64,000 nt of DNA from Litoreibacter roseus (GTDB taxonomy: Bacteria > Pseudomonadota > Alphaproteobacteria > Rhodobacterales > Rhodobacteraceae), in the NCBI RefSeq assembly GCF_009811795.1, contig NZ_BLJE01000001.1:1178001-1242000 (forward strand), written 5' to 3'. The position numbers and the translations under genes were made by a program. The notes beneath the pieces are model-generated. The model did no database searches and had not been told where the DNA came from. It worked only from the letters and a program-made list of their open reading frames with translations. Shown here in pieces: positions 1-64,000 of the stretch; position 1 is the stretch's first letter, and each line of letters starts with the position of its first letter.

Positions 1-167
1 CCGACTTGCTCAAGACGTTCAATGCGGGGATCGGCATGGTACTGGTGGTTGCACCACAGGCCGCAGAGGCTATCAGCCTGCAATTGACTGATATGGGCGA
101 GACGGTTTTCCAGATCGGTACCGTCACGACGCGCGGCGACATTGGGTATCAGGGCCAGCTTTTGTGA
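1..167 (+). CDS. purM: Phosphoribosylformylglycinamidine cyclo-ligase (AIR synthetase), C-terminal end only
   Basis: Partial gene that enters from the left edge, read in the frame starting at base 3 and ending with TGA at 165-167. The visible 54 residues include the stretch KTFNAGIGMVLVV, the typical end of the PurM C-terminal domain, and close with a TTRGDIGYQG tail. PurM makes aminoimidazole ribonucleotide in purine synthesis in the cytosol. Its stop overlaps the GTG start of purN by four bases (GTGA), the usual coupled purMN pair. The catalytic and ATP-binding parts lie outside the window, so identity rests on the short tail and on the neighbour. Confidence 0.85.
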   Translation, partial: DLLKTFNAGIGMVLVVAPQAAEAISLQLTDMGETVFQIGTVTTRGDIGYQGQLL

Positions 168-736
168 AACGAACGGCCATTCTGATTTCTGGTGGCGGCT
201 CCAACATGGTACGCCTTTGCGAAGATATGACAGGCGATCATCCGGCTCGCCCTGTTTTGGTGTTGTCCAACGATCCGGCGGCGGCGGGGCTTACCAAGGC
301 CAGCGCAATGGGCATCGCGACCGCAGCGGTTGATCATCGGGCATTTGGCAAAGACCGGGCCGCCTTTGAGGCGGAACTCTTGAGACATCTCGAAGCAGCC
401 GACCCGGATATTATTTGTCTTGCCGGGTTTATGCGGGTACTTAGCGCCGATTTTGTCAGCCGGTATGAAGGGCGCATTCTCAATATTCACCCGTCGCTTC
501 TGCCCAAATATAAGGGGCTGAACACGCATAGCCGTGCGATTGAGGCGGGCGATACCGAGGCCGGCTGCACTGTCCATCTGGTCACCGCTGAGTTGGACGA
601 CGGTCCAATCCTTGGCCAAGCGAAGGTGGCCATCGTGCCAGAGGATGTGCCCGATAGCCTGGCCGCAAAAGTTTTGGTCGAGGAGCACCGGCTTTATCCC
701 GAAGTGCTGCGTGCGTTTGCGACCAGTTTAGGTTAA
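164..736 (+). CDS. purN: Phosphoribosylglycinamide formyltransferase, 10-formyl-THF dependent
   Basis: GAR transformylase of purine synthesis; it transfers the formyl group of 10-formyltetrahydrofolate to glycinamide ribonucleotide. The 190-residue length fits the family. The phosphoribosyl-binding start ISGGGSNM is at residues 9-15, and the catalytic set matches E. coli Asn106/His108/Asp144: N107 and H109 in NIHPSLLPKYKG and D145 in AELDDGPI. The GTG start at 164 overlaps the purM stop, which argues for translational coupling and fixes the start. The rnd gene follows after about 90 bases and is probably read separately or as a tail of this unit. Confidence 0.97.
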   Translation: MKRTAILISGGGSNMVRLCEDMTGDHPARPVLVLSNDPAAAGLTKASAMGIATAAVDHRAFGKDRAAFEAELLRHLEAADPDIICLAGFMRVLSADFVSRYEGRILNIHPSLLPKYKGLNTHSRAIEAGDTEAGCTVHLVTAELDDGPILGQAKVAIVPEDVPDSLAAKVLVEEHRLYPEVLRAFATSLG

Positions 737-824
737 CGCCGCGGGACTTCCCAAGCCGGGTCTTTTGGCTTAGACCGGAAAGCGGGGGAGCACCAAAGAA
801 CAACAACAAAAAGACGCCCACTGC

Positions 825-1994
825 ATGAAGACATTAACGACGACCGAAGACTTGGCTGCCTTTTGTGAGCACGCCAGGGAATTTGATTATGTCACCGTCG
901 ATACGGAATTTTTGAGAGAACGCAGCTATTACGCGAAACTGTGTCTGATCCAACTTGCTGTCGCGGGCGAAGGTGAGGACGACGCGGTCCTTGTTGATCC
1001 GATTGTTGGATCAGACATGTCGCTTGAGCCGCTTTATGATCTTTTCCGGGATCCGAACGTCGTCAAAGTATTTCACGCGGCGCGACAGGATCTTGAGATT
1101 TTTTATGTCGAGGGCAATGTCATCCCGGCGCCTCTGTTCGATACGCAAGTGGCCGCAATGGTCTGCGATTTTGGCGAACAAGTGGGGTATGAGACTTTGG
1201 TGAGGAAGATCACCAAGGGCTCTGTCGACAAGTCTTCGCGGTTTACAGACTGGTCCAGGCGCCCATTGAGCGATGCCCAGAAAAACTATGCTCTGGCTGA
1301 CGTGACGCACCTGCGGGAGATCTACGAATATCTTTCGGCACGTCTGGATCGCACGAAACGCCGCGCTTGGGTTGAAGAGGAAATGGACGTTCTCAGGCGT
1401 CCCGAGACTTATGTGATCGATCCCGATGACGCATGGAAGCGCGTAAAAGTCCGATCAACTGCGCCGCGCTTTCTGGCAATTGTGCGCGAACTGGCCCGGT
1501 TTCGCGAAACTTATGCGCAAACTCGCAATGTACCGCGCAGCCGCGTTTTCAAGGATGATGCGTTGCTGGAACTGGCTTCGACCAAACCTAAAAACGCGAA
1601 TGACCTTGGGAAGTCTCGTTTGCTGTTACGAGAAGCCCGCAAAGGAGACATCGCAGATGGCATCATCGCCGCTGTCGAAGCGGGCCTTGTCTGCCCCGAT
1701 GCCGACCTGCCGCGCGCAGCGCCTCAACGGGACAAAGGGCAAATCAACGCGGCCTTGGCCGACCTGCTGCGCGTCCTGTTAAAGGCCAAGGCCGAAAAGG
1801 CGGGTGTCGCGCAAAAACTGATTGCAACCGCGTCAGAGCTTGATGACATCGCCTTGGGGGACCGGGACGGCCTTGCCTTGATGGGGTGGCGCGCGGAAGT
1901 TTTCGGCGAGGACGCCCTGCGTCTGTGTCGGGGGGAAGTCGCCCTGTCCGCCGATGGCGCAAGCGTCAAGATCGTCGAATTGACGCAAGCCTAG
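825..1994 (+). CDS. rnd: Ribonuclease D, 3'-5' exoribonuclease
   Basis: RNase D trims tRNA 3' ends. The N-terminal DEDD exonuclease domain covers roughly residues 1-170: motif I is DTEFLRE with D26 and E28, motif II lies in KVFHAARQDLEI, and motif III in NYALADVTHLREIY. An HRDC domain follows at about 210-290, giving 389 residues, normal for the family. The ATG at 825 has only a modest upstream purine stretch (caaagaacaacaac). Its TAG stop at 1992-1994 shares the tetramer CTAG with the stop of the convergent lipoprotein gene, so the two 3' ends overlap by four bases. Confidence 0.96.
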   Translation: MKTLTTTEDLAAFCEHAREFDYVTVDTEFLRERSYYAKLCLIQLAVAGEGEDDAVLVDPIVGSDMSLEPLYDLFRDPNVVKVFHAARQDLEIFYVEGNVIPAPLFDTQVAAMVCDFGEQVGYETLVRKITKGSVDKSSRFTDWSRRPLSDAQKNYALADVTHLREIYEYLSARLDRTKRRAWVEEEMDVLRRPETYVIDPDDAWKRVKVRSTAPRFLAIVRELARFRETYAQTRNVPRSRVFKDDALLELASTKPKNANDLGKSRLLLREARKGDIADGIIAAVEAGLVCPDADLPRAAPQRDKGQINAALADLLRVLLKAKAEKAGVAQKLIATASELDDIALGDRDGLALMGWRAEVFGEDALRLCRGEVALSADGASVKIVELTQA

Positions 1995-2449
1995 CGCCGG
2001 ACACTTCGCCGGTTGGTGTTTCCATTTACGACGATGGTGCGAATGCCCTCAAGATCGTCAGATGAAACGGCCCGACCTGCAAGGATTTCCCGGGAGCGTT
2101 CCGTGCCTTGCGGCTGCGCGTTTACAGGCGGCAAAGCCCTGAAGTCGAAGGCCAGAACGCTTGGGTCGCTGCTTGGCACGCGCACCAAACCTGCATCCCA
2201 GTAGCCCTGAGTGGGCGGCAATCCGATGGCGCGTATAATGGCACCTTCGGGCGTTGGATCGACCTGAAGTCCGACGATTGACGATACAAGTGGGCGACGG
2301 TTTTGCGGCGCTTGCACATCTGACGCGGCAACGGGCTCGCTGCGATCCCTGCCGAACCAGTTGAATGGGTTAAGGCCCGACTCGCGAACTCCGCCGCATG
2401 CGGTCAGGACAAGCACAAGGCTCAGTGCCGCCAAAAGTGATCGTGTCAT
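1991..2449 (-). CDS. Small predicted lipoprotein of unknown function
   Basis: A 152-residue protein with a clear lipoprotein signal peptide: MTRSLLAALSLVLVLTACGG, with lipobox LTAC and the lipidated Cys near residue 18. I chose the ATG at 2449 rather than the longer frame from 2494 because the signal peptide begins there and GGGGA lies just upstream. The mature part holds NPFNWFGRDRSE and a conserved-looking core (VGLQVDPTPEGAIIRAIGLPPTQGYWDA) of a kind seen in hypothetical proteins of Rhodobacteraceae; no enzyme motif is visible. It is expected at the periplasmic face of a membrane. It converges on rnd and is divergent from sufE. Confidence 0.8.
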   Translation of the reverse strand: MTRSLLAALSLVLVLTACGGVRESGLNPFNWFGRDRSEPVAASDVQAPQNRRPLVSSIVGLQVDPTPEGAIIRAIGLPPTQGYWDAGLVRVPSSDPSVLAFDFRALPPVNAQPQGTERSREILAGRAVSSDDLEGIRTIVVNGNTNRRSVRR

Positions 2450-2585
2450 AGAGGTCCCCGCCTTCGTCTCGTGTCGATTGGGTAGCGCATACATCGCGCC
2501 TTGAAAAGCCTGCGCGTCCTTGTGTGCTCTGGACGTGCCCGGCAGTGCAGCTTATCTCACCACCAAGCAGAAAAGGACGTGGATG

Positions 2586-3011
2586 ATGGCGCAAGCTGCC
2601 TTTGAAGAGATTGTCGAGACATTCGAGTTTCTCGAAGACTGGGAAGATCGCTACCGGCATGTGATCGACATGGGTAAAGCGATGGATCCTCTGGATGACG
2701 CGTTGAAGGTCCCTGCCACAAAAGTCGACGGTTGCGCATCGCAGGTCTGGCTTCATCCGACCATAGAGGGCGAGGGGCCATCGGCGACGTTTACCTTCGA
2801 AGGAGAAAGCGACGCGATGATCGTTCGAGGTCTGATCGCGGTCCTGAAAGCGCTCTATTCCGGTGTTTCCGTGTCGGATATCCCCAAAATCAACGCGCCG
2901 GTGGAATTGGGTCGGCTCGGGTTGAATGATCACCTCTCGGCTCAGCGGTCCAACGGACTGCGCGCCATGGTGGATCGGATCAATTCCGTTGCTGTCGCAG
3001 CCGCCGCTTAG
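2586..3011 (+). CDS. sufE: SufE-type cysteine desulfuration protein
   Basis: SufE accepts persulfide sulfur from the SufS cysteine desulfurase for Fe-S cluster assembly. The acceptor cysteine is C50 in VDGCASQVW, matching Cys51 of E. coli SufE, and the 141-residue length is normal. An in-frame ATG pair sits at 2583 and 2586; I chose 2586 because it gives an eight-base spacing from AGGA. The longer frame from 2520 lacks family similarity in its extra part. The gene stands alone, away from any suf operon, which is common in this family. Its stop overlaps the convergent DUF1638 gene by four bases. Confidence 0.95.
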   Translation: MAQAAFEEIVETFEFLEDWEDRYRHVIDMGKAMDPLDDALKVPATKVDGCASQVWLHPTIEGEGPSATFTFEGESDAMIVRGLIAVLKALYSGVSVSDIPKINAPVELGRLGLNDHLSAQRSNGLRAMVDRINSVAVAAAA

Positions 3012-3634
3012 GCAGATGTCAGGGCGCGGGCAAGATCGCCGTAGCCCGTGAAGCGATACTCGTATTTCAAACCCAACCGGTCTGCACAGGCCTTCGCCGT
3101 ATTCTGAAGCTCAGGTGTGTCTGTCTGGGCCAGATATATGAGCCGGTCGTAGTTCCCGAAATACATGTCGCGCAGGTCAGGGTGCCGGTCGAGCCCCAAC
3201 GGTTTCGTTACAAAGGTATCGAACTGGCGGACCAGAAAATCGGTCAGGTAGAATGCCGCCATCTCATCTCGTGCGGCGAAAGCCACGTTGCCGTCAAAGA
3301 AGCTGTAACAATGGGGGCCGTCGAGCATTTCAACGCCAAGACGGTCACATGTGGCCCTCAGCAATCCACCGGTTCCGCAATCTGCATAAAGCACAAAAAT
3401 ATCGCTGTAGTTGCCCCTGTGCTCTTTAACAGCGGTTTCAACAGCGGCGGGGATGCGGTCCGGGTGATTGTGCAAAATGGCGGGAAGGCAGGTCAGGTCC
3501 ATGTGACCGAGCCCATGCTGCGATTTGACCGCAAGCACTTCGCGGGCCAACGCGCCACAGGCCAAAAGAAGCACTCGGCCTGATCCTGTCGGCGGCGCGC
3601 CTTGCTCTGTCAGCGTTTGGTCGTCTGGGATCAT
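3008..3634 (-). CDS. DUF1638 domain protein, neighbour of corrinoid methyltransferase genes
   Basis: A 208-residue soluble protein, recognised as DUF1638 by YADCGTGGLL, GPHCYSFFDGN and the Cys-rich start VLLLACGALAREV. The ATG at 3634 is preceded by GGCGAG, so the longer frame from 3688 is not used. DUF1638 genes are known to sit beside corrinoid proteins and methyltransferases in both archaea and bacteria, but I know of no established reaction. Here it is third after the corrinoid protein and a small membrane protein on the same strand, with gaps under 45 bases, so they probably form one operon. A helper role in B12-dependent methyl transfer is an inference from context. Confidence 0.85.
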   Translation of the reverse strand: MIPDDQTLTEQGAPPTGSGRVLLLACGALAREVLAVKSQHGLGHMDLTCLPAILHNHPDRIPAAVETAVKEHRGNYSDIFVLYADCGTGGLLRATCDRLGVEMLDGPHCYSFFDGNVAFAARDEMAAFYLTDFLVRQFDTFVTKPLGLDRHPDLRDMYFGNYDRLIYLAQTDTPELQNTAKACADRLGLKYEYRFTGYGDLARALTSA

Positions 3635-3641
3635 CTCGCCG

Positions 3642-3818
3642 CTACTTTCGGCTCGACTGCGCCATCCATCGCACAATAAGGGCGGCAATCATAAGGCCAC
3701 TCAATACCAGCATCCCTTCCGGACCCGTCAACGGACCGATTTGGGACGCAATGAGCAGTGTGAGACCCGCAGTAGCGAGCACAACGACGAAAAGAACTGC
3801 GAACATTTTTGGCGGCAT
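3642..3818 (-). CDS. Small membrane protein (58 aa), unknown function
   Basis: Short gene between the corrinoid protein and DUF1638 genes, 7 bases before the DUF1638 start. It encodes two hydrophobic segments at about residues 6-26 and 35-50, joined by a short IGPLTGPEG loop, and a basic C-terminus. The ATG at 3818 is preferred; an in-frame TTG at 3848 would add ten residues but has no ribosome site either, so the start is uncertain. Tight packing in the operon is the main support that it is real. It resembles no family I recognise. Confidence 0.6.
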   Translation of the reverse strand: MPPKMFAVLFVVVLATAGLTLLIASQIGPLTGPEGMLVLSGLMIAALIVRWMAQSSRK

Positions 3819-3859
3819 GATTACAATATGGGGTGCATGCCACCACAAGAAAAGGGCGG

Positions 3860-4564
3860 TTAGCCCGCAGCCAGTTGATTGTGTTTACGCGCCATGAAGT
3901 CCTTCGCTGTTTCCACAGCCACCGCGGCATCCCGGCAGTAGGCATCCGCGCCGATGGCCTTGCCAAATTCCTCGTTTAACGGCGCGCCGCCTACGAGCAC
4001 TGTGTAATCCTCCCGGATGCCTTTCTCGACCATCGTATCAATGACGACCTTCATGTAAGGCATCGTCGTTGTCAGCAGCGCAGACATACCCAGAATATCG
4101 GGTTGCTCCGTCTCAAGCGCTTCAAGATACGCCTCTACCGCGTTGTTGATGCCCAGGTCGACGACCTCGAAACCGGCACCTTCCATCATCATGGAGACAA
4201 GATTCTTGCCAATGTCGTGGATGTCACCCTTTACGGTGCCGATAACCATTTTGCCGACACGGGGTGCACCGGTCTCTGCCAGCAGCGGCTTGAGGATGAA
4301 CATCCCGCCCTTCATTGCATTGGCTGCCAGAAGAACTTCAGGCACAAACAGGATCCCGTCACGGAAGTCATGGCCAACTATGGTCATCCCCCCAACAAGG
4401 GCTTCGGTCAGGATCCGATACGGCGCCCATCCCCGTTCAAGCAAGATGTTCACGCCTTCCTCGATTTCCTCTTTGAGGCCATCGTAGAGGTCGTCGAACA
4501 TTTGCTGGACAAGCTCTTCGTCGTTCAGCTCGCTCAGGATGATGTCTTCTTCTTCATCGGACAT
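3860..4564 (-). CDS. Corrinoid (B12-binding) protein, cobalamin module of a split methionine synthase
   Basis: Carries the methyl group on cobalamin between a folate-side and a homocysteine-side enzyme. The 234 residues show the MtbC/MetH-like helical cap at about 20-100, then a Rossmann B12-binding domain with the lower-ligand motif D-x-H-x-x-G at D114, H116 and G119 (GDIHDIG), followed by SALLTTTM and VGGAP. It has no reactivation domain. Members of this group work with MttB-like or methionine-synthase partners. The homocysteine methyltransferase gene at 6034-7050 lies 1.5 kb away, so I read this as the corrinoid part of the three-protein methionine synthase known from Phaeobacter. First gene of an operon with the small membrane protein and DUF1638. 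Confidence 0.9.
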   Translation of the reverse strand: MSDEEEDIILSELNDEELVQQMFDDLYDGLKEEIEEGVNILLERGWAPYRILTEALVGGMTIVGHDFRDGILFVPEVLLAANAMKGGMFILKPLLAETGAPRVGKMVIGTVKGDIHDIGKNLVSMMMEGAGFEVVDLGINNAVEAYLEALETEQPDILGMSALLTTTMPYMKVVIDTMVEKGIREDYTVLVGGAPLNEEFGKAIGADAYCRDAAVAVETAKDFMARKHNQLAAG

Positions 4565-4672
4565 GTCCGTGATCCTTTTTCGTCATGTTGGCTCAGCCTT
4601 GACGTTTTGCCGCAGGGAATGCGCATTAATTTGCGACATCGCCCATGCCACAACCGACCGGCGCTTGAAGAT

Positions 4673-4687
4673 GTTCTTATTTTGTTC
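4673..4687 (+). promoter_or_regulatory. LexA (SOS) box GTTC-N7-GTTC upstream of the radical SAM gene
   Basis: Reads GTTCTTATTTTGTTC, an exact match to the alphaproteobacterial LexA operator GTTC-N7-GTTC. It ends 13 bases before the ATG at 4700 in an AT-rich stretch, well placed to block transcription. It lies in the divergent region shared with the corrinoid protein gene, 109 bases upstream of that start, so the corrinoid gene is less likely to be affected. Confidence 0.75.
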
Positions 4688-4699
4688 TAATTTGACGGA

Positions 4700-5782
4700 A
4701 TGGAAAGTGACCCCAACATCCGGCATGGTCAGCGCAAAGGACGCGCAGCCTCCAGCAATGTGACGAACCGGTTTGAGCGCTTGAAATCCGTCGGCGTGGA
4801 TGATGGCTGGGGGCGGGAGGAAGAGTGGCCAGTTCTGCGCACAGAGGTTAGCACCGAGCGACCACGCAGCGTTATTGCACGCAACACGTCGCCCGACATT
4901 GGGTTCGATCGCTCGCTCAACCCCTATCGCGGGTGTGAACATGGCTGCATTTATTGCTTCGCCCGACCAGGCCATGCCTATCTTGGCATGTCGCCGGGCC
5001 TTGATTTTGAGACGCGACTGATCGCCAAAGCGGGTGCCGCTGACGTTCTGAGAAAGGAGTTGTCTGCGAAAAATTACAAGCCTGATGTCTTGGCGATCGG
5101 CACCTACACCGATGCCTACCAGCCGATCGAAAAACGCCATCAGATCATTCGCGGTGTTCTGCAGGTTCTGTCGGATTTCAATCATCCCGTCGGTCTGGTC
5201 ACCAAGGGAAACCTGATCGAACGCGATATCGACATACTGGCGCCGATGGCTGCGAAAGGCCTTGCCCATGTCTCGATTTCCGTCACGACACTGGACCGCG
5301 ACCTTGCCCGCAAGATGGAGCCGCGTGTTCCCAGTCCTGAGCGGCGTTTGAAGACGATCGAGCGGCTGGTTTCGGCGGGCGTTCCGGTGCGCGTAAGCGC
5401 GTCCCCGATGATCCCTGGCCTGACCGATCATGAGCTTGAGGCGATCCTGGCCCGTGCGCGCGATGTCGGTGCCAGCAGTGCGACATCCATCGCCTTGCGC
5501 CTCCCGAGGGAGGTTTCGGATCTGTTTCAGGACTGGTTGGCGGAACATATCCCGGATCGCGCTGCGCGTGTTATGGCGCGGGTGCGCGAAATGCACGGCG
5601 GAAAACCCTATGACGCGAATTTTGGGACGCGCATGACGGGAACGGGCGTCTATGCGAAGTTGCTTCGCGACCGTTTTTACCGCGCAACGCAGTCTTTGGG
5701 TCTTCGAACCGGTGCCATCAGCTTGCGTACGGATCTGTTTTCGGTGCCCCCTAAGACGGGCGATCAACTCAGTTTGTTCTGA
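4700..5782 (+). CDS. PA0069-family radical SAM protein (spore photoproduct lyase-like)
   Basis: Radical SAM protein of 360 residues. The cluster motif is CEHGCIYC with C79, C83 and C86, preceded by NPYRGCEHGC, the mark of the PA0069/SplB-related group (COG1533). The C-terminal part carries RLPREVSDLFQDWL and GKPYDANFGTRMTGTGVYA, also typical. The reaction of PA0069 proteins is not established to my knowledge; relatives such as spore photoproduct lyase repair DNA photolesions. The LexA box directly in front supports a role in DNA repair. The ATG at 4700 has only a weak ribosome site. It converges on the homocysteine methyltransferase gene with a 251-base gap in which I see no gene. Confidence 0.88.
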   Translation: MESDPNIRHGQRKGRAASSNVTNRFERLKSVGVDDGWGREEEWPVLRTEVSTERPRSVIARNTSPDIGFDRSLNPYRGCEHGCIYCFARPGHAYLGMSPGLDFETRLIAKAGAADVLRKELSAKNYKPDVLAIGTYTDAYQPIEKRHQIIRGVLQVLSDFNHPVGLVTKGNLIERDIDILAPMAAKGLAHVSISVTTLDRDLARKMEPRVPSPERRLKTIERLVSAGVPVRVSASPMIPGLTDHELEAILARARDVGASSATSIALRLPREVSDLFQDWLAEHIPDRAARVMARVREMHGGKPYDANFGTRMTGTGVYAKLLRDRFYRATQSLGLRTGAISLRTDLFSVPPKTGDQLSLF

Positions 5783-6033
5783 GCGCTTCTGCGGATAGCA
5801 TTTTGCCGCCGGATTGGCGACGGACGCGCTAGTTTCAACAGGACGTCCGATGTCACATGTGGATCGGATGCTCCGATCGTTTCTCAAAATGTCACTGGTC
5901 GACTTCACTTCCTGGCCCGGACCCGCAGAGTTTTCCTGATCGGTCGAACGTATGTATGACGCCGGGACATGGAAAATCACGGATCGAAGCCCTTGTTGAA
6001 GAGAAGAGTTTGCTTTGGTCGAGATGGTCGGCG

Positions 6034-7050
6034 TCAGGCGCGGGCACGCCTGCGTGTCCGGCGTGGCGCGGGGGTCGTGCTTGGATCAGTGCCATCGCTG
6101 GCTGACGAGAACCCGCCCAGTGCGGACGAGATTGCGTCAAGCTCGGGCACGCCGCCCTTCGGCCGCGTCTCCAAAGCCGCTCTCATGGATTCCAAATGAA
6201 CCGGGGTGGTTCCGCAGCATCCACCAATGATGCGTGCGCCTGCATCACGCGCCAGAACGGCGTAATCCGCCATCAGGTCTGGCGTGCCGTCGTAATGAAT
6301 ATGCCCATCATGATACTTCGGAATGCCCGCATTGCCCTTTGCAATGATCGGACGGCTTGCGTCGGCAAAACCCAAAACAGTGCGGAGCAGGTCGGACGCG
6401 CCAACACCGCAATTCGCGCCGAACGCGACGGGTTTGTGCTTCAGCCGGTCCACCAATGCCACCAGAGCAGGCGCAGTTAGCCCCATCATGGTGCGGCCTG
6501 CGGTATCAAAACTCATTGTGCCGCACCAAGGCATATCGGCCAGAGCCGCAGCCTCCGCCGCTGCTTTCAGTTCTTCTGCGGCCGAAATCGTTTCGACCCA
6601 GAGGACATCGGCACCCCCGGCTTTCAGACCTTCAGCTTGTTGGTGAAAGATTTCTACGGCGTTCTCATGTGTCAGCGTGCCCATAGGCGCCATGATTTCG
6701 CCTGTGGGGCCCATGGAGCCTGCGACAACCACCGGACGGCCTGCCGCGTCTGCGACATCCCGGCCAATCTCAGCTGCCATGCGGGACAAGTCAAATGCTC
6801 GATCTTGTGCGTCATGCAATTTAAGACGGGCTGCATTTGCACCAAAACTGTTGGTCAGAAAGATATCACTTCCGGCATCAACGGCCCCCTTGTAAAGGGT
6901 GTGGATACGATCCGGATGATCTTCGTTCCACAGTTCAGGCGCATCGCCTGAGGCAAGACCCATATTGAAAAGCTCTGTTCCCGTCGCACCATCGGCAAGA
7001 AGCCAATCCCGTTGCTGGAGAAGCTCTTCAAGTTTTGAGGTTCGGGCCAT
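6034..7050 (-). CDS. bmt: Homocysteine S-methyltransferase module (Zn-dependent), split methionine synthase / betaine-homocysteine methyltransferase type
   Basis: Binds homocysteine through zinc and takes the methyl group from methyl-cobalamin or a methyl ammonium donor. The 338 residues form a single TIM-barrel Pfam S-methyl_trans domain: start LLADGATGTELF at 17-28 and zinc ligands C214 in GANCGVG plus C278 and C279 in GGCCGTTP. It lacks the folate, B12 and activation domains of full MetH. In Roseobacter relatives this protein is called Bmt and acts with a separate corrinoid protein, encoded here at 3860-4564. An AAGGAAAG ribosome site precedes the ATG. It lies 44 bases after the MprF-like gene and may be read with it. 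The C-terminal 40 residues are low-complexity and basic. Confidence 0.88.
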   Translation of the reverse strand: MARTSKLEELLQQRDWLLADGATGTELFNMGLASGDAPELWNEDHPDRIHTLYKGAVDAGSDIFLTNSFGANAARLKLHDAQDRAFDLSRMAAEIGRDVADAAGRPVVVAGSMGPTGEIMAPMGTLTHENAVEIFHQQAEGLKAGGADVLWVETISAAEELKAAAEAAALADMPWCGTMSFDTAGRTMMGLTAPALVALVDRLKHKPVAFGANCGVGASDLLRTVLGFADASRPIIAKGNAGIPKYHDGHIHYDGTPDLMADYAVLARDAGARIIGGCCGTTPVHLESMRAALETRPKGGVPELDAISSALGGFSSASDGTDPSTTPAPRRTRRRARA

Positions 7051-7094
7051 GATAATTACTTTCCTTATGTTTGGCGCTCATGCCAGAAATTAGG

Positions 7095-9020
7095 CTATGC
7101 AGCAAATTCATAATATCCATAATGTTCATGAAGTAGATTGGTCTTCGCCCTAATCGGATGTTTGACCCGGCGGGAAATCTCGATCGCCGATATGGCAAGA
7201 GAAGTGTAAGACGATCCCACAACGTAAACAGGCTCCCAATTTGGAGAAAAGCTGCGTTTGAATTGAAAGAGCCCCTGGGCGTAGCGGCTGCTATCAAAGC
7301 GCCGGGAAAGCAGGTGTTCCGTCAAAGTGCACGGTGCGATTATACCCGAAAGTGGCACGGTCGACAAAGAGACGGAACCAACATCCTCCTCTCTTGCGAC
7401 CTTCAATGCGTCGTATATGAGCGCATGCATCGTGCCATCTGGGCAGGTCGCGTCGCTGCGCATCAGATCGAGAACCCATCGATTTCCAGAAGTGTGGAAG
7501 GTGATAAATCCGCAGATCCGTCCGTTGTGGGACGCTGTGAAGACGGCTTGTCTTCTCACAAGTGTCCGCTCGAACGTTCCCATGGAGAACCCCATTGCGG
7601 CTCCGTTCCGGTGCTGCCATTGGGCGTCGATCCGTTTCAGATCGACCCAATCATCGAAGTGCAATGCACGTACCGCAACGCCTGACTTCTGGGCCTTTTT
7701 GAGCTTTCGACGTAACGTTCTACGATCAGAGCCGTCCACCGCGAAATCTGCCGGGCTCACGACCGCGTCCTGCCCAATCTGGTGAACTGCCAGCCCAAGT
7801 TCACGAGCGGATTGCGCGACACCTGCCGAACATTTGTAAAGACAAAGACCCCGCCCGGCATGGGATGCGTCACGCTGGAGATGTGCCAAAGTTTCCTGTC
7901 TTCGGTCGGCGTCCGTCCTTTTACCAAATGGATCGCCCAGAACGATGTGGGAATTCGTGGTGATGTGCCGGAGGACATGCAACTGACTTCCGCGCGGTTG
8001 ATGAACCTTGAACATATTAAGCTGTGTAAGTGTCGCCTCGGGCGGCAGGCAGGCGGCCTTATGCAAGGTCACTGACTGCGCGGCTCGCCGTCTGGCGGGG
8101 CGGACAAACACAAGGGACGTTCCGGCGATCGCGGCAGGACCGAGGTAGTAGGTCAGCCGATATCCAAGAAGTGAGGCGATAAGCGCATCGCCGTTGGAAT
8201 GGGGCACGAGCGCTAGAACACAAAGTTCAAACGCACCCGCGCCGCCGGGTATGCCCGACATCACGCCCGCGACATAGGCTGCGAGAAACGCAAGATAGAT
8301 GACTGTGAAGGGCGCGTATCCGTCCGGGAGAAAAAGAAAGATAATGAGGGCGGCGGGTGCTGTGTCGAGCACCGTAAGACCGACAGATTTGAGCAAGACA
8401 CGGACAGATGGCAGTCGGCTTGACCATGGCGGCAGCGCCCAGATCGAAAGGGCTAGAATTCCGCAGAAGCAAAGAATAGCCAGAGCTGCTGCGAATTTGT
8501 AGGGCGCAGGAATAGCCACGGTCACCAAAGCCGTACCGCTTATAACAACAACCCATCCTACAAGGAACATGATGCTGACCGCCGCCGTTAGACGAGACGC
8601 GTCCCATAGAGTTAAACCAGCTTTTCGGCCAAGAACGTGCCAGCGGACAAGCGCACCGGTGATGAGGCCAAATCCGAGCGTCTGCGAGATCGCGGTTGCC
8701 CGCCAACCGGCAGACTCAGCGTCCTGCCTTCGCACAGACAGTGAAAGATGGGCAGACATCGCCGCATCGTACTGCCCGATCGCCCAGAAGCTTATTGCTG
8801 TCAGGACCGACGCGGCGCCCCATTCAAACAGCGTGAACTCGGAGAGAATTGAGCGAATGGCGTCTGGATCCAGAAGATCGATCCGGTCCCGCAGTAGATA
8901 AAAAAGACCGGCGCACGCAAGCGCGGACACAGCAATCTGTCCCGCAATTTTGAAAGCGCTTCTGAGCCCCTGGAGAGAAGAGGGGACCGCACCGCAGGCG
9001 CGAGTTGACTGATCCGACAT
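7095..9020 (-). CDS. MprF-like membrane protein: flippase-type domain fused to a phosphatidylglycerol lysyltransferase (DUF2156) domain
   Basis: A 641-residue inner-membrane protein. Residues about 20-310 hold eight or so hydrophobic segments and the LPG-flippase-like element GGAGAFELCVLALVPH. Residues about 340-620 form the soluble DUF2156/GNAT-like synthase domain, with DGSDRRTLRRKLKKAQKSG, NGAAMGFSMGTFER and ALIYDALKVA, as in MprF. MprF transfers lysine or alanine from aminoacyl-tRNA to phosphatidylglycerol, which changes surface charge. This form is about 200 residues shorter than staphylococcal MprF, with the loss in the N-terminal membrane part. Which amino acid and lipid it uses cannot be told. 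The ATPase zeta gene lies 101 bases upstream on the same strand. Confidence 0.85.
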   Translation of the reverse strand: MSDQSTRACGAVPSSLQGLRSAFKIAGQIAVSALACAGLFYLLRDRIDLLDPDAIRSILSEFTLFEWGAASVLTAISFWAIGQYDAAMSAHLSLSVRRQDAESAGWRATAISQTLGFGLITGALVRWHVLGRKAGLTLWDASRLTAAVSIMFLVGWVVVISGTALVTVAIPAPYKFAAALAILCFCGILALSIWALPPWSSRLPSVRVLLKSVGLTVLDTAPAALIIFLFLPDGYAPFTVIYLAFLAAYVAGVMSGIPGGAGAFELCVLALVPHSNGDALIASLLGYRLTYYLGPAAIAGTSLVFVRPARRRAAQSVTLHKAACLPPEATLTQLNMFKVHQPRGSQLHVLRHITTNSHIVLGDPFGKRTDADRRQETLAHLQRDASHAGRGLCLYKCSAGVAQSARELGLAVHQIGQDAVVSPADFAVDGSDRRTLRRKLKKAQKSGVAVRALHFDDWVDLKRIDAQWQHRNGAAMGFSMGTFERTLVRRQAVFTASHNGRICGFITFHTSGNRWVLDLMRSDATCPDGTMHALIYDALKVAREEDVGSVSLSTVPLSGIIAPCTLTEHLLSRRFDSSRYAQGLFQFKRSFSPNWEPVYVVGSSYTSLAISAIEISRRVKHPIRAKTNLLHEHYGYYEFAA

Positions 9021-9121
9021 GGTGGCCCTTCGGTTGCACCATGCCCGCTTAGATCATCTGCCTTGCGGCCTGATTAACGATTAAAATTGGCCAGACATAA
9101 AGTCGACAGAGAGCGTTTGTG

Positions 9122-9439
9122 CTATTTCACTTCGCTCATAATCTGGCCTTTGGCCTCGGCCATTAGTTCCAGCATCTTCGTGCGAATGGTTGCCTCGTCC
9201 GCTTTGTCGCCCAAATCGCCCGCGACTTTGCGATAGACATCTTCGTCGCCTGCTTCTTCAAAGTCAGCCTTCACAACCTCTTTGGCGTAATCTGCAGCGT
9301 CCTCGCCGGATTTGCCCATGAGATCGGCAGCCCAAAGACCCAGCAACTTGTTACGCCGTGCTTCGGCTTTGAATTGCATCTCCGCGTCATGGGCAAATTT
9401 GTTTTCGAATGCGTCTTCGCGGCTGTCGAATGTTGTCAT
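9122..9439 (-). CDS. DUF1476 protein, ATP synthase zeta subunit (F1-ATPase inhibitor) of alphaproteobacteria
   Basis: A 105-residue, highly charged helical protein. The start MTTFDSREDAFENKF and the segments AHDAEMQFKAEARRNKLLG and GDEDVYRKVAGDL are strongly like the zeta subunit of Paracoccus denitrificans F1Fo, whose N-terminus blocks ATP hydrolysis by the F1 rotor. The ATG at 9439 follows GGAG at good spacing; the open frame continues to 9826, but the extra part has no match. It is not near atp genes, as is usual for zeta. It is divergent from purC, with 180 bases between the starts. Confidence 0.93.
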   Translation of the reverse strand: MTTFDSREDAFENKFAHDAEMQFKAEARRNKLLGLWAADLMGKSGEDAADYAKEVVKADFEEAGDEDVYRKVAGDLGDKADEATIRTKMLELMAEAKGQIMSEVK

Positions 9440-9567
9440 TGGATTGGCTCCTGTCAGGTCCTTTGATCCTGATATGCCTATCGCTCGAAGACCATGCAAG
9501 ACCTCATCGGCTTTTGGTGCTGCTGCTTGTCTGCGCAGGTGACGTGTCCTATGCAGGCAAGGCGCAA

Positions 9568-9605
9568 GGTCGGGGTGAGTCCCGGCCCGAGGGCGGTTGG
9601 CCCTC
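9568..9605 (+). promoter_or_regulatory. Two adjacent GC-rich stem-loops in the purC leader
   Basis: Stem 1 pairs 9568-9574 with 9581-9587 (seven pairs, one G-T, loop GTGAGT). Stem 2 pairs 9589-9594 with 9600-9605 (six pairs, loop GGTTG). They end about five bases before the AAGGAG of purC. There is no T-run, so they are not simple terminators; a role in purC translation or mRNA stability is possible. I recognise no known riboswitch class. Confidence 0.45.
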
Positions 9606-9619
9606 ACAAAGGAGTCCAG

Positions 9620-10381
9620 ATGGCACGTCGCAAGAAGATCTACGAAGGCAAGGCAAAAACTCTTTATGAGGGTCCCGAGCCGGGAACACTGGTGCAGTAT
9701 TTCAAGGACGATGCAACGGCCTTCAACGCGGAAAAGCGCGACGTGATCGAGGGCAAGGGCGTGTTGAACAATCGCCTGTCTGAATATTTCATGACGGGGC
9801 TGCAGCAAATTGGTGTGCCGACCCATTTTCTGAAGCGCATTAACATGCGTGAACAGCTGATCCGGGCGGTGGAAATCATCCCGCTTGAGGTGATCGTGCG
9901 CAACTACGCGGCAGGCTCCATGGCCAAGCGGTTGGGAATGGAAGAGGGTACGCCGCTGCCCCGTCCGATGGTTGAGTTTTCGTACAAGAACGATGATCTG
10001 GGCGATCCTCTGGTGCCCGAGGAATACATTATTTCTTTCGGGTGGGCGTCACAGCAGGATCTCGATGACATGGTCGCCCTTGCATTGCGGGTGAATGACT
10101 TCCTGTCCGGCGTTATGTATGCCGTCGGCATCAAGCTGGTGGACTTCAAGATCGAGATCGGGCGGCTCTACGAGGGTGATTTCCAGCGCCTGATCGTTGC
10201 CGATGAAATCAGTCCGGACAGTTGCCGGCTGTGGGACCTGGAAACCAATGAGCGGCTCGACAAGGACGTGTTTCGCCGGGATCTTGGCAATCTGGCGGAC
10301 GCCTACACGGAAGTGGCGCGCAGGCTGGGGGTGATGCCCACCAACAGCGCACCTTTGGGCAAGCCGACGCTCATCAATTGA
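9620..10381 (+). CDS. purC: Phosphoribosylaminoimidazole-succinocarboxamide synthase
   Basis: SAICAR synthetase joins aspartate to carboxy-AIR in an ATP-dependent step of purine synthesis. The 253-residue protein starts [20 protein letters not shown], the standard PurC opening, with [18 protein letters not shown] and [14 protein letters not shown] later. AAAGGAG lies eight bases before the ATG at 9620. The frame stays open back to 9494 (another ATG), but that extra stretch covers the leader stem-loops and has no PurC similarity. First gene of a purC-purS-ADH-purQ cluster, with the usual spacing to purS. Confidence 0.97.
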
Positions 10382-10433
10382 GGCCGACGGATTTGAGTAT
10401 TTTTACCAGAAAGAAGACACGAAGGGCAGAGTC

Positions 10434-10664
10434 ATGAAAGCACGGGTTCATGTGATGTTAAAAGACGGTGTGCTGGATCCTCAGGGGGAGGCGATCCGCC
10501 ATGCACTTGGTGCGCTTGGATTTGACGGTGTAGACGGCGTGCGGCAAGGCAAGGTGATCGAATTGGACCTTGCAGATGGCACGTCTCGCGAGACCGTCGA
10601 ACAGATGTGTGAGAAGCTACTGGCGAACACGGTTATCGAAAGTTACGCGGTGGAGGTCGGCTGA
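10434..10664 (+). CDS. purS: Phosphoribosylformylglycinamidine synthase subunit PurS
   Basis: Small structural subunit of the three-part FGAM synthase (PurS, PurQ, PurL) found in alphaproteobacteria and Gram-positives; it links glutaminase PurQ to PurL. The 76-residue length is normal, and the start MKARVHVMLKDGVLDPQGEAI plus VEQMCEKLLANTVIESY are typical. Its TGA overlaps the ATG of the next gene by one base (TGATG). That gene is not purQ but a zinc alcohol dehydrogenase, which is unusual. Confidence 0.96.
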   Translation: MKARVHVMLKDGVLDPQGEAIRHALGALGFDGVDGVRQGKVIELDLADGTSRETVEQMCEKLLANTVIESYAVEVG

Positions 10665-11701
10665 TGCGCGCGGCGGTGCTTCGGGCCTATAACGAAGACC
10701 TGAGCATCGAAGAACGGCCAATGCCCGAGTGCCCAGAGGACGGCGTTGTGCTGAAGGTTCTGGCGTGCGGTGTGTGCCGGTCTGATTGGCATGGCTGGGT
10801 CGGGGAGCATCCGCGTGTCAAGCCGGGGCAAATCGGCGGTCACGAATATTGCGGTGAGGTTGTCGAAGCGGGTGCCGGTGCCACCTACAAGGTCGGTGAC
10901 CGTTTGATCGCGCCCTTCATTCTGGCATGCGGAACATGCCCGTCCTGCCAATCTGGCCATCAAAACACATGTCCAAACCAGCGGTTGCCGGGATTTGTCG
11001 AGCCGGGTGCTTTTGCTGAATATCTGGCGGTTCCCTTCGATCACAATCTGGCACACTTGCCGGATAGCCTGTCGCCAACGCTTGCTGCAGGATTAGGCTG
11101 TCGGGTGACGACGGCTTGGCACGCGCTTACGGGCCGCGCGGCACTGCAACCCAGCGAATGGCTGGCTGTTCACGGTACTGGTGGCATCGGGTTGTCTACA
11201 TTGCTTTTGGGGCGTGCCATGGGTGCGCGGGTCATTGTTGTGGATATCGTCGAGGAAAAACTGGCCCACGCCAAGGCGTTGGGTGCTGAGGCTGCTGTAA
11301 ACGCGGCGGGCGGAGATACCGCGGGCCGGATAAAAGAACTGACCGGGGGCGGAGCGCACGTATCGGTCGAGGCGCTTGGCATTCCCGAGACCACGAATGC
11401 CTCGATTGAATGCCTCAGGCCGCTCGGGCGTCATGTTCAGGTTGGAATGCCGGTCGGTCATACGGCGCGGATGGAGATTAACATGAGCGCTGTCTATCTG
11501 GGAAACCTTGCACTCTATGGAACGCGCGGGATGCCATCGTGGAAATATCCGAGCCTGCTTTCGCTTATCGAGACGGGGCAGGTCGACATGTCGCCCTTGA
11601 TCGCGCGCGAGATCAAGTTGAGCGAAGCCGGGCGGGAGCTGGCCGCATTCAATGGGCCGACGCCACCGGGCGTTGCCGTTATCACCGATTTTCTGAATTA
11701 G
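10664..11701 (+). CDS. Zinc-dependent medium-chain alcohol dehydrogenase placed inside the pur cluster
   Basis: A 345-residue MDR-family NAD(P)-dependent alcohol dehydrogenase. The catalytic zinc site shows CGVCRSDWHGW (C37) and GHEYCGEVVEAG (H60, E61); the structural zinc lobe shows CGTCPSCQSGHQNTC with four Cys. The cofactor fold has GTGGIGLSTLLLG and VIVVDI. The substrate cannot be told from sequence. Its ATG overlaps the purS stop, and purQ starts 10 bases after its end, so all are surely one transcript. No step of purine synthesis needs this enzyme, so it is likely an insertion into the operon that rides on its promoter. Confidence 0.92.
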   Translation: MRAAVLRAYNEDLSIEERPMPECPEDGVVLKVLACGVCRSDWHGWVGEHPRVKPGQIGGHEYCGEVVEAGAGATYKVGDRLIAPFILACGTCPSCQSGHQNTCPNQRLPGFVEPGAFAEYLAVPFDHNLAHLPDSLSPTLAAGLGCRVTTAWHALTGRAALQPSEWLAVHGTGGIGLSTLLLGRAMGARVIVVDIVEEKLAHAKALGAEAAVNAAGGDTAGRIKELTGGGAHVSVEALGIPETTNASIECLRPLGRHVQVGMPVGHTARMEINMSAVYLGNLALYGTRGMPSWKYPSLLSLIETGQVDMSPLIAREIKLSEAGRELAAFNGPTPPGVAVITDFLN

Positions 11702-11711
11702 GGGCTTTGTC

Positions 11712-12380
11712 ATGAAAGCAGCGGTCATCGTATTTCCGGGGTCCAATTGCGACCGAGATCTTGCGGAGGGGTTTCGAAAAGCTGGCGCAGACGTCAACAT
11801 GGTCTGGCACAAGGACACCGATCTGCCTGAGGGTATCGACATCGTGGGCGTGCCGGGTGGCTTCTCGTTCGGGGATTATCTGCGCTGTGGTGCGATCGCG
11901 GCGCGGTCACCTATTTCTCAGGCCGTTGTGGCGTTTGCTCAGAAGGGTGGTCATGTCTTGGGCATCTGCAATGGGTTTCAGGTTTTGTGTGAAACCGGTC
12001 TCTTGCCCGGAGTGCTGATGCGCAATGCCGGTCTGAAATTCGTGTGCCGCCAGCAGGTGCTACGCGTCGAAACGCAGCAGAGCCCATTTACGCAGGAATT
12101 CGCTCAGGGGGCAGAGATCACGATCCCGATTGCACATCATGATGGCAACTACTCAGTGGCCGATGAGGAGATGAAACAACTTCAGGACCAAGATCGAATT
12201 GCGTTCCGTTATATCGACAATCCAAACGGATCTATGGGTGATATCGCGGGTGTTCTTTCCGAAAATCGCCGGGTTCTCGGCATGATGCCCCATCCAGAGC
12301 GCGCCGTTGAAGATCCCCAGGGTGGAACAGATGGTGCGAAACTCTTTGCATCCCTGACGCGTATAATGACGCTGGCGTGA
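11712..12380 (+). CDS. purQ: Phosphoribosylformylglycinamidine synthase subunit PurQ (glutaminase)
   Basis: Class I glutamine amidotransferase that supplies ammonia to PurL for FGAM synthesis. The 222 residues carry the catalytic triad C86 (GICNGFQVL), H194 and E196 (MPHPERA); the opening MKAAVIVFPGSNCDRD is standard for PurQ. It starts 10 bases after the alcohol dehydrogenase stop, so it depends on the purC transcript. purL is not in the window. Confidence 0.97.
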   Translation: MKAAVIVFPGSNCDRDLAEGFRKAGADVNMVWHKDTDLPEGIDIVGVPGGFSFGDYLRCGAIAARSPISQAVVAFAQKGGHVLGICNGFQVLCETGLLPGVLMRNAGLKFVCRQQVLRVETQQSPFTQEFAQGAEITIPIAHHDGNYSVADEEMKQLQDQDRIAFRYIDNPNGSMGDIAGVLSENRRVLGMMPHPERAVEDPQGGTDGAKLFASLTRIMTLA

Positions 12381-12433
12381 TTCCGCCGAAGGGTGCGCTT
12401 GAGCGTGGGCACAGGACCGCTTAATCTGGCCCA

Positions 12434-14209
12434 ATGGGACCGGGCGAATTTATAGAACATCGTGACGACGATGCGCGACGTGCTAAACTGCGCGTGCGTT
12501 TGATCGTATTGGCGCTTATCGCGATTGCTGTTTCGATCGTCTGGGTCTCCAACTCTTTGCTGACCGCACGGTTCACAGAAACGACGCGCAACCGTGGCGA
12601 GATTCGTATCGCGCTTTATTCGAACGCGATCACCAGCGAGTTGCAGCGAAATCAGGTCGTACCCCTTTTGCTGTCCCGCGACCCGGTTATGATTTCCGCG
12701 CTCAATTCTGATGATTTTACGGCGACCTCCCGTCGCCTCATTTCGTTCGCGGAAGAGATCGGGGCCGCAGGCCTCCGACTTCTCGACGGAGAGGGCCGCG
12801 TCGTGGCGTCGGCTGACCGTCAGGAACTGGGCACAGTTTATCGACAGGAGCCCTACTTTATAGATGCGCTTCGCAGCGAAGGTACGGTTTTCCACGCGAC
12901 CCAGGCGGATACCGGCGCATATAACTTCACCTATGCCCGTCGGATCGAGTTCGAGAAGCAGGGTATCGGTGTGATCGTTGTGGATGTTGACCTGCGCCGG
13001 TTTGAAACCCGTTGGCGCTCCCCGTCTGAGGCGGTCATGGTCACGAACTCCGAAGGGGTGATCGTGATTGCGACAGACCCGCGCTGGCGCGGCAAGACCG
13101 TTGAAGAGGCTCTGGCTCAATCCCCGACATCGAGCGCGTTTCGTCGGGCATTTGAGGCAACGGGCGGGTATTTCGATCTGGCCCCGGCGGACGCCTATCT
13201 GCGCGGTGAGGCCGTCATGCAGCTTGAGGGACGCATCCCGTTCAGGGGATGGCGCCTCACATCATTCTCCACATACGAAAGTGTGCGCGAGCGTGTTAAC
13301 GGCGTCTTGGCGCTGGAGATCATGGGATTTGCGATTCTTTTGGCGATGTCGTTCTACCTCTTGTCCCGAAAAGCCCAGTCTCAGGCCGGGTTCTTCCGAC
13401 GGGAAAGCGAAGAGTTGCGCGGTTTGAACCAACGCCTCAGTCGCGAGATCGCAGAGCGTAAGAAGGTCGAGAAAAACCTTGAGGTGGCTGAACAGTCTTT
13501 GGCGCAGTCCCAAAAGCTGGCCGCTTTGGGTGAGATGTCTGCCGCGGTCAGCCATGAGTTGAACCAGCCGCTGGCCGCCATGAAAACATATCTGGCGGGC
13601 GCGCGTTTGCTGTTCCAGCGGAAGCGGCTGGACGAAGCGCAAAGTTCGTTCCAAAGGATTGACGACCTTATCGACCGGATGGGCGCGATCACTAAGCAGT
13701 TGAAAAGCTATGCCCGCAAAGGCGGCGACGATCTGGCGCCGGTGGATTTGCGCGACGCCGTGAAATCATCGCTCTCGATGATGGAGCCACAGCTGAAACG
13801 CGGGAATGTGCGGATCATTTCGACGCTCACGCCTGAACCCGTCGTTGTCCTTGGGGACCAATTGCGTTTGGAACAGGTTATCATCAACCTCTTCCGCAAC
13901 GCGCTTGATGCAACGAAAGGCGTCAGCGAGCCGCAGATCGAGATCATGCTGAACGCAGGAGATACTGCGGTCCTGACAATGCGCGACAATGGCGAGGGAA
14001 TCGAAAATCTCGATCACTTGTTTGAGCCGTTCTACACAACGAAACAGCCGGGTGAGGGGGTCGGACTGGGCCTGGCGATCAGCTCGGGGATTATCACGGA
14101 TTTGGGGGGGCGCCTGACCGCCCGCAATGGTCAGGGAAGTGGAGCTGTCTTCGAGATGCAGCTTCCGCTTTTAAAAGAGAGAGACACACTTGTGGAAGCC
14201 GCCGAGTAG
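12434..14209 (+). CDS. DctB-like sensor histidine kinase with extracytoplasmic Cache domain
   Basis: A 591-residue membrane sensor. TM1 is at about 22-44, an extracytoplasmic double-Cache-type domain at about 45-285 (VYRQEPYFIDALRSEG, FTYARRIE), TM2 at about 290-310, then a coiled coil (EELRGLNQRLSREIAERKKVEKN) and a HisKA domain with H374 in AVSHELNQPLAAMKTY. The HATPase domain has NLFRNALDAT, DNGEG and GLGLAIS. The double-Cache fold and HELNQPLAA context point to the DctB C4-dicarboxylate sensor family, but no dicarboxylate transporter gene is beside it, so the signal is uncertain. The response regulator follows after 25 bases. The start has little ribosome-site support. Confidence 0.88.
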   Translation: MGPGEFIEHRDDDARRAKLRVRLIVLALIAIAVSIVWVSNSLLTARFTETTRNRGEIRIALYSNAITSELQRNQVVPLLLSRDPVMISALNSDDFTATSRRLISFAEEIGAAGLRLLDGEGRVVASADRQELGTVYRQEPYFIDALRSEGTVFHATQADTGAYNFTYARRIEFEKQGIGVIVVDVDLRRFETRWRSPSEAVMVTNSEGVIVIATDPRWRGKTVEEALAQSPTSSAFRRAFEATGGYFDLAPADAYLRGEAVMQLEGRIPFRGWRLTSFSTYESVRERVNGVLALEIMGFAILLAMSFYLLSRKAQSQAGFFRRESEELRGLNQRLSREIAERKKVEKNLEVAEQSLAQSQKLAALGEMSAAVSHELNQPLAAMKTYLAGARLLFQRKRLDEAQSSFQRIDDLIDRMGAITKQLKSYARKGGDDLAPVDLRDAVKSSLSMMEPQLKRGNVRIISTLTPEPVVVLGDQLRLEQVIINLFRNALDATKGVSEPQIEIMLNAGDTAVLTMRDNGEGIENLDHLFEPFYTTKQPGEGVGLGLAISSGIITDLGGRLTARNGQGSGAVFEMQLPLLKERDTLVEAAE

Positions 14210-14234
14210 GCACCATGCAAAGGGATATGAGATC

Positions 14235-15566
14235 ATGGGACACGCTTTGAAAATAGCGATCATTGATGACGAGCAAGACATGCGTCAGTCAATTTCGCAA
14301 TGGCTTGCGCTGTCGGGGTATGACACCGAAACATTCGCAAGCGCCGAGGATGCCTTGAAAGGCATTGGCAATGACTATCCGGGCATCGTCGTAAGTGACA
14401 TTCGCATGCCGGGAATGGATGGGATGCAGTTTCTTAAGCGTTTGATGAGCCAGGACAGTTCGCTGCCTGTTATCATGATAACAGGCCACGGGGATGTCCC
14501 CATGGCAGTTGAGGCGATGCGCGTTGGTGCGTTTGATTTCCTCGAGAAGCCGTTCAACCCGGACCGGATGACGGAACTGGCCAAGAAGGCCTCCGTTTCG
14601 CGTCGTTTGACATTGGACAACAGGGCGCTGCGGCGTGAATTGTCCGATGGGGCGGCGTTGATGAAAAAGCTCATCGGCTCCAGCCCTGTGATGGAACGGT
14701 TGCGCGAGGACATTCTGGATCTGGGGCAGGCGGACGGCCATGTGCTGATCGATGGTGAAACCGGAACAGGTAAAACCCTGACCGCCCATGCGCTGCATGC
14801 CGTGGGACCTCGCGCCGGAAAGAAGTTCGTCACGCTCAGCTGCGCGGCCTATGACGCAGACTCCCTTGCATCCCGTCTCTTTGAGCCGATCGAAGAGGGG
14901 GATACCCTTCCTTTGGTGGAAGAGGCGCGCGGGGGAACGTTGGTTCTGGAAGACATAGAAGCGCTGCCCGAGAACCTTCAGGCGCGGCTGCTTCAGTTCA
15001 TCAATGACCAGGGTGTTCCCGCTGAGACGCGGATCATCGCAATCTGCAATACGCAGGCCCAAGGCAAGACCTGCGAGGATCTGATCCGCGCCGATCTCTA
15101 CTATCGTCTGGCTGCGATGAAAATCACCCTTCCACCCCTGCGCCAGCGGGGCGAGGATATCTTGACGCTGTTCACTCGGTTTGCCGAGCAATACGGCGAA
15201 GAGTACGGCTCCGACGCGCCCGAGGTGTCGGCCCAAGAGGCGGCGCAATTGCTGCAAGCCCCGTGGCCCGGAAACGTGCGCCAACTGATCAACGTGGCGG
15301 AACGGGCGGTTCTTCAGAACCGTCGCGGTTCGGGGTCCATTGCGTCCCTCCTCATGGCAGATAACGACGAGATGGGGCCGGTCATTACGACAGAGGGCAA
15401 GCCGCTCAAGGAGTATGTGGAAGCCTTCGAGCGGATGCTGATCGACAACACCATGCGTCGTCACAAAGGCTCCATCGCCAGCGTGATGGAAGAGCTGTGC
15501 CTGCCGCGTCGTACGCTGAACGAAAAGATGGCGAAGTACGGCCTACAGCGGTCCGAATACCTCTAA
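14235..15566 (+). CDS. DctD-like NtrC-family response regulator lacking the GAFTGA loop
   Basis: A 443-residue regulator paired with the upstream kinase. The receiver domain covers 1-120 with phospho-acceptor D55 (VVSDIRMPGMDG) and K105 in FLEKPF. The AAA+ domain covers about 145-370 with Walker A GETGTGKT at 174-181, Walker B-like GGTLVLEDIE at 233-242 and arginine-finger region RADLYYRL. A Fis-type helix-turn-helix ends it (GSIASVMEELCLPRRTLNEKM). The sigma-54 contact motif GAFTGA, expected near residues 219-226, is missing, and that stretch is shortened to PIEEGDTLPLVEE. It may not activate sigma-54 promoters. The ATG at 14235 follows AAGGGA; a frame from 14190 is less likely. Confidence 0.9.
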   Translation: MGHALKIAIIDDEQDMRQSISQWLALSGYDTETFASAEDALKGIGNDYPGIVVSDIRMPGMDGMQFLKRLMSQDSSLPVIMITGHGDVPMAVEAMRVGAFDFLEKPFNPDRMTELAKKASVSRRLTLDNRALRRELSDGAALMKKLIGSSPVMERLREDILDLGQADGHVLIDGETGTGKTLTAHALHAVGPRAGKKFVTLSCAAYDADSLASRLFEPIEEGDTLPLVEEARGGTLVLEDIEALPENLQARLLQFINDQGVPAETRIIAICNTQAQGKTCEDLIRADLYYRLAAMKITLPPLRQRGEDILTLFTRFAEQYGEEYGSDAPEVSAQEAAQLLQAPWPGNVRQLINVAERAVLQNRRGSGSIASLLMADNDEMGPVITTEGKPLKEYVEAFERMLIDNTMRRHKGSIASVMEELCLPRRTLNEKMAKYGLQRSEYL

Positions 15567-15586
15567 AGCCCGCTACAGCTATACCC

Positions 15587-15619
15587 ACCGCCGCGCCACT
15601 TCACCGGTGCGGCGGTTTT
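15587..15619 (+). terminator. Rho-independent terminator after the response regulator
   Basis: Inverted repeat of eight perfect pairs, ACCGCCGC at 15587-15594 with GCGGCGGT at 15609-15616, followed by TTTG. It sits 20 bases after the regulator stop and before the MFS gene, so it separates the two units. Confidence 0.7.
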
Positions 15620-15778
15620 GCTTTCGGTAGCCAGATCGCGCCGCCACATTTCCGGAATTCTGACTGGATATCGACCACCCCATTCTCTAGCCTTGAGGCT
15701 CGGCATGCCCCCGGAGGTCATGCAGTTTGACCAAGGAGTGGGTGCGATTTACCAGTTTTCTCTTGCGGATCTTAAAGT

Positions 15779-17014
15779 GTGACTGGCGAAGCGGACGAGT
15801 CCGGTGCGGCCCGCAATGTGGTGCTCTACCCATGGTTTCGCTTTTTCCAGAGCTTGGTTTTCTGGCAGGCGATCTGGTTTCTCTACTTCCAAAATGAACT
15901 TTCTGCCGCCGAGGCGGTGATGCTCTACGCAATTTATGACGTGGGAACCACGCTGCTTGAGGTTCCGTCGGGCTACATGTCGGACAGGCTCGGGCGTCGG
16001 TTTACTCTGATATCGGCAGCGATTGCTGGAACGGCCGGAACAGCGCTTTTCGCCGCCGGGGACAGTTTTGCTGTCTTTGCGCTCGCACAAATTCTGGTTG
16101 GGACAGCCGCGGCTTTCGCGTCCGGAACTGACAGTGCCATGCTGTACGAGTCCCTGAAGGCCGTTGGACGGGATGATGAAATTGAACGTCAGGAATTGAA
16201 AGCGTGGCGTTTCTCTTTCACGGCGCTTGCAATCTCCGCCGTGACCGGTGGCCTTATGGCGCTGCACAGCTATACGCTTCCCTTTATCGCGGGCACTTTT
16301 TCGTTCGTTGGCGTTCTTGTGGTCACGCTTGCCTTCCGAGAGCCGCCACCTGTAAGCGACGGCTCTGACGCTCATACGGCTTCCGCTGCTTTGAAGTCGC
16401 TGAAGGTCGCGCTGACGAAACCGGCGCTTGTCTGGCTCTTTGCCCTCAGTGTGGTGATGTATGTGTTCAGCCACGTCCCGTTTGTGTTTGGGCAGCCCTA
16501 TATCCTTGAGGCTTTGAAGGACACCGGGATCGAAGCGCAGGCGCCGTCGGTCAGTGGCGTCGTCACGGCGTTGATGATGTTGTTGTCAGTCACCACGTCT
16601 CTGTTTGCGTTGAAGCTGCGGGAGCGTATGGGATTGCCCGCCATCCTGCTTTTGGCGTTCGGGCTTCAGATCGGATTATCTGCAGTCCTTGCGCTTAGCA
16701 GTCAGGCGATTGTCATTGCCTTCCTTCTCGTGCGGATGGTCCCGGATTCGCTGTCGCGACCCTTTATCCTCGCACGTATCCAACCACTTCTGGCAAGCAA
16801 CAGCCGCGCCACTTACATGTCACTTCAAAGCCTCTGCGGTCGTGTGGTTTTTGCCGGAAGCCTGTTCTGGGCCTCCCGTTCTGCATCAGACAGCGGCGCG
16901 ATGGAGCACAACGAAATCCAAAGCGTGTTGGGCTGGTACGTGGCCTTGGGCGTGATCGTTTGGGGCGCGCTGGCGCTCGCTGCAATACGGACAAAAATTG
17001 ACCATTCCCCGTAA
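15779..17014 (+). CDS. MFS transporter, 12-TM type
   Basis: A 411-residue inner-membrane major facilitator protein with about twelve hydrophobic segments. The loop 2-3 signature is GYMSDRLGRRFTLI (about 65-78), typical of MFS. The start is a GTG at 15779; no good ribosome site or ATG is in frame, so the start is uncertain. No substrate can be inferred. It lies alone between a terminator and the long rne leader, on the same strand. Confidence 0.85.
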   Translation: MTGEADESGAARNVVLYPWFRFFQSLVFWQAIWFLYFQNELSAAEAVMLYAIYDVGTTLLEVPSGYMSDRLGRRFTLISAAIAGTAGTALFAAGDSFAVFALAQILVGTAAAFASGTDSAMLYESLKAVGRDDEIERQELKAWRFSFTALAISAVTGGLMALHSYTLPFIAGTFSFVGVLVVTLAFREPPPVSDGSDAHTASAALKSLKVALTKPALVWLFALSVVMYVFSHVPFVFGQPYILEALKDTGIEAQAPSVSGVVTALMMLLSVTTSLFALKLRERMGLPAILLLAFGLQIGLSAVLALSSQAIVIAFLLVRMVPDSLSRPFILARIQPLLASNSRATYMSLQSLCGRVVFAGSLFWASRSASDSGAMEHNEIQSVLGWYVALGVIVWGALALAAIRTKIDHSP

Positions 17015-17482
17015 GTTAACGCACGATCGGGGTGCGCACGATTGCCGTTGCTGCAGCGCGGCGACCATTGACCTTGTGTTCGCGCGCAAAAGGTCTCATT
17101 AAAGCATGACATGCCGTCGTGTTCGACGCGACACGGCATGGTGACAGTTTCACTGCGATCCTGCCCGAAGGACAAAACGGGCCGTTTGATCGCAGGATTA
17201 TCGGCCAAAGCTATGGGATTATCCCAAGCGGCGGTCACCCGCTCGGCGCATGTCGCGCCGTGACATTTCTGAATTGGTCGGAGCCCTACGGTTTGGGGCA
17301 TCATCGACCGGAGACAAGAACGCGATGAGACGCGAGGCAGATACAGGCAGTGTGTGGATCGGGGCGAATGTTCCGACACACCTAACGGCCATCTGCGCGT
17401 CCGAGCTCGCCCAAACAAGTCACCTTCCACGATCGATTGGCCCCCCTGGGGTCATGAAGCGTGCCCGGTGCAAACGGATTAC
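17015..17482 (+). promoter_or_regulatory. Long structured leader of rne (468 bases without a gene)
   Basis: No convincing gene lies here. Three clear hairpins are visible. One is at about 17111-17140: ATGCC/GGCAT, then GTCG/CGAC with a small bulge. A second is at 17153-17195: CTGCGATC (17153-17160) pairs with GATCGCAG (17188-17195), and inside it GCCCG (17163-17167) pairs with CGGGC (17178-17182). A third is at 17234-17264: GTCAC with GTGAC outside and GGCGC with GCGCC inside. In E. coli the rne leader is about 360 bases, folds into hairpins and lets RNase E cut its own mRNA; a like role here is an inference. The rne promoter should lie in the first part of this stretch. Confidence 0.6.
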
Positions 17483-20329
17483 ATGGCTAAGAAAATGCTT
17501 ATCGACGCCACCCACGCGGAAGAGACCCGCGTTGTTGTGGCAGACGGAAACAAGGTTGAGGAGTTCGACTTTGAGTCCGAGAACAAACGCCAGCTTGCTG
17601 GCAACATCTACCTCGCAAAAGTAACACGGGTTGAGCCGTCGCTTCAGGCGGCGTTTGTGGACTATGGCGGAAACCGGCACGGGTTTCTGGCCTATTCCGA
17701 AATTCATCCGGACTACTACCAGATTCCCGTCGCGGATCGGGAAGCCCTGATCGCCGAAGAGCTTGAATATGCACGGCAGCAGGATGAGGAAGACGAACAA
17801 CCGAAAAAACCACGCCGTCGGTCGAGGTCGCGGTCTAAGGCGGCTGAAACCAAGTCAGATGACGCCGTCGTCACCGAGGAACTGTCCGCAGAGGACGCCG
17901 ACGCAAAGATGCGCACGGCCGCTGTCATCGACGCGATCCCCGGAATGGACGTGGTCGATCTGGAAGTAACAGGCGCCGAAAACGAAGCAGCCTTCGCCGA
18001 CAGCGCCGCGGCTGTTGTGTCAGCGCCCTCGGCGACGGATGATGAGACATCTGAAGACAAGCCAGAGTCCGAGGCGACTTCAGAGGACGCCGAACAGAAT
18101 AACCAGCCTGCTGACGATGATGATGCATCAAGCGATGACACGTCTGACGATGATACCTCTGAGGCTGAAGAAGGCTCGCGCGATGATGTGGCGGAGCAGG
18201 ACAGCGGTATCGAGTCCGTTGCTCAGGAAGACGTCAGCGAGGAGATCCGTACGACCCGGAAGCCGCGTCCAAAGCGGTACAAGATACAAGAAGTCATCAA
18301 GGTTCGTCAGATCCTTCTGGTTCAGGTCGTCAAAGAAGAGCGTGGCAACAAGGGTGCGGCTCTCACTACCTATCTGTCGCTGGCCGGACGGTATTGCGTT
18401 CTGATGCCCAACACAGCGCGCGGCGGCGGGATTTCCCGCAAGATCACCAACGCGGCGGACCGCAAGAAGCTCAAGGAAATCGCCAACGAGATTGATGTGC
18501 CGCAAGGAGCGGGGCTGATTGTGCGCACCGCTGGCGCACGGCGCACCAAATCGGAGATCAAGCGTGATTACGAATATCTCCAGCGCCAGTGGGAACAGGT
18601 CCGCGAACTGACCCTGAAATCCATCGCGCCTGCGCCGATCTATGAGGAAGGCGATCTGGTCAAGCGGTCGATCCGGGATCTCTACAATCGCGAGATCGAC
18701 GAGGTGCTGATCGAGGGCGAAGCTGGCTACCGCGTTGCTAAAGACTTCATGAAAATGATCATGCCGTCCCACGCCAAGAAGGTGAAGCACTACGCTGACC
18801 CTATGCCGCTGTTCGCACGCTTTCAGGTCGAAAGCTACCTGTCCGGCATGTTCAATCCGACGGTTCAACTGAAGTCCGGCGGTTATATCGTGATCGGAAT
18901 TACCGAGGCGCTCGTGGCGGTGGACGTGAACTCGGGCCGGGCCACAAAAGAAGGCTCTATTGAGCAGACAGCACTGAACACGAACCTTGAGGCCGCGGAA
19001 GAAGTTGCACGCCAGATGCGTCTGCGCGACTTGGCCGGGCTTATCGTGATCGATTTCATCGACATGGAAGAGCGGCGTAACAACAACGCGGTGGAAAAAC
19101 GCCTCAAGGACAAGCTGAAAACCGACCGCGCCCGCATTCAGGTGGGCCGCATTTCCGGCTTCGGTCTGCTGGAAATGTCGCGCCAACGTCTGCGTCCCGG
19201 CATGTTGGAAGCCAGCACTCAGCCTTGCCCGTCCTGCCATGGCACAGGGCTTATCCGGTCTGATGACAGTCTTGCCCTGACCATTTTGCGTCAGTTGGAA
19301 GAAGAAGGCACGCGCAAGCGGTCCAAGGAAGTGCTGCTTAAAGCACCTGTCGCTGTCATCAACTACCTGATGAATTCGAAGCGCGAGCATATTGCGCAAA
19401 TCGAACAGCGCTACGGTTTGTCCGTCCGGTTGGAGGCGGACCCTCATAAGGTCAGCCCTGACTTCGAAATCGAGAAGTTCAAGACCGCCACCCGTATTCT
19501 GCCTGTACCTAGTGCAGAGGTCGTGTCGATGGATAGCATCGATATGTCCGACTTCGAGGACGAGGTTGAAGAGGACGTGGCCGAGGATGAAGCGCCAGCC
19601 GAGGAAGCCGAGGCTGACGACCAACCGCGCAAGCGGAAGCGTCGGCGCCGTCGTGGCGGGCGGGGACGGTCCAGAAATGGCGAAGGAAACCCAGACGCCA
19701 ATCAAAATGCGGATGGTGAGGGCAGCGCAGAGCAGCCCGCTGATGCAGTTGCCCAAGAGGCACCTGATGCGCCCGAGACAGAAGCAACGGATGCTGAAGC
19801 AGAGAAGCCCAAGCGCAGCAGATCGCGTACCCGGACGCGGAAGCCAAAAGCCGATGTAGACGTAGCACCGGAAGAGCAGGCGGAGGTCGCTCAAACCGCT
19901 GACGCTCAATCTGACGATGCTCAGGAAGTAGTGCCAGAAACGCCTGCCGAGGACGCGCCTGCCAAAGCGCCCCGCAAACGCCGGTCACGCGCCAAACCGA
20001 AAGCAGACGCCGCTGTGGACGTGGTTGCGGAGGCCGCCGAAGTGACAGAAGCCGCGCCAGAGGCTGAGGACGCGCCAAAGCCCAAGCGCCGCCGGACACG
20101 CGTCTCGAAGAAGGCAGTTGAAGAAGACGCGCCCGAAGCGGATGCCGAACCAACGGAAAAGCCTAAGCGCGCACCTAGAAAGAAGAAGGAAGCGGTCAAA
20201 GAGCCTGCCGAGGAAACCGCGGCTGAAGCGCCCGCAAAGGAACCCGAGGCTGTCGGGGCGGAACCTGCAGCGCCCGAAGAGGCTGGAAAGCCGAAACGGC
20301 GCGGATGGTGGTCCCTCGGGCGAGGCTGA
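17483..20329 (+). CDS. rne: Ribonuclease E with an acidic insertion in the S1 domain
   Basis: Main endoribonuclease of mRNA decay, 948 residues. The N-terminal start MAKKMLIDATHAEETRVVV opens the S1 domain, which is interrupted from about residue 95 to 265 by a basic then strongly acidic Ser/Asp/Glu-rich insertion. The catalytic DNase-I-like domain carries ALVAVDVNSGR and LIVIDFIDM, and the zinc-link is CPSCHGTG. From about 690 on the protein is disordered: Arg-rich (KRKRRRRRGGRGRS), then Ala/Pro/Glu/Lys repeats, ending KRRGWWSLGRG. Insertion and long tail are typical of alphaproteobacterial RNase E, where the tail binds decay partners. The ATG at 17483 has a weak ribosome site; a frame from 17354 is not family-like. 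Confidence 0.96.
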   Translation: MAKKMLIDATHAEETRVVVADGNKVEEFDFESENKRQLAGNIYLAKVTRVEPSLQAAFVDYGGNRHGFLAYSEIHPDYYQIPVADREALIAEELEYARQQDEEDEQPKKPRRRSRSRSKAAETKSDDAVVTEELSAEDADAKMRTAAVIDAIPGMDVVDLEVTGAENEAAFADSAAAVVSAPSATDDETSEDKPESEATSEDAEQNNQPADDDDASSDDTSDDDTSEAEEGSRDDVAEQDSGIESVAQEDVSEEIRTTRKPRPKRYKIQEVIKVRQILLVQVVKEERGNKGAALTTYLSLAGRYCVLMPNTARGGGISRKITNAADRKKLKEIANEIDVPQGAGLIVRTAGARRTKSEIKRDYEYLQRQWEQVRELTLKSIAPAPIYEEGDLVKRSIRDLYNREIDEVLIEGEAGYRVAKDFMKMIMPSHAKKVKHYADPMPLFARFQVESYLSGMFNPTVQLKSGGYIVIGITEALVAVDVNSGRATKEGSIEQTALNTNLEAAEEVARQMRLRDLAGLIVIDFIDMEERRNNNAVEKRLKDKLKTDRARIQVGRISGFGLLEMSRQRLRPGMLEASTQPCPSCHGTGLIRSDDSLALTILRQLEEEGTRKRSKEVLLKAPVAVINYLMNSKREHIAQIEQRYGLSVRLEADPHKVSPDFEIEKFKTATRILPVPSAEVVSMDSIDMSDFEDEVEEDVAEDEAPAEEAEADDQPRKRKRRRRRGGRGRSRNGEGNPDANQNADGEGSAEQPADAVAQEAPDAPETEATDAEAEKPKRSRSRTRTRKPKADVDVAPEEQAEVAQTADAQSDDAQEVVPETPAEDAPAKAPRKRRSRAKPKADAAVDVVAEAAEVTEAAPEAEDAPKPKRRRTRVSKKAVEEDAPEADAEPTEKPKRAPRKKKEAVKEPAEETAAEAPAKEPEAVGAEPAAPEEAGKPKRRGWWSLGRG

Positions 20330-20350
20330 TCTTGTCTATCTCTTAAATAG

Positions 20351-20376
20351 AAACGCCGGGCAAATTGCCCGGCGTT
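20351..20376. terminator. Bidirectional terminator between rne and the M48 protease gene
   Basis: Near-perfect palindrome AAACGCCGGGC (20351-20361) with GCCCGGCGTTT (20366-20376), with AAATT in the loop, and runs of A and T at its ends on either strand. It lies between convergent genes, 21 bases after the rne stop and 7 bases past the protease stop. Confidence 0.8.
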
Positions 20377-20383
20377 TGCGTAT

Positions 20384-21715
20384 TCAGCGCCGTCTGGTTT
20401 TTGCGGACTTGGCGGCGATCAGAACATCTTGTGCCCTCAACCAACCCGACGACCCACGGGGCAGGGCACCGGACGCCCGCTTGGCATGAAGCTCGGCGTC
20501 CTTGTAGCGACCGATGATGGCGTAGCGCTCTGCGGTCGCGACCGATGCCAACCCGTTTTGGCCGACCCGTGCGTGCGCCACGGCAAGGTCGCGCAACATG
20601 CCCGGGTCGCCGGAGTCGCGGGTTCGGGCTTTTTCCAACGTTGATAGGGCCGCGCGGTTTGCATCCGCGCTGTCTGCGGCTAGGTATGCACGGCCCAGCC
20701 CGCGCATGATCAGCGCTTCATTCGGAGCGAGGGCCAAAGCGTTGCGATAGGACTGGACGGCTGCACCGACGTTCCCGCTTTCCAGCAATACCTGTCCCCG
20801 TAACTCATGGTAAAATGGATCCCTAGGCCGCATTGCCAAAAGGCGCTCCAGTTCCGACAACGCCTTTTTGGGCTTCGGCGTTCTGTGATAGGCAATTGCG
20901 CGCCGCAGGATCGCGGTCTCGGAGTTACCTTTCGATTCCTTGCGGCGCAGCACATAATTGGCATTGCGCAGAAAACCTTTCAGTTTCGCGTCCATTCGGT
21001 TGAACCAGTAAACTGTCTCGGCGCTTGCTTCGCCCCCGGCGCTTCCCTGGCTTGCCGCAAAGCCTTTCACAGCCCGTAACCGATCACGGCTGAGCGGATG
21101 AGTTAGAGCATACGGATCCTGCCGTCCGGGCCGCAGTGCTTCCTGCCCTCGAAAAAGGTTCAGAACATCGGACATGGCATCCGGATCTAGACCTGCGCGT
21201 GCCATATACCTGAGCGCCGACTGATCCGCTGAGGCCTCCTCTGCACGGGTGTGGGAAAAGAATACCCGCTGCGCCGTGCTTGCTGTGCCTGCAGCAAGTC
21301 CACCGGCCGCCTGACCTTCGCCAGCCAAGGCCGCTGCGGCCGCGAGCGCAAGACCAATTGCGCCTTGCGTGCTCGCCGCTCTCAGATTGCTCGCCCGTAA
21401 CGTCAGGTGACCGTTTGCGATATGGGCAAATTCGTGGGCCAGCACTGCCTGCAGGGCCTCAGGACGGCTCAATTTCATGATTAGACCGGAATGCACGAAG
21501 ACATGCCTGCTGTCGGCGACAAATGCATTGAGCGACGGATCATTGATTACCAGGATACGGATTCGGTTCGATCCCATTCCAGCAGCCTGAAGGATAGGTT
21601 GCGCGATCTTGCGCAGCGCGTATTCAATCTCCGCATCACGGATCAGCGACGCCGCATAGGCGGGCACTGCGCAAAAGAGCATCAGGAAAAGAGAGAGCGT
21701 AAGCCGTTTCAGCAT
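20384..21715 (-). CDS. M48-family periplasmic metalloprotease with TPR repeats (BepA-like)
   Basis: A 443-residue exported protein. The signal peptide is MLKRLTLSLFLMLFCAVPAYA, which is why I start at 21715 and not at 21778. The zinc site is HEFAH within AVLAHEFAHIANGHL, with the third ligand Glu in RAEEASADQSAL. The C-terminal half (about 255-440) has TPR-like helices (AVQSYRNALALAPNEALIMRGLGRAYL). The architecture matches BepA/YfgC, which handles outer-membrane protein assembly and LptD in E. coli; the role here is inferred from that family. It converges on rne and is divergent from the aminotransferase gene. Confidence 0.9.
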   Translation of the reverse strand: MLKRLTLSLFLMLFCAVPAYAASLIRDAEIEYALRKIAQPILQAAGMGSNRIRILVINDPSLNAFVADSRHVFVHSGLIMKLSRPEALQAVLAHEFAHIANGHLTLRASNLRAASTQGAIGLALAAAAALAGEGQAAGGLAAGTASTAQRVFFSHTRAEEASADQSALRYMARAGLDPDAMSDVLNLFRGQEALRPGRQDPYALTHPLSRDRLRAVKGFAASQGSAGGEASAETVYWFNRMDAKLKGFLRNANYVLRRKESKGNSETAILRRAIAYHRTPKPKKALSELERLLAMRPRDPFYHELRGQVLLESGNVGAAVQSYRNALALAPNEALIMRGLGRAYLAADSADANRAALSTLEKARTRDSGDPGMLRDLAVAHARVGQNGLASVATAERYAIIGRYKDAELHAKRASGALPRGSSGWLRAQDVLIAAKSAKTRRR

Positions 21716-21807
21716 CAAGGGTGCCCCGGGGGTCGGGCGCCTGCCGTTGACGCAGCGGACGCGGACTGGTTCAAGCAAGGTCTTGGCACAAGTTTTGCGA
21801 GGAAGTC

Positions 21808-22947
21808 ATGCGAAGTTCAACCCGTGGTGCGGTCGATCCCTTCATCGTGATGGACGTGATGGAGGCCGCCCGTAGGGCGGAGGCGGGCGGGCGGAGTATT
21901 ATCCACATGGAAGTGGGGCAGCCTGGCACCCCCGCGCCGCAGGCCGCCCGCGATGCACTGAGCCGCGCAATGGCGGATGGCGCACTTGGCTATACGGTTG
22001 CCCTTGGTCTGCCGGAGTTGCGTGAGGGCATCGCGACGCTTTATCAGGATTGGTACGATGTTGACCTTGATCCCGGGCGTGTCGTTGTGACGGCCGGATC
22101 CTCCTCGGCCTTTCTTCTGGCGTTCACCGCGCTGTTTGATGCTGGCGAACGCGTTGGCGTGACGGAGCCGGGATATCCGTCCTATCGCCAGATCCTCCAT
22201 GCATTGAGCCTTGATCCGATTGGTATTCCGACCCACGCAGATGCGCGTCATGTCCCTGATATATCTTCAGAAAACCTGGATGGATTAATTGTGGCATCGC
22301 CAGCAAACCCAACGGGGACGATGCTGTCGCGCGAGGATCTGGGCCAGTTGATAGACATCTGTCACGCCCAAGGGACCGCCTTTATCTCGGATGAGATTTA
22401 CCACGGTGTACACTACGAGGCGCGCGCGGTCTCGGCCTTGGAATTGACCGATGACGTTTATGTCATCAATTCTTTCTCAAAGTATTTTTCCATGACGGGA
22501 TGGCGCCTTGGCTGGATGGTTGTGCCCCCCGATCACGTACGACGCATCGAACGACTTGCGCAAAACATGTTTATCTGTGCCCCCCATGCAGCTCAGGTCG
22601 CAGGTCTTGGTGCGTTGACTGCGCGAGATGAAACAGAATCCCTGCGCAAAGTTTATGCGGAAAATCGCCGTCTGATGCTCGAAGAGTTGCCGAAGGCAGG
22701 CTTTGATCAGATCGCACCGCCGGATGGGGCCTTCTACATCTATGCCGATGTGGCAGCACTCACCGATGACAGCCGCGCCTTCGCCGCTGAAATTCTGGAA
22801 AAAGCGGGTGTTGCGGTGACACCTGGGCTGGATTTCGACCCTATACGCGGGCATCAGACCATGCGCTTTTCCTATGCGCGCGGAACTGACGACATTCGCG
22901 AAGGGTTGAAGCGACTGACGGCCTTCATGGAAAGCCGCAAAAAGTGA
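21808..22947 (+). CDS. PLP-dependent aminotransferase, class I/II
   Basis: A 379-residue fold-type I aminotransferase of the cytosol. PLP lysine is K225 in NSFSKYFSMTGWRLGW; the PLP-phosphate region shows TAGSSSAF (96-103), the ring-stacking residue lies in EPGYPSYRQ, and SPANPTGTM holds the conserved Asn. The substrate arginine lies in the C-terminal MRFSYARG. It is close to aspartate/valine-pyruvate type enzymes, but substrates cannot be assigned. The ATG at 21808 follows GAGGAA at about four bases. It is separated from mrcA by 87 bases. Confidence 0.9.
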   Translation: MRSSTRGAVDPFIVMDVMEAARRAEAGGRSIIHMEVGQPGTPAPQAARDALSRAMADGALGYTVALGLPELREGIATLYQDWYDVDLDPGRVVVTAGSSSAFLLAFTALFDAGERVGVTEPGYPSYRQILHALSLDPIGIPTHADARHVPDISSENLDGLIVASPANPTGTMLSREDLGQLIDICHAQGTAFISDEIYHGVHYEARAVSALELTDDVYVINSFSKYFSMTGWRLGWMVVPPDHVRRIERLAQNMFICAPHAAQVAGLGALTARDETESLRKVYAENRRLMLEELPKAGFDQIAPPDGAFYIYADVAALTDDSRAFAAEILEKAGVAVTPGLDFDPIRGHQTMRFSYARGTDDIREGLKRLTAFMESRKK

Positions 22948-23034
22948 TCACACAGCGGCCCTATGACGCGTCAGCCCTTTTGACGTGAGAGCCCGGTGGC
23001 CATATAACGACCTTGAGCTGTAAAGAGATATAAA

Positions 23035-25560
23035 ATGATCCTGCGTCCTATACTCTCTCTCTTCGGGTCGATCTTCAGCACGCTGTGTATCGGTGTGTTT
23101 GGTGTGGCTGTGCTAATCGGTGCGATTTTCATCATGTACGGGCGAGATCTTCCGAACACTGACCAGCTTGCGCAATACTCTCCGCCGACGATCAGCCGGA
23201 TCTATTCCGGACAAGGTGATCTGATCGACGAATTCGCTCAGGAACGCCGCTTGTTCGCGCCTGCCGATGACATTCCCGATCTGGTCAAGCAGGCCTTCAT
23301 TTCTGCCGAAGACAAGAACTTCTACACGCACAAGGGCTATGACCCCGTCGGCATTCTGAAGGCCGGCATCGATGCGGCCCAAGGGGGTCGCGTGCGCGGT
23401 GCATCGACAATCACGCAGCAGGTCATGAAGAACTTCCTTCTGTCCGGCGACCGGTCTGCCGAGCGGAAGATCAAGGAGCTGATCCTTGCATCACGTATCG
23501 AGACGACGCTTAGCAAAGAAAAGATTCTTGAGCTTTACCTCAACGAGATTTTCTTGGGGCAGAACAGCTACGGTGTCGCGGCTGCTGCGCAGACTTATTT
23601 CAACAAGACCTTGGCCGATCTGACTGTCGAAGAAGCGGCTTACCTCGCTGTCCTCCCAAAGGCGCCGTCGAACTATCATCCCGTCCGTCACATGGAACGG
23701 GCCATAGATCGCAGGAATTTCGTGCTGCGCGAGATGTACGAGAACGGCTACATCGAAAACGAAGAATACCAGCGCGCTCGGCAGGCCGAATTGCAGACCG
23801 TGCAAAGCGGTCACTATGAGCCATTCAAAGGTCAGGTGCCGGACAGAGATTATTTCACAGATGAGATCCGCCGCCAGTTGTCACGCGATTTTGGTCAGGA
23901 TGAATTCTTCGGCGGCGGTCTTGCGATCCGAGCAACCGTTGACCCTGAACTGCAAGAGGCGGCTGCCGACAGCCTGCGCGAGGCGCTTGAAAGCTACGAC
24001 CGGGGTCGGGGTGTTTTCCACCGCGTTAGAACAACGGTCGATGCGGAAAAACTCAGCGACGACACGTGGCGCGAGGTACTGGACAACACGGTCTTCCCGC
24101 GGGACATCGCCGGGTGGAATGTTGCGGTTGTGCTTGGTTTTGAAGGCGACGATGCGCGGATCGGTGTGGAAGATGTCGACGGCGTCCAAATTCTGCCGGG
24201 CAGCGATGTCGCTTGGGCACGTCCCCGACAATCGGACGGCAAGCTCGGAAGCAAAGAAGCCAACGCGGACAATGTTCTGAACGTCGGTGACCTGATCCAT
24301 GTGGCCAGCACCGATGAGGGCGGGTGGTCTTTGCGTCAGGTGCCGGAAGTTCAGGGCGGGTTTATGGCAATGGACGTGAACACCGGCCGTGTTCTTGCGA
24401 TGCAAGGCGGGTTCTCGTACCAATCCTCCGTCTTTAATCGTGCGACACAGGCCGACCGTCAGCCGGGGTCTTCATTCAAACCGTTTGTTTACGCCGCAGC
24501 GCTGGACAGTGGGTTTTCCCCAAACACAGTAATCGTCGACGCCCCGATTGAGGTGAATACGCCGCAAGGGCTGTGGCGCCCGAAAAACTCGTCCAATAAA
24601 TTCTATGGCCCGGCTCCTGTGCGCACTGGTATCGTACGGTCGCGGAACCTGATGACGATCCGTCTTGCGCAAGAGATCGGTATGGACACCGTCGCTCAGT
24701 ATGCCGAGCGCTTCGGTGTCTACGATCGGATGACGCCGTTCCTGTCCAACGCGCTTGGCGCCCAGGAGACGACACTCTTCAAGATGGTGGCCGCCTACGC
24801 GATGTTTGCCAATGGCGGCGAGCGCGTGGAGCCGACCCTCGTAGACCGGGTTCAGGACCGCTGGGGGCGCACGATTTATCGTCATGACCAAAGGACCTGT
24901 GAAGACTGTCGCACAGCATCGCTTGATCCGAACCTGTCGCCGACCATCGTCGTGAACAGGGAACGTGTGATGGACGCGATCACAGCCTATCAGCTGACGT
25001 CTATGATGAAGGGCGTCGTGGAGCGGGGCACTGCGGCGCGTACGGTTAATCTTTCTGTGCCAACGGCTGGCAAAACGGGGACGACGAACGAGGCAAAGGA
25101 TGTCTGGTTCGTGGGCTTTACCTCCAACATCGTTGCGGGTTGCTATATTGGCTATGACCGCCCCCGCTCCCTCGGGGAGAAGGCTGGTGGCGGAGGAATG
25201 TGTGGCCCCGTCTTCGATCGCTTCATGAAAAAAGCCACGGCGAAGTACGGTGGCGGTGAGTTCCGCGTGCCACCCGGCGGCTATTTCGTAAAAATCGACC
25301 GCCATACTGGCGCGGTTCTGCCCTATGAGGCATCCGGCGACCACGTAGTGTCCGAATACTTCCGCGAAGGCGAAGAGCCTGCCTATGGGCTTGGGGCAAT
25401 TCTGGACGGGGGGTTCGCGATGGGATCGAATCTCAACCTCTTCTCACGCGGCGAAAGCGATTTGACGTCCGTGAAAGAGGTCACGACCTCGACGGGAAGA
25501 CGCGCCTACGTGCCGAAGAATTCCAATTTTGGAACGCTCAGCGCGGGCGGGCTCTACTAG
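23035..25560 (+). CDS. mrcA: Penicillin-binding protein 1A (bifunctional glycosyltransferase/transpeptidase)
   Basis: Class A PBP, 841 residues, anchored in the inner membrane with its catalytic part in the periplasm. TM segment at about 5-32. The glycosyltransferase domain (about 55-230) shows EDKNFYTHKG and GASTITQQVMKNFLL. The OB-like middle domain follows, then the transpeptidase domain with the SxxK serine in PGSSFKPFVYA, SRN in VRSRNLMT and KTGTTNEAKD. It polymerises and cross-links peptidoglycan. prfB follows on the same strand 90 bases later, a common neighbour in related genomes. Confidence 0.96.
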   Translation: MILRPILSLFGSIFSTLCIGVFGVAVLIGAIFIMYGRDLPNTDQLAQYSPPTISRIYSGQGDLIDEFAQERRLFAPADDIPDLVKQAFISAEDKNFYTHKGYDPVGILKAGIDAAQGGRVRGASTITQQVMKNFLLSGDRSAERKIKELILASRIETTLSKEKILELYLNEIFLGQNSYGVAAAAQTYFNKTLADLTVEEAAYLAVLPKAPSNYHPVRHMERAIDRRNFVLREMYENGYIENEEYQRARQAELQTVQSGHYEPFKGQVPDRDYFTDEIRRQLSRDFGQDEFFGGGLAIRATVDPELQEAAADSLREALESYDRGRGVFHRVRTTVDAEKLSDDTWREVLDNTVFPRDIAGWNVAVVLGFEGDDARIGVEDVDGVQILPGSDVAWARPRQSDGKLGSKEANADNVLNVGDLIHVASTDEGGWSLRQVPEVQGGFMAMDVNTGRVLAMQGGFSYQSSVFNRATQADRQPGSSFKPFVYAAALDSGFSPNTVIVDAPIEVNTPQGLWRPKNSSNKFYGPAPVRTGIVRSRNLMTIRLAQEIGMDTVAQYAERFGVYDRMTPFLSNALGAQETTLFKMVAAYAMFANGGERVEPTLVDRVQDRWGRTIYRHDQRTCEDCRTASLDPNLSPTIVVNRERVMDAITAYQLTSMMKGVVERGTAARTVNLSVPTAGKTGTTNEAKDVWFVGFTSNIVAGCYIGYDRPRSLGEKAGGGGMCGPVFDRFMKKATAKYGGGEFRVPPGGYFVKIDRHTGAVLPYEASGDHVVSEYFREGEEPAYGLGAILDGGFAMGSNLNLFSRGESDLTSVKEVTTSTGRRAYVPKNSNFGTLSAGGLY

Positions 25561-25650
25561 CATCCATATGTATCGTGCGATGCGTGGCTTGCGCCCGATT
25601 GGGTGCACCCGTATCTATGGAAAAACACTCCGAAACAGGACGGCATACCG

Positions 25651-26775
25651 ATGCGGGCAGAGGCTCAAAACGCAGTTGACGCTATTGAAAAATCCTTGGC
25701 GCTCTTGCGTCAGCGCATGGATTGGGAAACGGCGCCGCATCGCTTGGAGGAGTTTAATGCCCGGGTCGAAGATCCGGACCTTTGGAACGATCCCGAAAAG
25801 GCCCAGAAGCTCATGCGCGACCGCCAATCGCTCGTGGACGCGATGGAAAACTACACTTCCATGAAGCAAGAGCTCGACGACAATGTCGAATTGATCGAGC
25901 TTGGCGAAATGGAAGATGACACGGATGTGGTGGACGAGGCAGAAGCGGCCTTGAAAGCACTTGTCGAGAAGGCGGCGCAGAAGGAACTTGAGGCGTTGTT
26001 GGACGGCGAAGCGGATGCCAACGACACCTTCCTTGAGATCAACTCGGGCGCGGGCGGCACGGAAAGCTGTGACTGGGCGTCGATGCTGGCCCGGATGTAC
26101 GTCCGCTGGGCTGAGAAGCACGGATACAAGGTCGAGCTTCAGTCAGAGAGCCCCGGGGAAGAGGCTGGCATCAAATCGGCAGCCTATAAGATCAGCGGTC
26201 ATAATGCTTACGGTTGGTTGAAATCGGAGTCGGGCGTTCATCGTCTGGTGCGGATATCGCCTTTTGATTCCGCTGCAAAACGGCACACCTCCTTCTGCTC
26301 TGTCTGGGTCTATCCAGTGGTAGACGATAATATCGAAATCGAGGTGAATCCGGCGGATATCCGGATCGATACCTACCGATCCTCCGGGGCGGGTGGACAG
26401 CACGTTAACACTACGGATTCCGCCGTTCGGATTACCCACGCACCGACAGGCATTGTGGTGACGAGTTCAGAGAAGTCACAGCACCAGAACCGCGATATCG
26501 CGATGAAGGCCTTGAAGTCCCGGCTCTATCAAATGGAACTGGACAAGCGAAACGCGGCGATTAGTGAAGCTCATGATAACAAGGGCGATGCAGGGTGGGG
26601 GAACCAGATCAGGTCCTATGTTCTGCAACCCTATCAGATGGTGAAAGACCTGAGGACGAACCACGAAACCTCGGACACCAAAGGCGTACTAGACGGTGAT
26701 CTTGACGGGTTCATGGGGGCCACGCTTGCCATGGATGTGTCCGGCAAGAGCCGGGCTGAGGCACAGGCAGACTAG
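25651..26775 (+). CDS. prfB: Peptide chain release factor 2
   Basis: RF2 ends translation at UGA and UAA. 374 residues; the catalytic GGQ is at 248-250 in [17 protein letters not shown], and the stop-codon recognition SPF is in [14 protein letters not shown]. The gene is one continuous frame, so it lacks the +1 programmed frameshift found near codon 26 in E. coli prfB and cannot use that autoregulation. AGGA lies about ten bases before the ATG at 25651; the upstream frame from 25603 is not family-like. Its TAG shares CTAG with the stop of the convergent MFS gene. Confidence 0.97.
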
Positions 26776-28253
26776 GCCGATCTTGATCTTCTTGGCACCC
26801 AAAGTGCCGATGCGATCGCCGACAGGATGCAAAGAACGCAAGCAATCCAAGCCACTTGGCTGAAGGCAGCGTTTGTCGCTATCGCATGCGCGGGATCAGC
26901 GACCATGGCCCCGAAGCTGTCTGGTCCATTGGCTGCCGTGTAAGTGATTGCAACAACACTGCCCATAGCGGCGACCGCGATCAGACCCGCCATACGCGTC
27001 ACCGCATTGTTGATGCCGGAGGCGATCCCTGTTGCCTCACTTTCAACCGCACCCATGATTGCCGTCGAAAGCGGGGCCACCACAAGCCCCATACCGATGC
27101 CCTGAAAACACATAGCGGGCATTACCGCGCCCCAGAAATTCTGCGATGGAATGACAAGCGCAAGTGCCCCGTAGCCGATCGAAAGGACAAGTGAGCCACC
27201 GGCCAGAAGTGGTCCCGGTCCAAATTTGTCGGCCCACCGACCGGCTGCTCCGGACAGCGCAGCTATGAAAACGGATAATGGGGCGAAGGCGGCAGCGGTT
27301 TCTATCTCTGTCACACCCCACCCGCCGATCACGGTCATGGGCAGGTAAAACAGAATGGCAGAGAAGGCAAAGTAGATGAGGAAGCTGACCCCGTTTGCAG
27401 CCGAAAACCCTGAGTTTCGGAAAAGCCCTAGTGGCATCATCGGATGAGCGCTGCGCGCCTCGACCAGCAGAAATAGCGCACATGCGGCTATTGCGATCAG
27501 ACCAAGCGTCAATGCTTGTCCGTCGACCGCCTGGCCGTGCTCGGCCCCCGTCAAAGCAAGGGCGAACAGTCCCAATCCGATTGTGGCAAGCAAGCCGCCA
27601 GCAACGTCGATCCCGCGCTGCGATTGCGCCTGATCACGCGCCACGCGGGTCCACAAAAGGTAGAGGGCAATCGCACCAAGGGGTAGGTTGATGCCAAAGA
27701 TCCAGCGCCACGTTTCCGGGCCGCCGCTCGTCATTGCAAGCCCGCCAATGATGGGCCCAAGGGCAGAAGTCACCGCCGCTGCGGACGCCCAGATACCAAT
27801 GGCGCGCCCTCGCTCGGCCTTTGGGTAGGCTCGGCTTATCAGGGCCAGCGAGCCAGGGACCATGAATGCGGCACCAACGCCTTGGATGCCCCGCGCGACG
27901 ATGAGTATTTCGGCGGTTGGCGCCAATGCGCATGCAATAGACGCGATAACGAACAGCATGATGCCGTAGGAAAAAACGCGCGCCAGCCCGAAGCGATCCC
28001 CGGCCGCACCCCCAACAAGGATAAGGGCAGAGAGGCCGAGCATATAAGCATTGGAGATCCACTGGGCCTGAACCAAAGAGCCATCGAGTGAGGCACGCAT
28101 GGCCGGAAGCGCTATCGCCACCATCGAGCCATCAATAAACCCAAGCGAGGATGCTAAAATAGCGGCAGCAAGAATAAATTTGCGCGCCTCAGGCGCGCAT
28201 AAATTGGATGGTCCCGCCGAAACTGAGTGTGGCGGGACCGAAATAGCTCTCAT
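26772..28253 (-). CDS. MFS drug exporter, DHA2 (EmrB/QacA) family
   Basis: A 493-residue transporter with about 14 hydrophobic segments. TM1 [14 protein letters not shown] and [14 protein letters not shown] (motif A), then GPIIGGL (motif C region), mark the drug:H+ antiporter-2 family. It probably exports toxic compounds, but the substrate is unknown. It starts 6 bases after the bactofilin stop with no visible ribosome site, and its first 25 codons cover two strong inverted repeats, so its translation may depend on coupling or regulation. No MarR or TetR regulator gene is adjacent. Stop shared with prfB at CTAG. Confidence 0.88.
28181..28239 (-). promoter_or_regulatory. Two tandem hairpins after the bactofilin stop, inside the 5' end of the MFS gene
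   Basis: Hairpin 1: GGTCCCGCC (28210-28218) pairs with GGCGGGACC (28231-28239), nine perfect pairs and a 12-base loop. Hairpin 2: TGCGCGCC (28181-28188) pairs with GGCGCGCA (28192-28199), eight perfect pairs and a 3-base loop, followed on the minus strand by AATTTATTC. They resemble terminators or attenuators for the M23-bactofilin unit and lie within codons 5 to 25 of the MFS frame. Confidence 0.5.
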
Positions 28254-28259
28254 GTAATA

Positions 28260-28763
28260 TTAGCTTTTTGCTGGTTCCGGTTTATGGGTCGGCGCCGAAC
28301 CGGCCTTTCCCGAATTCAGCGGATCATCCTGCCGTTGAACCGAACCCTCGAAATGAGCGCCTGACTCAATAGCAATCGTTTTATGTATGATATCACCCTC
28401 CACACGGGCGGTCGAGGTAAGGCGAACCTTAAGTCCGCGTACACAACCAACGATCCGGCCGTTGACGACCACATCATCTGCAATGATCTCACCCTTGACC
28501 ACGGCGGTTTCGCCAACGGTCAGAAGATGCGCCCGAACATCACCTTCAACTGTGCCTTCAATCTGAATATCGCCGGCAGTTTTCAAGTTGCCCGTAATCG
28601 TCAGATCAGCTGACAGCTGAGAGGGGGGAGATTTTGGCTTAGGTGCCGAACTGGCGAAATCGTTCTTGGATGGTGTTGAAGATCCTGCGCTGGACTTACC
28701 GCCCTTGTCGGCGTCACCGCCTGTTTTTGCGTCGGGATCGTTGATCTTGCTTTTAGAAAACAT
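28260..28763 (-). CDS. Bactofilin (polymer-forming cytoskeletal protein)
   Basis: A 167-residue protein. A low-complexity Ser/Pro/Lys N-terminus (about 1-48) precedes a beta-helix bactofilin domain (about 50-145) with the regular repeats ITGNLKTAGDIQIEGTVEGD and GRIVGCVRGLKVRL, and an unstructured tail rich in Pro and Lys. Bactofilins form filaments without nucleotide and recruit cell-wall enzymes at chosen sites on the inner face of the membrane. Its start overlaps the end of the M23 peptidase gene by 11 bases, so the two are translationally coupled and likely act together. Confidence 0.93.
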   Translation of the reverse strand: MFSKSKINDPDAKTGGDADKGGKSSAGSSTPSKNDFASSAPKPKSPPSQLSADLTITGNLKTAGDIQIEGTVEGDVRAHLLTVGETAVVKGEIIADDVVVNGRIVGCVRGLKVRLTSTARVEGDIIHKTIAIESGAHFEGSVQRQDDPLNSGKAGSAPTHKPEPAKS

Positions 28764-30099
28764 CGCGTCCTGCCTTGATGTAGGTCATTGGGTTGACGGG
28801 ATTGCCGTTCACCCGAACCTCGTAGTGAAGATGGGTGCCAGTTACCCGGCCAGTCGCTCCCATATCACCGATCCGGTCTCCGCGCGAGACCCTTTGGCCG
28901 ACTTTGACACGAATTGCCGAATTGTGCGCGTATCTTGTCTCAACTCCAAAAGCGTGGCGAATTTTGACCAATTTACCGTAACCGGATTGCCACCCTGCGA
29001 AAATTACTTCACCGTCTGCGGCTGCATAAATGGGTGTTCCGCGCGCACCAGCGAAATCGACACCAGCATGCATCCGGCGGCCTGCGCCTTTAGGATCATT
29101 GCGGTAGCCAAAGGGGCTTGTGAACCGGAACGCGGATTTCACCGGCATGGCGACGGGCATTTTGTCCGCCGCGATCCTGAAAAGATTGATGCGGTCCAAC
29201 TCCTTTAGCAGGTCGTTGGCGCGTTCGCTTGTTGGATCGACCCTAGCCTGCCCGCCACTTGTCGACATCGTAACCGGCAGAAGCGGTCCACCCTGACCGG
29301 AATAACCACGGCGCACCTCTTCAAGGATACGGTCCGTGGGCATCCCCGCAGCTCGGAACATTTTGTCCAGTGGCTCCAGTGAGACTGTGACGGCTTCTTC
29401 TAGACGGCTGAAGATCTGCTCGTTGCGATCCTCGTTGATTTCAAGGGTCAGGCGCAGATCGTCTGCCGCTGCTTTCTCTTCTGCGGCAAAGGCTTCCATC
29501 TCGTCGCGTTCGGCTGCGGTTTCTTCCAACGCATTGGCAAGGAACTCGACCGATCCGTCCATCGCCTTGGCACGCGCAACGGTTGGGCCGATCTCAGCTT
29601 CGGAATTTTCAAGTTCTGCCAACAGTTCGGATTGCTGGCGGCGGGCCCCGTCGCGTTCCTGCATCGTCTTGCGCAATGTGTTCTGAATGACCTCGATGCC
29701 TTTTTCGAGTTCAGCGCGTCCGTCCTCAGATGCAAGCAGAGCCGACTGCATCTTCGAGACTTGGGACAGTGCGATATTGAACCGTTCCTGTGCAGCAACG
29801 GCTTCGGCTGCACGCTCGTCCCGTTCGCGGCTCAATGCATTGAGGCGGTCTTCGTAGATCGCGCGTTCCCGCTGCGATTGCTCCCGTTGGTTGCCGCTGC
29901 CGATCGTGTCCATGAGGAAGATGGCAGTAACGCCAATGGTCCAGCTCATGACCAATGCGGCACCGCCAAGGCCTGCAGCGATCCCACTTGGTTTCAGGCG
30001 AATGAAACGCGTGCCAGCATCAGATTTCAGGAAGAGGCGTTGTTCAGGGAACGTTTTCGCCAAAGTCGCGTTGAAATAGTCCAATACCCGTGTCCGCAA
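28753..30099 (-). CDS. M23 peptidase with TM anchor and coiled coil (LmdC-like bactofilin partner)
   Basis: A 448-residue peptidoglycan hydrolase. One TM segment at about 40-65 follows a cytoplasmic start; a long coiled coil runs from about 70 to 230 (RERDERAAEAVAAQERFN and more); the C-terminal LytM/M23 domain is at about 320-440 with zinc ligands in HAGVDFAG and HLHYEV. It should cut peptide cross-links in the periplasm. M23 enzymes next to bactofilin genes are known in Helicobacter (Csd1 with CcmA) and in stalked alphaproteobacteria (LmdC with BacA), where they shape the cell. The short cytoplasmic N-terminus would be the natural contact for bactofilin. Confidence 0.92.
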   Translation of the reverse strand: MRTRVLDYFNATLAKTFPEQRLFLKSDAGTRFIRLKPSGIAAGLGGAALVMSWTIGVTAIFLMDTIGSGNQREQSQRERAIYEDRLNALSRERDERAAEAVAAQERFNIALSQVSKMQSALLASEDGRAELEKGIEVIQNTLRKTMQERDGARRQQSELLAELENSEAEIGPTVARAKAMDGSVEFLANALEETAAERDEMEAFAAEEKAAADDLRLTLEINEDRNEQIFSRLEEAVTVSLEPLDKMFRAAGMPTDRILEEVRRGYSGQGGPLLPVTMSTSGGQARVDPTSERANDLLKELDRINLFRIAADKMPVAMPVKSAFRFTSPFGYRNDPKGAGRRMHAGVDFAGARGTPIYAAADGEVIFAGWQSGYGKLVKIRHAFGVETRYAHNSAIRVKVGQRVSRGDRIGDMGATGRVTGTHLHYEVRVNGNPVNPMTYIKAGRDVF

Positions 30100-30199
30100 A
30101 ACAGTGCCTCGCTGTCATATGTCCCCAGCGCGTCGAGCCCCCATTAACCTTGACGCGTTAATTTGTGCTAAACAGCATCGCAAGGCACTGCAATGACTT

Positions 30200-30230
30200 T
30201 GAAAAACTGACGTAGCGGCTACGCCAGTTT
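30200..30230 (-). terminator. Rho-independent terminator after bcp
   Basis: On the minus strand AAACTGGCGTAGC pairs with GCTACGTCAGTTT (30204-30230, one mismatch) and is followed by TTTC, giving a run of five T. It lies 38 bases past the bcp stop. Confidence 0.7.
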
Positions 30231-30267
30231 CTGCTTGTTTCGGCGGGAATCTGCCTATTTTGAAAGA

Positions 30268-30729
30268 CTACGCGTTTTGCGCCGCCTCCAATACGTCTTC
30301 GACATGACCGGGCACCCGCACCTTGTGCCAAGCCTTGAGAACCTTGCCTTCACCGTCGATCAGAAAGGTTGACCGTTCGATACCCATGTATGTCTTGCCA
30401 TACATGCTCTTTTCTTTCCAGACGCCGTAGCGCTCACACACATCATCTTCTTCGTCGGACGCGAGGATGACCCCTAGGTTGTGTTTGTCCCGGAATTTAT
30501 CGTGCTTTTTCACACTGTCTTTCGAAATTCCGATGATCGTTACGCCAGCCGCTTTGAACGCCTCCAGGTGATCCGTAAAGGCTATTGCCTCCTTGGTGCA
30601 GCCCGATGTGTCATCTTTGGGATAGAAGTAAACGACTGCTTTGCCGGGTCTTATCGAGGACAAAGATATCGTATCGCCGCCATCCCGCGGCAGTGAGAAA
30701 TCGGGCGCCGTATCGCCAATGTCGATCAT
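30268..30729 (-). CDS. bcp: Peroxiredoxin, Bcp/PrxQ family, without the usual resolving cysteine
   Basis: Reduces H2O2 and organic peroxides with thioredoxin. 153 residues; the peroxidatic cysteine is C44 in DDTSGCTKEAIAF, with the AhpC-TSA fold around FYPKDD and GIERSTFLIDGEGK. In E. coli Bcp the resolving cysteine sits five residues later (C50); here that position is Ala. The only other cysteine is C98 in DDVCERYGVW, a position also present but not essential in E. coli. So this is either a 1-Cys form or uses C98. Divergent from the YhdP-like gene; a terminator follows. Confidence 0.93.
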   Translation of the reverse strand: MIDIGDTAPDFSLPRDGGDTISLSSIRPGKAVVYFYPKDDTSGCTKEAIAFTDHLEAFKAAGVTIIGISKDSVKKHDKFRDKHNLGVILASDEEDDVCERYGVWKEKSMYGKTYMGIERSTFLIDGEGKVLKAWHKVRVPGHVEDVLEAAQNA

Positions 30730-30852
30730 GTGTTCGTTCCTTTGAAGACGTGAATTGTGTGAAGAAGCCTAGTGCGGTCTAAGTAGAGTTAAAGGCAGCG
30801 CTTAACGCGCCGCCGGGCCGACAGTTTGTCGGCAGATGAAGTCAGGGGATCG

Positions 30853-33800
30853 ATGGCCGAACCGGACCAGAAATCAGAGGTCAAAGAGCCGGGCGTGCGT
30901 GAGGATGTGCCGCCTGCCAAACCCGCGCGCGTAAGGGGGCGCAAACGGCGTGGCGCGCTGCACTTGGCGAAGGCACTTTGGGCCGGGATCTTTGGCTTTA
31001 CCGTCGTTCTGCTTGTCTTGGTGGCGGTGGCGATCAGCGGGCGCAGCTATCCGCTTCCATCTTGGGCGGTCACTGATATTGAACGGCAACTGGCTGCACA
31101 GCTCGGCGAGGACAGCGTGAGTTTGGAGAGCGTCGCCGTCGGATTTCGCGATCGTGGCTACCGGCCAACAGTGGATATGACCGGCGTGGCGGTTCGTGAC
31201 ATCGACGGGACCACGTTGCTCGAATTGTCAAAGCTCAGGACCCGGTTCGACACGACTGAACTGCTGCAAGGCCGCATTGCACTGGAGACGCTTGATTTGA
31301 GTGAGGCCAAGCTGAACTTGTCGCGAGACGAAAATGGCCGCTTGGAACTGGCTTTTGCCGATGGCCTCAAAGGCGCGTCGACCGCTGGGCGATCCATTTC
31401 ACAGATCATCGAAGGCATTGATGTGCTCTTCGAAGGTCCGCTTTTGCGGGAGCTTGAGACCATTAGTGCCGAGGGGCTGACGCTGGATCTTCGGGATGGT
31501 CGAACTGGACAGCAGATTGTCGTGGAGAACGGCGCGTTTGACCTGACAAATACGGAAACAGAGATTGCCGCAAACATTCGTTTCGGTGTCAGTGTTGCTG
31601 ACGAAGAGATAACGCAAGTCGCGTTGCAAGATCCTGAGGAGGAAGACCGCACCTCGCTTGTCTTTGGTGTGAGCAAGATCAAGGGACGGAATGCCGTCAG
31701 TTTCAAAACGCGGTTTGAGCAGGTACCGACGATCGCCATTGCTGGGCAAGTCGCGGCATTGTCTTGGTTGGGCGCGCTGGACGCGCCTGTGTCTGGCGCG
31801 TTGACGACAGAGGTGAATGCGGACGGGTTGATCGACGACCTGGCCGGAACACTCGACATCGGGGCGGGGCAGGTGCGCCCCGGCGGGGAAGCGAAGCCGC
31901 TGCCGCTCAATGCCGCGCAGGTCTACGTTCGCTACAAGGATGAGGACAAGCGTCTTCAGCTTGATCAGATCACCCTTGATGCGCCGTCGCTTCGCGTCAG
32001 TGGTGCGGGCCATGCCGATCTCAAGGATTTCGAGGCTGGGCTGCCGCAGACGTTGCTTACCCAATTGCGTCTGGACAACATCCGTCTTGACCCTGCAGGT
32101 ATTTTCGAAGCGCCGGTTCGCTTTGACACTGGCGTGGTGGATGTGCGGTACAATCCGACCAATTTCGGGTTGGAAATCGGTCAACTGGTTTTGGAGCAGA
32201 GCGATACGCGGATCGTCGCACGCGGTGAAATTTCTGCAGGCGCCGAAGGTTGGGTTGGCGGGCTTGATGCGACTGTAGATCAGATGACAGCCGAAGAACT
32301 TGTGCGCCTCTGGCCCAAAACAGCAGCGCCGCGCACCCGGAAGTGGTTGACCGAAAATATCCTGACCGGTGACATCACGGGCGCAGCAGCCGCATTGCGG
32401 TTCCAGCCAGGACAAAGGGCTGCGTCAGCGGTGACGCTCGATTTCAACGACGCAACGGTTCGCTATGTGAAAACCATGCCGCCCATCGAGAATGCGACGG
32501 GTTACATTTCCATCCTTGGAACAGTTTTTGATCTCAAGGTGCACGATGGACAAGTGCGCGCGGCCAATGGCGAGCTTCTGGATCTGGACGCGTCTCATAT
32601 GCAAATCGCAAATCTGCGCTCTAAACCCGCCATTGCGGACGTGGATTTACAGATCACCGGCTCCGCTGATGCGGCACTTTCAGTTCTCGATGAAGAGCCG
32701 CTGAGAATCCTGTCGAAGGCAGGCTTGCCGCAAGATGTTGCGACAGGCACAGTTTCGGCACAGGCCAAGCTGCGCATCCCGCTGAAGAAACAGGAACCGG
32801 GGGACATCACCTATGAAGTGACCGCTGATCTGGGCGCCGTCTCGTCTGACAAGTTGATCCCGGGTCGAACCATACGCTCTGATGCGTTGACGCTGACCGC
32901 GCGGCCCAAAGAGTTGGAAATTGGCGGCGCGGGGACGTTGAATGGGGTTCCCATCAATGCGGTCTGGTCCCGCGGCCCGGACAGCTTGAACACATCCGTC
33001 GTTGAAGGAACGGTTGAAATCTCGCCGCAAACCTTGTCTGCGCTCCAGATTGACCTGCCGCCCGGGTCCGTGACGGGGCAGGGGACAGGACAGATCCGTG
33101 TCGTACTGGAAAAAGACAAGCCCCCCCAGCTGAAGCTGACCTCCACGCTTGAAGGCGTCGGTCTGTCCATTGACGCACTTGGGTGGTCGAAGCCCGTCAG
33201 GCAGTCCGGATCGCTGGAGGCCGACGTGACGCTCGGAGCCACACCGAAGGTTGATCGGATCGCAATCAGTGGTGCCGGGCTAGATGCTGTTGGCGAAGTC
33301 ATCCCGGCGCCGGGCGGTGGGCTGGACCGTGCGGTTTTCAATTCGTTTCGCATTGCCGGACGCCTGAACTCGCGGGTCGAGGTCATCGGTCGCGGGCGGG
33401 GTCGGCCTGCGCAGCTTCGTGTGCGCGGCGGAACCGTTGATATCCGCAATTTCGGTGTTGGCGGTCAAGGCGGCGCACGCCGGGCCGGACCACCGCTGGA
33501 TCTTGCGCTGGACAGGCTGGTCATCACCGACGCCATCGCCCTTGATGACTTTCGGGGGAAGTTCAAAAATGACCGCGGCATAGAGGGCGACTTTACGGCC
33601 AAGGTTAATGGAAAGGCCAAGGTCGCGGGCATTCTGGTCCCGACCGCCAATGGGATCGCCGCGCGGATCAACGCGGCTGACGGGGGCGCGGTGCTGGCCT
33701 CAAGCGGGATTATTCGCAATGCGCGCGGCGGCGCGATGGAACTGACGCTTAGGCCCAACGGCAAGCCCGGACAGTTTGACGGATCGCTCAAGATAGAAGA

Positions 33801-34233
33801 CACGCGGATCAAGAAGGCACCTGCGCTGGCAGACTTGCTGTCGGCCCTGAGTGTGGTCGGTTTGCTGGAGCAGTTGAGCGGTGACGGTATTCTTTTCTCA
33901 AATGTTGAAGCGAATTTCAGACTGTCGCCCCAAGGTGTGACGCTGCGCAGTTCGTCAGCGGTTGGCCCGTCGATGGGCATCTCAATGGATGGGATTTACA
34001 ACACGCAGACCAGACGCATGGACATGCGCGGCGTGATCTCCCCGATCTATCTGGTGAACGGAATCATCGGTGCTATGTTCTCACCCCGAAAGGGAGAGGG
34101 GCTGTTCGGCTTCAACTACACCCTCAAAGGGGGTGCGGACAGCCCGCGGGTCGGCGTCAATCCATTATCGGTGTTTACACCGGGCATCTTTCGCGAGATT
34201 TTCCGGCAGCCACCGCCCAAGCTTAGCAACTGA
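30853..34233 (+). CDS. YhdP-like DUF3971/AsmA-family giant protein
   Basis: A 1126-residue envelope protein. After a basic cytoplasmic start ([12 protein letters not shown]) comes one TM segment at about residues 45-70, then a long series of beta-rich repeats: DUF3971 at about 200-560 and an AsmA-like C-terminal region, ending [21 protein letters not shown] and [20 protein letters not shown], as in YhdP and TamB relatives. These proteins are held to form lipid bridges between inner and outer membranes. The ATG at 30853 lies close to AGGGGA; a TTG at 30826 would add nine residues. queA follows 13 bases later. Confidence 0.88.
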
Positions 34234-34246
34234 CGCAAGACCCTCC

Positions 34247-35284
34247 ATGAAACTTGAAGATTTCGACTTCGATCTGCCGGAGCAGTTGATCGCGACCCGC
34301 CCGGTGAGCCCGCGCAGCGCGGCACGTCTGATGGTGGTCGAGCAGGATCAGATCTCAGACCGGATGGTCACGGATCTGCCGGATATTCTGCGACCGGGCG
34401 ACCTTCTCGTGCTCAACAACACCAAAGTCATTCCGGCGCGACTGTTTGGCACGCGGACCCGGGACGGCAATGTCGCAAAGATGGAAGTGACGCTTCTGTC
34501 GCCCACACCGGATGGCGGCTGGACGGCGCTCGTCAAACCATTACGGAAGCTAAAGGATGGGGAGCAGGTGGAGTTCTCCGGCGAATTGAACGCGGTTTGC
34601 GAAGGACGCGCCGATGGCCAGGCCCGGCTCAGGTTCAATCTGGAAGGGACCGCCTTTGACGAAGCGCTGCACCTTGCAGGGCAAATGCCGCTGCCCCCCT
34701 ACATTGCCGCGAAACGAGCGGCGGATGCGCGGGACAAGACAGATTATCAAACTGTCTTCGCGAAAGAGACAGGGGCCGTTGCGGCGCCGACGGCATCTTT
34801 GCATTTCGACGACGCGCTCTTGGCGCAATTGGACGCGCGCGGCGTCACGCGGACGGAGGTCACATTGCACGTGGGTGCAGGGACGTTTTTGCCGGTAAAA
34901 GTGGATGACGTCAAAACCCACAAGATGCACGCGGAATGGGGGCGCGTTGGCGATGATGCCGTCGACGCGATAGAGCGTACGAAGGCGGCGGGTGGACGGG
35001 TCATTCCTGTCGGCACAACCGCGCTCAGGCTGATCGAGACCGCCGCGACCGGCCCCGGCAAGATCGCACCGTGGCAGGGCGACACGGATATATTCATCTA
35101 CCCCGGCTACACATTTCAGCTGACCGACGCGCTTATGACGAATTTTCATCTGCCAAAATCAACACTGATGATGCTTGTCTCGGCGCTGATGGGGCAGGAT
35201 CGAATGAGGCGAGCCTATGCGCACGCCATCGCCGAGAGATACCGTTTTTTCTCATACGGAGATGCCTCGCTTCTGGTCCCCTGA
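34247..35284 (+). CDS. queA: S-adenosylmethionine:tRNA ribosyltransferase-isomerase
   Basis: Makes epoxyqueuosine in tRNA anticodons by transferring the ribose of SAM to preQ1. 345 residues, full length. The start [20 protein letters not shown] and the motifs [48 protein letters not shown] and [17 protein letters not shown] are diagnostic. The ATG at 34247 is used; the frame is open back to 34070 across the YhdP-like gene end, a shadow. No tgt or other que genes are in the window. Confidence 0.97.
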
Positions 35285-35395
35285 AACCTTGGGGCAGCCT
35301 TCGCTTCTGAACTTCGTTTTGTCGTTCATGTGCTGGTTTTCTTAATCCCGCTCTGACAAAGCGGGGTCAGGGAATGATTTGCGCAAGGTCGGACA

Positions 35396-36694
35396 ATGTT
35401 GAAGGTGTTTCTCAGCTCTTGGGCGCTCTTGCTGGGCATTTTGTTGTTGATGATTGGCAACGGGTTGCAAGGCACCTTGATGGGGGTGCGCGGCAGCATC
35501 GAAGGGTTCTCGACGTTTGAGTTGTCTGTCGTGACCTCTGCCTATTTCCTTGGTTTTCTCGGCGGCTCTCAGCTGACGCCGGGCTTTATCCGGCGCGTCG
35601 GGCATGTGCGGGTCTTTGCGGCCCTTGCATCATTCATCTCTGCGGCCCTCATCCTGTACCCCGCCTTGACCTATCCATGGGCGTGGATCGCCTTGCGCGT
35701 ACTTATCGGCTTCTGCTTCTCCGGTGTGTATGTGACCGCGGAAAGCTGGTTGAACAATGCGGCCTCGAACGACACGCGGGGTCAAACGCTGTCGCTTTAC
35801 ATGATCATGCAGATGGCCGGGATCGTGATTTCTCAGATGCTGCTCAACGTTGCGGATCCGGCAGGATTCATTCTGTTCATCATCCCGTCAGTGCTGGTTT
35901 CGATCTCCTTCGCGCCAATCCTGCTGTCGGTTGTACCAACGCCGGCCTTCGACAGCACCCGCTCGATGAGTCTGAAGCAACTCTACACACATTCGCCGCT
36001 GGGATTTACGGGGATGCTGGTGCTGGGCGGGGTCTTTGCGGCGCAGTTTGGTATGTCGTCAGTCTACGCGACCCAGATCGGGCTCAGCCTCCCGCAAATC
36101 TCACTCTTCATTTCTTTGATCTTCGTTGGCGCCATGGTGCTGCAGTATCCGATCGGTTGGTTGTCGGACAGGATGGACCGCCGGGTTCTGATCTTTTGGG
36201 TCGCTTCAATTGGCGGCGCCGCCAGTCTTCTGGCCTGGATGTTTGGGCCCAACTTCTATGTGCTTCTCGCCTCGGGGTTCGTCCTTGGGGGCATGACGAA
36301 CCCGCTCTATTCCCTGTTGATCGCGTACACCAACGATTATCTGGACGTAGAGGATATGGCAGCTGCGTCCGGTGGCCTGATTTTCGTGAACGGCTTGGGT
36401 GCCATCGGCGGCCCTGTGATCACCGGGTGGTTGATGACGACGTATGGTGGATCGGGCTTCTGGCTTTTCATCTCCCTTTTGATGCTGATGATGGCGGCCT
36501 ATGCGGCTTATCGGATGACCCGTCGGCCTTCTGCATATGCGGATGAAGATGATTACGATGCCGTGCCCTATGCTACGATCAGCCCGGCTTCGACGCTTGT
36601 CGCGGTCGAGGCAGCGCAGGAATATTATGTCGATGCCGCAGAAGAAATGGCAGAGGAAGAAGACAAGCCGCAAAATATGTCCGGTACATCGTAA
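35396..36694 (+). CDS. MFS transporter (YcaD-like)
   Basis: A 432-residue inner-membrane protein with twelve hydrophobic segments and a 60-residue acidic cytoplasmic tail (EEMAEEEDKPQ). Features of the YcaD-like MFS group include LMGVRGSIEGFSTFELSVVTS at the start and GWLSDRMDRRVLIFW (motif A repeat) in the middle. Substrate unknown. The ATG at 35396 follows AAGGTCGG. It stands alone between queA and the DUF924 gene. Confidence 0.87.
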   Translation: MLKVFLSSWALLLGILLLMIGNGLQGTLMGVRGSIEGFSTFELSVVTSAYFLGFLGGSQLTPGFIRRVGHVRVFAALASFISAALILYPALTYPWAWIALRVLIGFCFSGVYVTAESWLNNAASNDTRGQTLSLYMIMQMAGIVISQMLLNVADPAGFILFIIPSVLVSISFAPILLSVVPTPAFDSTRSMSLKQLYTHSPLGFTGMLVLGGVFAAQFGMSSVYATQIGLSLPQISLFISLIFVGAMVLQYPIGWLSDRMDRRVLIFWVASIGGAASLLAWMFGPNFYVLLASGFVLGGMTNPLYSLLIAYTNDYLDVEDMAAASGGLIFVNGLGAIGGPVITGWLMTTYGGSGFWLFISLLMLMMAAYAAYRMTRRPSAYADEDDYDAVPYATISPASTLVAVEAAQEYYVDAAEEMAEEEDKPQNMSGTS

Positions 36695-36805
36695 TCATAC
36701 GTAACCTTCCGTGAGCGCCGTTAAGGCTGAAAACGCTTGCTTCCCCGGAGAACCGTTGTAACGATTTGATAACACTTGGGGGCATTGCGACAAGGAGGGT
36801 AACCC

Positions 36806-37378
36806 ATGTCGACGCCTGAAGATGTGCTGGGGTTCTGGCTGGACGAAATCGGACCATCGGGATGGTATTCCGGTGATGATGATCTGGACGAAAAGATCCG
36901 AAAGAGGTTTCTGAAAACATGGGAAAACGCGGCCGAGGGGGCTTACTCCCTCTGGATGACCTATCCAAGCGGTGCTTTGGCTTATCTCATCCTGACCGAT
37001 CAGTTTCCGCGTAACATGTTTCGCGGAACCGATAAGGCGTTTTCCACAGATAAAATCGCGCTGACCGTGGCGAAAAGTGCGATAAAAAAAGACTGGGATC
37101 TGCGTATAGATGAACCGGCGCGGCAATTCTTTTATCTGCCGCTGATGCATTCCGAATGTGTCAGTGACCAAGAGCGCTGCGTACGATTGCTTCTGACGCG
37201 AATGCCAGAGACCGGAGACGATAATCTGCTACACGCCAAGGCCCACCGCGAGGTTATCCGAAAGTTCGGCCGGTTCCCGCACCGCAACGAGGCGCTCGCT
37301 CGGCGGCACACGGTCCCTGAAGCTGAGTTCCTGAATGAGGGTGGCTACGGCGCCACCGTCGAGGCGTTGCGCGCCTGA
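36806..37378 (+). CDS. DUF924 family protein
   Basis: A 190-residue soluble helical protein of the DUF924 (TPR-like) family, recognised by VLGFWLDEIGPSGWYSGDD, LILTDQFPRNMFRGT and RFPHRNEALAR. The function of the family is not established. An excellent ribosome site, AAGGAGGG, lies seven bases before the ATG, so the start is secure and expression likely strong. A short promoter-bearing gap of about 110 bases separates it from the MFS gene. Confidence 0.92.
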   Translation: MSTPEDVLGFWLDEIGPSGWYSGDDDLDEKIRKRFLKTWENAAEGAYSLWMTYPSGALAYLILTDQFPRNMFRGTDKAFSTDKIALTVAKSAIKKDWDLRIDEPARQFFYLPLMHSECVSDQERCVRLLLTRMPETGDDNLLHAKAHREVIRKFGRFPHRNEALARRHTVPEAEFLNEGGYGATVEALRA

Positions 37379-37458
37379 CCGGAACCTGACCCGCTCTTTC
37401 TGCATTCTGTCAGAGGCCGGTTCATTTGCAATGCGGTGGCGTTGCGGCACTTTTGGAA

Positions 37459-37478
37459 TTGGTTTAACGTTAAACCAA
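37459..37478. promoter_or_regulatory. Perfect 20-bp palindrome upstream of lpdA, candidate operator
   Basis: TTGGTTTAACGTTAAACCAA is a perfect inverted repeat centred 33 bases before the lpdA ATG, just ahead of its GGAGGG. The outer TTGGT/ACCAA arms recall GntR-type sites such as that of PdhR, but with a longer centre. The binding protein is unknown. Confidence 0.6.
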
Positions 37479-37500
37479 ATTTGATCTGGAGGGCTGCAGC

Positions 37501-38898
37501 ATGGCGTCGAAATCCTATGATATGATCGTAATCGGGGCCGGACCCGGTGGCTACGTTGCCGCAATTCGCGGTGCTCAGTTGGGTCTCAGCGTCGCGGTGG
37601 TCGAGCGGGAGCATTTGGGCGGCATCTGTCTAAACTGGGGCTGCATTCCAACGAAGGCCATGCTGCGCTCGTCCGAAGTGTTCCACCTTATGCACCGCGC
37701 GAAGGATTTCGGCCTAAAGGCGACCGGCATCGACTACGATCTGGACGCTGTTGTGAAACGGTCCCGCAACGTGGCGGGCCAGCTGAATTCGGGCGTTGGG
37801 CACCTTTTGAAGAAGAACAAGGTAACGACGATCATGGGCGAGGCAACAATTCCCGCCAAGGGCAAGGTGACCGTCAAAACCGACAAAGGTACCGAGGAGC
37901 TTGCCGGAAAGAACATCATCCTCGCCACAGGTGCACGTGCGCGTGAGTTGCCGGGGCTCGAGGCGGACGGCGATCTGGTCTGGACCTACAAACATGCCCT
38001 GACGCCCAAGAAGATGCCTAAGAAGCTACTAGTGATCGGCTCCGGCGCCATCGGCATCGAATTCGCAAGCTTTTACAACACCTTGGGGTGTGAGACTACA
38101 GTGGTCGAGGTAATGGATCGGATCCTGCCTGTTGAAGACGCTGAAATTTCGGGCTTTGCGAAGAAGCAGTTCGAAAAGCAGGGTATGAAGATAATGGAAA
38201 AGGCCATGGTCAAGCAGCTTGACCGCGGCAAGGGCAAAGTGACCGCTCATATTGAGGTCGGTGGTAAAGTTGAAAAACAGGAATTTGACACCGTCATCTC
38301 TGCTGTTGGAATCGTCGGAAATACGGAGGGTCTTGGCCTCGAAGATTTGGGCGTGAAGATCGACCGAACCCATGTGGTTGTCGATGAATACGCGCGGACG
38401 GGCGTGGAAGGCATCTATGCCATCGGTGACATCGCGGGCGCGCCATGGCTCGCGCATAAGGCCAGCCACGAGGGCGTTATGGTGGCGGAACTGATCGCGG
38501 GGAAAAACACCGTGCATCCCGTGCGTCCCGAAAGCATTGCAGGCTGCACCTATTGCCACCCTCAGGTGGCAAGTGTCGGTTTCACGGAAGCCAAGGCGAA
38601 AGAGGCGGGCTACAAGATCAAGGTCGGTCGCTTCCCGTTTATTGGCAACGGCAAAGCCATTGCTCTGGGCGAACCCGAGGGCTTGGTCAAAACCATCTTC
38701 GACGAAAAGACCGGGGAGCTTCTGGGCGCACATATGATTGGCGCAGAAGTAACGGAGCTGATCCAAGGCTACGTCGTGGGTCGCACGCTGGAGACCACTG
38801 AAGAAGACCTGATGAACACCGTCTTCCCGCATCCCACACTCAGCGAAATGATGCATGAAAGCGTTCTTGACGCTTACGATCGTGCAATTCACTTCTAA
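37501..38898 (+). CDS. lpdA: Dihydrolipoyl dehydrogenase
   Basis: FAD/NAD disulfide oxidoreductase (E3) that reoxidises lipoyl groups of 2-oxoacid dehydrogenase complexes or the glycine cleavage system. 465 residues; redox cysteines C43 and C48 in GGICLNWGCIPTKA, FAD motif GAGPGGYVAA, NAD motif IGSGAIGIEFASF, and the catalytic His-Glu in FPHPTLSEMMHE. GGAGGG precedes the ATG. It stands alone with its own operator-like palindrome and terminator, away from any pdh or suc genes, so its partner complex cannot be told from this window. Confidence 0.96.
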   Translation: MASKSYDMIVIGAGPGGYVAAIRGAQLGLSVAVVEREHLGGICLNWGCIPTKAMLRSSEVFHLMHRAKDFGLKATGIDYDLDAVVKRSRNVAGQLNSGVGHLLKKNKVTTIMGEATIPAKGKVTVKTDKGTEELAGKNIILATGARARELPGLEADGDLVWTYKHALTPKKMPKKLLVIGSGAIGIEFASFYNTLGCETTVVEVMDRILPVEDAEISGFAKKQFEKQGMKIMEKAMVKQLDRGKGKVTAHIEVGGKVEKQEFDTVISAVGIVGNTEGLGLEDLGVKIDRTHVVVDEYARTGVEGIYAIGDIAGAPWLAHKASHEGVMVAELIAGKNTVHPVRPESIAGCTYCHPQVASVGFTEAKAKEAGYKIKVGRFPFIGNGKAIALGEPEGLVKTIFDEKTGELLGAHMIGAEVTELIQGYVVGRTLETTEEDLMNTVFPHPTLSEMMHESVLDAYDRAIHF

Positions 38899-38906
38899 TC
38901 TGGGCG

Positions 38907-38935
38907 GAAAGGCGCCTTAGCGCTTTCACATTTTT
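38907..38935 (+). terminator. Rho-independent terminator after lpdA
   Basis: GAAAG (38907-38911) and CGC (38913-38915) pair with GCG (38920-38922) and CTTTC (38923-38927), with one bulged G, followed after three bases by TTTTT. It starts 8 bases after the lpdA stop. Confidence 0.65.
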
Positions 38936-38953
38936 GTCGAATGCCGTTAGTAA

Positions 38954-38982
38954 TCTCTCATTAATTAAAATTATTTGAGAGA
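38954..38982 (+). promoter_or_regulatory. Inverted repeat covering the ribosome site of the DUF642 gene
   Basis: TCTCTCA (38954-38960) and TGAGAGA (38976-38982) are perfect seven-base arms around a 15-base AT-only centre. The right arm contains the purine-rich ribosome site, eight bases before the ATG, so a hairpin could hide it. It could instead be a DNA operator. Confidence 0.45.
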
Positions 38983-38990
38983 GAAATCTG

Positions 38991-39611
38991 ATGAAGTATG
39001 TGATTGCGGCTGCGCTTATGTGTGTCGCTGGCAGCGCAGGCGCCGCGACGATCGCCAATGGTGATTTCGATCAACCCGGCACGTTCAACGGTGGCTTTCA
39101 AACACTTGGGGCCGGTTCGACAGGTTTGTCGGGCTGGACGATTGGCGGATCGGGCATTGATCTGATCAACACCTATTGGACACCCCAAGCGGACGACTAC
39201 AGCATTGACCTGAATGCCGGGAACGCTGGCACGATTTCTCAGACAATCACAGATATGATCGTGGGGACTGCTTACGATCTGACCTTCTGGATGTCCGGCA
39301 ATCCGGCCGGTGGGCCGGCTGAAAAGCAGATCGACGTCTCCGTTGGGTTCTCGGGGGAAACGTTTACATACGACGTAACAGGGAACTCCCGGTCGAACAT
39401 GAACTGGGAAGAGATGACGTTCTCTTTCGTTGCGGACAGCACCGAGGCGCTTCTTGTGTTCTCCAGCGGAATAAGCGGTGCATTCGGTGGCGCGCTCGAC
39501 AGCATTGCGATCTCCGAGACAGGGGTTTCCCCAATTCCTGTACCTGCAAGTTTGCCGCTTTTGGCTGGTGGCTTAGCCCTCTTGGGGCTGGCGCGTCGCC
39601 GCAAGGCTTGA
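38991..39611 (+). CDS. Secreted DUF642/choice-of-anchor C protein with VPLPA-CTERM-like sorting signal
   Basis: A 206-residue exported protein. The signal peptide is MKYVIAAALMCVAGSAGAA. The body starts with NGDFDQPGTFNGGFQTL and GLSGWTIGGSGIDLINTYW, the choice-of-anchor C / DUF642 beta-sandwich pattern, likely a carbohydrate-binding-type fold. The C-terminus has the tripartite sorting signal: PIPVPASLPLL motif, hydrophobic helix AGGLALLGLA, then RRRKA. Such tails are processed by exosortases and tied to extracellular polysaccharide; no exosortase gene is in the window. The next gene but for a gap of 154 bases carries the same kind of tail. Confidence 0.85.
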   Translation: MKYVIAAALMCVAGSAGAATIANGDFDQPGTFNGGFQTLGAGSTGLSGWTIGGSGIDLINTYWTPQADDYSIDLNAGNAGTISQTITDMIVGTAYDLTFWMSGNPAGGPAEKQIDVSVGFSGETFTYDVTGNSRSNMNWEEMTFSFVADSTEALLVFSSGISGAFGGALDSIAISETGVSPIPVPASLPLLAGGLALLGLARRRKA

Positions 39612-39623
39612 AGCTCTGACACG

Positions 39624-39651
39624 GATTGTCCCGCTTTTTCGCGGGGCAATC
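39624..39651 (+). terminator. Hairpin after the DUF642 gene, probable terminator
   Basis: GATTG-T-CCCGC (39624-39634) pairs with GCGGG-G-CAATC (39641-39651), eleven pairs with one T-G, and a TTTTTC loop, 13 bases after the stop. There is no T-run after it, so it may stop transcription weakly or stabilise the mRNA. Confidence 0.5.
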
Positions 39652-39729
39652 GTTGGGCCAACCATATCAGGCGCTGTGCAGAAAATCGCGACAGGCTTTG
39701 CCTCGCGATGAATCGTCCTAGTTTTTGAA

Positions 39730-39746
39730 TGTGTAAAAAATACACA
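39730..39746 (+). promoter_or_regulatory. Inverted repeat upstream of the second CTERM gene
   Basis: TGTGTA (39730-39735) and TACACA (39741-39746) are perfect arms around AAAAA, 19 bases before the ATG and just ahead of the AGGAGG ribosome site. It may be an operator or a leader hairpin. Confidence 0.35.
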
Positions 39747-39765
39747 CTTCATTCAGGAGGACGTT

Positions 39766-40386
39766 ATGAAGAACCTAATTCTAAGAACTGCCTTGGGGGC
39801 TGCACTGCTTGGGGCAGGTGCGGTCGCATCTGTCGCTGCGACCGTCGGCATCACTGGGGTAGAGACCTCGATCACAGTTACGGCCCCATTGGGAGACCTT
39901 GGCCTGAGTGCGACGAATTTCGGCGCGTCGAGTGTTGAGATCATAGATGAGACCCCGGTTTTCAGCTTTGCCATCACAGGCGGAAGCGTGGACCTTGATA
40001 GCAGTGCGGCAATGATTGCCCACAACGGCAGCGGCTTGACCCTGACCGCGGGCGATATCTCCGCGTCTGTTGGGGACTTTCTGATTGATACGGCCGCCGC
40101 CCTGGTCAGCGGCACCGTCAATGGTGGCGAAACGTTCGTACCGCTCTTCAATCTCGGCTCGGCAGAGGATGATCGCGGGATCGAGATCTTTGCGACCGAG
40201 ACCTTGGCCTCCACGCTGACGGCCGTTTTCGACGCGCCAGATTTATCCGGCGCACTGTTCGGCTTTGCCTCACCCGAACTTGAGTTGGCTGACACGCCGG
40301 ATATGGCCCCAATCCCGCTGCCCGCCGGGTTTCCCTTGCTGGCCGGTGGTCTGGTGCTGCTTGGTTTGATGCGTCGCAAGGCGTAG
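39766..40386 (+). CDS. Secreted protein of unknown fold with VPLPA/PEP-CTERM-like sorting signal
   Basis: A 206-residue exported protein with signal peptide MKNLILRTALGAALLGAGAVA (cleavage near SVAA). The mature part is rich in Val, Asp, Ser and Gly and looks all-beta (VGITGVETSITVTAPLGDLGL). I recognise no domain. The tail APIPLPAGFPLLAGG, a hydrophobic helix and MRRKA form a tripartite CTERM signal like that of the upstream gene. A strong AGGAGG ribosome site precedes the ATG. The shared tail suggests the same exosortase handles both, though each has its own regulatory repeat and they share no body similarity that I can see. Confidence 0.78.
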   Translation: MKNLILRTALGAALLGAGAVASVAATVGITGVETSITVTAPLGDLGLSATNFGASSVEIIDETPVFSFAITGGSVDLDSSAAMIAHNGSGLTLTAGDISASVGDFLIDTAAALVSGTVNGGETFVPLFNLGSAEDDRGIEIFATETLASTLTAVFDAPDLSGALFGFASPELELADTPDMAPIPLPAGFPLLAGGLVLLGLMRRKA

Positions 40387-40402
40387 ATTTTTAATGATCA
40401 CT

Positions 40403-40435
40403 TGACCCCCGCGCGCTTCCCCTGCACGGGGGTCA
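40403..40435 (+). promoter_or_regulatory. Strong hairpin between the CTERM gene and the MFS gene, abutting the MFS start
   Basis: TGACCCCCG (40403-40411) pairs with CGGGGGTCA (40427-40435), nine perfect pairs with a 15-base loop. The right arm is three bases before the MFS ATG at 40439 and contains its only purine-rich stretch. No T-run follows. It may end the CTERM transcript, or limit MFS translation, or both. Confidence 0.5.
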
Positions 40436-40438
40436 TTG

Positions 40439-41608
40439 ATGACATCTTCTGCACATTCCCCAAATGGCTCTGGCGGTAGGACCGACTGGCCGCTCATTGC
40501 ATTGCTTTTTGTCGCCGGATTGTTTGCGGCGGCGCAATTTGGCAAATATTCTCTCACCTTACGCGAATTGGCACTGATCTATCCGGACAGCCCGGCACTG
40601 GTGCCGTTCCTTGTGTCTATCGTAGGAACCGTTGGGGTGATTTTCGGGGCTGTGGCAGGCGCTTTGGTCGCAAAACTGGGCATGAGCCGTATGTTGCTTC
40701 TTGCGCTGGTTGTGGGTGCGCTGTTGGCTGGCGTTCAGGCGCTTTTGCTGCCGTTGTCCGTCATGCTTGGACTTCGGATCGCAGGGGGGTTCTGTCATCT
40801 CGTTATGGTGGTCGCGCTCCCGACGATCATGGCGAGCGAAAGCTCTGATCGGGATCGGCCGGTTGTAATGGCGATCTGGGCGATGTTCTTCGGTGTCAGC
40901 TTTGCGCTGACAGGGCTGGCGCTGCCGTTTGTTCTAGGGCTGGGCGGTGTGCCTCTGGTGTTTTTGTTGCATGGCGCCGGGCTCTTTCTTGTCGCGCTCG
41001 CCGTGTGGTGGCGGGTGACCCCTGTGCCGCCGACCGAGGGGCAATCAGTCAATTTCATCGAGGAACATCGAACCATCTACACCACACCCAGTCTGCTGAT
41101 CAGCGGGTTGGGGTTTGTGTGGTACACGATGATGTATATCGCGCTTCTTGCGGTTTTGCCGGGCGTCATTGCTGCCTCTGTTCTACAGCTTGCACTGCTT
41201 CCAATCGGCAGTCTCGTCGGAACGTTTGGCGCAGGAATTCTGGCCCGACGGTTTCAGCCGGACAGTATCGCCATCGCAGGTTTTGTCGCGACCATCGTTG
41301 CGATGGCGCTGGTCTGGGTCAGTGGCGGTAATATCTGGCTGGCCATCGCAATGATGGTTGTGATGGGGGTCATCCCAGGTGCCAGTTTTGCCTCCATCCC
41401 GCATTTCAACGCCGCGTTGAAGGATCGGGCGCGCGCCACGGGCGGTCTTGCGCAGCTCGGAAACGTCGGGACCACACTTGGCACACCGATTTTTGTAATG
41501 GTTGCGGCGCAGTTCGGTTTGAACGGGATTTTTGGACTTGTCATAGTTCTGTCCGTCGCCGGGATTGCATGTCTGGTCCACATACGCGCGCGCATCTTGA
41601 GCGTTTGA
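40439..41608 (+). CDS. MFS transporter (CynX/NimT-like)
   Basis: A 389-residue inner-membrane protein with twelve hydrophobic segments. VSIVGTVGVIFGAVAGALVAKLG covers motif A, and GVIPGASFASIPHFN lies late; the pattern is that of the CynX/NimT (cyanate/nitroimidazole) MFS group, but the substrate is unknown. I start at the ATG at 40439; a TTG lies one codon earlier. The ribosome site is buried in the hairpin just upstream. uvrA follows after about 100 bases with its own promoter. Confidence 0.83.
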   Translation: MTSSAHSPNGSGGRTDWPLIALLFVAGLFAAAQFGKYSLTLRELALIYPDSPALVPFLVSIVGTVGVIFGAVAGALVAKLGMSRMLLLALVVGALLAGVQALLLPLSVMLGLRIAGGFCHLVMVVALPTIMASESSDRDRPVVMAIWAMFFGVSFALTGLALPFVLGLGGVPLVFLLHGAGLFLVALAVWWRVTPVPPTEGQSVNFIEEHRTIYTTPSLLISGLGFVWYTMMYIALLAVLPGVIAASVLQLALLPIGSLVGTFGAGILARRFQPDSIAIAGFVATIVAMALVWVSGGNIWLAIAMMVVMGVIPGASFASIPHFNAALKDRARATGGLAQLGNVGTTLGTPIFVMVAAQFGLNGIFGLVIVLSVAGIACLVHIRARILSV

Positions 41609-41624
41609 AAAGAAAACTATTAAT

Positions 41625-41639
41625 GTTCGCTTAATGTTC
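41625..41639 (+). promoter_or_regulatory. LexA (SOS) box of uvrA, overlapping a TTAA-N7-TTAA (CtrA-like) site
   Basis: GTTCGCTTAATGTTC matches GTTC-N7-GTTC exactly, 65 bases before the uvrA start. Overlapping it, TTAA at 41620-41623 and 41631-41634 are spaced by seven bases, the CtrA consensus TTAA-N7-TTAA. Both come from a direct repeat of TTAATGTTC with an 11-base period. Confidence 0.8.
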
Positions 41640-41704
41640 CAGTTTTCGATTGGAACACCGGCCGTGCTGTCTTATGTTGTGAGCATCCGTTTTTGGGGTG
41701 GATG

Positions 41705-44566
41705 ATGGCAGAGCTGAAAAAGATCGAAGTGCGCGGCGCGCGCGAACACAATCTGAAGTCGATTGATGTGGATATTCCACGCGACGAGTTGGTTGTGATC
41801 ACGGGGTTGTCCGGATCGGGCAAGTCGTCGCTTGCCTTTGACACGATCTATGCTGAAGGCCAACGCCGCTATGTCGAGTCGCTCAGCGCCTACGCGCGGC
41901 AGTTCCTCGATATGATGGAAAAACCGGACGTGGATCACATCTCCGGCCTCAGCCCTGCCATTTCCATTGAGCAGAAGACGACCTCCAAAAACCCGCGCTC
42001 CACGGTCGGCACGGTCACAGAGATCTACGACTATATGCGTCTTCTGTTTGCGCGGGTCGGCACCCCGTTCAGCCCAGCCACTGGCAAGCCCATCGAGGCT
42101 CAGCAGGTTCAGGACATGGTCGACCGGATCATGGCGATGGAGGAGGGGACGCGCGGCTACCTTCTGGCCCCGATCATTCGGGACCGGAAGGGCGAGTACC
42201 GCAAAGAGTTTGCTGAGCTGGCCAAGCAGGGATTCCAGCGGGTCAAGGTGAACGGGGAATTCTACGAGCTCGAGAGTCCCCCGACGCTGGACAAGAAATT
42301 CCGCCACGACATCGATGTGGTCGTCGACAGGATCGTCGTCCGTGAAGGTCTGGAAACCCGTCTCGCAGACAGTTTGCGCACGGCCCTTGATTTGGCCGAT
42401 GGCATCGCAATTCTGGAAACTGCGCCGTCCGAGGGTGATCCAGAACGGTTCACCTTTTCCGAGAAGTTTGCTTGTCCTGTATCCGGTTTCACGATCCCCG
42501 AGATTGAACCGCGGCTCTTCTCGTTCAACGCCCCGTTCGGTGCATGTCCGCAATGTGATGGCCTTGGTGTTGAGCTGTTTTTTGACGAACGATTGGTCGT
42601 CCCGGACGCAGCATTGAAGCTATATGACGGCGCGCTGGCGCCATGGCGCAAGGGAAAATCGCCATATTTCCTGCAAACCATTGAGGCCATTGCCAAGCAC
42701 TACGAGTTCGATAAGAACACGCCTTGGAAGGATCTCGACGCCCATGTAAAGCAAGTGTTCCTCTATGGCTCAGGCGACGATGAAATCCCGTTTCGATATG
42801 ACGAGGGCGGTCGCGTTTATCAGGTGACGCGCAGCTTTGAAGGCGTCATTCCGAATATGGAGCGGCGGTATCGCGAAACGGACTCAAACTGGATCCGTGA
42901 AGAGTTTGAGCGCTACCAGAACAATCGACCATGTGGCGTGTGTGAGGGCTATCGTTTGAAGCCCGAAGCATTGGCGGTGAAAATGGCGGGGCTTCACGTG
43001 GGCCAGGTGGTTGAGATGTCGATCCGCGAAGCCTTCGCATGGTGTGAAACGGTGCCGGAGCATCTGACCAAGCAGAAAAACGAGATCGCGCGGGCCATTC
43101 TGAAGGAGATACGAGAGCGTCTTGGGTTCCTGAACAATGTCGGGCTTGAATATCTCACCCTTAGCCGTAACGCAGGAACGCTGTCGGGTGGGGAAAGCCA
43201 GCGGATTAGGCTGGCGTCCCAGATCGGTTCGGGTCTGACGGGGGTGCTCTACGTGCTTGATGAACCTTCTATCGGTCTTCATCAGCGGGACAATGATCGC
43301 CTGCTGACAACGTTGAAAAACCTTCGGGATCAAGGAAACACAGTGATCGTCGTCGAACATGACGAAGAAGCCATTCGCGAAGCAGATTACGTGTTCGACA
43401 TTGGTCCGGGGGCCGGCGTCCACGGCGGCCAGGTTGTGGCCCACGGAACACCCGCGGAAATTGCCGCCAATGAAAGATCGATCACGGGGCAGTATCTGAC
43501 CGGGGTGCGCGAAATTGCCGTGCCGACCAGCCGCCGCAAAGGCAACAAGAAGAAAGTCACAGTCAAGAAAGCCACTGGCAATAACCTTCAGAACGTGACG
43601 GTGGATTTCCCCTTGGGCAAGTTCGTGTGCGTGACCGGCGTATCGGGCGGAGGTAAGTCGACATTGACCATCGAAACGCTGTTCAAGACAGCTTCCATGC
43701 GCTTGAACGGGGCACGACAGACCCCTGCGCCTTGTGAGACGATCAAAGGTCTGGAACATCTCGACAAGGTGATTGATATCGACCAGCGCCCGATCGGGCG
43801 GACGCCGCGATCAAACCCCGCCACCTATACCGGGGCTTTCACGCCGATCCGCGACTGGTTTGCGGGGCTGCCGGAATCCAAGGCGCGCGGCTACAAGCCG
43901 GGCCGGTTCAGCTTTAACGTGAAGGGCGGTCGGTGCGAGGCGTGCCAAGGTGATGGTGTCATCAAGATCGAGATGCACTTCCTGCCGGATGTCTATGTGA
44001 CCTGCGAAACCTGCAACGGCGCGCGGTACAATCGCGAAACGCTAGAGATCAAATTCAAGGGCAAAAGCATCGCTGATGTGCTCGACATGACAGTCGAGGA
44101 TGCGCAGACGTTTTTCAAGGCGGTTCCGAGCATCCGTGAAAAAATGGATGCGCTAGTGCGCGTCGGTTTGGGCTACATCAAGGTGGGTCAGCAGGCGACA
44201 ACTTTGTCTGGCGGCGAAGCGCAGCGGGTGAAATTATCGAAGGAGCTGGCGAAGCGCTCTACTGGGCGTACACTATATATATTGGACGAGCCGACGACGG
44301 GACTTCATTTTGAGGATGTTCGTAAGCTTTTGGAAGTACTGCATGAATTGGTCGATCAGGGCAATTCTGTCGTCGTGATTGAACATAATCTCGACGTCGT
44401 CAAAACCGCAGACCACATCATCGACATCGGTCCCGAGGGTGGTGATGGAGGTGGTCAGATTGTCGCCCAAGGCACGCCGGAAAAGGTGGCGACGGTCGAA
44501 GCATCGCACACAGGCCATTACCTCAAGGAGATGCTGGTGCCGAAAAAGAAGCTCGCCGCCGAGTGA
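41705..44566 (+). CDS. uvrA: Excinuclease ABC subunit A
   Basis: UvrA finds DNA damage for nucleotide excision repair. 953 residues with two ABC ATPase halves: Walker [17 protein letters not shown] near the start and [10 protein letters not shown] in the second half; two signature motifs [12 protein letters not shown] and [12 protein letters not shown]; zinc sites [19 protein letters not shown] and [36 protein letters not shown] closes the second half. ATG codons at 41702 and 41705 are both possible, and I chose the latter because of its spacing to GGGG. The LexA box upstream fits SOS control as in other bacteria. Confidence 0.97.
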
Positions 44567-44572
44567 TCTAAG

Positions 44573-45067
44573 GTGAGCGAAGTGCAGATCAGACCCGCGC
44601 GCGACGCGGATCGCGCGGCCATATGGGCCATTCTTGAACCAGTGATCCGGGCGGGCGAAACCTACGCTTTGCCTCGCAATATGGCCGAAGAGGACGCGCT
44701 TTCGTATTGGTGCGGCTCGAAGGACCATGTGTTCGTAGCGGAGGACACAAACCGCATTCTTGGCACATATTTTCTTACACGCAATCACATGGGCGGCGGC
44801 AGCCATGTCTGCAATTGCGGGTATGTGACGGACCCACAGGCGCGTGGTCGCGGGATTGCCCGGCATATGTGCGAACATTCGCTGAGCGAGGCAACGGACC
44901 TCGGATTTCGCGCGATGCAGTTCAATCTTGTGGTCGCTACGAATGAGGGTGCCGTTCGTCTCTGGTACCGTTTGGGGTTTGAGACCGTTGGAACCCTTCC
45001 TAAGGCATTTGCGCACCCCAATCAGGGCGATGTCGATGCCTTTGTCATGTACAAATCCTTAACGTGA
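44573..45067 (+). CDS. GNAT-family N-acetyltransferase
   Basis: A 164-residue acetyltransferase. The acetyl-CoA-binding motif A is CGYVTDPQARGRGIARHMCEH (about 83-103), with the R-G-x-G-x-A core, and motif B shows VVATNEGAVRLWYRLGFE. The substrate is unknown; the family also includes phosphinothricin-type N-acetyltransferases. It starts with GTG at 44573, six bases after the uvrA stop, with AAGG close by, so it is likely a tail of the uvrA transcript. Its stop overlaps the next GNAT gene by four bases. Confidence 0.88.
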   Translation: MSEVQIRPARDADRAAIWAILEPVIRAGETYALPRNMAEEDALSYWCGSKDHVFVAEDTNRILGTYFLTRNHMGGGSHVCNCGYVTDPQARGRGIARHMCEHSLSEATDLGFRAMQFNLVVATNEGAVRLWYRLGFETVGTLPKAFAHPNQGDVDAFVMYKSLT

Positions 45068-45504
45068 CTTGCACGATCCGACGAGCCCGGGCGAAAGACG
45101 CGGCGGATTTCGCGCGGATCATTCACGGCTGGACCTCAGAGACGCCGTGGATGCCGAACCTCCACACGTTGGAAAGTACAGAGAACTTCTGGCGCAATCG
45201 CATTAACGAAGCCTACGGCATCGTCGCAGTCCGTGATCACACCATTGGCGTTCTGCTGCTGGATGGTGATGTGATCGCTGCACTGTATGTCGCCCAGAAC
45301 AATCGACGACAAGGCATCGGTCGGGCGCTTCTCAGCCATGCCAAGTTAGGGCGGGATCTACTGAAGCTCTGGACGTTCGCTGCCAACACCGCCGCACAGG
45401 AGTTCTACGCGCGCGAAGGATTCCGCGAATGCGCAAGGACTTCGGGCGATAATGAAGAGGGCCTGCCCGATATCCAGTTTGCCTGGAGCAGACCTGCCAG
45501 CTAG
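45064..45504 (+). CDS. GNAT-family N-acetyltransferase, second of a tandem pair
   Basis: A 146-residue acetyltransferase with the motif A core AALYVAQNNRRQGIGRALLSHAK (about 78-100) and the later AQEFYAREGFRECART, as in the RimI-like GNAT group. The start is GTG at 45064, overlapping the TGA of the first GNAT (GTGA), so the two are coupled. The pair is not obviously a recent duplication: sequences differ outside the common motifs. Substrate unknown. It ends two bases before the stop of the convergent hydrolase-OsmC gene. Confidence 0.86.
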   Translation: MTCTIRRARAKDAADFARIIHGWTSETPWMPNLHTLESTENFWRNRINEAYGIVAVRDHTIGVLLLDGDVIAALYVAQNNRRQGIGRALLSHAKLGRDLLKLWTFAANTAAQEFYAREGFRECARTSGDNEEGLPDIQFAWSRPAS

Positions 45505-45506
45505 AC

Positions 45507-46715
45507 TTAGTCAGCCAGCGTTGTCTTAATTTCCGCCCCGCTTTCCAGCGTCTTGTGGACCGGGCACCTGTCGGCAATCTCCAGCAGTCTGGCCCGCTGC
45601 TCTGCGTCCAGATCACCGGTCAAATGAATTTCGCGATGGAACTCGTCGATCTTTGATGGCCCGCCCGCATCTTGCGCGTGCATTGCGTTATGGGTCACGT
45701 CCACATGAACGGAGGCCAGTGGCCATTTTTTACGCCGCGCATACATGCGGATCGTCATCGACGTGCACGCGCCGAGACCGGCAGCCAGCAAACCATAGGG
45801 CGTCATGCCTTTGTTGGTGCCGCCATAGGCGAGTGGTTCATCGGCGTAGATATGATGTTTTGGCCCTGCATTGACGTCCTGCAGATACCCGTCGGGATCC
45901 GCCTCTGAGACACGTACAACACCTTCGGGTGCGCCGATGGGCGGTGCAGGCTGACGCAGGTCCAGATACTTTGAGGCCCACGCACTGATGACATCAGCGG
46001 CGTATTCCGCATCTTCGGGGCGTGTCACCAGATGATCGGCGTCGCAAAGTGTCACGAAGCTCTTGGGATGTTTGGCATGCAGAAAAATCTGGGTCGCATT
46101 TTCGATGCCGACGGTTTCATCCTTGGGGGCATGGAGCACAAGAAGGGCTCGCTTCAGCCCCGCGATTTCGCCTTCAAGCTGTTCTGCCGCGACGTCCTCG
46201 ACAAACCCTTTGCCGATCCGCATGGGACGTCCGCCCAGCATCACCTCACCCACGCCTCTCCTGGTGATTTCCGGAAGGGCATCCGCGAAATTATGGGTGA
46301 CATGACCGGGGTCGAACGGAGCGCCAATCGTTACAACCGCCTTCGCCGATGGGATCTGCCGTGCGGCCTTCAAAATCGCGGCACCCCCAAGGGAGTGACC
46401 GATCAAAAGGGTCGGCGCTTTCCCTGCATCCGCCAAATGTTTTGCCGCCAGAACAAGATCCTCGACATTCGAGGTGAAGGTCGTGTTCTCAAACTCTCCG
46501 CCGGAATGACCCAATCCCGTAAAATCGAAACGCAGGACCGCAATCCCCATGCCTGCCAGTCTGGCCGAGATGCGCTTGGCTGCCGGGATGTCCTTTGAGC
46601 ACGTGAAACAATGGGCAAAGAGCGCTGTGGCCAAATGCGGGCCGTCCGGCAGATCAAGCCGGGCCGCCAGTGCTTCGCCCGAATGTCCCGTAAACGTCAG
46701 TCGTTCCATGCCCAT
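45507..46715 (-). CDS. Bifunctional alpha/beta hydrolase / OsmC-family fusion protein
   Basis: A 402-residue two-domain protein. The N-terminal alpha/beta hydrolase (about 1-245) has nucleophile GHSLGGAA with Ser, an acid and His in the C-terminal part (CDADHLVTRPED). The C-terminal OsmC/Ohr-like domain (about 265-400) has both redox cysteines, GLGACTSMTIRMYA and DRCPVHKTLE. OsmC proteins reduce organic peroxides, so the fusion could hydrolyse an ester and reduce a peroxide product; this pairing is known as a family but its substrate is not established to my knowledge. It is divergent from the MBL gene. Confidence 0.92.
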   Translation of the reverse strand: MGMERLTFTGHSGEALAARLDLPDGPHLATALFAHCFTCSKDIPAAKRISARLAGMGIAVLRFDFTGLGHSGGEFENTTFTSNVEDLVLAAKHLADAGKAPTLLIGHSLGGAAILKAARQIPSAKAVVTIGAPFDPGHVTHNFADALPEITRRGVGEVMLGGRPMRIGKGFVEDVAAEQLEGEIAGLKRALLVLHAPKDETVGIENATQIFLHAKHPKSFVTLCDADHLVTRPEDAEYAADVISAWASKYLDLRQPAPPIGAPEGVVRVSEADPDGYLQDVNAGPKHHIYADEPLAYGGTNKGMTPYGLLAAGLGACTSMTIRMYARRKKWPLASVHVDVTHNAMHAQDAGGPSKIDEFHREIHLTGDLDAEQRARLLEIADRCPVHKTLESGAEIKTTLAD

Positions 46716-46922
46716 AGTGCAGGCCTTTCTATAATGTGATGCACACCATGCTCATCTGACGGCGCGCAAACAACCCGTGTGTCACAGCCGTAACGGGATG
46801 GTGAAAATTCATGACCGTCAAGCGGCGATATGTTGCAATCGATCAGACTTGAGATCGCGATCATGCTATTGTGTGATGGGCGCACAGAAGTTCGAAAATG
46901 CGCGATTGGACGGGAGAAGATG

Positions 46923-47807
46923 ATGACGCAGTATCCGGTTGATATGAGTGTATCGCCCGAGGTGAAGGCCTTCTTCGACGAAGCGACCAACACGATCAGC
47001 TATATCGTAGCCGATCCTGAGACGAAGGCCTGCGCCGTCATTGATAGCGTTATGGACATTGACTACGCAGCCGGTCGCATCACTTACGACCACGCGAACG
47101 CAATGATCGCGCATATTCAGAACAACAACCTGACGTTGGAATGGCTGATCGAAACCCATGTCCACGCGGATCACCTGTCCGCCGCGCCTTACATTCAGGA
47201 AAAGCTGGGCGGCAAGATCGGCATCGGTCGCAAGATCACGGTGATTCAAGATGTGTTCGGCAAGATATTCAACGAGGGCACTGAGTTTCAGCGTGACGGC
47301 AGTCAATTCGACGCGCTCTTTGACGACGGCGACACGTATCAGATCGGCAAGATGACGGCATTTGCAATGCACACACCGGGACACACACCGGCCTGCATGG
47401 TTCATGTCATCGGGGATGCGGCCTTTGTCGGAGATACGCTGTTTATGCCGGATGGAGGGTCTGCCCGTGCCGATTTCCCGGGCGGCGACGCGGGCGAACT
47501 TTACGATTCCATTCAGAAGGTTCTGTCCCTGCCCGACGAGATGCGTCTCTTCATCTGTCACGATTACGGGCCCGGTGGACGTGATATCATGTGGCAAACC
47601 ACGGTGGCAGAAGAGAAATCTAACAATATCCATGTGGGCGGCGGTAAGACTCGGGAAGAGTTCGTGAAATTCCGCACCGAGCGTGATGCGCAGCTTGCGG
47701 TGCCCAAGCTGATCATCCCGTCCTTGCAGGTAAACATGCGGGCGGGCGAGGTGCCGCGCGATGACCAGGGGAACCCTGTTCTGAAGGTTCCGCTTAACGG
47801 TCTTTGA
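46923..47807 (+). CDS. MBL-fold metallohydrolase, persulfide dioxygenase/Blh-like
   Basis: A 294-residue metallo-beta-lactamase-fold enzyme. The metal motif THxHxDH appears as THVHADHLSAAP, the second ligand as HTPGHTPACM, and the acid in VGDTLFMPDGGSARADFPGG, the pattern of ETHE1/persulfide-dioxygenase-like proteins including Blh (BigR operon). If so it oxidises persulfide sulfur; Blh is the nearest alternative. No rhodanese, BigR or sulfide:quinone gene is adjacent. The ATG pair at 46920 and 46923 follows GGGAGA; the frame from 46830 is longer but lacks family fit. It abuts the RpiR gene tail-to-tail without a gap. Confidence 0.88.
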   Translation: MTQYPVDMSVSPEVKAFFDEATNTISYIVADPETKACAVIDSVMDIDYAAGRITYDHANAMIAHIQNNNLTLEWLIETHVHADHLSAAPYIQEKLGGKIGIGRKITVIQDVFGKIFNEGTEFQRDGSQFDALFDDGDTYQIGKMTAFAMHTPGHTPACMVHVIGDAAFVGDTLFMPDGGSARADFPGGDAGELYDSIQKVLSLPDEMRLFICHDYGPGGRDIMWQTTVAEEKSNNIHVGGGKTREEFVKFRTERDAQLAVPKLIIPSLQVNMRAGEVPRDDQGNPVLKVPLNGL

Positions 47808-48680
47808 TCAGGTGAATTTTCGGAACAGCTTTGTCTGATCGAACATATCTTCCAAGCGCTCCATGCGGTCGAGGGTGCTGTCCCAGTTGATATCCTGAAC
47901 CGCGGCAATCACGGTCTCGATCAACAGCAGCGTGGTCGCGGCAGAGTCCCACGCGGACGGCACGACAATCCGCGTACTAAAGCAAATATCCGCGTAAGCA
48001 TGAACGGGGGAGCGCCACTGATCGGTGAACAAAATGATTTTCGCGCCTTTCTCGCGGGCCATTTCCGCCAGTTTCAGCGTGTTGCTCTCGTATCGCCGGA
48101 CGTCGAAGATCACGAAGACATCCTCTGCCTTCACGTCGAGAAGATAGTGGGGCCATGTATTGGTGGTCGACTGAATGTAGCTTACGTCTTGCCGGATGAC
48201 CTGCATGTGCAGGAACAGGTATTCGGCCATAGTGTGCGTGATCCGTCCGCCCACGATGTGAAGCCGCCTGTCTGTGTCGCCCAGTAATGCACAGGCGGCG
48301 TCGAACTCGGCTGGTTCAATTTGAGCAAGAGAGTGCCTTATGTTGTCGATCACAGCCTCGGTGAAGCGGTTCAAGACATGGCCGGACGGCGCGCCTTCGG
48401 CCCATGTGTCATGGCGCGCCATGGGCGTTTTGCCCTTCGCCTTTAATTCTTCCCGCAGTGCTGTCTGGAAGTCAGGATAACCCTTGAACCCCAGCTTCTG
48501 CACCATCCGTGCGACGGTTGGAGCGGACACATCCGCGTCTTTGGCAAGGACCGAAAGAGAGCCCAATCCGGAGGCCGGGTAGTTCTCAAGGATCGAGTGA
48601 GCGAGCTGCCGCTCGGCGCGGGTCAGTTGATCCAACTGGTTCTGAATGCGATCTGCGATGGTCAGCGCGTTATCGGGCAC
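47808..48680 (-). CDS. MurR/RpiR-family transcriptional regulator
   Basis: A 290-residue regulator. N-terminal helix-turn-helix RpiR domain (about 1-80): LTRAERQLAHSILENYP, VLAKDADVSAPTVARMVQKLGFKG. C-terminal SIS domain (about 125-270) with LHIVGGRITHTMAEYL and DVFVIFDVRRYESNT, which normally binds a phosphosugar or other small effector. Transcribed divergently from the TRAP/gamma-glutamyl operon, which it most likely controls; a candidate operator lies at 48713-48733 between them. Confidence 0.92.
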   Translation of the reverse strand: MPDNALTIADRIQNQLDQLTRAERQLAHSILENYPASGLGSLSVLAKDADVSAPTVARMVQKLGFKGYPDFQTALREELKAKGKTPMARHDTWAEGAPSGHVLNRFTEAVIDNIRHSLAQIEPAEFDAACALLGDTDRRLHIVGGRITHTMAEYLFLHMQVIRQDVSYIQSTTNTWPHYLLDVKAEDVFVIFDVRRYESNTLKLAEMAREKGAKIILFTDQWRSPVHAYADICFSTRIVVPSAWDSAATTLLLIETVIAAVQDINWDSTLDRMERLEDMFDQTKLFRKFT

Positions 48681-48712
48681 AAGCGTGGTTGCCTTATTTT
48701 TGGTTATTTTCT

Positions 48713-48733
48713 TTCAGATAAAATATGTCTGAA
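48713..48733. promoter_or_regulatory. Candidate RpiR operator in the divergent region
   Basis: TTCAGA (48713-48718) and TCTGAA (48728-48733) are perfect arms about an AT-rich nine-base centre, lying between the divergent regulator and operon starts. A TTGACA element at 48754-48759 could be the -35 of the operon promoter; the -10 is weak. Confidence 0.5.
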
Positions 48734-48801
48734 TGAAATTTTACAGTATTTTGTTGACAGAATGTATTTCGCGCAAGACGTTTGTTCAGGAAGGGGACCT
48801 G

Positions 48802-49587
48802 ATGACGGCGCGGACAACACCAGCGGATCATATGATGGACGGCCTGCCGGGTTTCGTTGTGAACCCATCCGCGTCCGGTCCAATTGTCTTGGTCTGTGAG
48901 CATGCCTCCCACTTCATTCCTGATGCTTATGACGGGCTTGGTCTGCCGGAAAACGCCCGCCAAAGCCATATCGCGTGGGATCCCGGCGCGTTCGAGGTCG
49001 CGGTTCTGCTGTCCCATCAGTTGGATGCCGTGCTCGTTGCGGGTGGCATCTCTCGGCTTGTCTACGATTGCAACCGCCCGCCGGAAGCGCCCGATGCCAT
49101 GCCCGCGCGGAGCGAAATGTTTGACGTTCCGGGCAACATTGACCTTCCCGACACAGACAAGGCTGTGCGCGTCGCTGCCATCTACGCGCCATTCCGGACC
49201 GTTGTGGCAGAAGCCTTCAAGGCAGCCAGTCGGGATGTCTTGGTCACGATCCACAGCTTTACGCCGATCTACCGCGGGCAGCCGCGCGCAGTCGAGATCG
49301 GGGTGTTACATGACGCTGACGCACGTCTTGCGGACGCAATGCTGGACCGATGTACAGCGCATACAAAACTGACGGTGAAGCGCAATGCGCCCTACGGGCC
49401 GGAAGACGGCGTAACCCACACATTGCAAGTGGACGCTCTGCCAACCGGACGCCTGAACGTGATGATCGAGATCAGAAGCGATCTTATCGAAACGTCTGAT
49501 ATGCAGGCTTCCGTTGCCGATATGCTTGGGGGCTGGTTGAAGGACGCTGTTGGATCCATCAACGCCCATGCGGAGGCCAAATGCTGA
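48802..49587 (+). CDS. N-formylglutamate amidohydrolase-family enzyme, first gene of the TRAP/gamma-glutamyl operon
   Basis: A 261-residue protein of the N-formylglutamate deformylase (FGase, Pfam05013) family. Conserved elements are LVCEHASHFIPDAYDGLG (metal-binding Glu/His), RLVYDCNRPPEAPDAMP and VTIHSFTPIYRGQPRAVEIGVL. The named family member HutG cleaves formylglutamate in histidine breakdown, but no hut genes are here. The gene leads an operon with a gamma-glutamyl ligase, so it may hydrolyse a gamma-glutamyl amide. AAGGGGA lies before the ATG at 48802. Its stop overlaps the next start by seven bases. Confidence 0.88.
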   Translation: MTARTTPADHMMDGLPGFVVNPSASGPIVLVCEHASHFIPDAYDGLGLPENARQSHIAWDPGAFEVAVLLSHQLDAVLVAGGISRLVYDCNRPPEAPDAMPARSEMFDVPGNIDLPDTDKAVRVAAIYAPFRTVVAEAFKAASRDVLVTIHSFTPIYRGQPRAVEIGVLHDADARLADAMLDRCTAHTKLTVKRNAPYGPEDGVTHTLQVDALPTGRLNVMIEIRSDLIETSDMQASVADMLGGWLKDAVGSINAHAEAKC

Positions 49588-50150
49588 GCATCGTAAGGGG
49601 GTTCATCGCCGTCATCGACGCGATCAACTATCGGATCGGACGGATCGTAATGTACGGCATCTTCGTTTTGATGGGCATTCTCTTGTGGTCTTCCGTGTCG
49701 AAGACCTTCTTCCTGCCGTCTCTCTGGACGCTCGAAATGGCCCAGTTCGCCATGGTCGCTTATTACATCCTCGGCGGACCATATTCGATCCAGATGGGGT
49801 CGAATGTGCGGATGGATCTGCTCTATGGCGGCTGGTCGTTGCTGCGGAAGGCGTGGTTTGACCTGCTGACGGTGCTGTTCCTGATGTTCTATCTGGCGGT
49901 TCTCTTGTTCGGCGCGCTCAGTTCCACCGCCTACTCCCTCGGCTATTGGGGCGGCGCACCCTTATCGTTTTTCGCGGGGCTTCTCACCGGCGCTGAAGAG
50001 GTCGGCCGAATGGAACAAAGTTCCTCCGCGTGGCGACCCTACCTTTGGCCGATCAAGGCAATCATGATCACAGGCATTTTCTTGATGCTCCTGCAGTGCC
50101 TGTCCGAGCTTCTGAAAGATGTGTTGCGATTAAAGGGCGAAACGGTCTGA
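49581..50150 (+). CDS. TRAP transporter small permease subunit (DctQ)
   Basis: A 189-residue membrane protein with four hydrophobic segments and the DctQ pattern FAMVAYYILGGPYSIQMGSNVRMDLLYGG, including the conserved VRMD. It helps couple Na+-driven import with DctM. Its start overlaps the amidohydrolase stop and its TGA overlaps the DctM start (TGATG), so the three are translationally coupled. Confidence 0.93.
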   Translation: MLSIVRGFIAVIDAINYRIGRIVMYGIFVLMGILLWSSVSKTFFLPSLWTLEMAQFAMVAYYILGGPYSIQMGSNVRMDLLYGGWSLLRKAWFDLLTVLFLMFYLAVLLFGALSSTAYSLGYWGGAPLSFFAGLLTGAEEVGRMEQSSSAWRPYLWPIKAIMITGIFLMLLQCLSELLKDVLRLKGETV

Positions 50151-51475
50151 TGCCCTATGAGATGATCGCCACGCTGATGTTCGCATCCATGATGCTGATG
50201 CTGCTGACCGGGCAGCGGGTGTTTGGGGCGATTGGCTTTGTCGCTGTGGTTGCGGCACTTCTGCTTTGGGGCGATCGGGGTGGCTACGATCTTGGCTTCG
50301 CGGCGGCCATGAAGCTGATGAAATGGTATCCACTGCTGACGCTGCCGATGTTCATTTTCATGGGGTACGTGCTGTCTGAAAGCAAAATTGCCGACGATCT
50401 CTATAGGATGTTCCATGTCTGGATGGGCGGCCTGCGTGGCGGTCTGGCCATTGGAACGATCGGGCTGATGGTTCTGATCTCTGCGATGAATGGTTTGAGC
50501 GTGGCCGGCATGGCCATTGGTTCGACCATCGCGCTGCCTGAGTTGCTGAAGCGCGGTTATGACAAGCGGATGGTCACCGGCGTCGTGCAAGCGGGGTCTT
50601 CGCTGGGCATTCTTGTGCCGCCCTCCGTTGTTCTGGTCCTTTACGCGATGATCGCACGCCAGCCCGTCGGTCAGCTGTGGCTCGCAGGGGTCGTGCCGGG
50701 GCTGATGATGGCAGCGATGTTCATTGCCTATATCGTGATCCGATGCCGCGCCAACGCCGCGTTGGGACCGGTTCTGTCAGAGCAAGAGCGTAACATTCCG
50801 ATGTCAGAAAAATTGCGACTCTTGCGAGCAGGGATCCTGCCCGTGGCGATCTTTGCGACGATGATGGTGCCATTTGTGAACGGCTGGACGTCGCTGGTCG
50901 AAAGCTCTGCCATTGGGGCGCTGGCGGCGTTTCTGGCCGCCATCCTGAAGGGACGGATGACGCGGGGCGTCTTTGAGAATTCAGTGCGCAAGACGCTGGG
51001 GATCACCTGTATGTTCATGTGGATCATTCTTGCCGCCTTGGCGTTCGGCGCAGTCTTTGACGGTCTCGGCGCCGTTAAGGCCATCGAAAGCCTATTCACC
51101 GAGCAACTGAACCTCAGCCCATGGGCCATCCTGATCCTGATGCAACTCAGCTTCATCCTGATGGGGACGTTTCTGGACGACACCGCGATGCTGGTGATCG
51201 TCGCACCGCTTTACGTGCCATTGGTGGGTGAGTTGGGGTTTGATCTGATCTGGTACGGGATCCTCTACACGATCACCACGCAGATCGCCTACATGACGCC
51301 GCCCTTTGGCTATAACCTTTTTCTCATGCGGGCTATGGCACCGCCCGAGATCACGTTGCGCGACATTTATTCTTCCATCACGCCGTTTGTTCTGGTGATG
51401 GTTCTGGCCCTTGCCTTGGTGATGATCTTTCCGGGCATCGCCACATGGCTGCCGGGGTATGTCTATGGAACTTAA
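50150..51475 (+). CDS. TRAP transporter large permease subunit (DctM)
   Basis: A 441-residue membrane protein with about twelve hydrophobic segments. MLMLLTGQRVFGAIGFV and PLLTLPMFIFMGYVLSESKIA are typical, with the DctM signature GLSVAGMAIGSTIALPELLKRGYDK and GSSLGILVPPSVVLVLYAMI. The late motif MGTFLDDTAMLVIVAPLYVPL is also conserved. The ATG at 50150 overlaps the DctQ stop; the longer frame from 50030 is a shadow. It imports the ligand delivered by the DctP protein encoded next. Confidence 0.95.
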   Translation: MPYEMIATLMFASMMLMLLTGQRVFGAIGFVAVVAALLLWGDRGGYDLGFAAAMKLMKWYPLLTLPMFIFMGYVLSESKIADDLYRMFHVWMGGLRGGLAIGTIGLMVLISAMNGLSVAGMAIGSTIALPELLKRGYDKRMVTGVVQAGSSLGILVPPSVVLVLYAMIARQPVGQLWLAGVVPGLMMAAMFIAYIVIRCRANAALGPVLSEQERNIPMSEKLRLLRAGILPVAIFATMMVPFVNGWTSLVESSAIGALAAFLAAILKGRMTRGVFENSVRKTLGITCMFMWIILAALAFGAVFDGLGAVKAIESLFTEQLNLSPWAILILMQLSFILMGTFLDDTAMLVIVAPLYVPLVGELGFDLIWYGILYTITTQIAYMTPPFGYNLFLMRAMAPPEITLRDIYSSITPFVLVMVLALALVMIFPGIATWLPGYVYGT

Positions 51476-51532
51476 CAAGAAAGAGAGCCCGAGCAGACGG
51501 GCCGAACCTCATCCAACATAAGGAGCGTAAAG

Positions 51533-52564
51533 ATGACCACAAGACGTAAGTTTATTCAGGGGGCGGCCGTTGCGCCCGCCGCGGGACTTGCCGCGCCAGC
51601 CCTCGCGCAGGGCACCATCACCTGGCGCCTTCAGACCTATGCCGGTGCGGCGTTGGCCGAACATGTAATCAAGCCTGCGATTGACAGCTTCAACAAGATC
51701 GCGGGCGATCAGATGCAGATCGAGCTCTACTTTGCCGACCAGCTTGTCCCCACGGGCGAGTTGTTTCAGGCCATGCAGCGCGGCACGATTGACGCCGTTC
51801 AATCCGACGATGACAGCATGGCATCGCCCACGGATGTAACAGTGTTCGGCGGCTACTTTCCGTTCGCTTCCCGCTATTCGCTGGATGTGCCGGTGTTGTT
51901 CAACCAATACGGACTGAACGAGATCTGGGACGAGCAGTACTCAGCCCTCGGTGTAAAGCACATCAGCGCGGGCGCTTGGGATCCGTGCCATTTTGCGACA
52001 AAAGATCCCATTCGCAGCTTGGCTGATCTGGAAGGCAAACGGGTCTTCACCTTCCCAACGGCGGGTCGCTTCATGAGCCAGTTCGGTGTCGTCCCGGTCA
52101 ACCTGCCTTGGGAGGATATCGAGGTCGCGGTTCAGACCGGCGAGTTGGACGGCATCGCGTGGTCCGGGATCACCGAGGACTACACCGTCGGCTGGGCAGA
52201 TGTGACAAACTACTTCCTGACCAACAATATTTCAGGCGCATGGGCCGGGTCGTTCTTTGCGAACATGGAACGCTGGAACGAACTGCCCGAGAACCTGCAG
52301 GAACTTCTGCGCATGTGCATGGATCAGTCGCACTACTATCGCCAGTGGTGGTATTGGGGCGGCGAGGCAAGCTTGCGGGTGGAAGGTACGAAGATGGAAC
52401 TGACCACCATTCCCGATGATGAATGGGCGACCGTCGAGACCGCAGCGCTTGAGTTCTGGGAAGAGATCGCTGCCGAAAGCGATGTGAAACGGCGGGTCGT
52501 GGACATCCTGAAGCAGTACAATGCGACAATGGAAAAGGCGGGGCGGCCCTACCGCTACAGCTAA
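51533..52564 (+). CDS. TRAP transporter substrate-binding protein (DctP), Tat-exported
   Basis: A 343-residue periplasmic binding protein. The signal peptide MTTRRKFIQGAAVAPAAGLA has a twin-arginine (RRKF) and cleaves near ALAQ. The body has the DctP layout: LVPTGELFQAMQRGTIDAVQ, PFASRYSLDVPVLFNQYG and ADLEGKRVFTFPTAGRFMSQ. In most DctP proteins the beta-strand after the G-K/L element ends with a conserved Arg (R-V-P) that holds the ligand carboxylate; here the segment is VFTFP, so the Arg seems absent, with R179 nearby. This may mean a ligand without a carboxylate. The ATG follows AAGGAG. Confidence 0.93.
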   Translation: MTTRRKFIQGAAVAPAAGLAAPALAQGTITWRLQTYAGAALAEHVIKPAIDSFNKIAGDQMQIELYFADQLVPTGELFQAMQRGTIDAVQSDDDSMASPTDVTVFGGYFPFASRYSLDVPVLFNQYGLNEIWDEQYSALGVKHISAGAWDPCHFATKDPIRSLADLEGKRVFTFPTAGRFMSQFGVVPVNLPWEDIEVAVQTGELDGIAWSGITEDYTVGWADVTNYFLTNNISGAWAGSFFANMERWNELPENLQELLRMCMDQSHYYRQWWYWGGEASLRVEGTKMELTTIPDDEWATVETAALEFWEEIAAESDVKRRVVDILKQYNATMEKAGRPYRYS

Positions 52565-52573
52565 GATACTTTT

Positions 52574-52603
52574 GATCGGGGGCTGTTTCTGCGGCCCTCG
52601 ATC
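52574..52603 (+). promoter_or_regulatory. Strong intercistronic hairpin between dctP and the glutamine-synthetase-like gene
   Basis: GATCGGGGGC (52574-52583) pairs with GCCCTCGATC (52594-52603), ten pairs with one G-T and a ten-base loop. No T-run follows. Hairpins after genes for abundant binding proteins often protect the upstream mRNA 3' end and reduce reading into downstream genes; such a role is likely here. Confidence 0.6.
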
Positions 52604-52627
52604 CACCCAAAGTGAAAGACCTCTGAC

Positions 52628-53992
52628 ATGCCCGGCACTCTGAGCTTTGACGATCTAAAATCCCGTGTCTCTGATGGCAGCATCGACACGGTGCTTGTTT
52701 GTCTGGTGGACATGCAGGGGCGGCTGATGGGCAAGCGGTTCCACGCCGCGAATTTCATCGAAATCTCTTACGATGAAACCCATTGCTGCAATTATCTGCT
52801 GGCCACGGATCTGGAGATGGCTACGCCGGATGGCTACGCCTCGACCAGCTGGCAATCGGGCTATGGCGACTACGTGATGAAGCCTGATCGGGAAACGATC
52901 CGACCCGTGCCGTGGCTTGAAGGCACGGCGATGGTCCTCTGTGATGTCTTGGACCATCACACGCATGACCCGGTGCCGCATGCGCCTCGGGCGGTTCTTA
53001 AAAAGCAGATCGCTCGGCTGGAGGCTCTTGGGTTCACCGCCATGATGGCGACTGAGCTGGAGTTTTTCCTGTTTGAGCGCAGCTTTGATGCCTTGCGCAA
53101 AGACGGCTACCGAAACCTTGATCCGATCAGCGGATACAACGAAGATTACCACATTCTCCAGACCACTAAGGAAGAGGTCGTGATGCGCCCGTTGCGCAAT
53201 CACCTCTACGCCGCTGGCCTGCCCGTCGAAAATACGAAGGGCGAGGCCGAAGCCGGGCAGGAAGAGTTGAACATCCGCTACGCCCCGGCGCTGGATTGCG
53301 CCGACCATCATACAATTGCGAAACACGCTGTTAAGGAGATCGCTTGGCAGGCTGGGCATGCAGCAACGTTCCTGCCAAAGTGGTCCGCCGACCGGGTCGG
53401 CAGTTCCAGCCATGTCCATCAGTCGCTTTGGAAGGACAAAATCGCGCTGTTTCAGGACAGCGAGGATCCTTTGGGGATGTCTGATTTGATGAAGCACTAT
53501 ATGGCAGGGCTGATCGCCTATGCGCCGGAGTACATGGTTTTCCTGGCTCCCTATGTGAACAGCTACAAGCGCTTCGCCAAAGGGACATTTGCACCCACTA
53601 AAACCGTCTGGTCCGTGGACAATCGCACCGCGGGGTTCCGGCTGTGCGGTGTGGGAACCAAGGGCGTGCGGGTAGAATGCAGGATCGGTGGATCCGACCT
53701 GAATCCCTACCTTGCGCAGGCTGGGATGCTGGCTGCGGGTATAAAAGGCATTGAAGACAAGATGGAATTGGCGCCCGCAACCAAGGGGGACGTGTATGAG
53801 GATGCCGACGCACAGGAAATTCCGCGCACCCTGCGTGCGGCAACGGAAACACTGCAAGGCTCTGCGATGTTGCGGGCGGCGATGGGGGATGACGTGATCG
53901 ACCACTACACCCGTGCAGCAGAGTGGGAACAGGAAGAATACGACCGCGCCGTGACCGATTGGGAAATCGCACGCGGCTTTGAGAGGGCTTGA
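52628..53992 (+). CDS. Glutamine-synthetase-family ligase (GlnT/PuuA-like gamma-glutamylamide synthetase)
   Basis: A 454-residue type I glutamine synthetase fold enzyme. N-terminal beta-grasp with VCLVDMQGRLMGKRF; catalytic metal site MATELEFFLFE, then NIRYAPALDCADHH and SSSHVHQSLWKD; ATP and glutamate sites NRTAGFRLCGVGTKGVRVECRIGGSDLNPYL. True glutamine synthetase normally has NRSA...RIP and an adenylylation loop; this form diverges there, as in PuuA, IpuC and GlnA4 enzymes that join glutamate to amines rather than ammonia. In the operon it would gamma-glutamylate the imported amine; that substrate is an inference. ALDH and Fe-ADH genes follow at once. Confidence 0.88.
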   Translation: MPGTLSFDDLKSRVSDGSIDTVLVCLVDMQGRLMGKRFHAANFIEISYDETHCCNYLLATDLEMATPDGYASTSWQSGYGDYVMKPDRETIRPVPWLEGTAMVLCDVLDHHTHDPVPHAPRAVLKKQIARLEALGFTAMMATELEFFLFERSFDALRKDGYRNLDPISGYNEDYHILQTTKEEVVMRPLRNHLYAAGLPVENTKGEAEAGQEELNIRYAPALDCADHHTIAKHAVKEIAWQAGHAATFLPKWSADRVGSSSHVHQSLWKDKIALFQDSEDPLGMSDLMKHYMAGLIAYAPEYMVFLAPYVNSYKRFAKGTFAPTKTVWSVDNRTAGFRLCGVGTKGVRVECRIGGSDLNPYLAQAGMLAAGIKGIEDKMELAPATKGDVYEDADAQEIPRTLRAATETLQGSAMLRAAMGDDVIDHYTRAAEWEQEEYDRAVTDWEIARGFERA

Positions 53993-53995
53993 GCC

Positions 53996-55366
53996 ATGAT
54001 CCGTTGTATCTCGCCAATTGACGGCTCCGTTTATGCGGAGCGTGAAACGTTGTCTTTCGGTGACGCGCAATCTGCCGTGACCCGCGCGCGCGCGGCGCAA
54101 TCCGAATGGGCGGCGCAGTCCCTCGCGGACCGTATTGCCCGTGTCCGGGAAGGCGTCGCGAATGTTGGCGCGATGAACGACGAGATCGTGGAGGAACTGG
54201 CGTGGCAGATGGGACGTCCGATCCGATACGGCGGCGAGTTTGGCGGCTTCGAGGAGCGCGCCACCCATATGGCCGATATCGCCGCCGAAGCACTGGCGCC
54301 TATTCAGATCGAGAACAGCGCTGCGTTTCGCCGGATTATCAAGCGGGTCCCGCATGGGATTGTTCTGGTCGTGGCCCCTTGGAACTATCCCTACATGACG
54401 GCCATCAATACGGTGGCCCCCGCGCTGATTGCGGGGAATGCTGTGATGCTCAAGCACGCCTCCCAAACCCCGCTGGTGGGCGAACGGATGGCGCAGGCGT
54501 TTCATGACGCGGGTATACCTGAAGAAGTTTTCCAGAACGTTTTTCTGGATCACCAGACCACTTCGGATCTGATCGCGCGCAGATCATTCGACTTTGTCAA
54601 TTTTACCGGGTCTGTTGAGGGCGGCAAAGCGATGGAACAGGCCGCAGCTGGCACGTTTGCGAGCATGGGGTTGGAGCTCGGCGGAAAAGATCCAGGCTAC
54701 GTTATGGATGACGCGGATCTGGATGTCGCGGTCGATACGCTCATAGACGGGGCCATGTTCAACTCGGGCCAATGCTGCTGCGGCATCGAGCGCATCTATG
54801 TGGTTGAGAGCCTGTTTGATGCGTTCGTTGAGAAGGCCGTCGCGCTGGTCAATACGTATAAGCTGGGCAACCCACTCGACCCCGAAACAACCCTTGGTCC
54901 TATGGCACAGGCGCGCTTTGCCGACCATGTTCGCGCACAAACGGCCGAGGCCATTGCGGCGGGGGCGACGGCTCATATCGACACCACGCTGTTCCCGCAG
55001 GACGGAGGTGCGTACCTGATGCCGCAGATCCTGACAAATGTGGATCACTCCATGCGTGTTATGCAGGAAGAAAGTTTTGGACCGGTCGTGGGGGTAATGC
55101 CCGTCAAGGGCGACGCTGAGGCAGTTCAGCTGATGAACGACAGTAGCTACGGCCTGACCGCATCCCTTTGGACAAAGGACGTCGCGCGGGCGGAGCGGAT
55201 TGCAGATCAGATCGAGACGGGGACCGTCTTCATGAACCGCGCGGATTACCTTGATCCGGGCCTGTGCTGGACCGGTTGCAAGGACACGGGCCGCGGCGGT
55301 GGGTTGTCCATGATCGGTTACCACACCCTGACACGCCCGAAATCCTACCACCTGAAGAAAGCCTGA
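53996..55366 (+). CDS. Aldehyde dehydrogenase family protein
   Basis: A 456-residue NAD(P)-dependent enzyme that turns an aldehyde into an acid. Catalytic C261 in FNSGQCCCGIERI and general base E227 in MGLELGGKDP; the cofactor segment is VVAPWNYPYMTAINTVAPAL, and the late NDSSYGLTASLWTKD is conserved. The ATG at 53996 comes 3 bases after the ligase stop and its own stop is 4 bases before the alcohol dehydrogenase start. In context it probably oxidises the aldehyde made by the next enzyme while still bearing the gamma-glutamyl group. It is in the succinate-semialdehyde-like branch but the substrate is not proven. Confidence 0.92.
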   Translation: MIRCISPIDGSVYAERETLSFGDAQSAVTRARAAQSEWAAQSLADRIARVREGVANVGAMNDEIVEELAWQMGRPIRYGGEFGGFEERATHMADIAAEALAPIQIENSAAFRRIIKRVPHGIVLVVAPWNYPYMTAINTVAPALIAGNAVMLKHASQTPLVGERMAQAFHDAGIPEEVFQNVFLDHQTTSDLIARRSFDFVNFTGSVEGGKAMEQAAAGTFASMGLELGGKDPGYVMDDADLDVAVDTLIDGAMFNSGQCCCGIERIYVVESLFDAFVEKAVALVNTYKLGNPLDPETTLGPMAQARFADHVRAQTAEAIAAGATAHIDTTLFPQDGGAYLMPQILTNVDHSMRVMQEESFGPVVGVMPVKGDAEAVQLMNDSSYGLTASLWTKDVARAERIADQIETGTVFMNRADYLDPGLCWTGCKDTGRGGGLSMIGYHTLTRPKSYHLKKA

Positions 55367-55370
55367 GCCC

Positions 55371-56516
55371 ATGTCCCTGATTGCTAACTGGTCTTACCCA
55401 ACCGCCATTCGCTTTGGGGCAGGGCGGATATCGGAGATCGCCGACGCGTGCGCGACTGCCGGGATGAAGAAGCCATTGCTGGTGACCGATAAGGGGTTGG
55501 CCGACATGGCAATCACCCGGCAGACTTTGGATCTGATGGAGGCGGCAGGACTGGGCCGCGCGATGTTCTCTGATGTTGATCCCAATCCAACCGAGCTCAA
55601 CGCTGACGCCGGGATCGGCGCTTTCAAGGATGGCGTCCACGACGGAGTGATAGCATTCGGCGGGGGCTCCGGGCTTGATCTGGGCAAGCTGGTTGCGTTC
55701 ATGGCGGGCCAAACGCGGCCGATTTGGGATTTTGAGGATATTGGCGATTGGTGGACCCGCGCGGATGCGGACGCCATTGCGCCCATCGTGGCTGTTCCCA
55801 CTACGGCTGGCACCGGGTCCGAGGTCGGGCGGGCCAGTGTTATCACCAACAGCCAAACTCACGAGAAGAAGATCATCTTCCATCCCAAATTTTTGCCGAG
55901 CGTTGTGATTTGCGATCCCGAACTGACCGTCGGAATGCCCAAGATGATTACGGCAGGCACGGGCATGGACGCTTTCGCCCATTGTCTGGAGGCGTATTGC
56001 TCGCCGCACTATCATCCCATGTCCCAAGGCATTGCGTTGGAGGGGATGCGGCTCGTGAAAGAAAACCTTCTTGTGGCGTATCACGAGGGCGGCAACCTCG
56101 AGGCGCGCGGGCATATGATGTCAGCGGCTGCGATGGGTGCGACCGCGTTTCAAAAGGGTCTGGGCGCGATCCACGCGTTGTCCCATCCTGTTGGCGCTGT
56201 CCATCACACGCACCACGGCACGACCAACGCGGTCGTTATGCAAAATGTGTTGTCCTTCAACAGGCCTGCCATTGACGCGCGGATCGAACAGGCTGCGCAT
56301 TATCTTGGGATCGAGGGCGGGTTTGACGGGTTTTATACCTATGTCGGCGATTTAATTGCGGAACTCGGCATTCCGAAGACGTTGACCGGTCTTGGCGTCC
56401 GGGATCCCGACGTTGAAGCGCTGGTGGCCTCAGCCCTGCGGGATCCAAGTTGCGGCGGCAATCCAATTGAGATGACCGAGACAAACACGCGAGAGCTTTT
56501 GCTGGCCTGTCTTTAG
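55371..56516 (+). CDS. Iron-containing alcohol dehydrogenase
   Basis: A 381-residue group III metal alcohol dehydrogenase. Metal ligands match E. coli FucO D196/H200/H263/H277: D200 and H204 in GMDAFAHCLEAY, H268 in AIHALSHPVGAV and H282 in HTHHGTTN. NAD-binding glycines are in AFGGGSGLDLGK (96-107). It interconverts an alcohol and aldehyde in the cytosol. As the last gene of the operon, with ALDH upstream, it likely feeds an amino-alcohol-derived intermediate to it. 4-hydroxybutyrate dehydrogenase is another possible role of this family. ATG at 55371 has no strong ribosome site but is coupled to ALDH. Confidence 0.92.
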   Translation: MSLIANWSYPTAIRFGAGRISEIADACATAGMKKPLLVTDKGLADMAITRQTLDLMEAAGLGRAMFSDVDPNPTELNADAGIGAFKDGVHDGVIAFGGGSGLDLGKLVAFMAGQTRPIWDFEDIGDWWTRADADAIAPIVAVPTTAGTGSEVGRASVITNSQTHEKKIIFHPKFLPSVVICDPELTVGMPKMITAGTGMDAFAHCLEAYCSPHYHPMSQGIALEGMRLVKENLLVAYHEGGNLEARGHMMSAAAMGATAFQKGLGAIHALSHPVGAVHHTHHGTTNAVVMQNVLSFNRPAIDARIEQAAHYLGIEGGFDGFYTYVGDLIAELGIPKTLTGLGVRDPDVEALVASALRDPSCGGNPIEMTETNTRELLLACL

Positions 56517-56568
56517 GACACATAACATCAGCAAAGATCTGCGCGTCAGGAAAAAGAGTTCTGTCAGT

Positions 56569-56582
56569 TTGTCTTGGCTCAA
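56569..56582. promoter_or_regulatory. Possible FnrL-type site upstream of hemN
   Basis: TTGTCTTGGCTCAA has the outer TTG and CAA and the spacing of the FNR consensus TTGAT-N4-ATCAA but differs at the inner positions. It ends 34 bases before the hemN start. Oxygen control of hemN by FnrL is known in Rhodobacter, so it is a reasonable but weak candidate. Confidence 0.35.
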
Positions 56583-56616
56583 ATCGGATGCCTCCGGGGA
56601 TCTGTTAAAATGGGGC

Positions 56617-57972
56617 ATGGACACACTCACCCACCTCCGCAAGCTTGGCCTTTTTAGCGCGCGCGTGCCGCGCTACACGAGCTATCCCACCGCACCCGTG
56701 TTCTCGACCGCAACAGGTGCCTCTTTCCAAACGAAATGCATGGAACGGCTGGATCCGTCAGAACCCGTTTCCGTCTATGTTCATATCCCGTTTTGCGAAA
56801 GGCTCTGCTGGTTTTGCGCATGTCGCACGCAGGGGACGACATCGCTTGCACCGGTTGAGCGGTATGTGGATGCGTCGATCGCCGAACTCGACTTGTGGCG
56901 CGATGCGCTGCCGGAGGATCTGCGAATGGGGCGGCTGCATTGGGGGGGTGGCACGCCCACGATTATGACGCCCGCGATGATCCATAAGCTCGGTGCGGCA
57001 CTCAGGGCGGCGTTGCCAGCGGCGGCGCCGTTCGAGTTTTCTGTCGAGATCGATCCGACCGCTGTGGATGCCGCAAAGATCGCTGCGCTGACGGCGGAGG
57101 GAATGACACGTGCGAGCATAGGCATTCAGGATTTCGCGCCAGAAGTCCAAGGAGCCATTGGCAGGGAGCAGTCTTTTGAAGCCACGCAGCGCTGTGTTGA
57201 TATGCTGCGCGATGCCGGGATTACCTCACTCAACACGGATCTGGTTTACGGCCTTCCGCATCAGACCGAAGAAAGGCTCGCCGAAACCATTGAACAGGTG
57301 CTGGCGCTGAATGCTGACCGGATCGCGCTTTTTGGCTATGCGCATGTGCCAACGATGGCAAAACGCCAGACGCTGGTGGATGAAACCGCACTGCCTGACG
57401 ACGAAGCACGGTTTCATTTGGCGAATTTTGCGGCCCTTCGGTTACGCAAAGTCGGGTTTGAGCAGATCGGCATTGACCATTTTGCACGACCTGACGACAG
57501 CTTGTCCGTTGCCAAGCGGGCCAAGAAACTCAAGCGTAATTTCCAAGGCTATACGGACGACACGTGCCCGACGCTTTTGGGTCTTGGGGCCTCTTCGATC
57601 TCACGCTTCAGGCAAGGGTATGTCCAGAATGCATCCGCGACAGCTGCGTATCTCAAGCGGATTGACGCAGGGCAACTGGCCGGCCACCGTGGACATTTCC
57701 ACACCGCCGAGGACCGGTTGCGCGGTCGCGCGATTGAGATGCTGATGTGCGAGTTTCACATTGATCTGGACATCCTCGAAGAGGAGTTTGGCGCAATGGT
57801 CTCGATCCTCGGTCCGATCCATGACGCCGTCTTGCGAAAGTTTCCAGGCTTGGTCAGCTTACGCGAACCTGTGTTGGCAATCGCGCCGCAAGGTCGTCCG
57901 TTGGTGCGCATGATCGCTCATTGCTATGACGCCTACACGCCCTATGGGGTAAACTATTCCAAAGCGTCCTGA
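56617..57972 (+). CDS. hemN: Oxygen-independent coproporphyrinogen III dehydrogenase
   Basis: Radical SAM enzyme of anaerobic haem synthesis, 451 residues. The cluster motif C-x3-C-x2-C-x-C is C60, C64, C67 and C69 in PFCERLCWFCACRTQG, diagnostic of HemN. GGGTP, NTDLVYGLPHQT, YTDDTCPTLLGLGASSIS and a C-terminal HemN domain are present. It decarboxylates coproporphyrinogen III to protoporphyrinogen IX. The ATG at 56617 is chosen since MDTLTHLRKLGLFSARVPRYTSYP aligns with the family; the frame opens at 56569. It overlaps the convergent Na+ channel gene by 19 bases. Confidence 0.96.
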   Translation: MDTLTHLRKLGLFSARVPRYTSYPTAPVFSTATGASFQTKCMERLDPSEPVSVYVHIPFCERLCWFCACRTQGTTSLAPVERYVDASIAELDLWRDALPEDLRMGRLHWGGGTPTIMTPAMIHKLGAALRAALPAAAPFEFSVEIDPTAVDAAKIAALTAEGMTRASIGIQDFAPEVQGAIGREQSFEATQRCVDMLRDAGITSLNTDLVYGLPHQTEERLAETIEQVLALNADRIALFGYAHVPTMAKRQTLVDETALPDDEARFHLANFAALRLRKVGFEQIGIDHFARPDDSLSVAKRAKKLKRNFQGYTDDTCPTLLGLGASSISRFRQGYVQNASATAAYLKRIDAGQLAGHRGHFHTAEDRLRGRAIEMLMCEFHIDLDILEEEFGAMVSILGPIHDAVLRKFPGLVSLREPVLAIAPQGRPLVRMIAHCYDAYTPYGVNYSKAS

Positions 57973-58775
57973 CGCTTGGCGGCGCTTGGCTCAGCGCCGT
58001 CCCTAGAAAGGCCTGCCAACTGGGTTTCTATGCGGTCCAGCCGGGACAAAAGTTCGGTCCGGTGATGGGCGGTTTCGTCCACCGCCTCACGGCCGCCGAC
58101 CTCTTGCATCGAATTGACGATCAGACCGACAAGCAAGTTCACGATCGAGAACGTCGTAACCAGGATAAAAGGGACGAAGAACATCCAGGCTTGCGGATGG
58201 ACCTCCATGACCGGACGTACAATGCCCATGGACCAGCTTTCCAGCGTCATGATCTGAAACAACGAATAGGCCGATGCTCCAAGCGAGCCGAAGAACTCTG
58301 GATGGGAGCCCCCGAAGAGCTTCGTTGCGATGACCGAGGCCACGTAGAAAATGATGCTCATCAGGATGACGACTGATCCCATGCCCGGTAAGGCAGAGAC
58401 GAGACCTTCCACCACTTTCCGCAAGCTCGGAGACACCGAGATAACCCGCAGCAGACGCAAGATGCGCAGCGCTCGTAGCACCGAGAGACCCTGACCGGTT
58501 GGCAGCAGCGCAATCGCGACGATCGTAAAATCGAAGAGGTTCCAGCCATTTCTGAAGAACCGTGTGCCACGCGCAAACAGCTTCAGACCGATCTCTGCCA
58601 CAAAGATCGCGAGGCAGAGATTGTCTAGTAAAATCAGGAGACTGCCGAACTGATCCATCAGGGTTGCAGATGTCTCCATCCCCAAAATGATCGAATTGAA
58701 CAGGATTACACCCAGAATAAACCGGGTGACAAACGGCGTATCAAGCCACTGGTCTACCTTGTCACGAAATGTCAT
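57954..58775 (-). CDS. Bacterial voltage-gated sodium channel (NaChBac family)
   Basis: A 273-residue six-TM ion channel subunit that assembles as a homotetramer. S4 voltage sensor with R101, R104, R107 and R110 in LRALRILRLLRVIS; the selectivity filter is T177-L-E-S-W-S-M183, the form of NavMs and other marine Nav channels, with E179 as the key residue. A C-terminal coiled coil (ETAHHRTELLSRLDRIETQL) holds the tetramer. It lets Na+ in on depolarisation; links to motility or pH homeostasis are known in alkaliphilic Bacillus. Its start overlaps mnhG by 14 bases, so it is the last gene of the Mrp operon. Confidence 0.94.
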   Translation of the reverse strand: MTFRDKVDQWLDTPFVTRFILGVILFNSIILGMETSATLMDQFGSLLILLDNLCLAIFVAEIGLKLFARGTRFFRNGWNLFDFTIVAIALLPTGQGLSVLRALRILRLLRVISVSPSLRKVVEGLVSALPGMGSVVILMSIIFYVASVIATKLFGGSHPEFFGSLGASAYSLFQIMTLESWSMGIVRPVMEVHPQAWMFFVPFILVTTFSIVNLLVGLIVNSMQEVGGREAVDETAHHRTELLSRLDRIETQLAGLSRDGAEPSAAKRQDALE

Positions 58776-59136
58776 GACCGTCTTTGCTTGTGGCCTCTTG
58801 CGGGGTGGATCTCACCGTTTCAGGCTCTGCCACCATGTCGTCGGGCCGACGCCACATGGGTACGCCAGTGCGCAAGGCTGCACGTCCGATCATATGGCCT
58901 GCAATGGGGGCTGTCAGAAGAAGAAAAACGACGATTGCCACGACGCGCAGAATGATGGGACCTTCAGCGAAATGAATCGCGACGCCCAACATGATCAATC
59001 CCGTGCTCAACGTACCGACCTTTGTGGAGGCATGCATACGGATCAGGATGTCCGGTAACCGCAAAAGACCGACTGATGCAATGATCGCGAAGAGTCCGCC
59101 GAGAAGAAGGAAGAGGCCAACAATGACGTCTATCAT
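58762..59136 (-). CDS. mnhG: Na+/H+ antiporter subunit G
   Basis: A 124-residue protein of the Mrp/Mnh complex with three TM segments and the PhaG/MnhG pattern IIASVGLLRLPDILIRMHASTKVGTLS. The C-terminal extension (about 30 residues, basic and polar) is longer than usual. Start and end overlap mnhF (4 bases) and the channel gene (14 bases). It is needed for a working antiporter complex. Confidence 0.95.
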   Translation of the reverse strand: MIDVIVGLFLLLGGLFAIIASVGLLRLPDILIRMHASTKVGTLSTGLIMLGVAIHFAEGPIILRVVAIVVFLLLTAPIAGHMIGRAALRTGVPMWRRPDDMVAEPETVRSTPQEATSKDGHDIS

Positions 59137-59438
59137 GACGCTTCCTCTTTCGCCGACAGCCGCTTCTTGCGGCGCTCAGCAAACCGGGCCAGTGCGGCCG
59201 TCGCAAGAAAGCCCACAAGCGCCAGAACCAATGCGACGTCCAGAAAGGCCTTGTCGTTTGATTTGATCGCCGCCAGCCCGCAGAACGCGATAATCGCGAC
59301 GGTCATCATGTCCAAAGCCACCACGCGGTCTGGCAGACTTGGTCCGCGCGCCAACCGGATAAACGCGAGGGCGACCGCAAGGATCACCATTCCGAAGCTG
59401 AGATCGACGGCGAGTGTCAAAAATTCGGTGCCTGTCAT
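59133..59438 (-). CDS. mnhF: Na+/H+ antiporter subunit F
   Basis: A 101-residue membrane protein with three TM segments and the MnhF core FIRLARGPSLPDRVVALDMMTV, then GLAAIKSNDKAFLDVALVLALVGFL. The C-terminus is basic. Its stop overlaps the mnhG start (ATGA) and its ATG shares base 59438 with the mnhE stop. MnhF is a small but essential part of the Mrp complex. Confidence 0.95.
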   Translation of the reverse strand: MTGTEFLTLAVDLSFGMVILAVALAFIRLARGPSLPDRVVALDMMTVAIIAFCGLAAIKSNDKAFLDVALVLALVGFLATAALARFAERRKKRLSAKEEAS

Positions 59439-59917
59439 CAGTCCTCTATTGCCTCCCGCACCCAGCGTTCCATTCCGTTCTTCAACTGCTGACGGATCTC
59501 GTCAGGGTCATCGGCAAACATTGCATGGACAAGCAACGTTTTCTTATCGTCTGACACGTCAATGCTGAGCGTTCCTGGTGTCAGCGAGATCAGGTTGGTG
59601 ACCAGCAGGATGCCCGCATCGGTCTTCACATCAAGCGGTACGTCGATCAGCATCGGTGTCGCCAGATGGCGGGGCGTTAGCACGTCCCAGATCACCTGAA
59701 CGCTCGAGACGACAAGTTCGTAATGAAACATTACAACCAGCCGCACCCAATAATAGACCCGTAAGAAATAACGATCTGTTCCGCCGATCAGCGGCTGCAG
59801 AACCCATAGGATGACGTAGCCCAACACGAAGCCAGTGAAGAGCGTGAATAGGCTGAGACTACCCGCCAATGCGGCCCAGCAGGCGGCCAAGAGGATATTG
59901 GTCGTGAACGTGTTCAT
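59438..59917 (-). CDS. mnhE: Na+/H+ antiporter subunit E
   Basis: A 159-residue membrane protein: TM segments at the start (FTTNILLAACWAALAG), then the MnhE/PhaE motif YYWVRLVVMFHYELVVSSVQVIW and LLVTNLISLTPGTLSIDVSDD, with a soluble C-terminal part. The ATG at 59917 overlaps the mnhD stop (ATGA), and so I reject the long frame from 60205. It binds between the proton-pumping subunits and the small ones in the complex. Confidence 0.95.
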   Translation of the reverse strand: MNTFTTNILLAACWAALAGSLSLFTLFTGFVLGYVILWVLQPLIGGTDRYFLRVYYWVRLVVMFHYELVVSSVQVIWDVLTPRHLATPMLIDVPLDVKTDAGILLVTNLISLTPGTLSIDVSDDKKTLLVHAMFADDPDEIRQQLKNGMERWVREAIED

Positions 59918-61413
59918 TCGGACCCTCCCAAAACGGCGGTGACGTAGGCGGTGGGATCGAGAAGCTGAGCCGCCGAGGCCTCGGCAAGCGCAACGAACGG
60001 TTGCGGGAAGAACCCGATGATGATCGTCAGCGTCGCAAGAAATCCAACGGGCAGCAAGAGCGCTGCGCGCGTGGGCCCGTCCAGCTTGTCCGGTGTCGGA
60101 TCGATGCCCTCTGGATGTTTCTTCCAGAACGCCTCTGCCCAGATTTTCGTCATCGAATAGATCGTAAGCAGGCCCACAGCCAACGCAACGCCAGCAAGGA
60201 TCCACGCTTCAACCTCAAGCGTCGCTTGCACCAGAACGTATTTCGCCCAGAACCCCGACAGGGGCGGGAAGCCCGCGAGTGAGAAGGCCGGGATCAAAAA
60301 CAGAACCGCCAGCAGCGGCGCGGATTTATAAAGTCCACCTATGCGGGACAACTCGGTTGACCCCGTGAGCCTTTGGGCGATGCCCGCGATCAGGAAGAGG
60401 TTGGCTTTCACGACGATGTGGTGAACCAGATAGAACACAGCACCGACCAGTGCGAGCGGGGTATAGAGCGCGAGGCCAAGGATCATGTAGCCGATTTGGC
60501 TCACGATGTGGAACGATAGGATCTTGCGGAAATCACTTTGAGCCGCCGCGCCCAAGACACCTGTGATCATGGTGAGGGCCGCAACCCAAAGCAGGATCTC
60601 ATGGGTGAAACCGATGTCATGATCAAAGACCAGCGTGAACATGCGGATCAAGGCGTAGACGCCAACTTTTGTCAGCAAACCAGCAAAGACTGCGGATACC
60701 GAAAACGCCGGGGTGTGGTAGGCCGCAGGCAGCCAGAAGAACAAGGGGAACAGCGCCGCCTTCACGCCAAATGCGATCATGAACATGACCGCCACAACGG
60801 TCAGCAACCCCTTGTTCTCAACCTCTTCGACGGCGAGTGAAAGATCGGCCAGGTTGAGCGTCCCCGTCATCCCGTAAAGCAATCCAATCCCGCTGAGAAA
60901 CAGGATGGTCGAGACAAGATTGAGGGTGACGTATTTGATGCCCCCGTCGATTTGCTCCTTCCGCCCGCCAAGGATCAACAGACCAAAGGACGAGATCAGC
61001 ATGACCTCGAACCAGACATAAAGATTGAACAGGTCACCGGTCAGGAACGCGCCGACGACCCCAGCGATCAGGACATTGAACAGCGCGTGATAGCCCAACA
61101 TCTCCATCCGGCGGTCAATATCTGCGAGCGCATAGACCGATACCGCAAGCGCGGTGATTGCTGTGATAACGACCATGATCGCGCTGAGCAGGTCGGCCAC
61201 TAATGTGATCCCAAAGGGCGCAGGCCAGTTTCCCATCTGTCCGACGACGACGCCTGCGCGCAATGTCTCCAGCATCAACGAGCCTGCCGCAATCAGCAGG
61301 AGCGCTGAGCCGACGACACTGACCCACCGTCCCGCTGGGTTGGCGCGCAACAAAAACGCGGCGACAGCCGTCAGGAAAGGCAGAACAAGTGGAAGCGTTA
61401 AGGTCCAGCTCAC
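59914..61413 (-). CDS. mnhD: Na+/H+ antiporter subunit D
   Basis: A 499-residue, about 14-TM protein homologous to the proton-pumping subunits NuoL/M/N of complex I. The Proton_antipo_M core shows NLYVWFEVMLISSFGLLILGG with the key Glu on TM5, KAALFPLFFWLPAAYHTPAF with Lys, and IVSQIGYMILGLALYT. It carries out H+ movement in the Mrp complex. Overlaps mnhE by four bases at its end and mnhC by four bases at its start. Confidence 0.96.
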   Translation of the reverse strand: MSWTLTLPLVLPFLTAVAAFLLRANPAGRWVSVVGSALLLIAAGSLMLETLRAGVVVGQMGNWPAPFGITLVADLLSAIMVVITAITALAVSVYALADIDRRMEMLGYHALFNVLIAGVVGAFLTGDLFNLYVWFEVMLISSFGLLILGGRKEQIDGGIKYVTLNLVSTILFLSGIGLLYGMTGTLNLADLSLAVEEVENKGLLTVVAVMFMIAFGVKAALFPLFFWLPAAYHTPAFSVSAVFAGLLTKVGVYALIRMFTLVFDHDIGFTHEILLWVAALTMITGVLGAAAQSDFRKILSFHIVSQIGYMILGLALYTPLALVGAVFYLVHHIVVKANLFLIAGIAQRLTGSTELSRIGGLYKSAPLLAVLFLIPAFSLAGFPPLSGFWAKYVLVQATLEVEAWILAGVALAVGLLTIYSMTKIWAEAFWKKHPEGIDPTPDKLDGPTRAALLLPVGFLATLTIIIGFFPQPFVALAEASAAQLLDPTAYVTAVLGGSE

Positions 61414-61775
61414 AGCAGCGGATCCCCTTTCGGTTCTGCGACGCGCATCTCTTCGGAATTTAGGGTGCCGAGAGTTGTGTAGGCGCGGAAGATCAAAACG
61501 AGCGCGAATGCAAAAAGACCGAAGCCAATCACAATTGCCGTCAGCACCAGCGCTTGAGGTAGGGCATTTGCCGCGTCGGCTGCTGGTAGGTTGGCGCCTT
61601 CTGGGATCAGGGGAGGAACGCCCTCAGTCAAGCGGCCCCCGGTAAAGATGATTAGGTTGGCGGCGTTAGAGATCAGAACCAGCCCAAAGATGAAACGCAG
61701 CACGTTTCGCGCCAGCATCAAGTAGACGGCGGCGGCAACAAGCGCGCCGATGGCGATCGCAAGTAGAGCTTCCAC
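61410..61775 (-). CDS. mnhC: Na+/H+ antiporter subunit C
   Basis: A 121-residue, three-TM homologue of complex I NuoK. The core is YLMLARNVLRFIFGLVLISNAANLIIF, then ALVLTAIVIGFGLFAFALVLI with the conserved LTAIVI. I start at the GTG at 61775, one base after the mnhB stop, because the family begins MEALLAIAIG there; a longer frame from an ATG at 61799 would overlap mnhB by 23 bases and adds eight non-family residues. Confidence 0.93.
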   Translation of the reverse strand: MEALLAIAIGALVAAAVYLMLARNVLRFIFGLVLISNAANLIIFTGGRLTEGVPPLIPEGANLPAADAANALPQALVLTAIVIGFGLFAFALVLIFRAYTTLGTLNSEEMRVAEPKGDPLL

Positions 61776-61776
61776 C

Positions 61777-62196
61777 TTAGATTTCCTCTTCCATGGCAAA
61801 CACGAGGGTCAGGATTGCCCCGAAGACAACCAGGTAGACCCCGATGTCAAAGACCAGCACCGTCGACAGAGGCAGGCCCTTGTCATCGCCTTCAGCACCG
61901 ATGAAGAGCCATTGGCCCGTGAACAGCGCATCACCGAAGGCCGCCGCGGCAAGGCCCGCAACAAGTGCGATGCCCAGACCGGCCATTGCGATGGTTTGTG
62001 GCATGATCCGAAGGGCCGCGCGCGCATCTGCCGTGCCACATCCGATCGCATAAAGCACAAAGCCGGTTGCGCCGATCAGACCGCCGATAAAGCCGCCCCC
62101 CGGCTCGTTGTGACCGCGTAGAAGCATATAGATGGAAAATAGCAGCAGGATGCCAACAACATAGCGACTGCCGATCCGCAGGATAATGGAGTTCAT
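61777..62196 (-). CDS. mnhB: Na+/H+ antiporter subunit B
   Basis: A 139-residue membrane protein with four TM segments, with start [20 protein letters not shown] and the MnhB signature [20 protein letters not shown]. The last TM ([20 protein letters not shown]) is also typical. The ATG at 62196 overlaps the mnhA stop (ATGA). MnhB is part of the NuoJ-like side of the complex. Confidence 0.95.
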
Positions 62197-64000
62197 TCGG
62201 ATTTCTCCTTCGCGGTCGTCCGCAGCAGCGCGTAGGCCGAGAGTGAGGCGATGACGACCACCGCGATCTCGCCAAAGGTGTCGAGTGCCCGGAAGTCCAC
62301 GAGGATAACATTTACAATGTTGCGCCCGAAAGCCTCCGGCCAGCTTGTGACTTCGAAATACTCGGTGAGGCGTAGATCAAGTGGTGTTGCCAGAACAGCA
62401 AGCAAAGTCAGCGTCACAACACCACCCACACCTATGGCAAGGACAGCGTCCCATGGCCTGTGGTCGCTTTCTCCTTGGGCATCCAAGAACGGCAGCCGCA
62501 GCATGGCAACGGCGACCAGCACAACGATAAGCGTCTCCACAAGCAACTGGGTGATAGCGACATCCGGTGCGCTGAAAATGATGAAGATCAGCGCCACGCC
62601 AATTCCAACCACGCCAAGGGCCGCAACAGCCGCGATGCGCGATCTGGTGGTGGCGGCGATCAGGGTGCCAACCGTGATCAGTGCCACAACAGCCCAGTTG
62701 CGCAAGGCAATCCCTGTGAGATCAGGCAGGACGTTCCCTATGCCACGGACCAGCATCGTGCCGCCCAGACCAACCAGCACAGTGGCAAAGGTGATGAAGA
62801 TATACTGACGCAGGACCCCCGATTGCAGATATTTCGTCTGCCACCACGCAAAGGCTTTAAGCCCGGAAAGAAATGCGTCCCACCCCCGGTCGAAATTCGG
62901 GGCCGCGTTGTCGGCGCGGATCAGGAGGTTTCTTAACGGGCGGTGAATTACATAGATCAGAAGACCCAAAACGAACGTCGCGATGCTGAGGAAGAGCGGA
63001 AGGTTCACGCCTGCCCAAAGTTTTAGCTCCTTGGCATCTGTCGGATCCCCCAGGAAGGTCGCAACCGTCGGATTTACCAGTGGAACCTGTAGCAAATCAG
63101 GGTTGATGCCGAAGATCGCCCCGGCAGCGGCCAGAAGAACAGGACCGGCCAGCATTTGCCAGGGCGCTTCGCGTGGTGTGCGTGGCAGCTCGCTGTCGGT
63201 TTTGCGCCAGAAGGGACGAAATGCCACGACGCCCGCGACCGCCAGCATCAGAGCGTTGGCAAGAAGGACTGCGCCCGCCACGAAAACCGGCTCTGATGCG
63301 ACGGCAAGAGCTCCTGCGTATTTCAGTTCTTTGCCGATGAAGCCCAGAAACGGCGGAAAGCCTGCCATCGACAAAGCTGCGATGGCTGCTGCGATGGCTG
63401 TGACCGGCATGACCCGCCCCAGACCACCCAGAATCTCGGCCTCTCGCGTGCCGGTTGCATGGTCGATACACCCCACGACAAGGAACAGCGCCGCTTTGTA
63501 AAGCGAATGGACGATCAAGAAAGTCACAAATGCGGTGATCGCGTAGCTCGAGGTTTGGCCCAGGAAGAGAGTAAGCGTGCCAAGCGCCATCAGCGTTGTA
63601 TAGGCCAGCGCTTGTTTCAGATCGGTTTGACGCAAGGCCAGAAAGCTTGCGAAGACGGCGGTCACAGCACCAAAGATTGTCAGCGTCCAAAGCCACACAT
63701 CTGTGCCGGAAAACGCGGGATGCATACGGGCCAGAAGATAAACGCCCGCTTTGACCATCGTCGCAGAATGAAGGAACGCGCTGACCGGCGTGGGCGCCGC
63801 CATCGCATTTGGCAGCCAGAAATGAAACGGAAACTGTGCGGATTTGGTGAATGCACCTGCCAGAAGAAGGATCAGGATTGGTAGGTACATTTCATGGGCC
63901 CGGATCTCGTCACCTTTGGCAAGAATCTCGGATATCTCGAAGGTGCCCGCGGATATACCCAGCAAAATGAGCCCGGCCAGAAGGGCCAAGGCACCGGCGC
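62193..64000 (-). CDS. mnhA: Na+/H+ antiporter subunit A, N-terminus cut by the window edge
   Basis: Large MrpA subunit, open to the right edge; 602 residues are visible from the C-terminal side. The NuoL-like proton-pumping part shows [33 protein letters not shown], then [18 protein letters not shown]. The later region has the extra DUF4040/MnhB-N type domain unique to MrpA ([36 protein letters not shown]). It exchanges Na+ for H+ with the other six subunits. The start codon is out of view. It is the first gene of the mnhABCDEFG operon. Confidence 0.95.

Follow-up and report, generated by a model that had tools for sequence, protein, structure and literature searches.

Ethanolamine is a building block of phospholipids and serves as the head group in one of the major membrane lipids. 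An ethanolamine transporter is described in the available part of PMC10132767 as being abundant, with expression across the whole ocean, and Fig. 5C and Table 2 of the same paper (Westermann et al., 2023) set out the eto operon of Phaeobacter sp. MED193. This operon consists of genes for an RpiR regulator (MED193_10021), gamma-glutamylglycine amidohydrolase (10026), EtoV (10031), EtoW (10036), EtoX (10041), ethanolamine gamma-glutamylase (10046), gamma-glutamylacetaldehyde-amide dehydrogenase (10051), and gamma-glutamylethanolamide dehydrogenase (10056). On phosphoethanolamine, five of the MED193 proteins rise, namely the amidohydrolase, EtoX, the ligase, the aldehyde dehydrogenase (ALDH), and the alcohol dehydrogenase (ADH); EtoX rises on plain phosphate starvation too (Table 2), and the purified protein binds ethanolamine with a Kd of 7.9 ± 1.9 μM (PMC10132767). 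The legend of Fig. 5 carries the word "Predicted" (PMC10132767). For the pathway in Chromohalobacter salexigens and A. tumefaciens, Westermann et al. cite Vetting et al. (2015). Regarding the C. salexigens pathway, the two sources disagree on how far it is proven, as it is demonstrated according to the sections seen of PMC10132767 and an in silico prediction according to those of PMC6529630. The latter also proposes a Streptomyces route with the same steps, in which an FGase-family enzyme would act on gamma-glutamylglycine (PMC6529630).

Gene layout and proposed pathway

In the window, that is, the whole stretch of 64,000 nucleotides analysed, ORF calls placed eight genes at the locus, a divergent RpiR regulator and seven packed plus-strand genes spanning about 48802–56516. 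The RpiR-family regulator (47808–48680, minus strand), the counterpart of MED193_10021, contains HTH_6 and SIS domains. On the plus strand, it is followed by a probable gamma-glutamylglycine amidohydrolase (GGAH) of the FGase family (48802–49587), the TRAP small permease EtoV/DctQ (49581–50150), the TRAP large permease EtoW/DctM (50150–51475), and EtoX/DctP (51533–52564), a putative ethanolamine-binding TRAP protein with a twin-arginine signal, assigned from Pfam, NCBIfam, and a match to 4uab. The GS-like ligase (52628–53992) is probably an ethanolamine gamma-glutamylase according to Pfam, NCBIfam, and its matches to 5dm3 and 11zs, and the last two genes encode an ALDH, probably gamma-glutamylacetaldehyde dehydrogenase (53996–55366), and an iron-containing ADH, probably gamma-glutamylethanolamide dehydrogenase (55371–56516), both named from Pfam and their MED193 counterparts. 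All Pfam scores exceeded the cut-offs (FGase 123.5, DctQ 51.3, DctM 218.3, DctP 70.5, Gln-synt_C 319.8, Aldedh 384.6, and Fe-ADH 160.1 bits, with SIS 65.7 and HTH_6 60 bits for RpiR). The amidohydrolase and DctQ genes overlap by 7 bases and those of DctQ and DctM by 1 base, and the gaps are 57 bases between DctM and DctP, 63 between DctP and the ligase, 3 between the ligase and ALDH, and 4 between ALDH and ADH. The eight genes, families, packing, and divergent regulator described in the earlier note were therefore all recovered. The start of the amidohydrolase is more likely the ATG at 48802 than the longest-ORF start at 48733, because a conserved TTGACA occupies 48754–48759.

None of the amidohydrolase, ligase, ALDH, ADH, and RpiR received a specific name from NCBIfam above cut-off; the amidohydrolase had no NCBIfam match, and for ALDH and ADH no equivalog attained its cut-off. 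The substrates of ALDH, ADH, and the amidohydrolase are not fixed by the family libraries. The sole solved relative of the amidohydrolase at E 0.001 was 2odf, "Hypothetical protein Atu2144" (E 1.3e-78).

With a probability of roughly 93%, we read the locus as an ethanolamine catabolic (eto) operon that converts ethanolamine to glycine, and we infer the enzyme steps in this organism and the control by RpiR as follows. The EtoVWX TRAP transporter would import ethanolamine, and the GS-like ligase would couple it to the gamma-carboxyl of glutamate using ATP. The iron-containing ADH would then convert the alcohol to gamma-glutamylacetaldehyde amide, ALDH would turn this into gamma-glutamylglycine, and the FGase-like amidohydrolase would split the latter into glutamate and glycine, with the divergent RpiR protein controlling the operon. 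Such a mechanism, in which an iron-containing ADH would replace PuuB and the hydrolase would free glutamate, had been put forward in the earlier note, and it agrees with homology and with the assignment given in the available part of PMC10132767.

The best solved relatives of the ligase were 5dm3 (E 1.2e-227) and 11zs (E 8.3e-175), the third being far behind (E 9.5e-52). We take 5DM3 to be Csal_0679, the neighbour of Csal_0678. Membership of the broad Gln-synt_C family would also suit an ordinary or regulatory glutamine synthetase, in which case the cluster, as an operon of the TRAP/dehydrogenase type, would handle an unrelated substrate that is not an amine. However, the ligase scored only 242.5 bits against the NCBIfam GlnA model (cut-off 429.15) and 239.4 bits against type III (cut-off 469.6), and was far below the GlnII cut-off; it was also below the cut-off for gamma-glutamylputrescine synthetase (204.9 vs. 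650 bits). Among the three other GS-family matches in the window's genome is a separate true GlnA, with 582.1 bits over a 398-residue part against the same GlnA cut-off. In addition, EtoX has F172 instead of the arginine typical of carboxylate binders, and both a protein rise and ethanolamine binding are published for the same operon type (available part of PMC10132767). An ordinary glutamine synthetase with an unrelated substrate is therefore barely credible here, and the eto reading is retained.

The two further GS-family matches lie close together on contig C3 and fell below every cut-off. An amidotransferase-like and an FAD-oxidase-like ORF, named from their translations, are placed between and beside this pair, and the contig C3 genes appear from their sequences to form a Puu-like set separate from the eto locus. 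EutB had no match in the genome, which is 99.98% complete, while the E. coli control was positive.

EtoX and its two lineages

The best solved relatives of the window's EtoX were 4uab and 4xf5 (E 3.4e-184). 4UAB is Csal_0678 of C. salexigens, in which ethanolamine is bound via the platform glutamate Glu220 (PMC12410723, seen in part) and which is without the arginine usually present in TRAP binding proteins (PMC4646407, likewise). With the window's EtoX it shares 81% identity, which, together with the operon published in PMC10132767 as far as available, agrees with the earlier proposal of ethanolamine as the likely substrate. F172 aligns opposite the arginine of 2hzk (SmoM). E215 was identical in all 88 EtoX rows, the window included; the deposited 4UAB chain has glutamate at position 217 and threonine at 220, and equating E215 with Glu220 rests on an assumed difference in numbering.

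The EtoX family comprises two lineages whose majority residues differ at 29 positions, although the operons that carry them are alike in other respects. Proteins with less than 72% identity to the window's EtoX were labelled as the second lineage (23 of 89 relatives); a second comparison, which included the window, left out L001–L004, and called for at least 90% coverage of both proteins, gave 23 of 88 rows. L025 was labelled second lineage by identity yet carries first-lineage residues, so that 22 is a cleaner count than 23. Relative to the window, 22 of the 23 labelled proteins show W149Q, H153N, F172Y, W193Y, and Y268T, and identity between the second lineage and 4UAB is about 64%.

The second structure entry, 4xf5, identical in sequence to 4uab, presumably contains 2-amino-1-propanol. 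This ligand and the split of the family at 29 positions would fit a pathway that mainly serves a different small amino alcohol, for example 2-aminopropanol (alaninol), ethanolamine being a secondary ligand. Nevertheless, at the positions compared the window's EtoX has the same lineage residues as ethanolamine-bound 4UAB, and the published protein rise, in the part of PMC10132767 at hand, is on phosphoethanolamine, so another main substrate seems improbable. Ethanolamine remains the likeliest substrate.

On the EtoX tree the lineage label changes a single time, compared with a minimum of 13 changes on the ligase tree (FastTree, with L025 kept under its second-lineage label), the relatives coming from two genome sets that may contain the same species twice. 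In 300 label shuffles on the ligase tree, the mean was 20.4 changes and the minimum 16, compared with 13 in the real data. This comparison of trees suggested that the EtoX lineage has in part been passed on together with the ligase and in part been exchanged. The two lineages may differ in ligand or may merely reflect gene exchange. A broader view would make the eto operons a family in which the binding protein has been repeatedly swapped between the two EtoX lineages, with their identity of about 64%, while the enzymes stayed orthologous, the second lineage perhaps importing another amino alcohol and the pathway being a general amino-alcohol gamma-glutamylation; we consider this speculative and rather unlikely.

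Control region and conservation among relatives

Between rpiR and the amidohydrolase gene, aligned upstream regions revealed the conserved TTGACA at 48754–48759 (plus strand), probably the −35 element of the promoter that drives the operon. The operon start offered no good −10, and a simple sigma-70 consensus scan reported no promoter there despite the conserved TTGACA. Upstream of the probable −35 sits an imperfect palindrome, CTGAATGAAATTTTACAG (48729–48746, plus strand), in which three of the five scored arm pairs match in the window. The upstream set held 62 regions, including the window and without L031. For palindrome scoring, L086, L093, L097, and L105 (RpiR below 40% identity) and L072 and L077 (no anchor) were removed, leaving 34 regions with RpiR at least 66% identical, aligned on TTGAC, and 22 with RpiR 40–66% identical. 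In the 34 regions, TTGAC(A) is conserved and preceded by a palindromic element, which reads TGTGA-N6-TCACA in L052, L055, and L064, among others; several of the 22 regions have TGTAG-N6-CTACA instead. With arms starting at −24 and a 6-base gap, the 34 regions averaged 3.0 of 5 matching pairs against a shuffled maximum of 2.24 (200 sets, kinship ignored). Three further arm pairs scored 3.0 to 3.56, values that are partly built in because these arms touch or overlap the anchored TTGAC. The best arm pair in the 22 regions, which are related sequences, scored 3.05 against a shuffled maximum of 2.36 with kinship ignored. These results suggest that the palindromic elements are a candidate RpiR operator.

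Of 100 genomes from the same family, 59, the window's own genome included, had a ligase match at E 1e-100 or better. Gene order was followed in the best 80 of at least 586 relatives confirmed in named genomes, a sample that leans to close kin. The same gene order, which the earlier note had proposed to look for, was found in 53 of these 80 best relatives of the ligase, all eight genes being present in the same order and orientation by an ORF test. The eight-gene arrangement is not due to chance, because so many relatives keep it whole. Among the 27 relatives failing the ORF test, tblastn recovered the same order in L064 and L081, and the loci of L056, L065, L078, L082, L095, and L102 are short, being truncated where their contigs end. 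The other 19, none of them a short contig-cut locus, had no match to at least one gene, and therefore the eto set is not always complete. ALDH had no match in L049, L070, and L100, nor did RpiR and the amidohydrolase in L049, and ADH had none in L054 and L055. Matches were confined to the ligase and ADH in L058, L059, L066, L075, and L111, and to the ligase, ALDH, and ADH in L069, L083, L104, and L109; L087, L088, L096, L103, and L107 matched the amidohydrolase, ligase, ALDH, and ADH and had no EtoX match. For L049, L058, L066, L070, and L100, the surrounding ORFs were inspected as well.

Comparison with known systems

The Puu pathway for putrescine shares with eto a gamma-glutamyl ligase, aldehyde oxidation, and a final amide hydrolysis. 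In contrast to Puu, none of the eight eto genes falls in an FAD oxidase or a class-I amidotransferase family in Pfam. The GlnA4 route of Streptomyces coelicolor is alike in its gamma-glutamylethanolamide synthetase, two oxidations, and proposed FGase-family final hydrolase, whereas the Fig. 2 legend of PMC6529630 lists a short-chain dehydrogenase and no alcohol dehydrogenase, and the transporter and regulator are different. Csal_0678 and its neighbours in C. salexigens (4UAB, 4XF5, and 5DM3; Vetting et al., 2015) are alike at the protein level, in both EtoX and the ligase.

Compared with the MED193 eto operon, the locus belongs to another organism, and PhoX, which helps to free ethanolamine in MED193 (available part of PMC10132767), had no match (PF05787) in the window's genome. 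Points of continuing use are the direct enzymology of the four enzymes, the candidate RpiR operator, and what the existence of two EtoX lineages means. The earlier note was unaware of any described operon composed in this way, a claim that does not hold, as the operon, a gene set of marine bacteria, was published by Westermann et al. (2023; PMC10132767, seen in part). All eight gene kinds and, by locus tags, their order are the same in MED193, as is the presence of an ethanolamine-binding TRAP protein; the operon is already known, and the window holds one more carrier of it.

Variation among relatives of the operon

At several loci of ligase relatives (L048, L051, L060, L108, and others), the TRAP binding protein EtoX belongs to a second lineage, with approximately 64% identity to the ethanolamine-bound EtoX structure 4UAB. 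The operons housing this lineage are otherwise alike, and the lineage, labelled by identity to the EtoX of the window, is scattered across the ligase tree with 13 changes. The TRAP genes, ligase, and ADH were found at L049, L070, and L100, with the ALDH match absent at these loci, and the ADH match, rather than that of ALDH, was absent at L054 and L055. L100 and L109 carry ligase relatives with 74% identity and further operon genes alongside, on contigs labelled Granulosicoccaceae and Rhodothermales, which may reflect either gene transfer or mis-binning of MAG contigs.

Control region and ligase–Fe-ADH pairs

In relatives, a conserved TTGACA accompanied by palindromic elements lies 5' of the operon (window 48681-48801) and represents a candidate RpiR operator.

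Close relatives of the ligase and Fe-ADH of the window are paired at L058 (8926-11541) and L066 (9001-11636), and the same kind of locus was found at L059, L075, and L111. No ALDH, TRAP, or amidohydrolase matches were detected near the pair at these five loci. At L058, the pair is followed by an ORF whose translation reads as hydantoinase-like.

Puu-like set and possible ethanolamine source

The window's own genome (G000) also carries a Puu-like set (contig C3, 187219-190623; L002 and L003), in which an amidotransferase-like ORF lies between two GS-like ligases and a FAD oxidase-like ORF flanks the ligases.

In Phaeobacter, PhoX has a part in ethanolamine release from phosphoethanolamine (PMC10132767). 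In contrast, a whole-genome search of G000 gave no PhoX (PF05787) match; G000 may rely on a different phosphatase or on ethanolamine that is already free.
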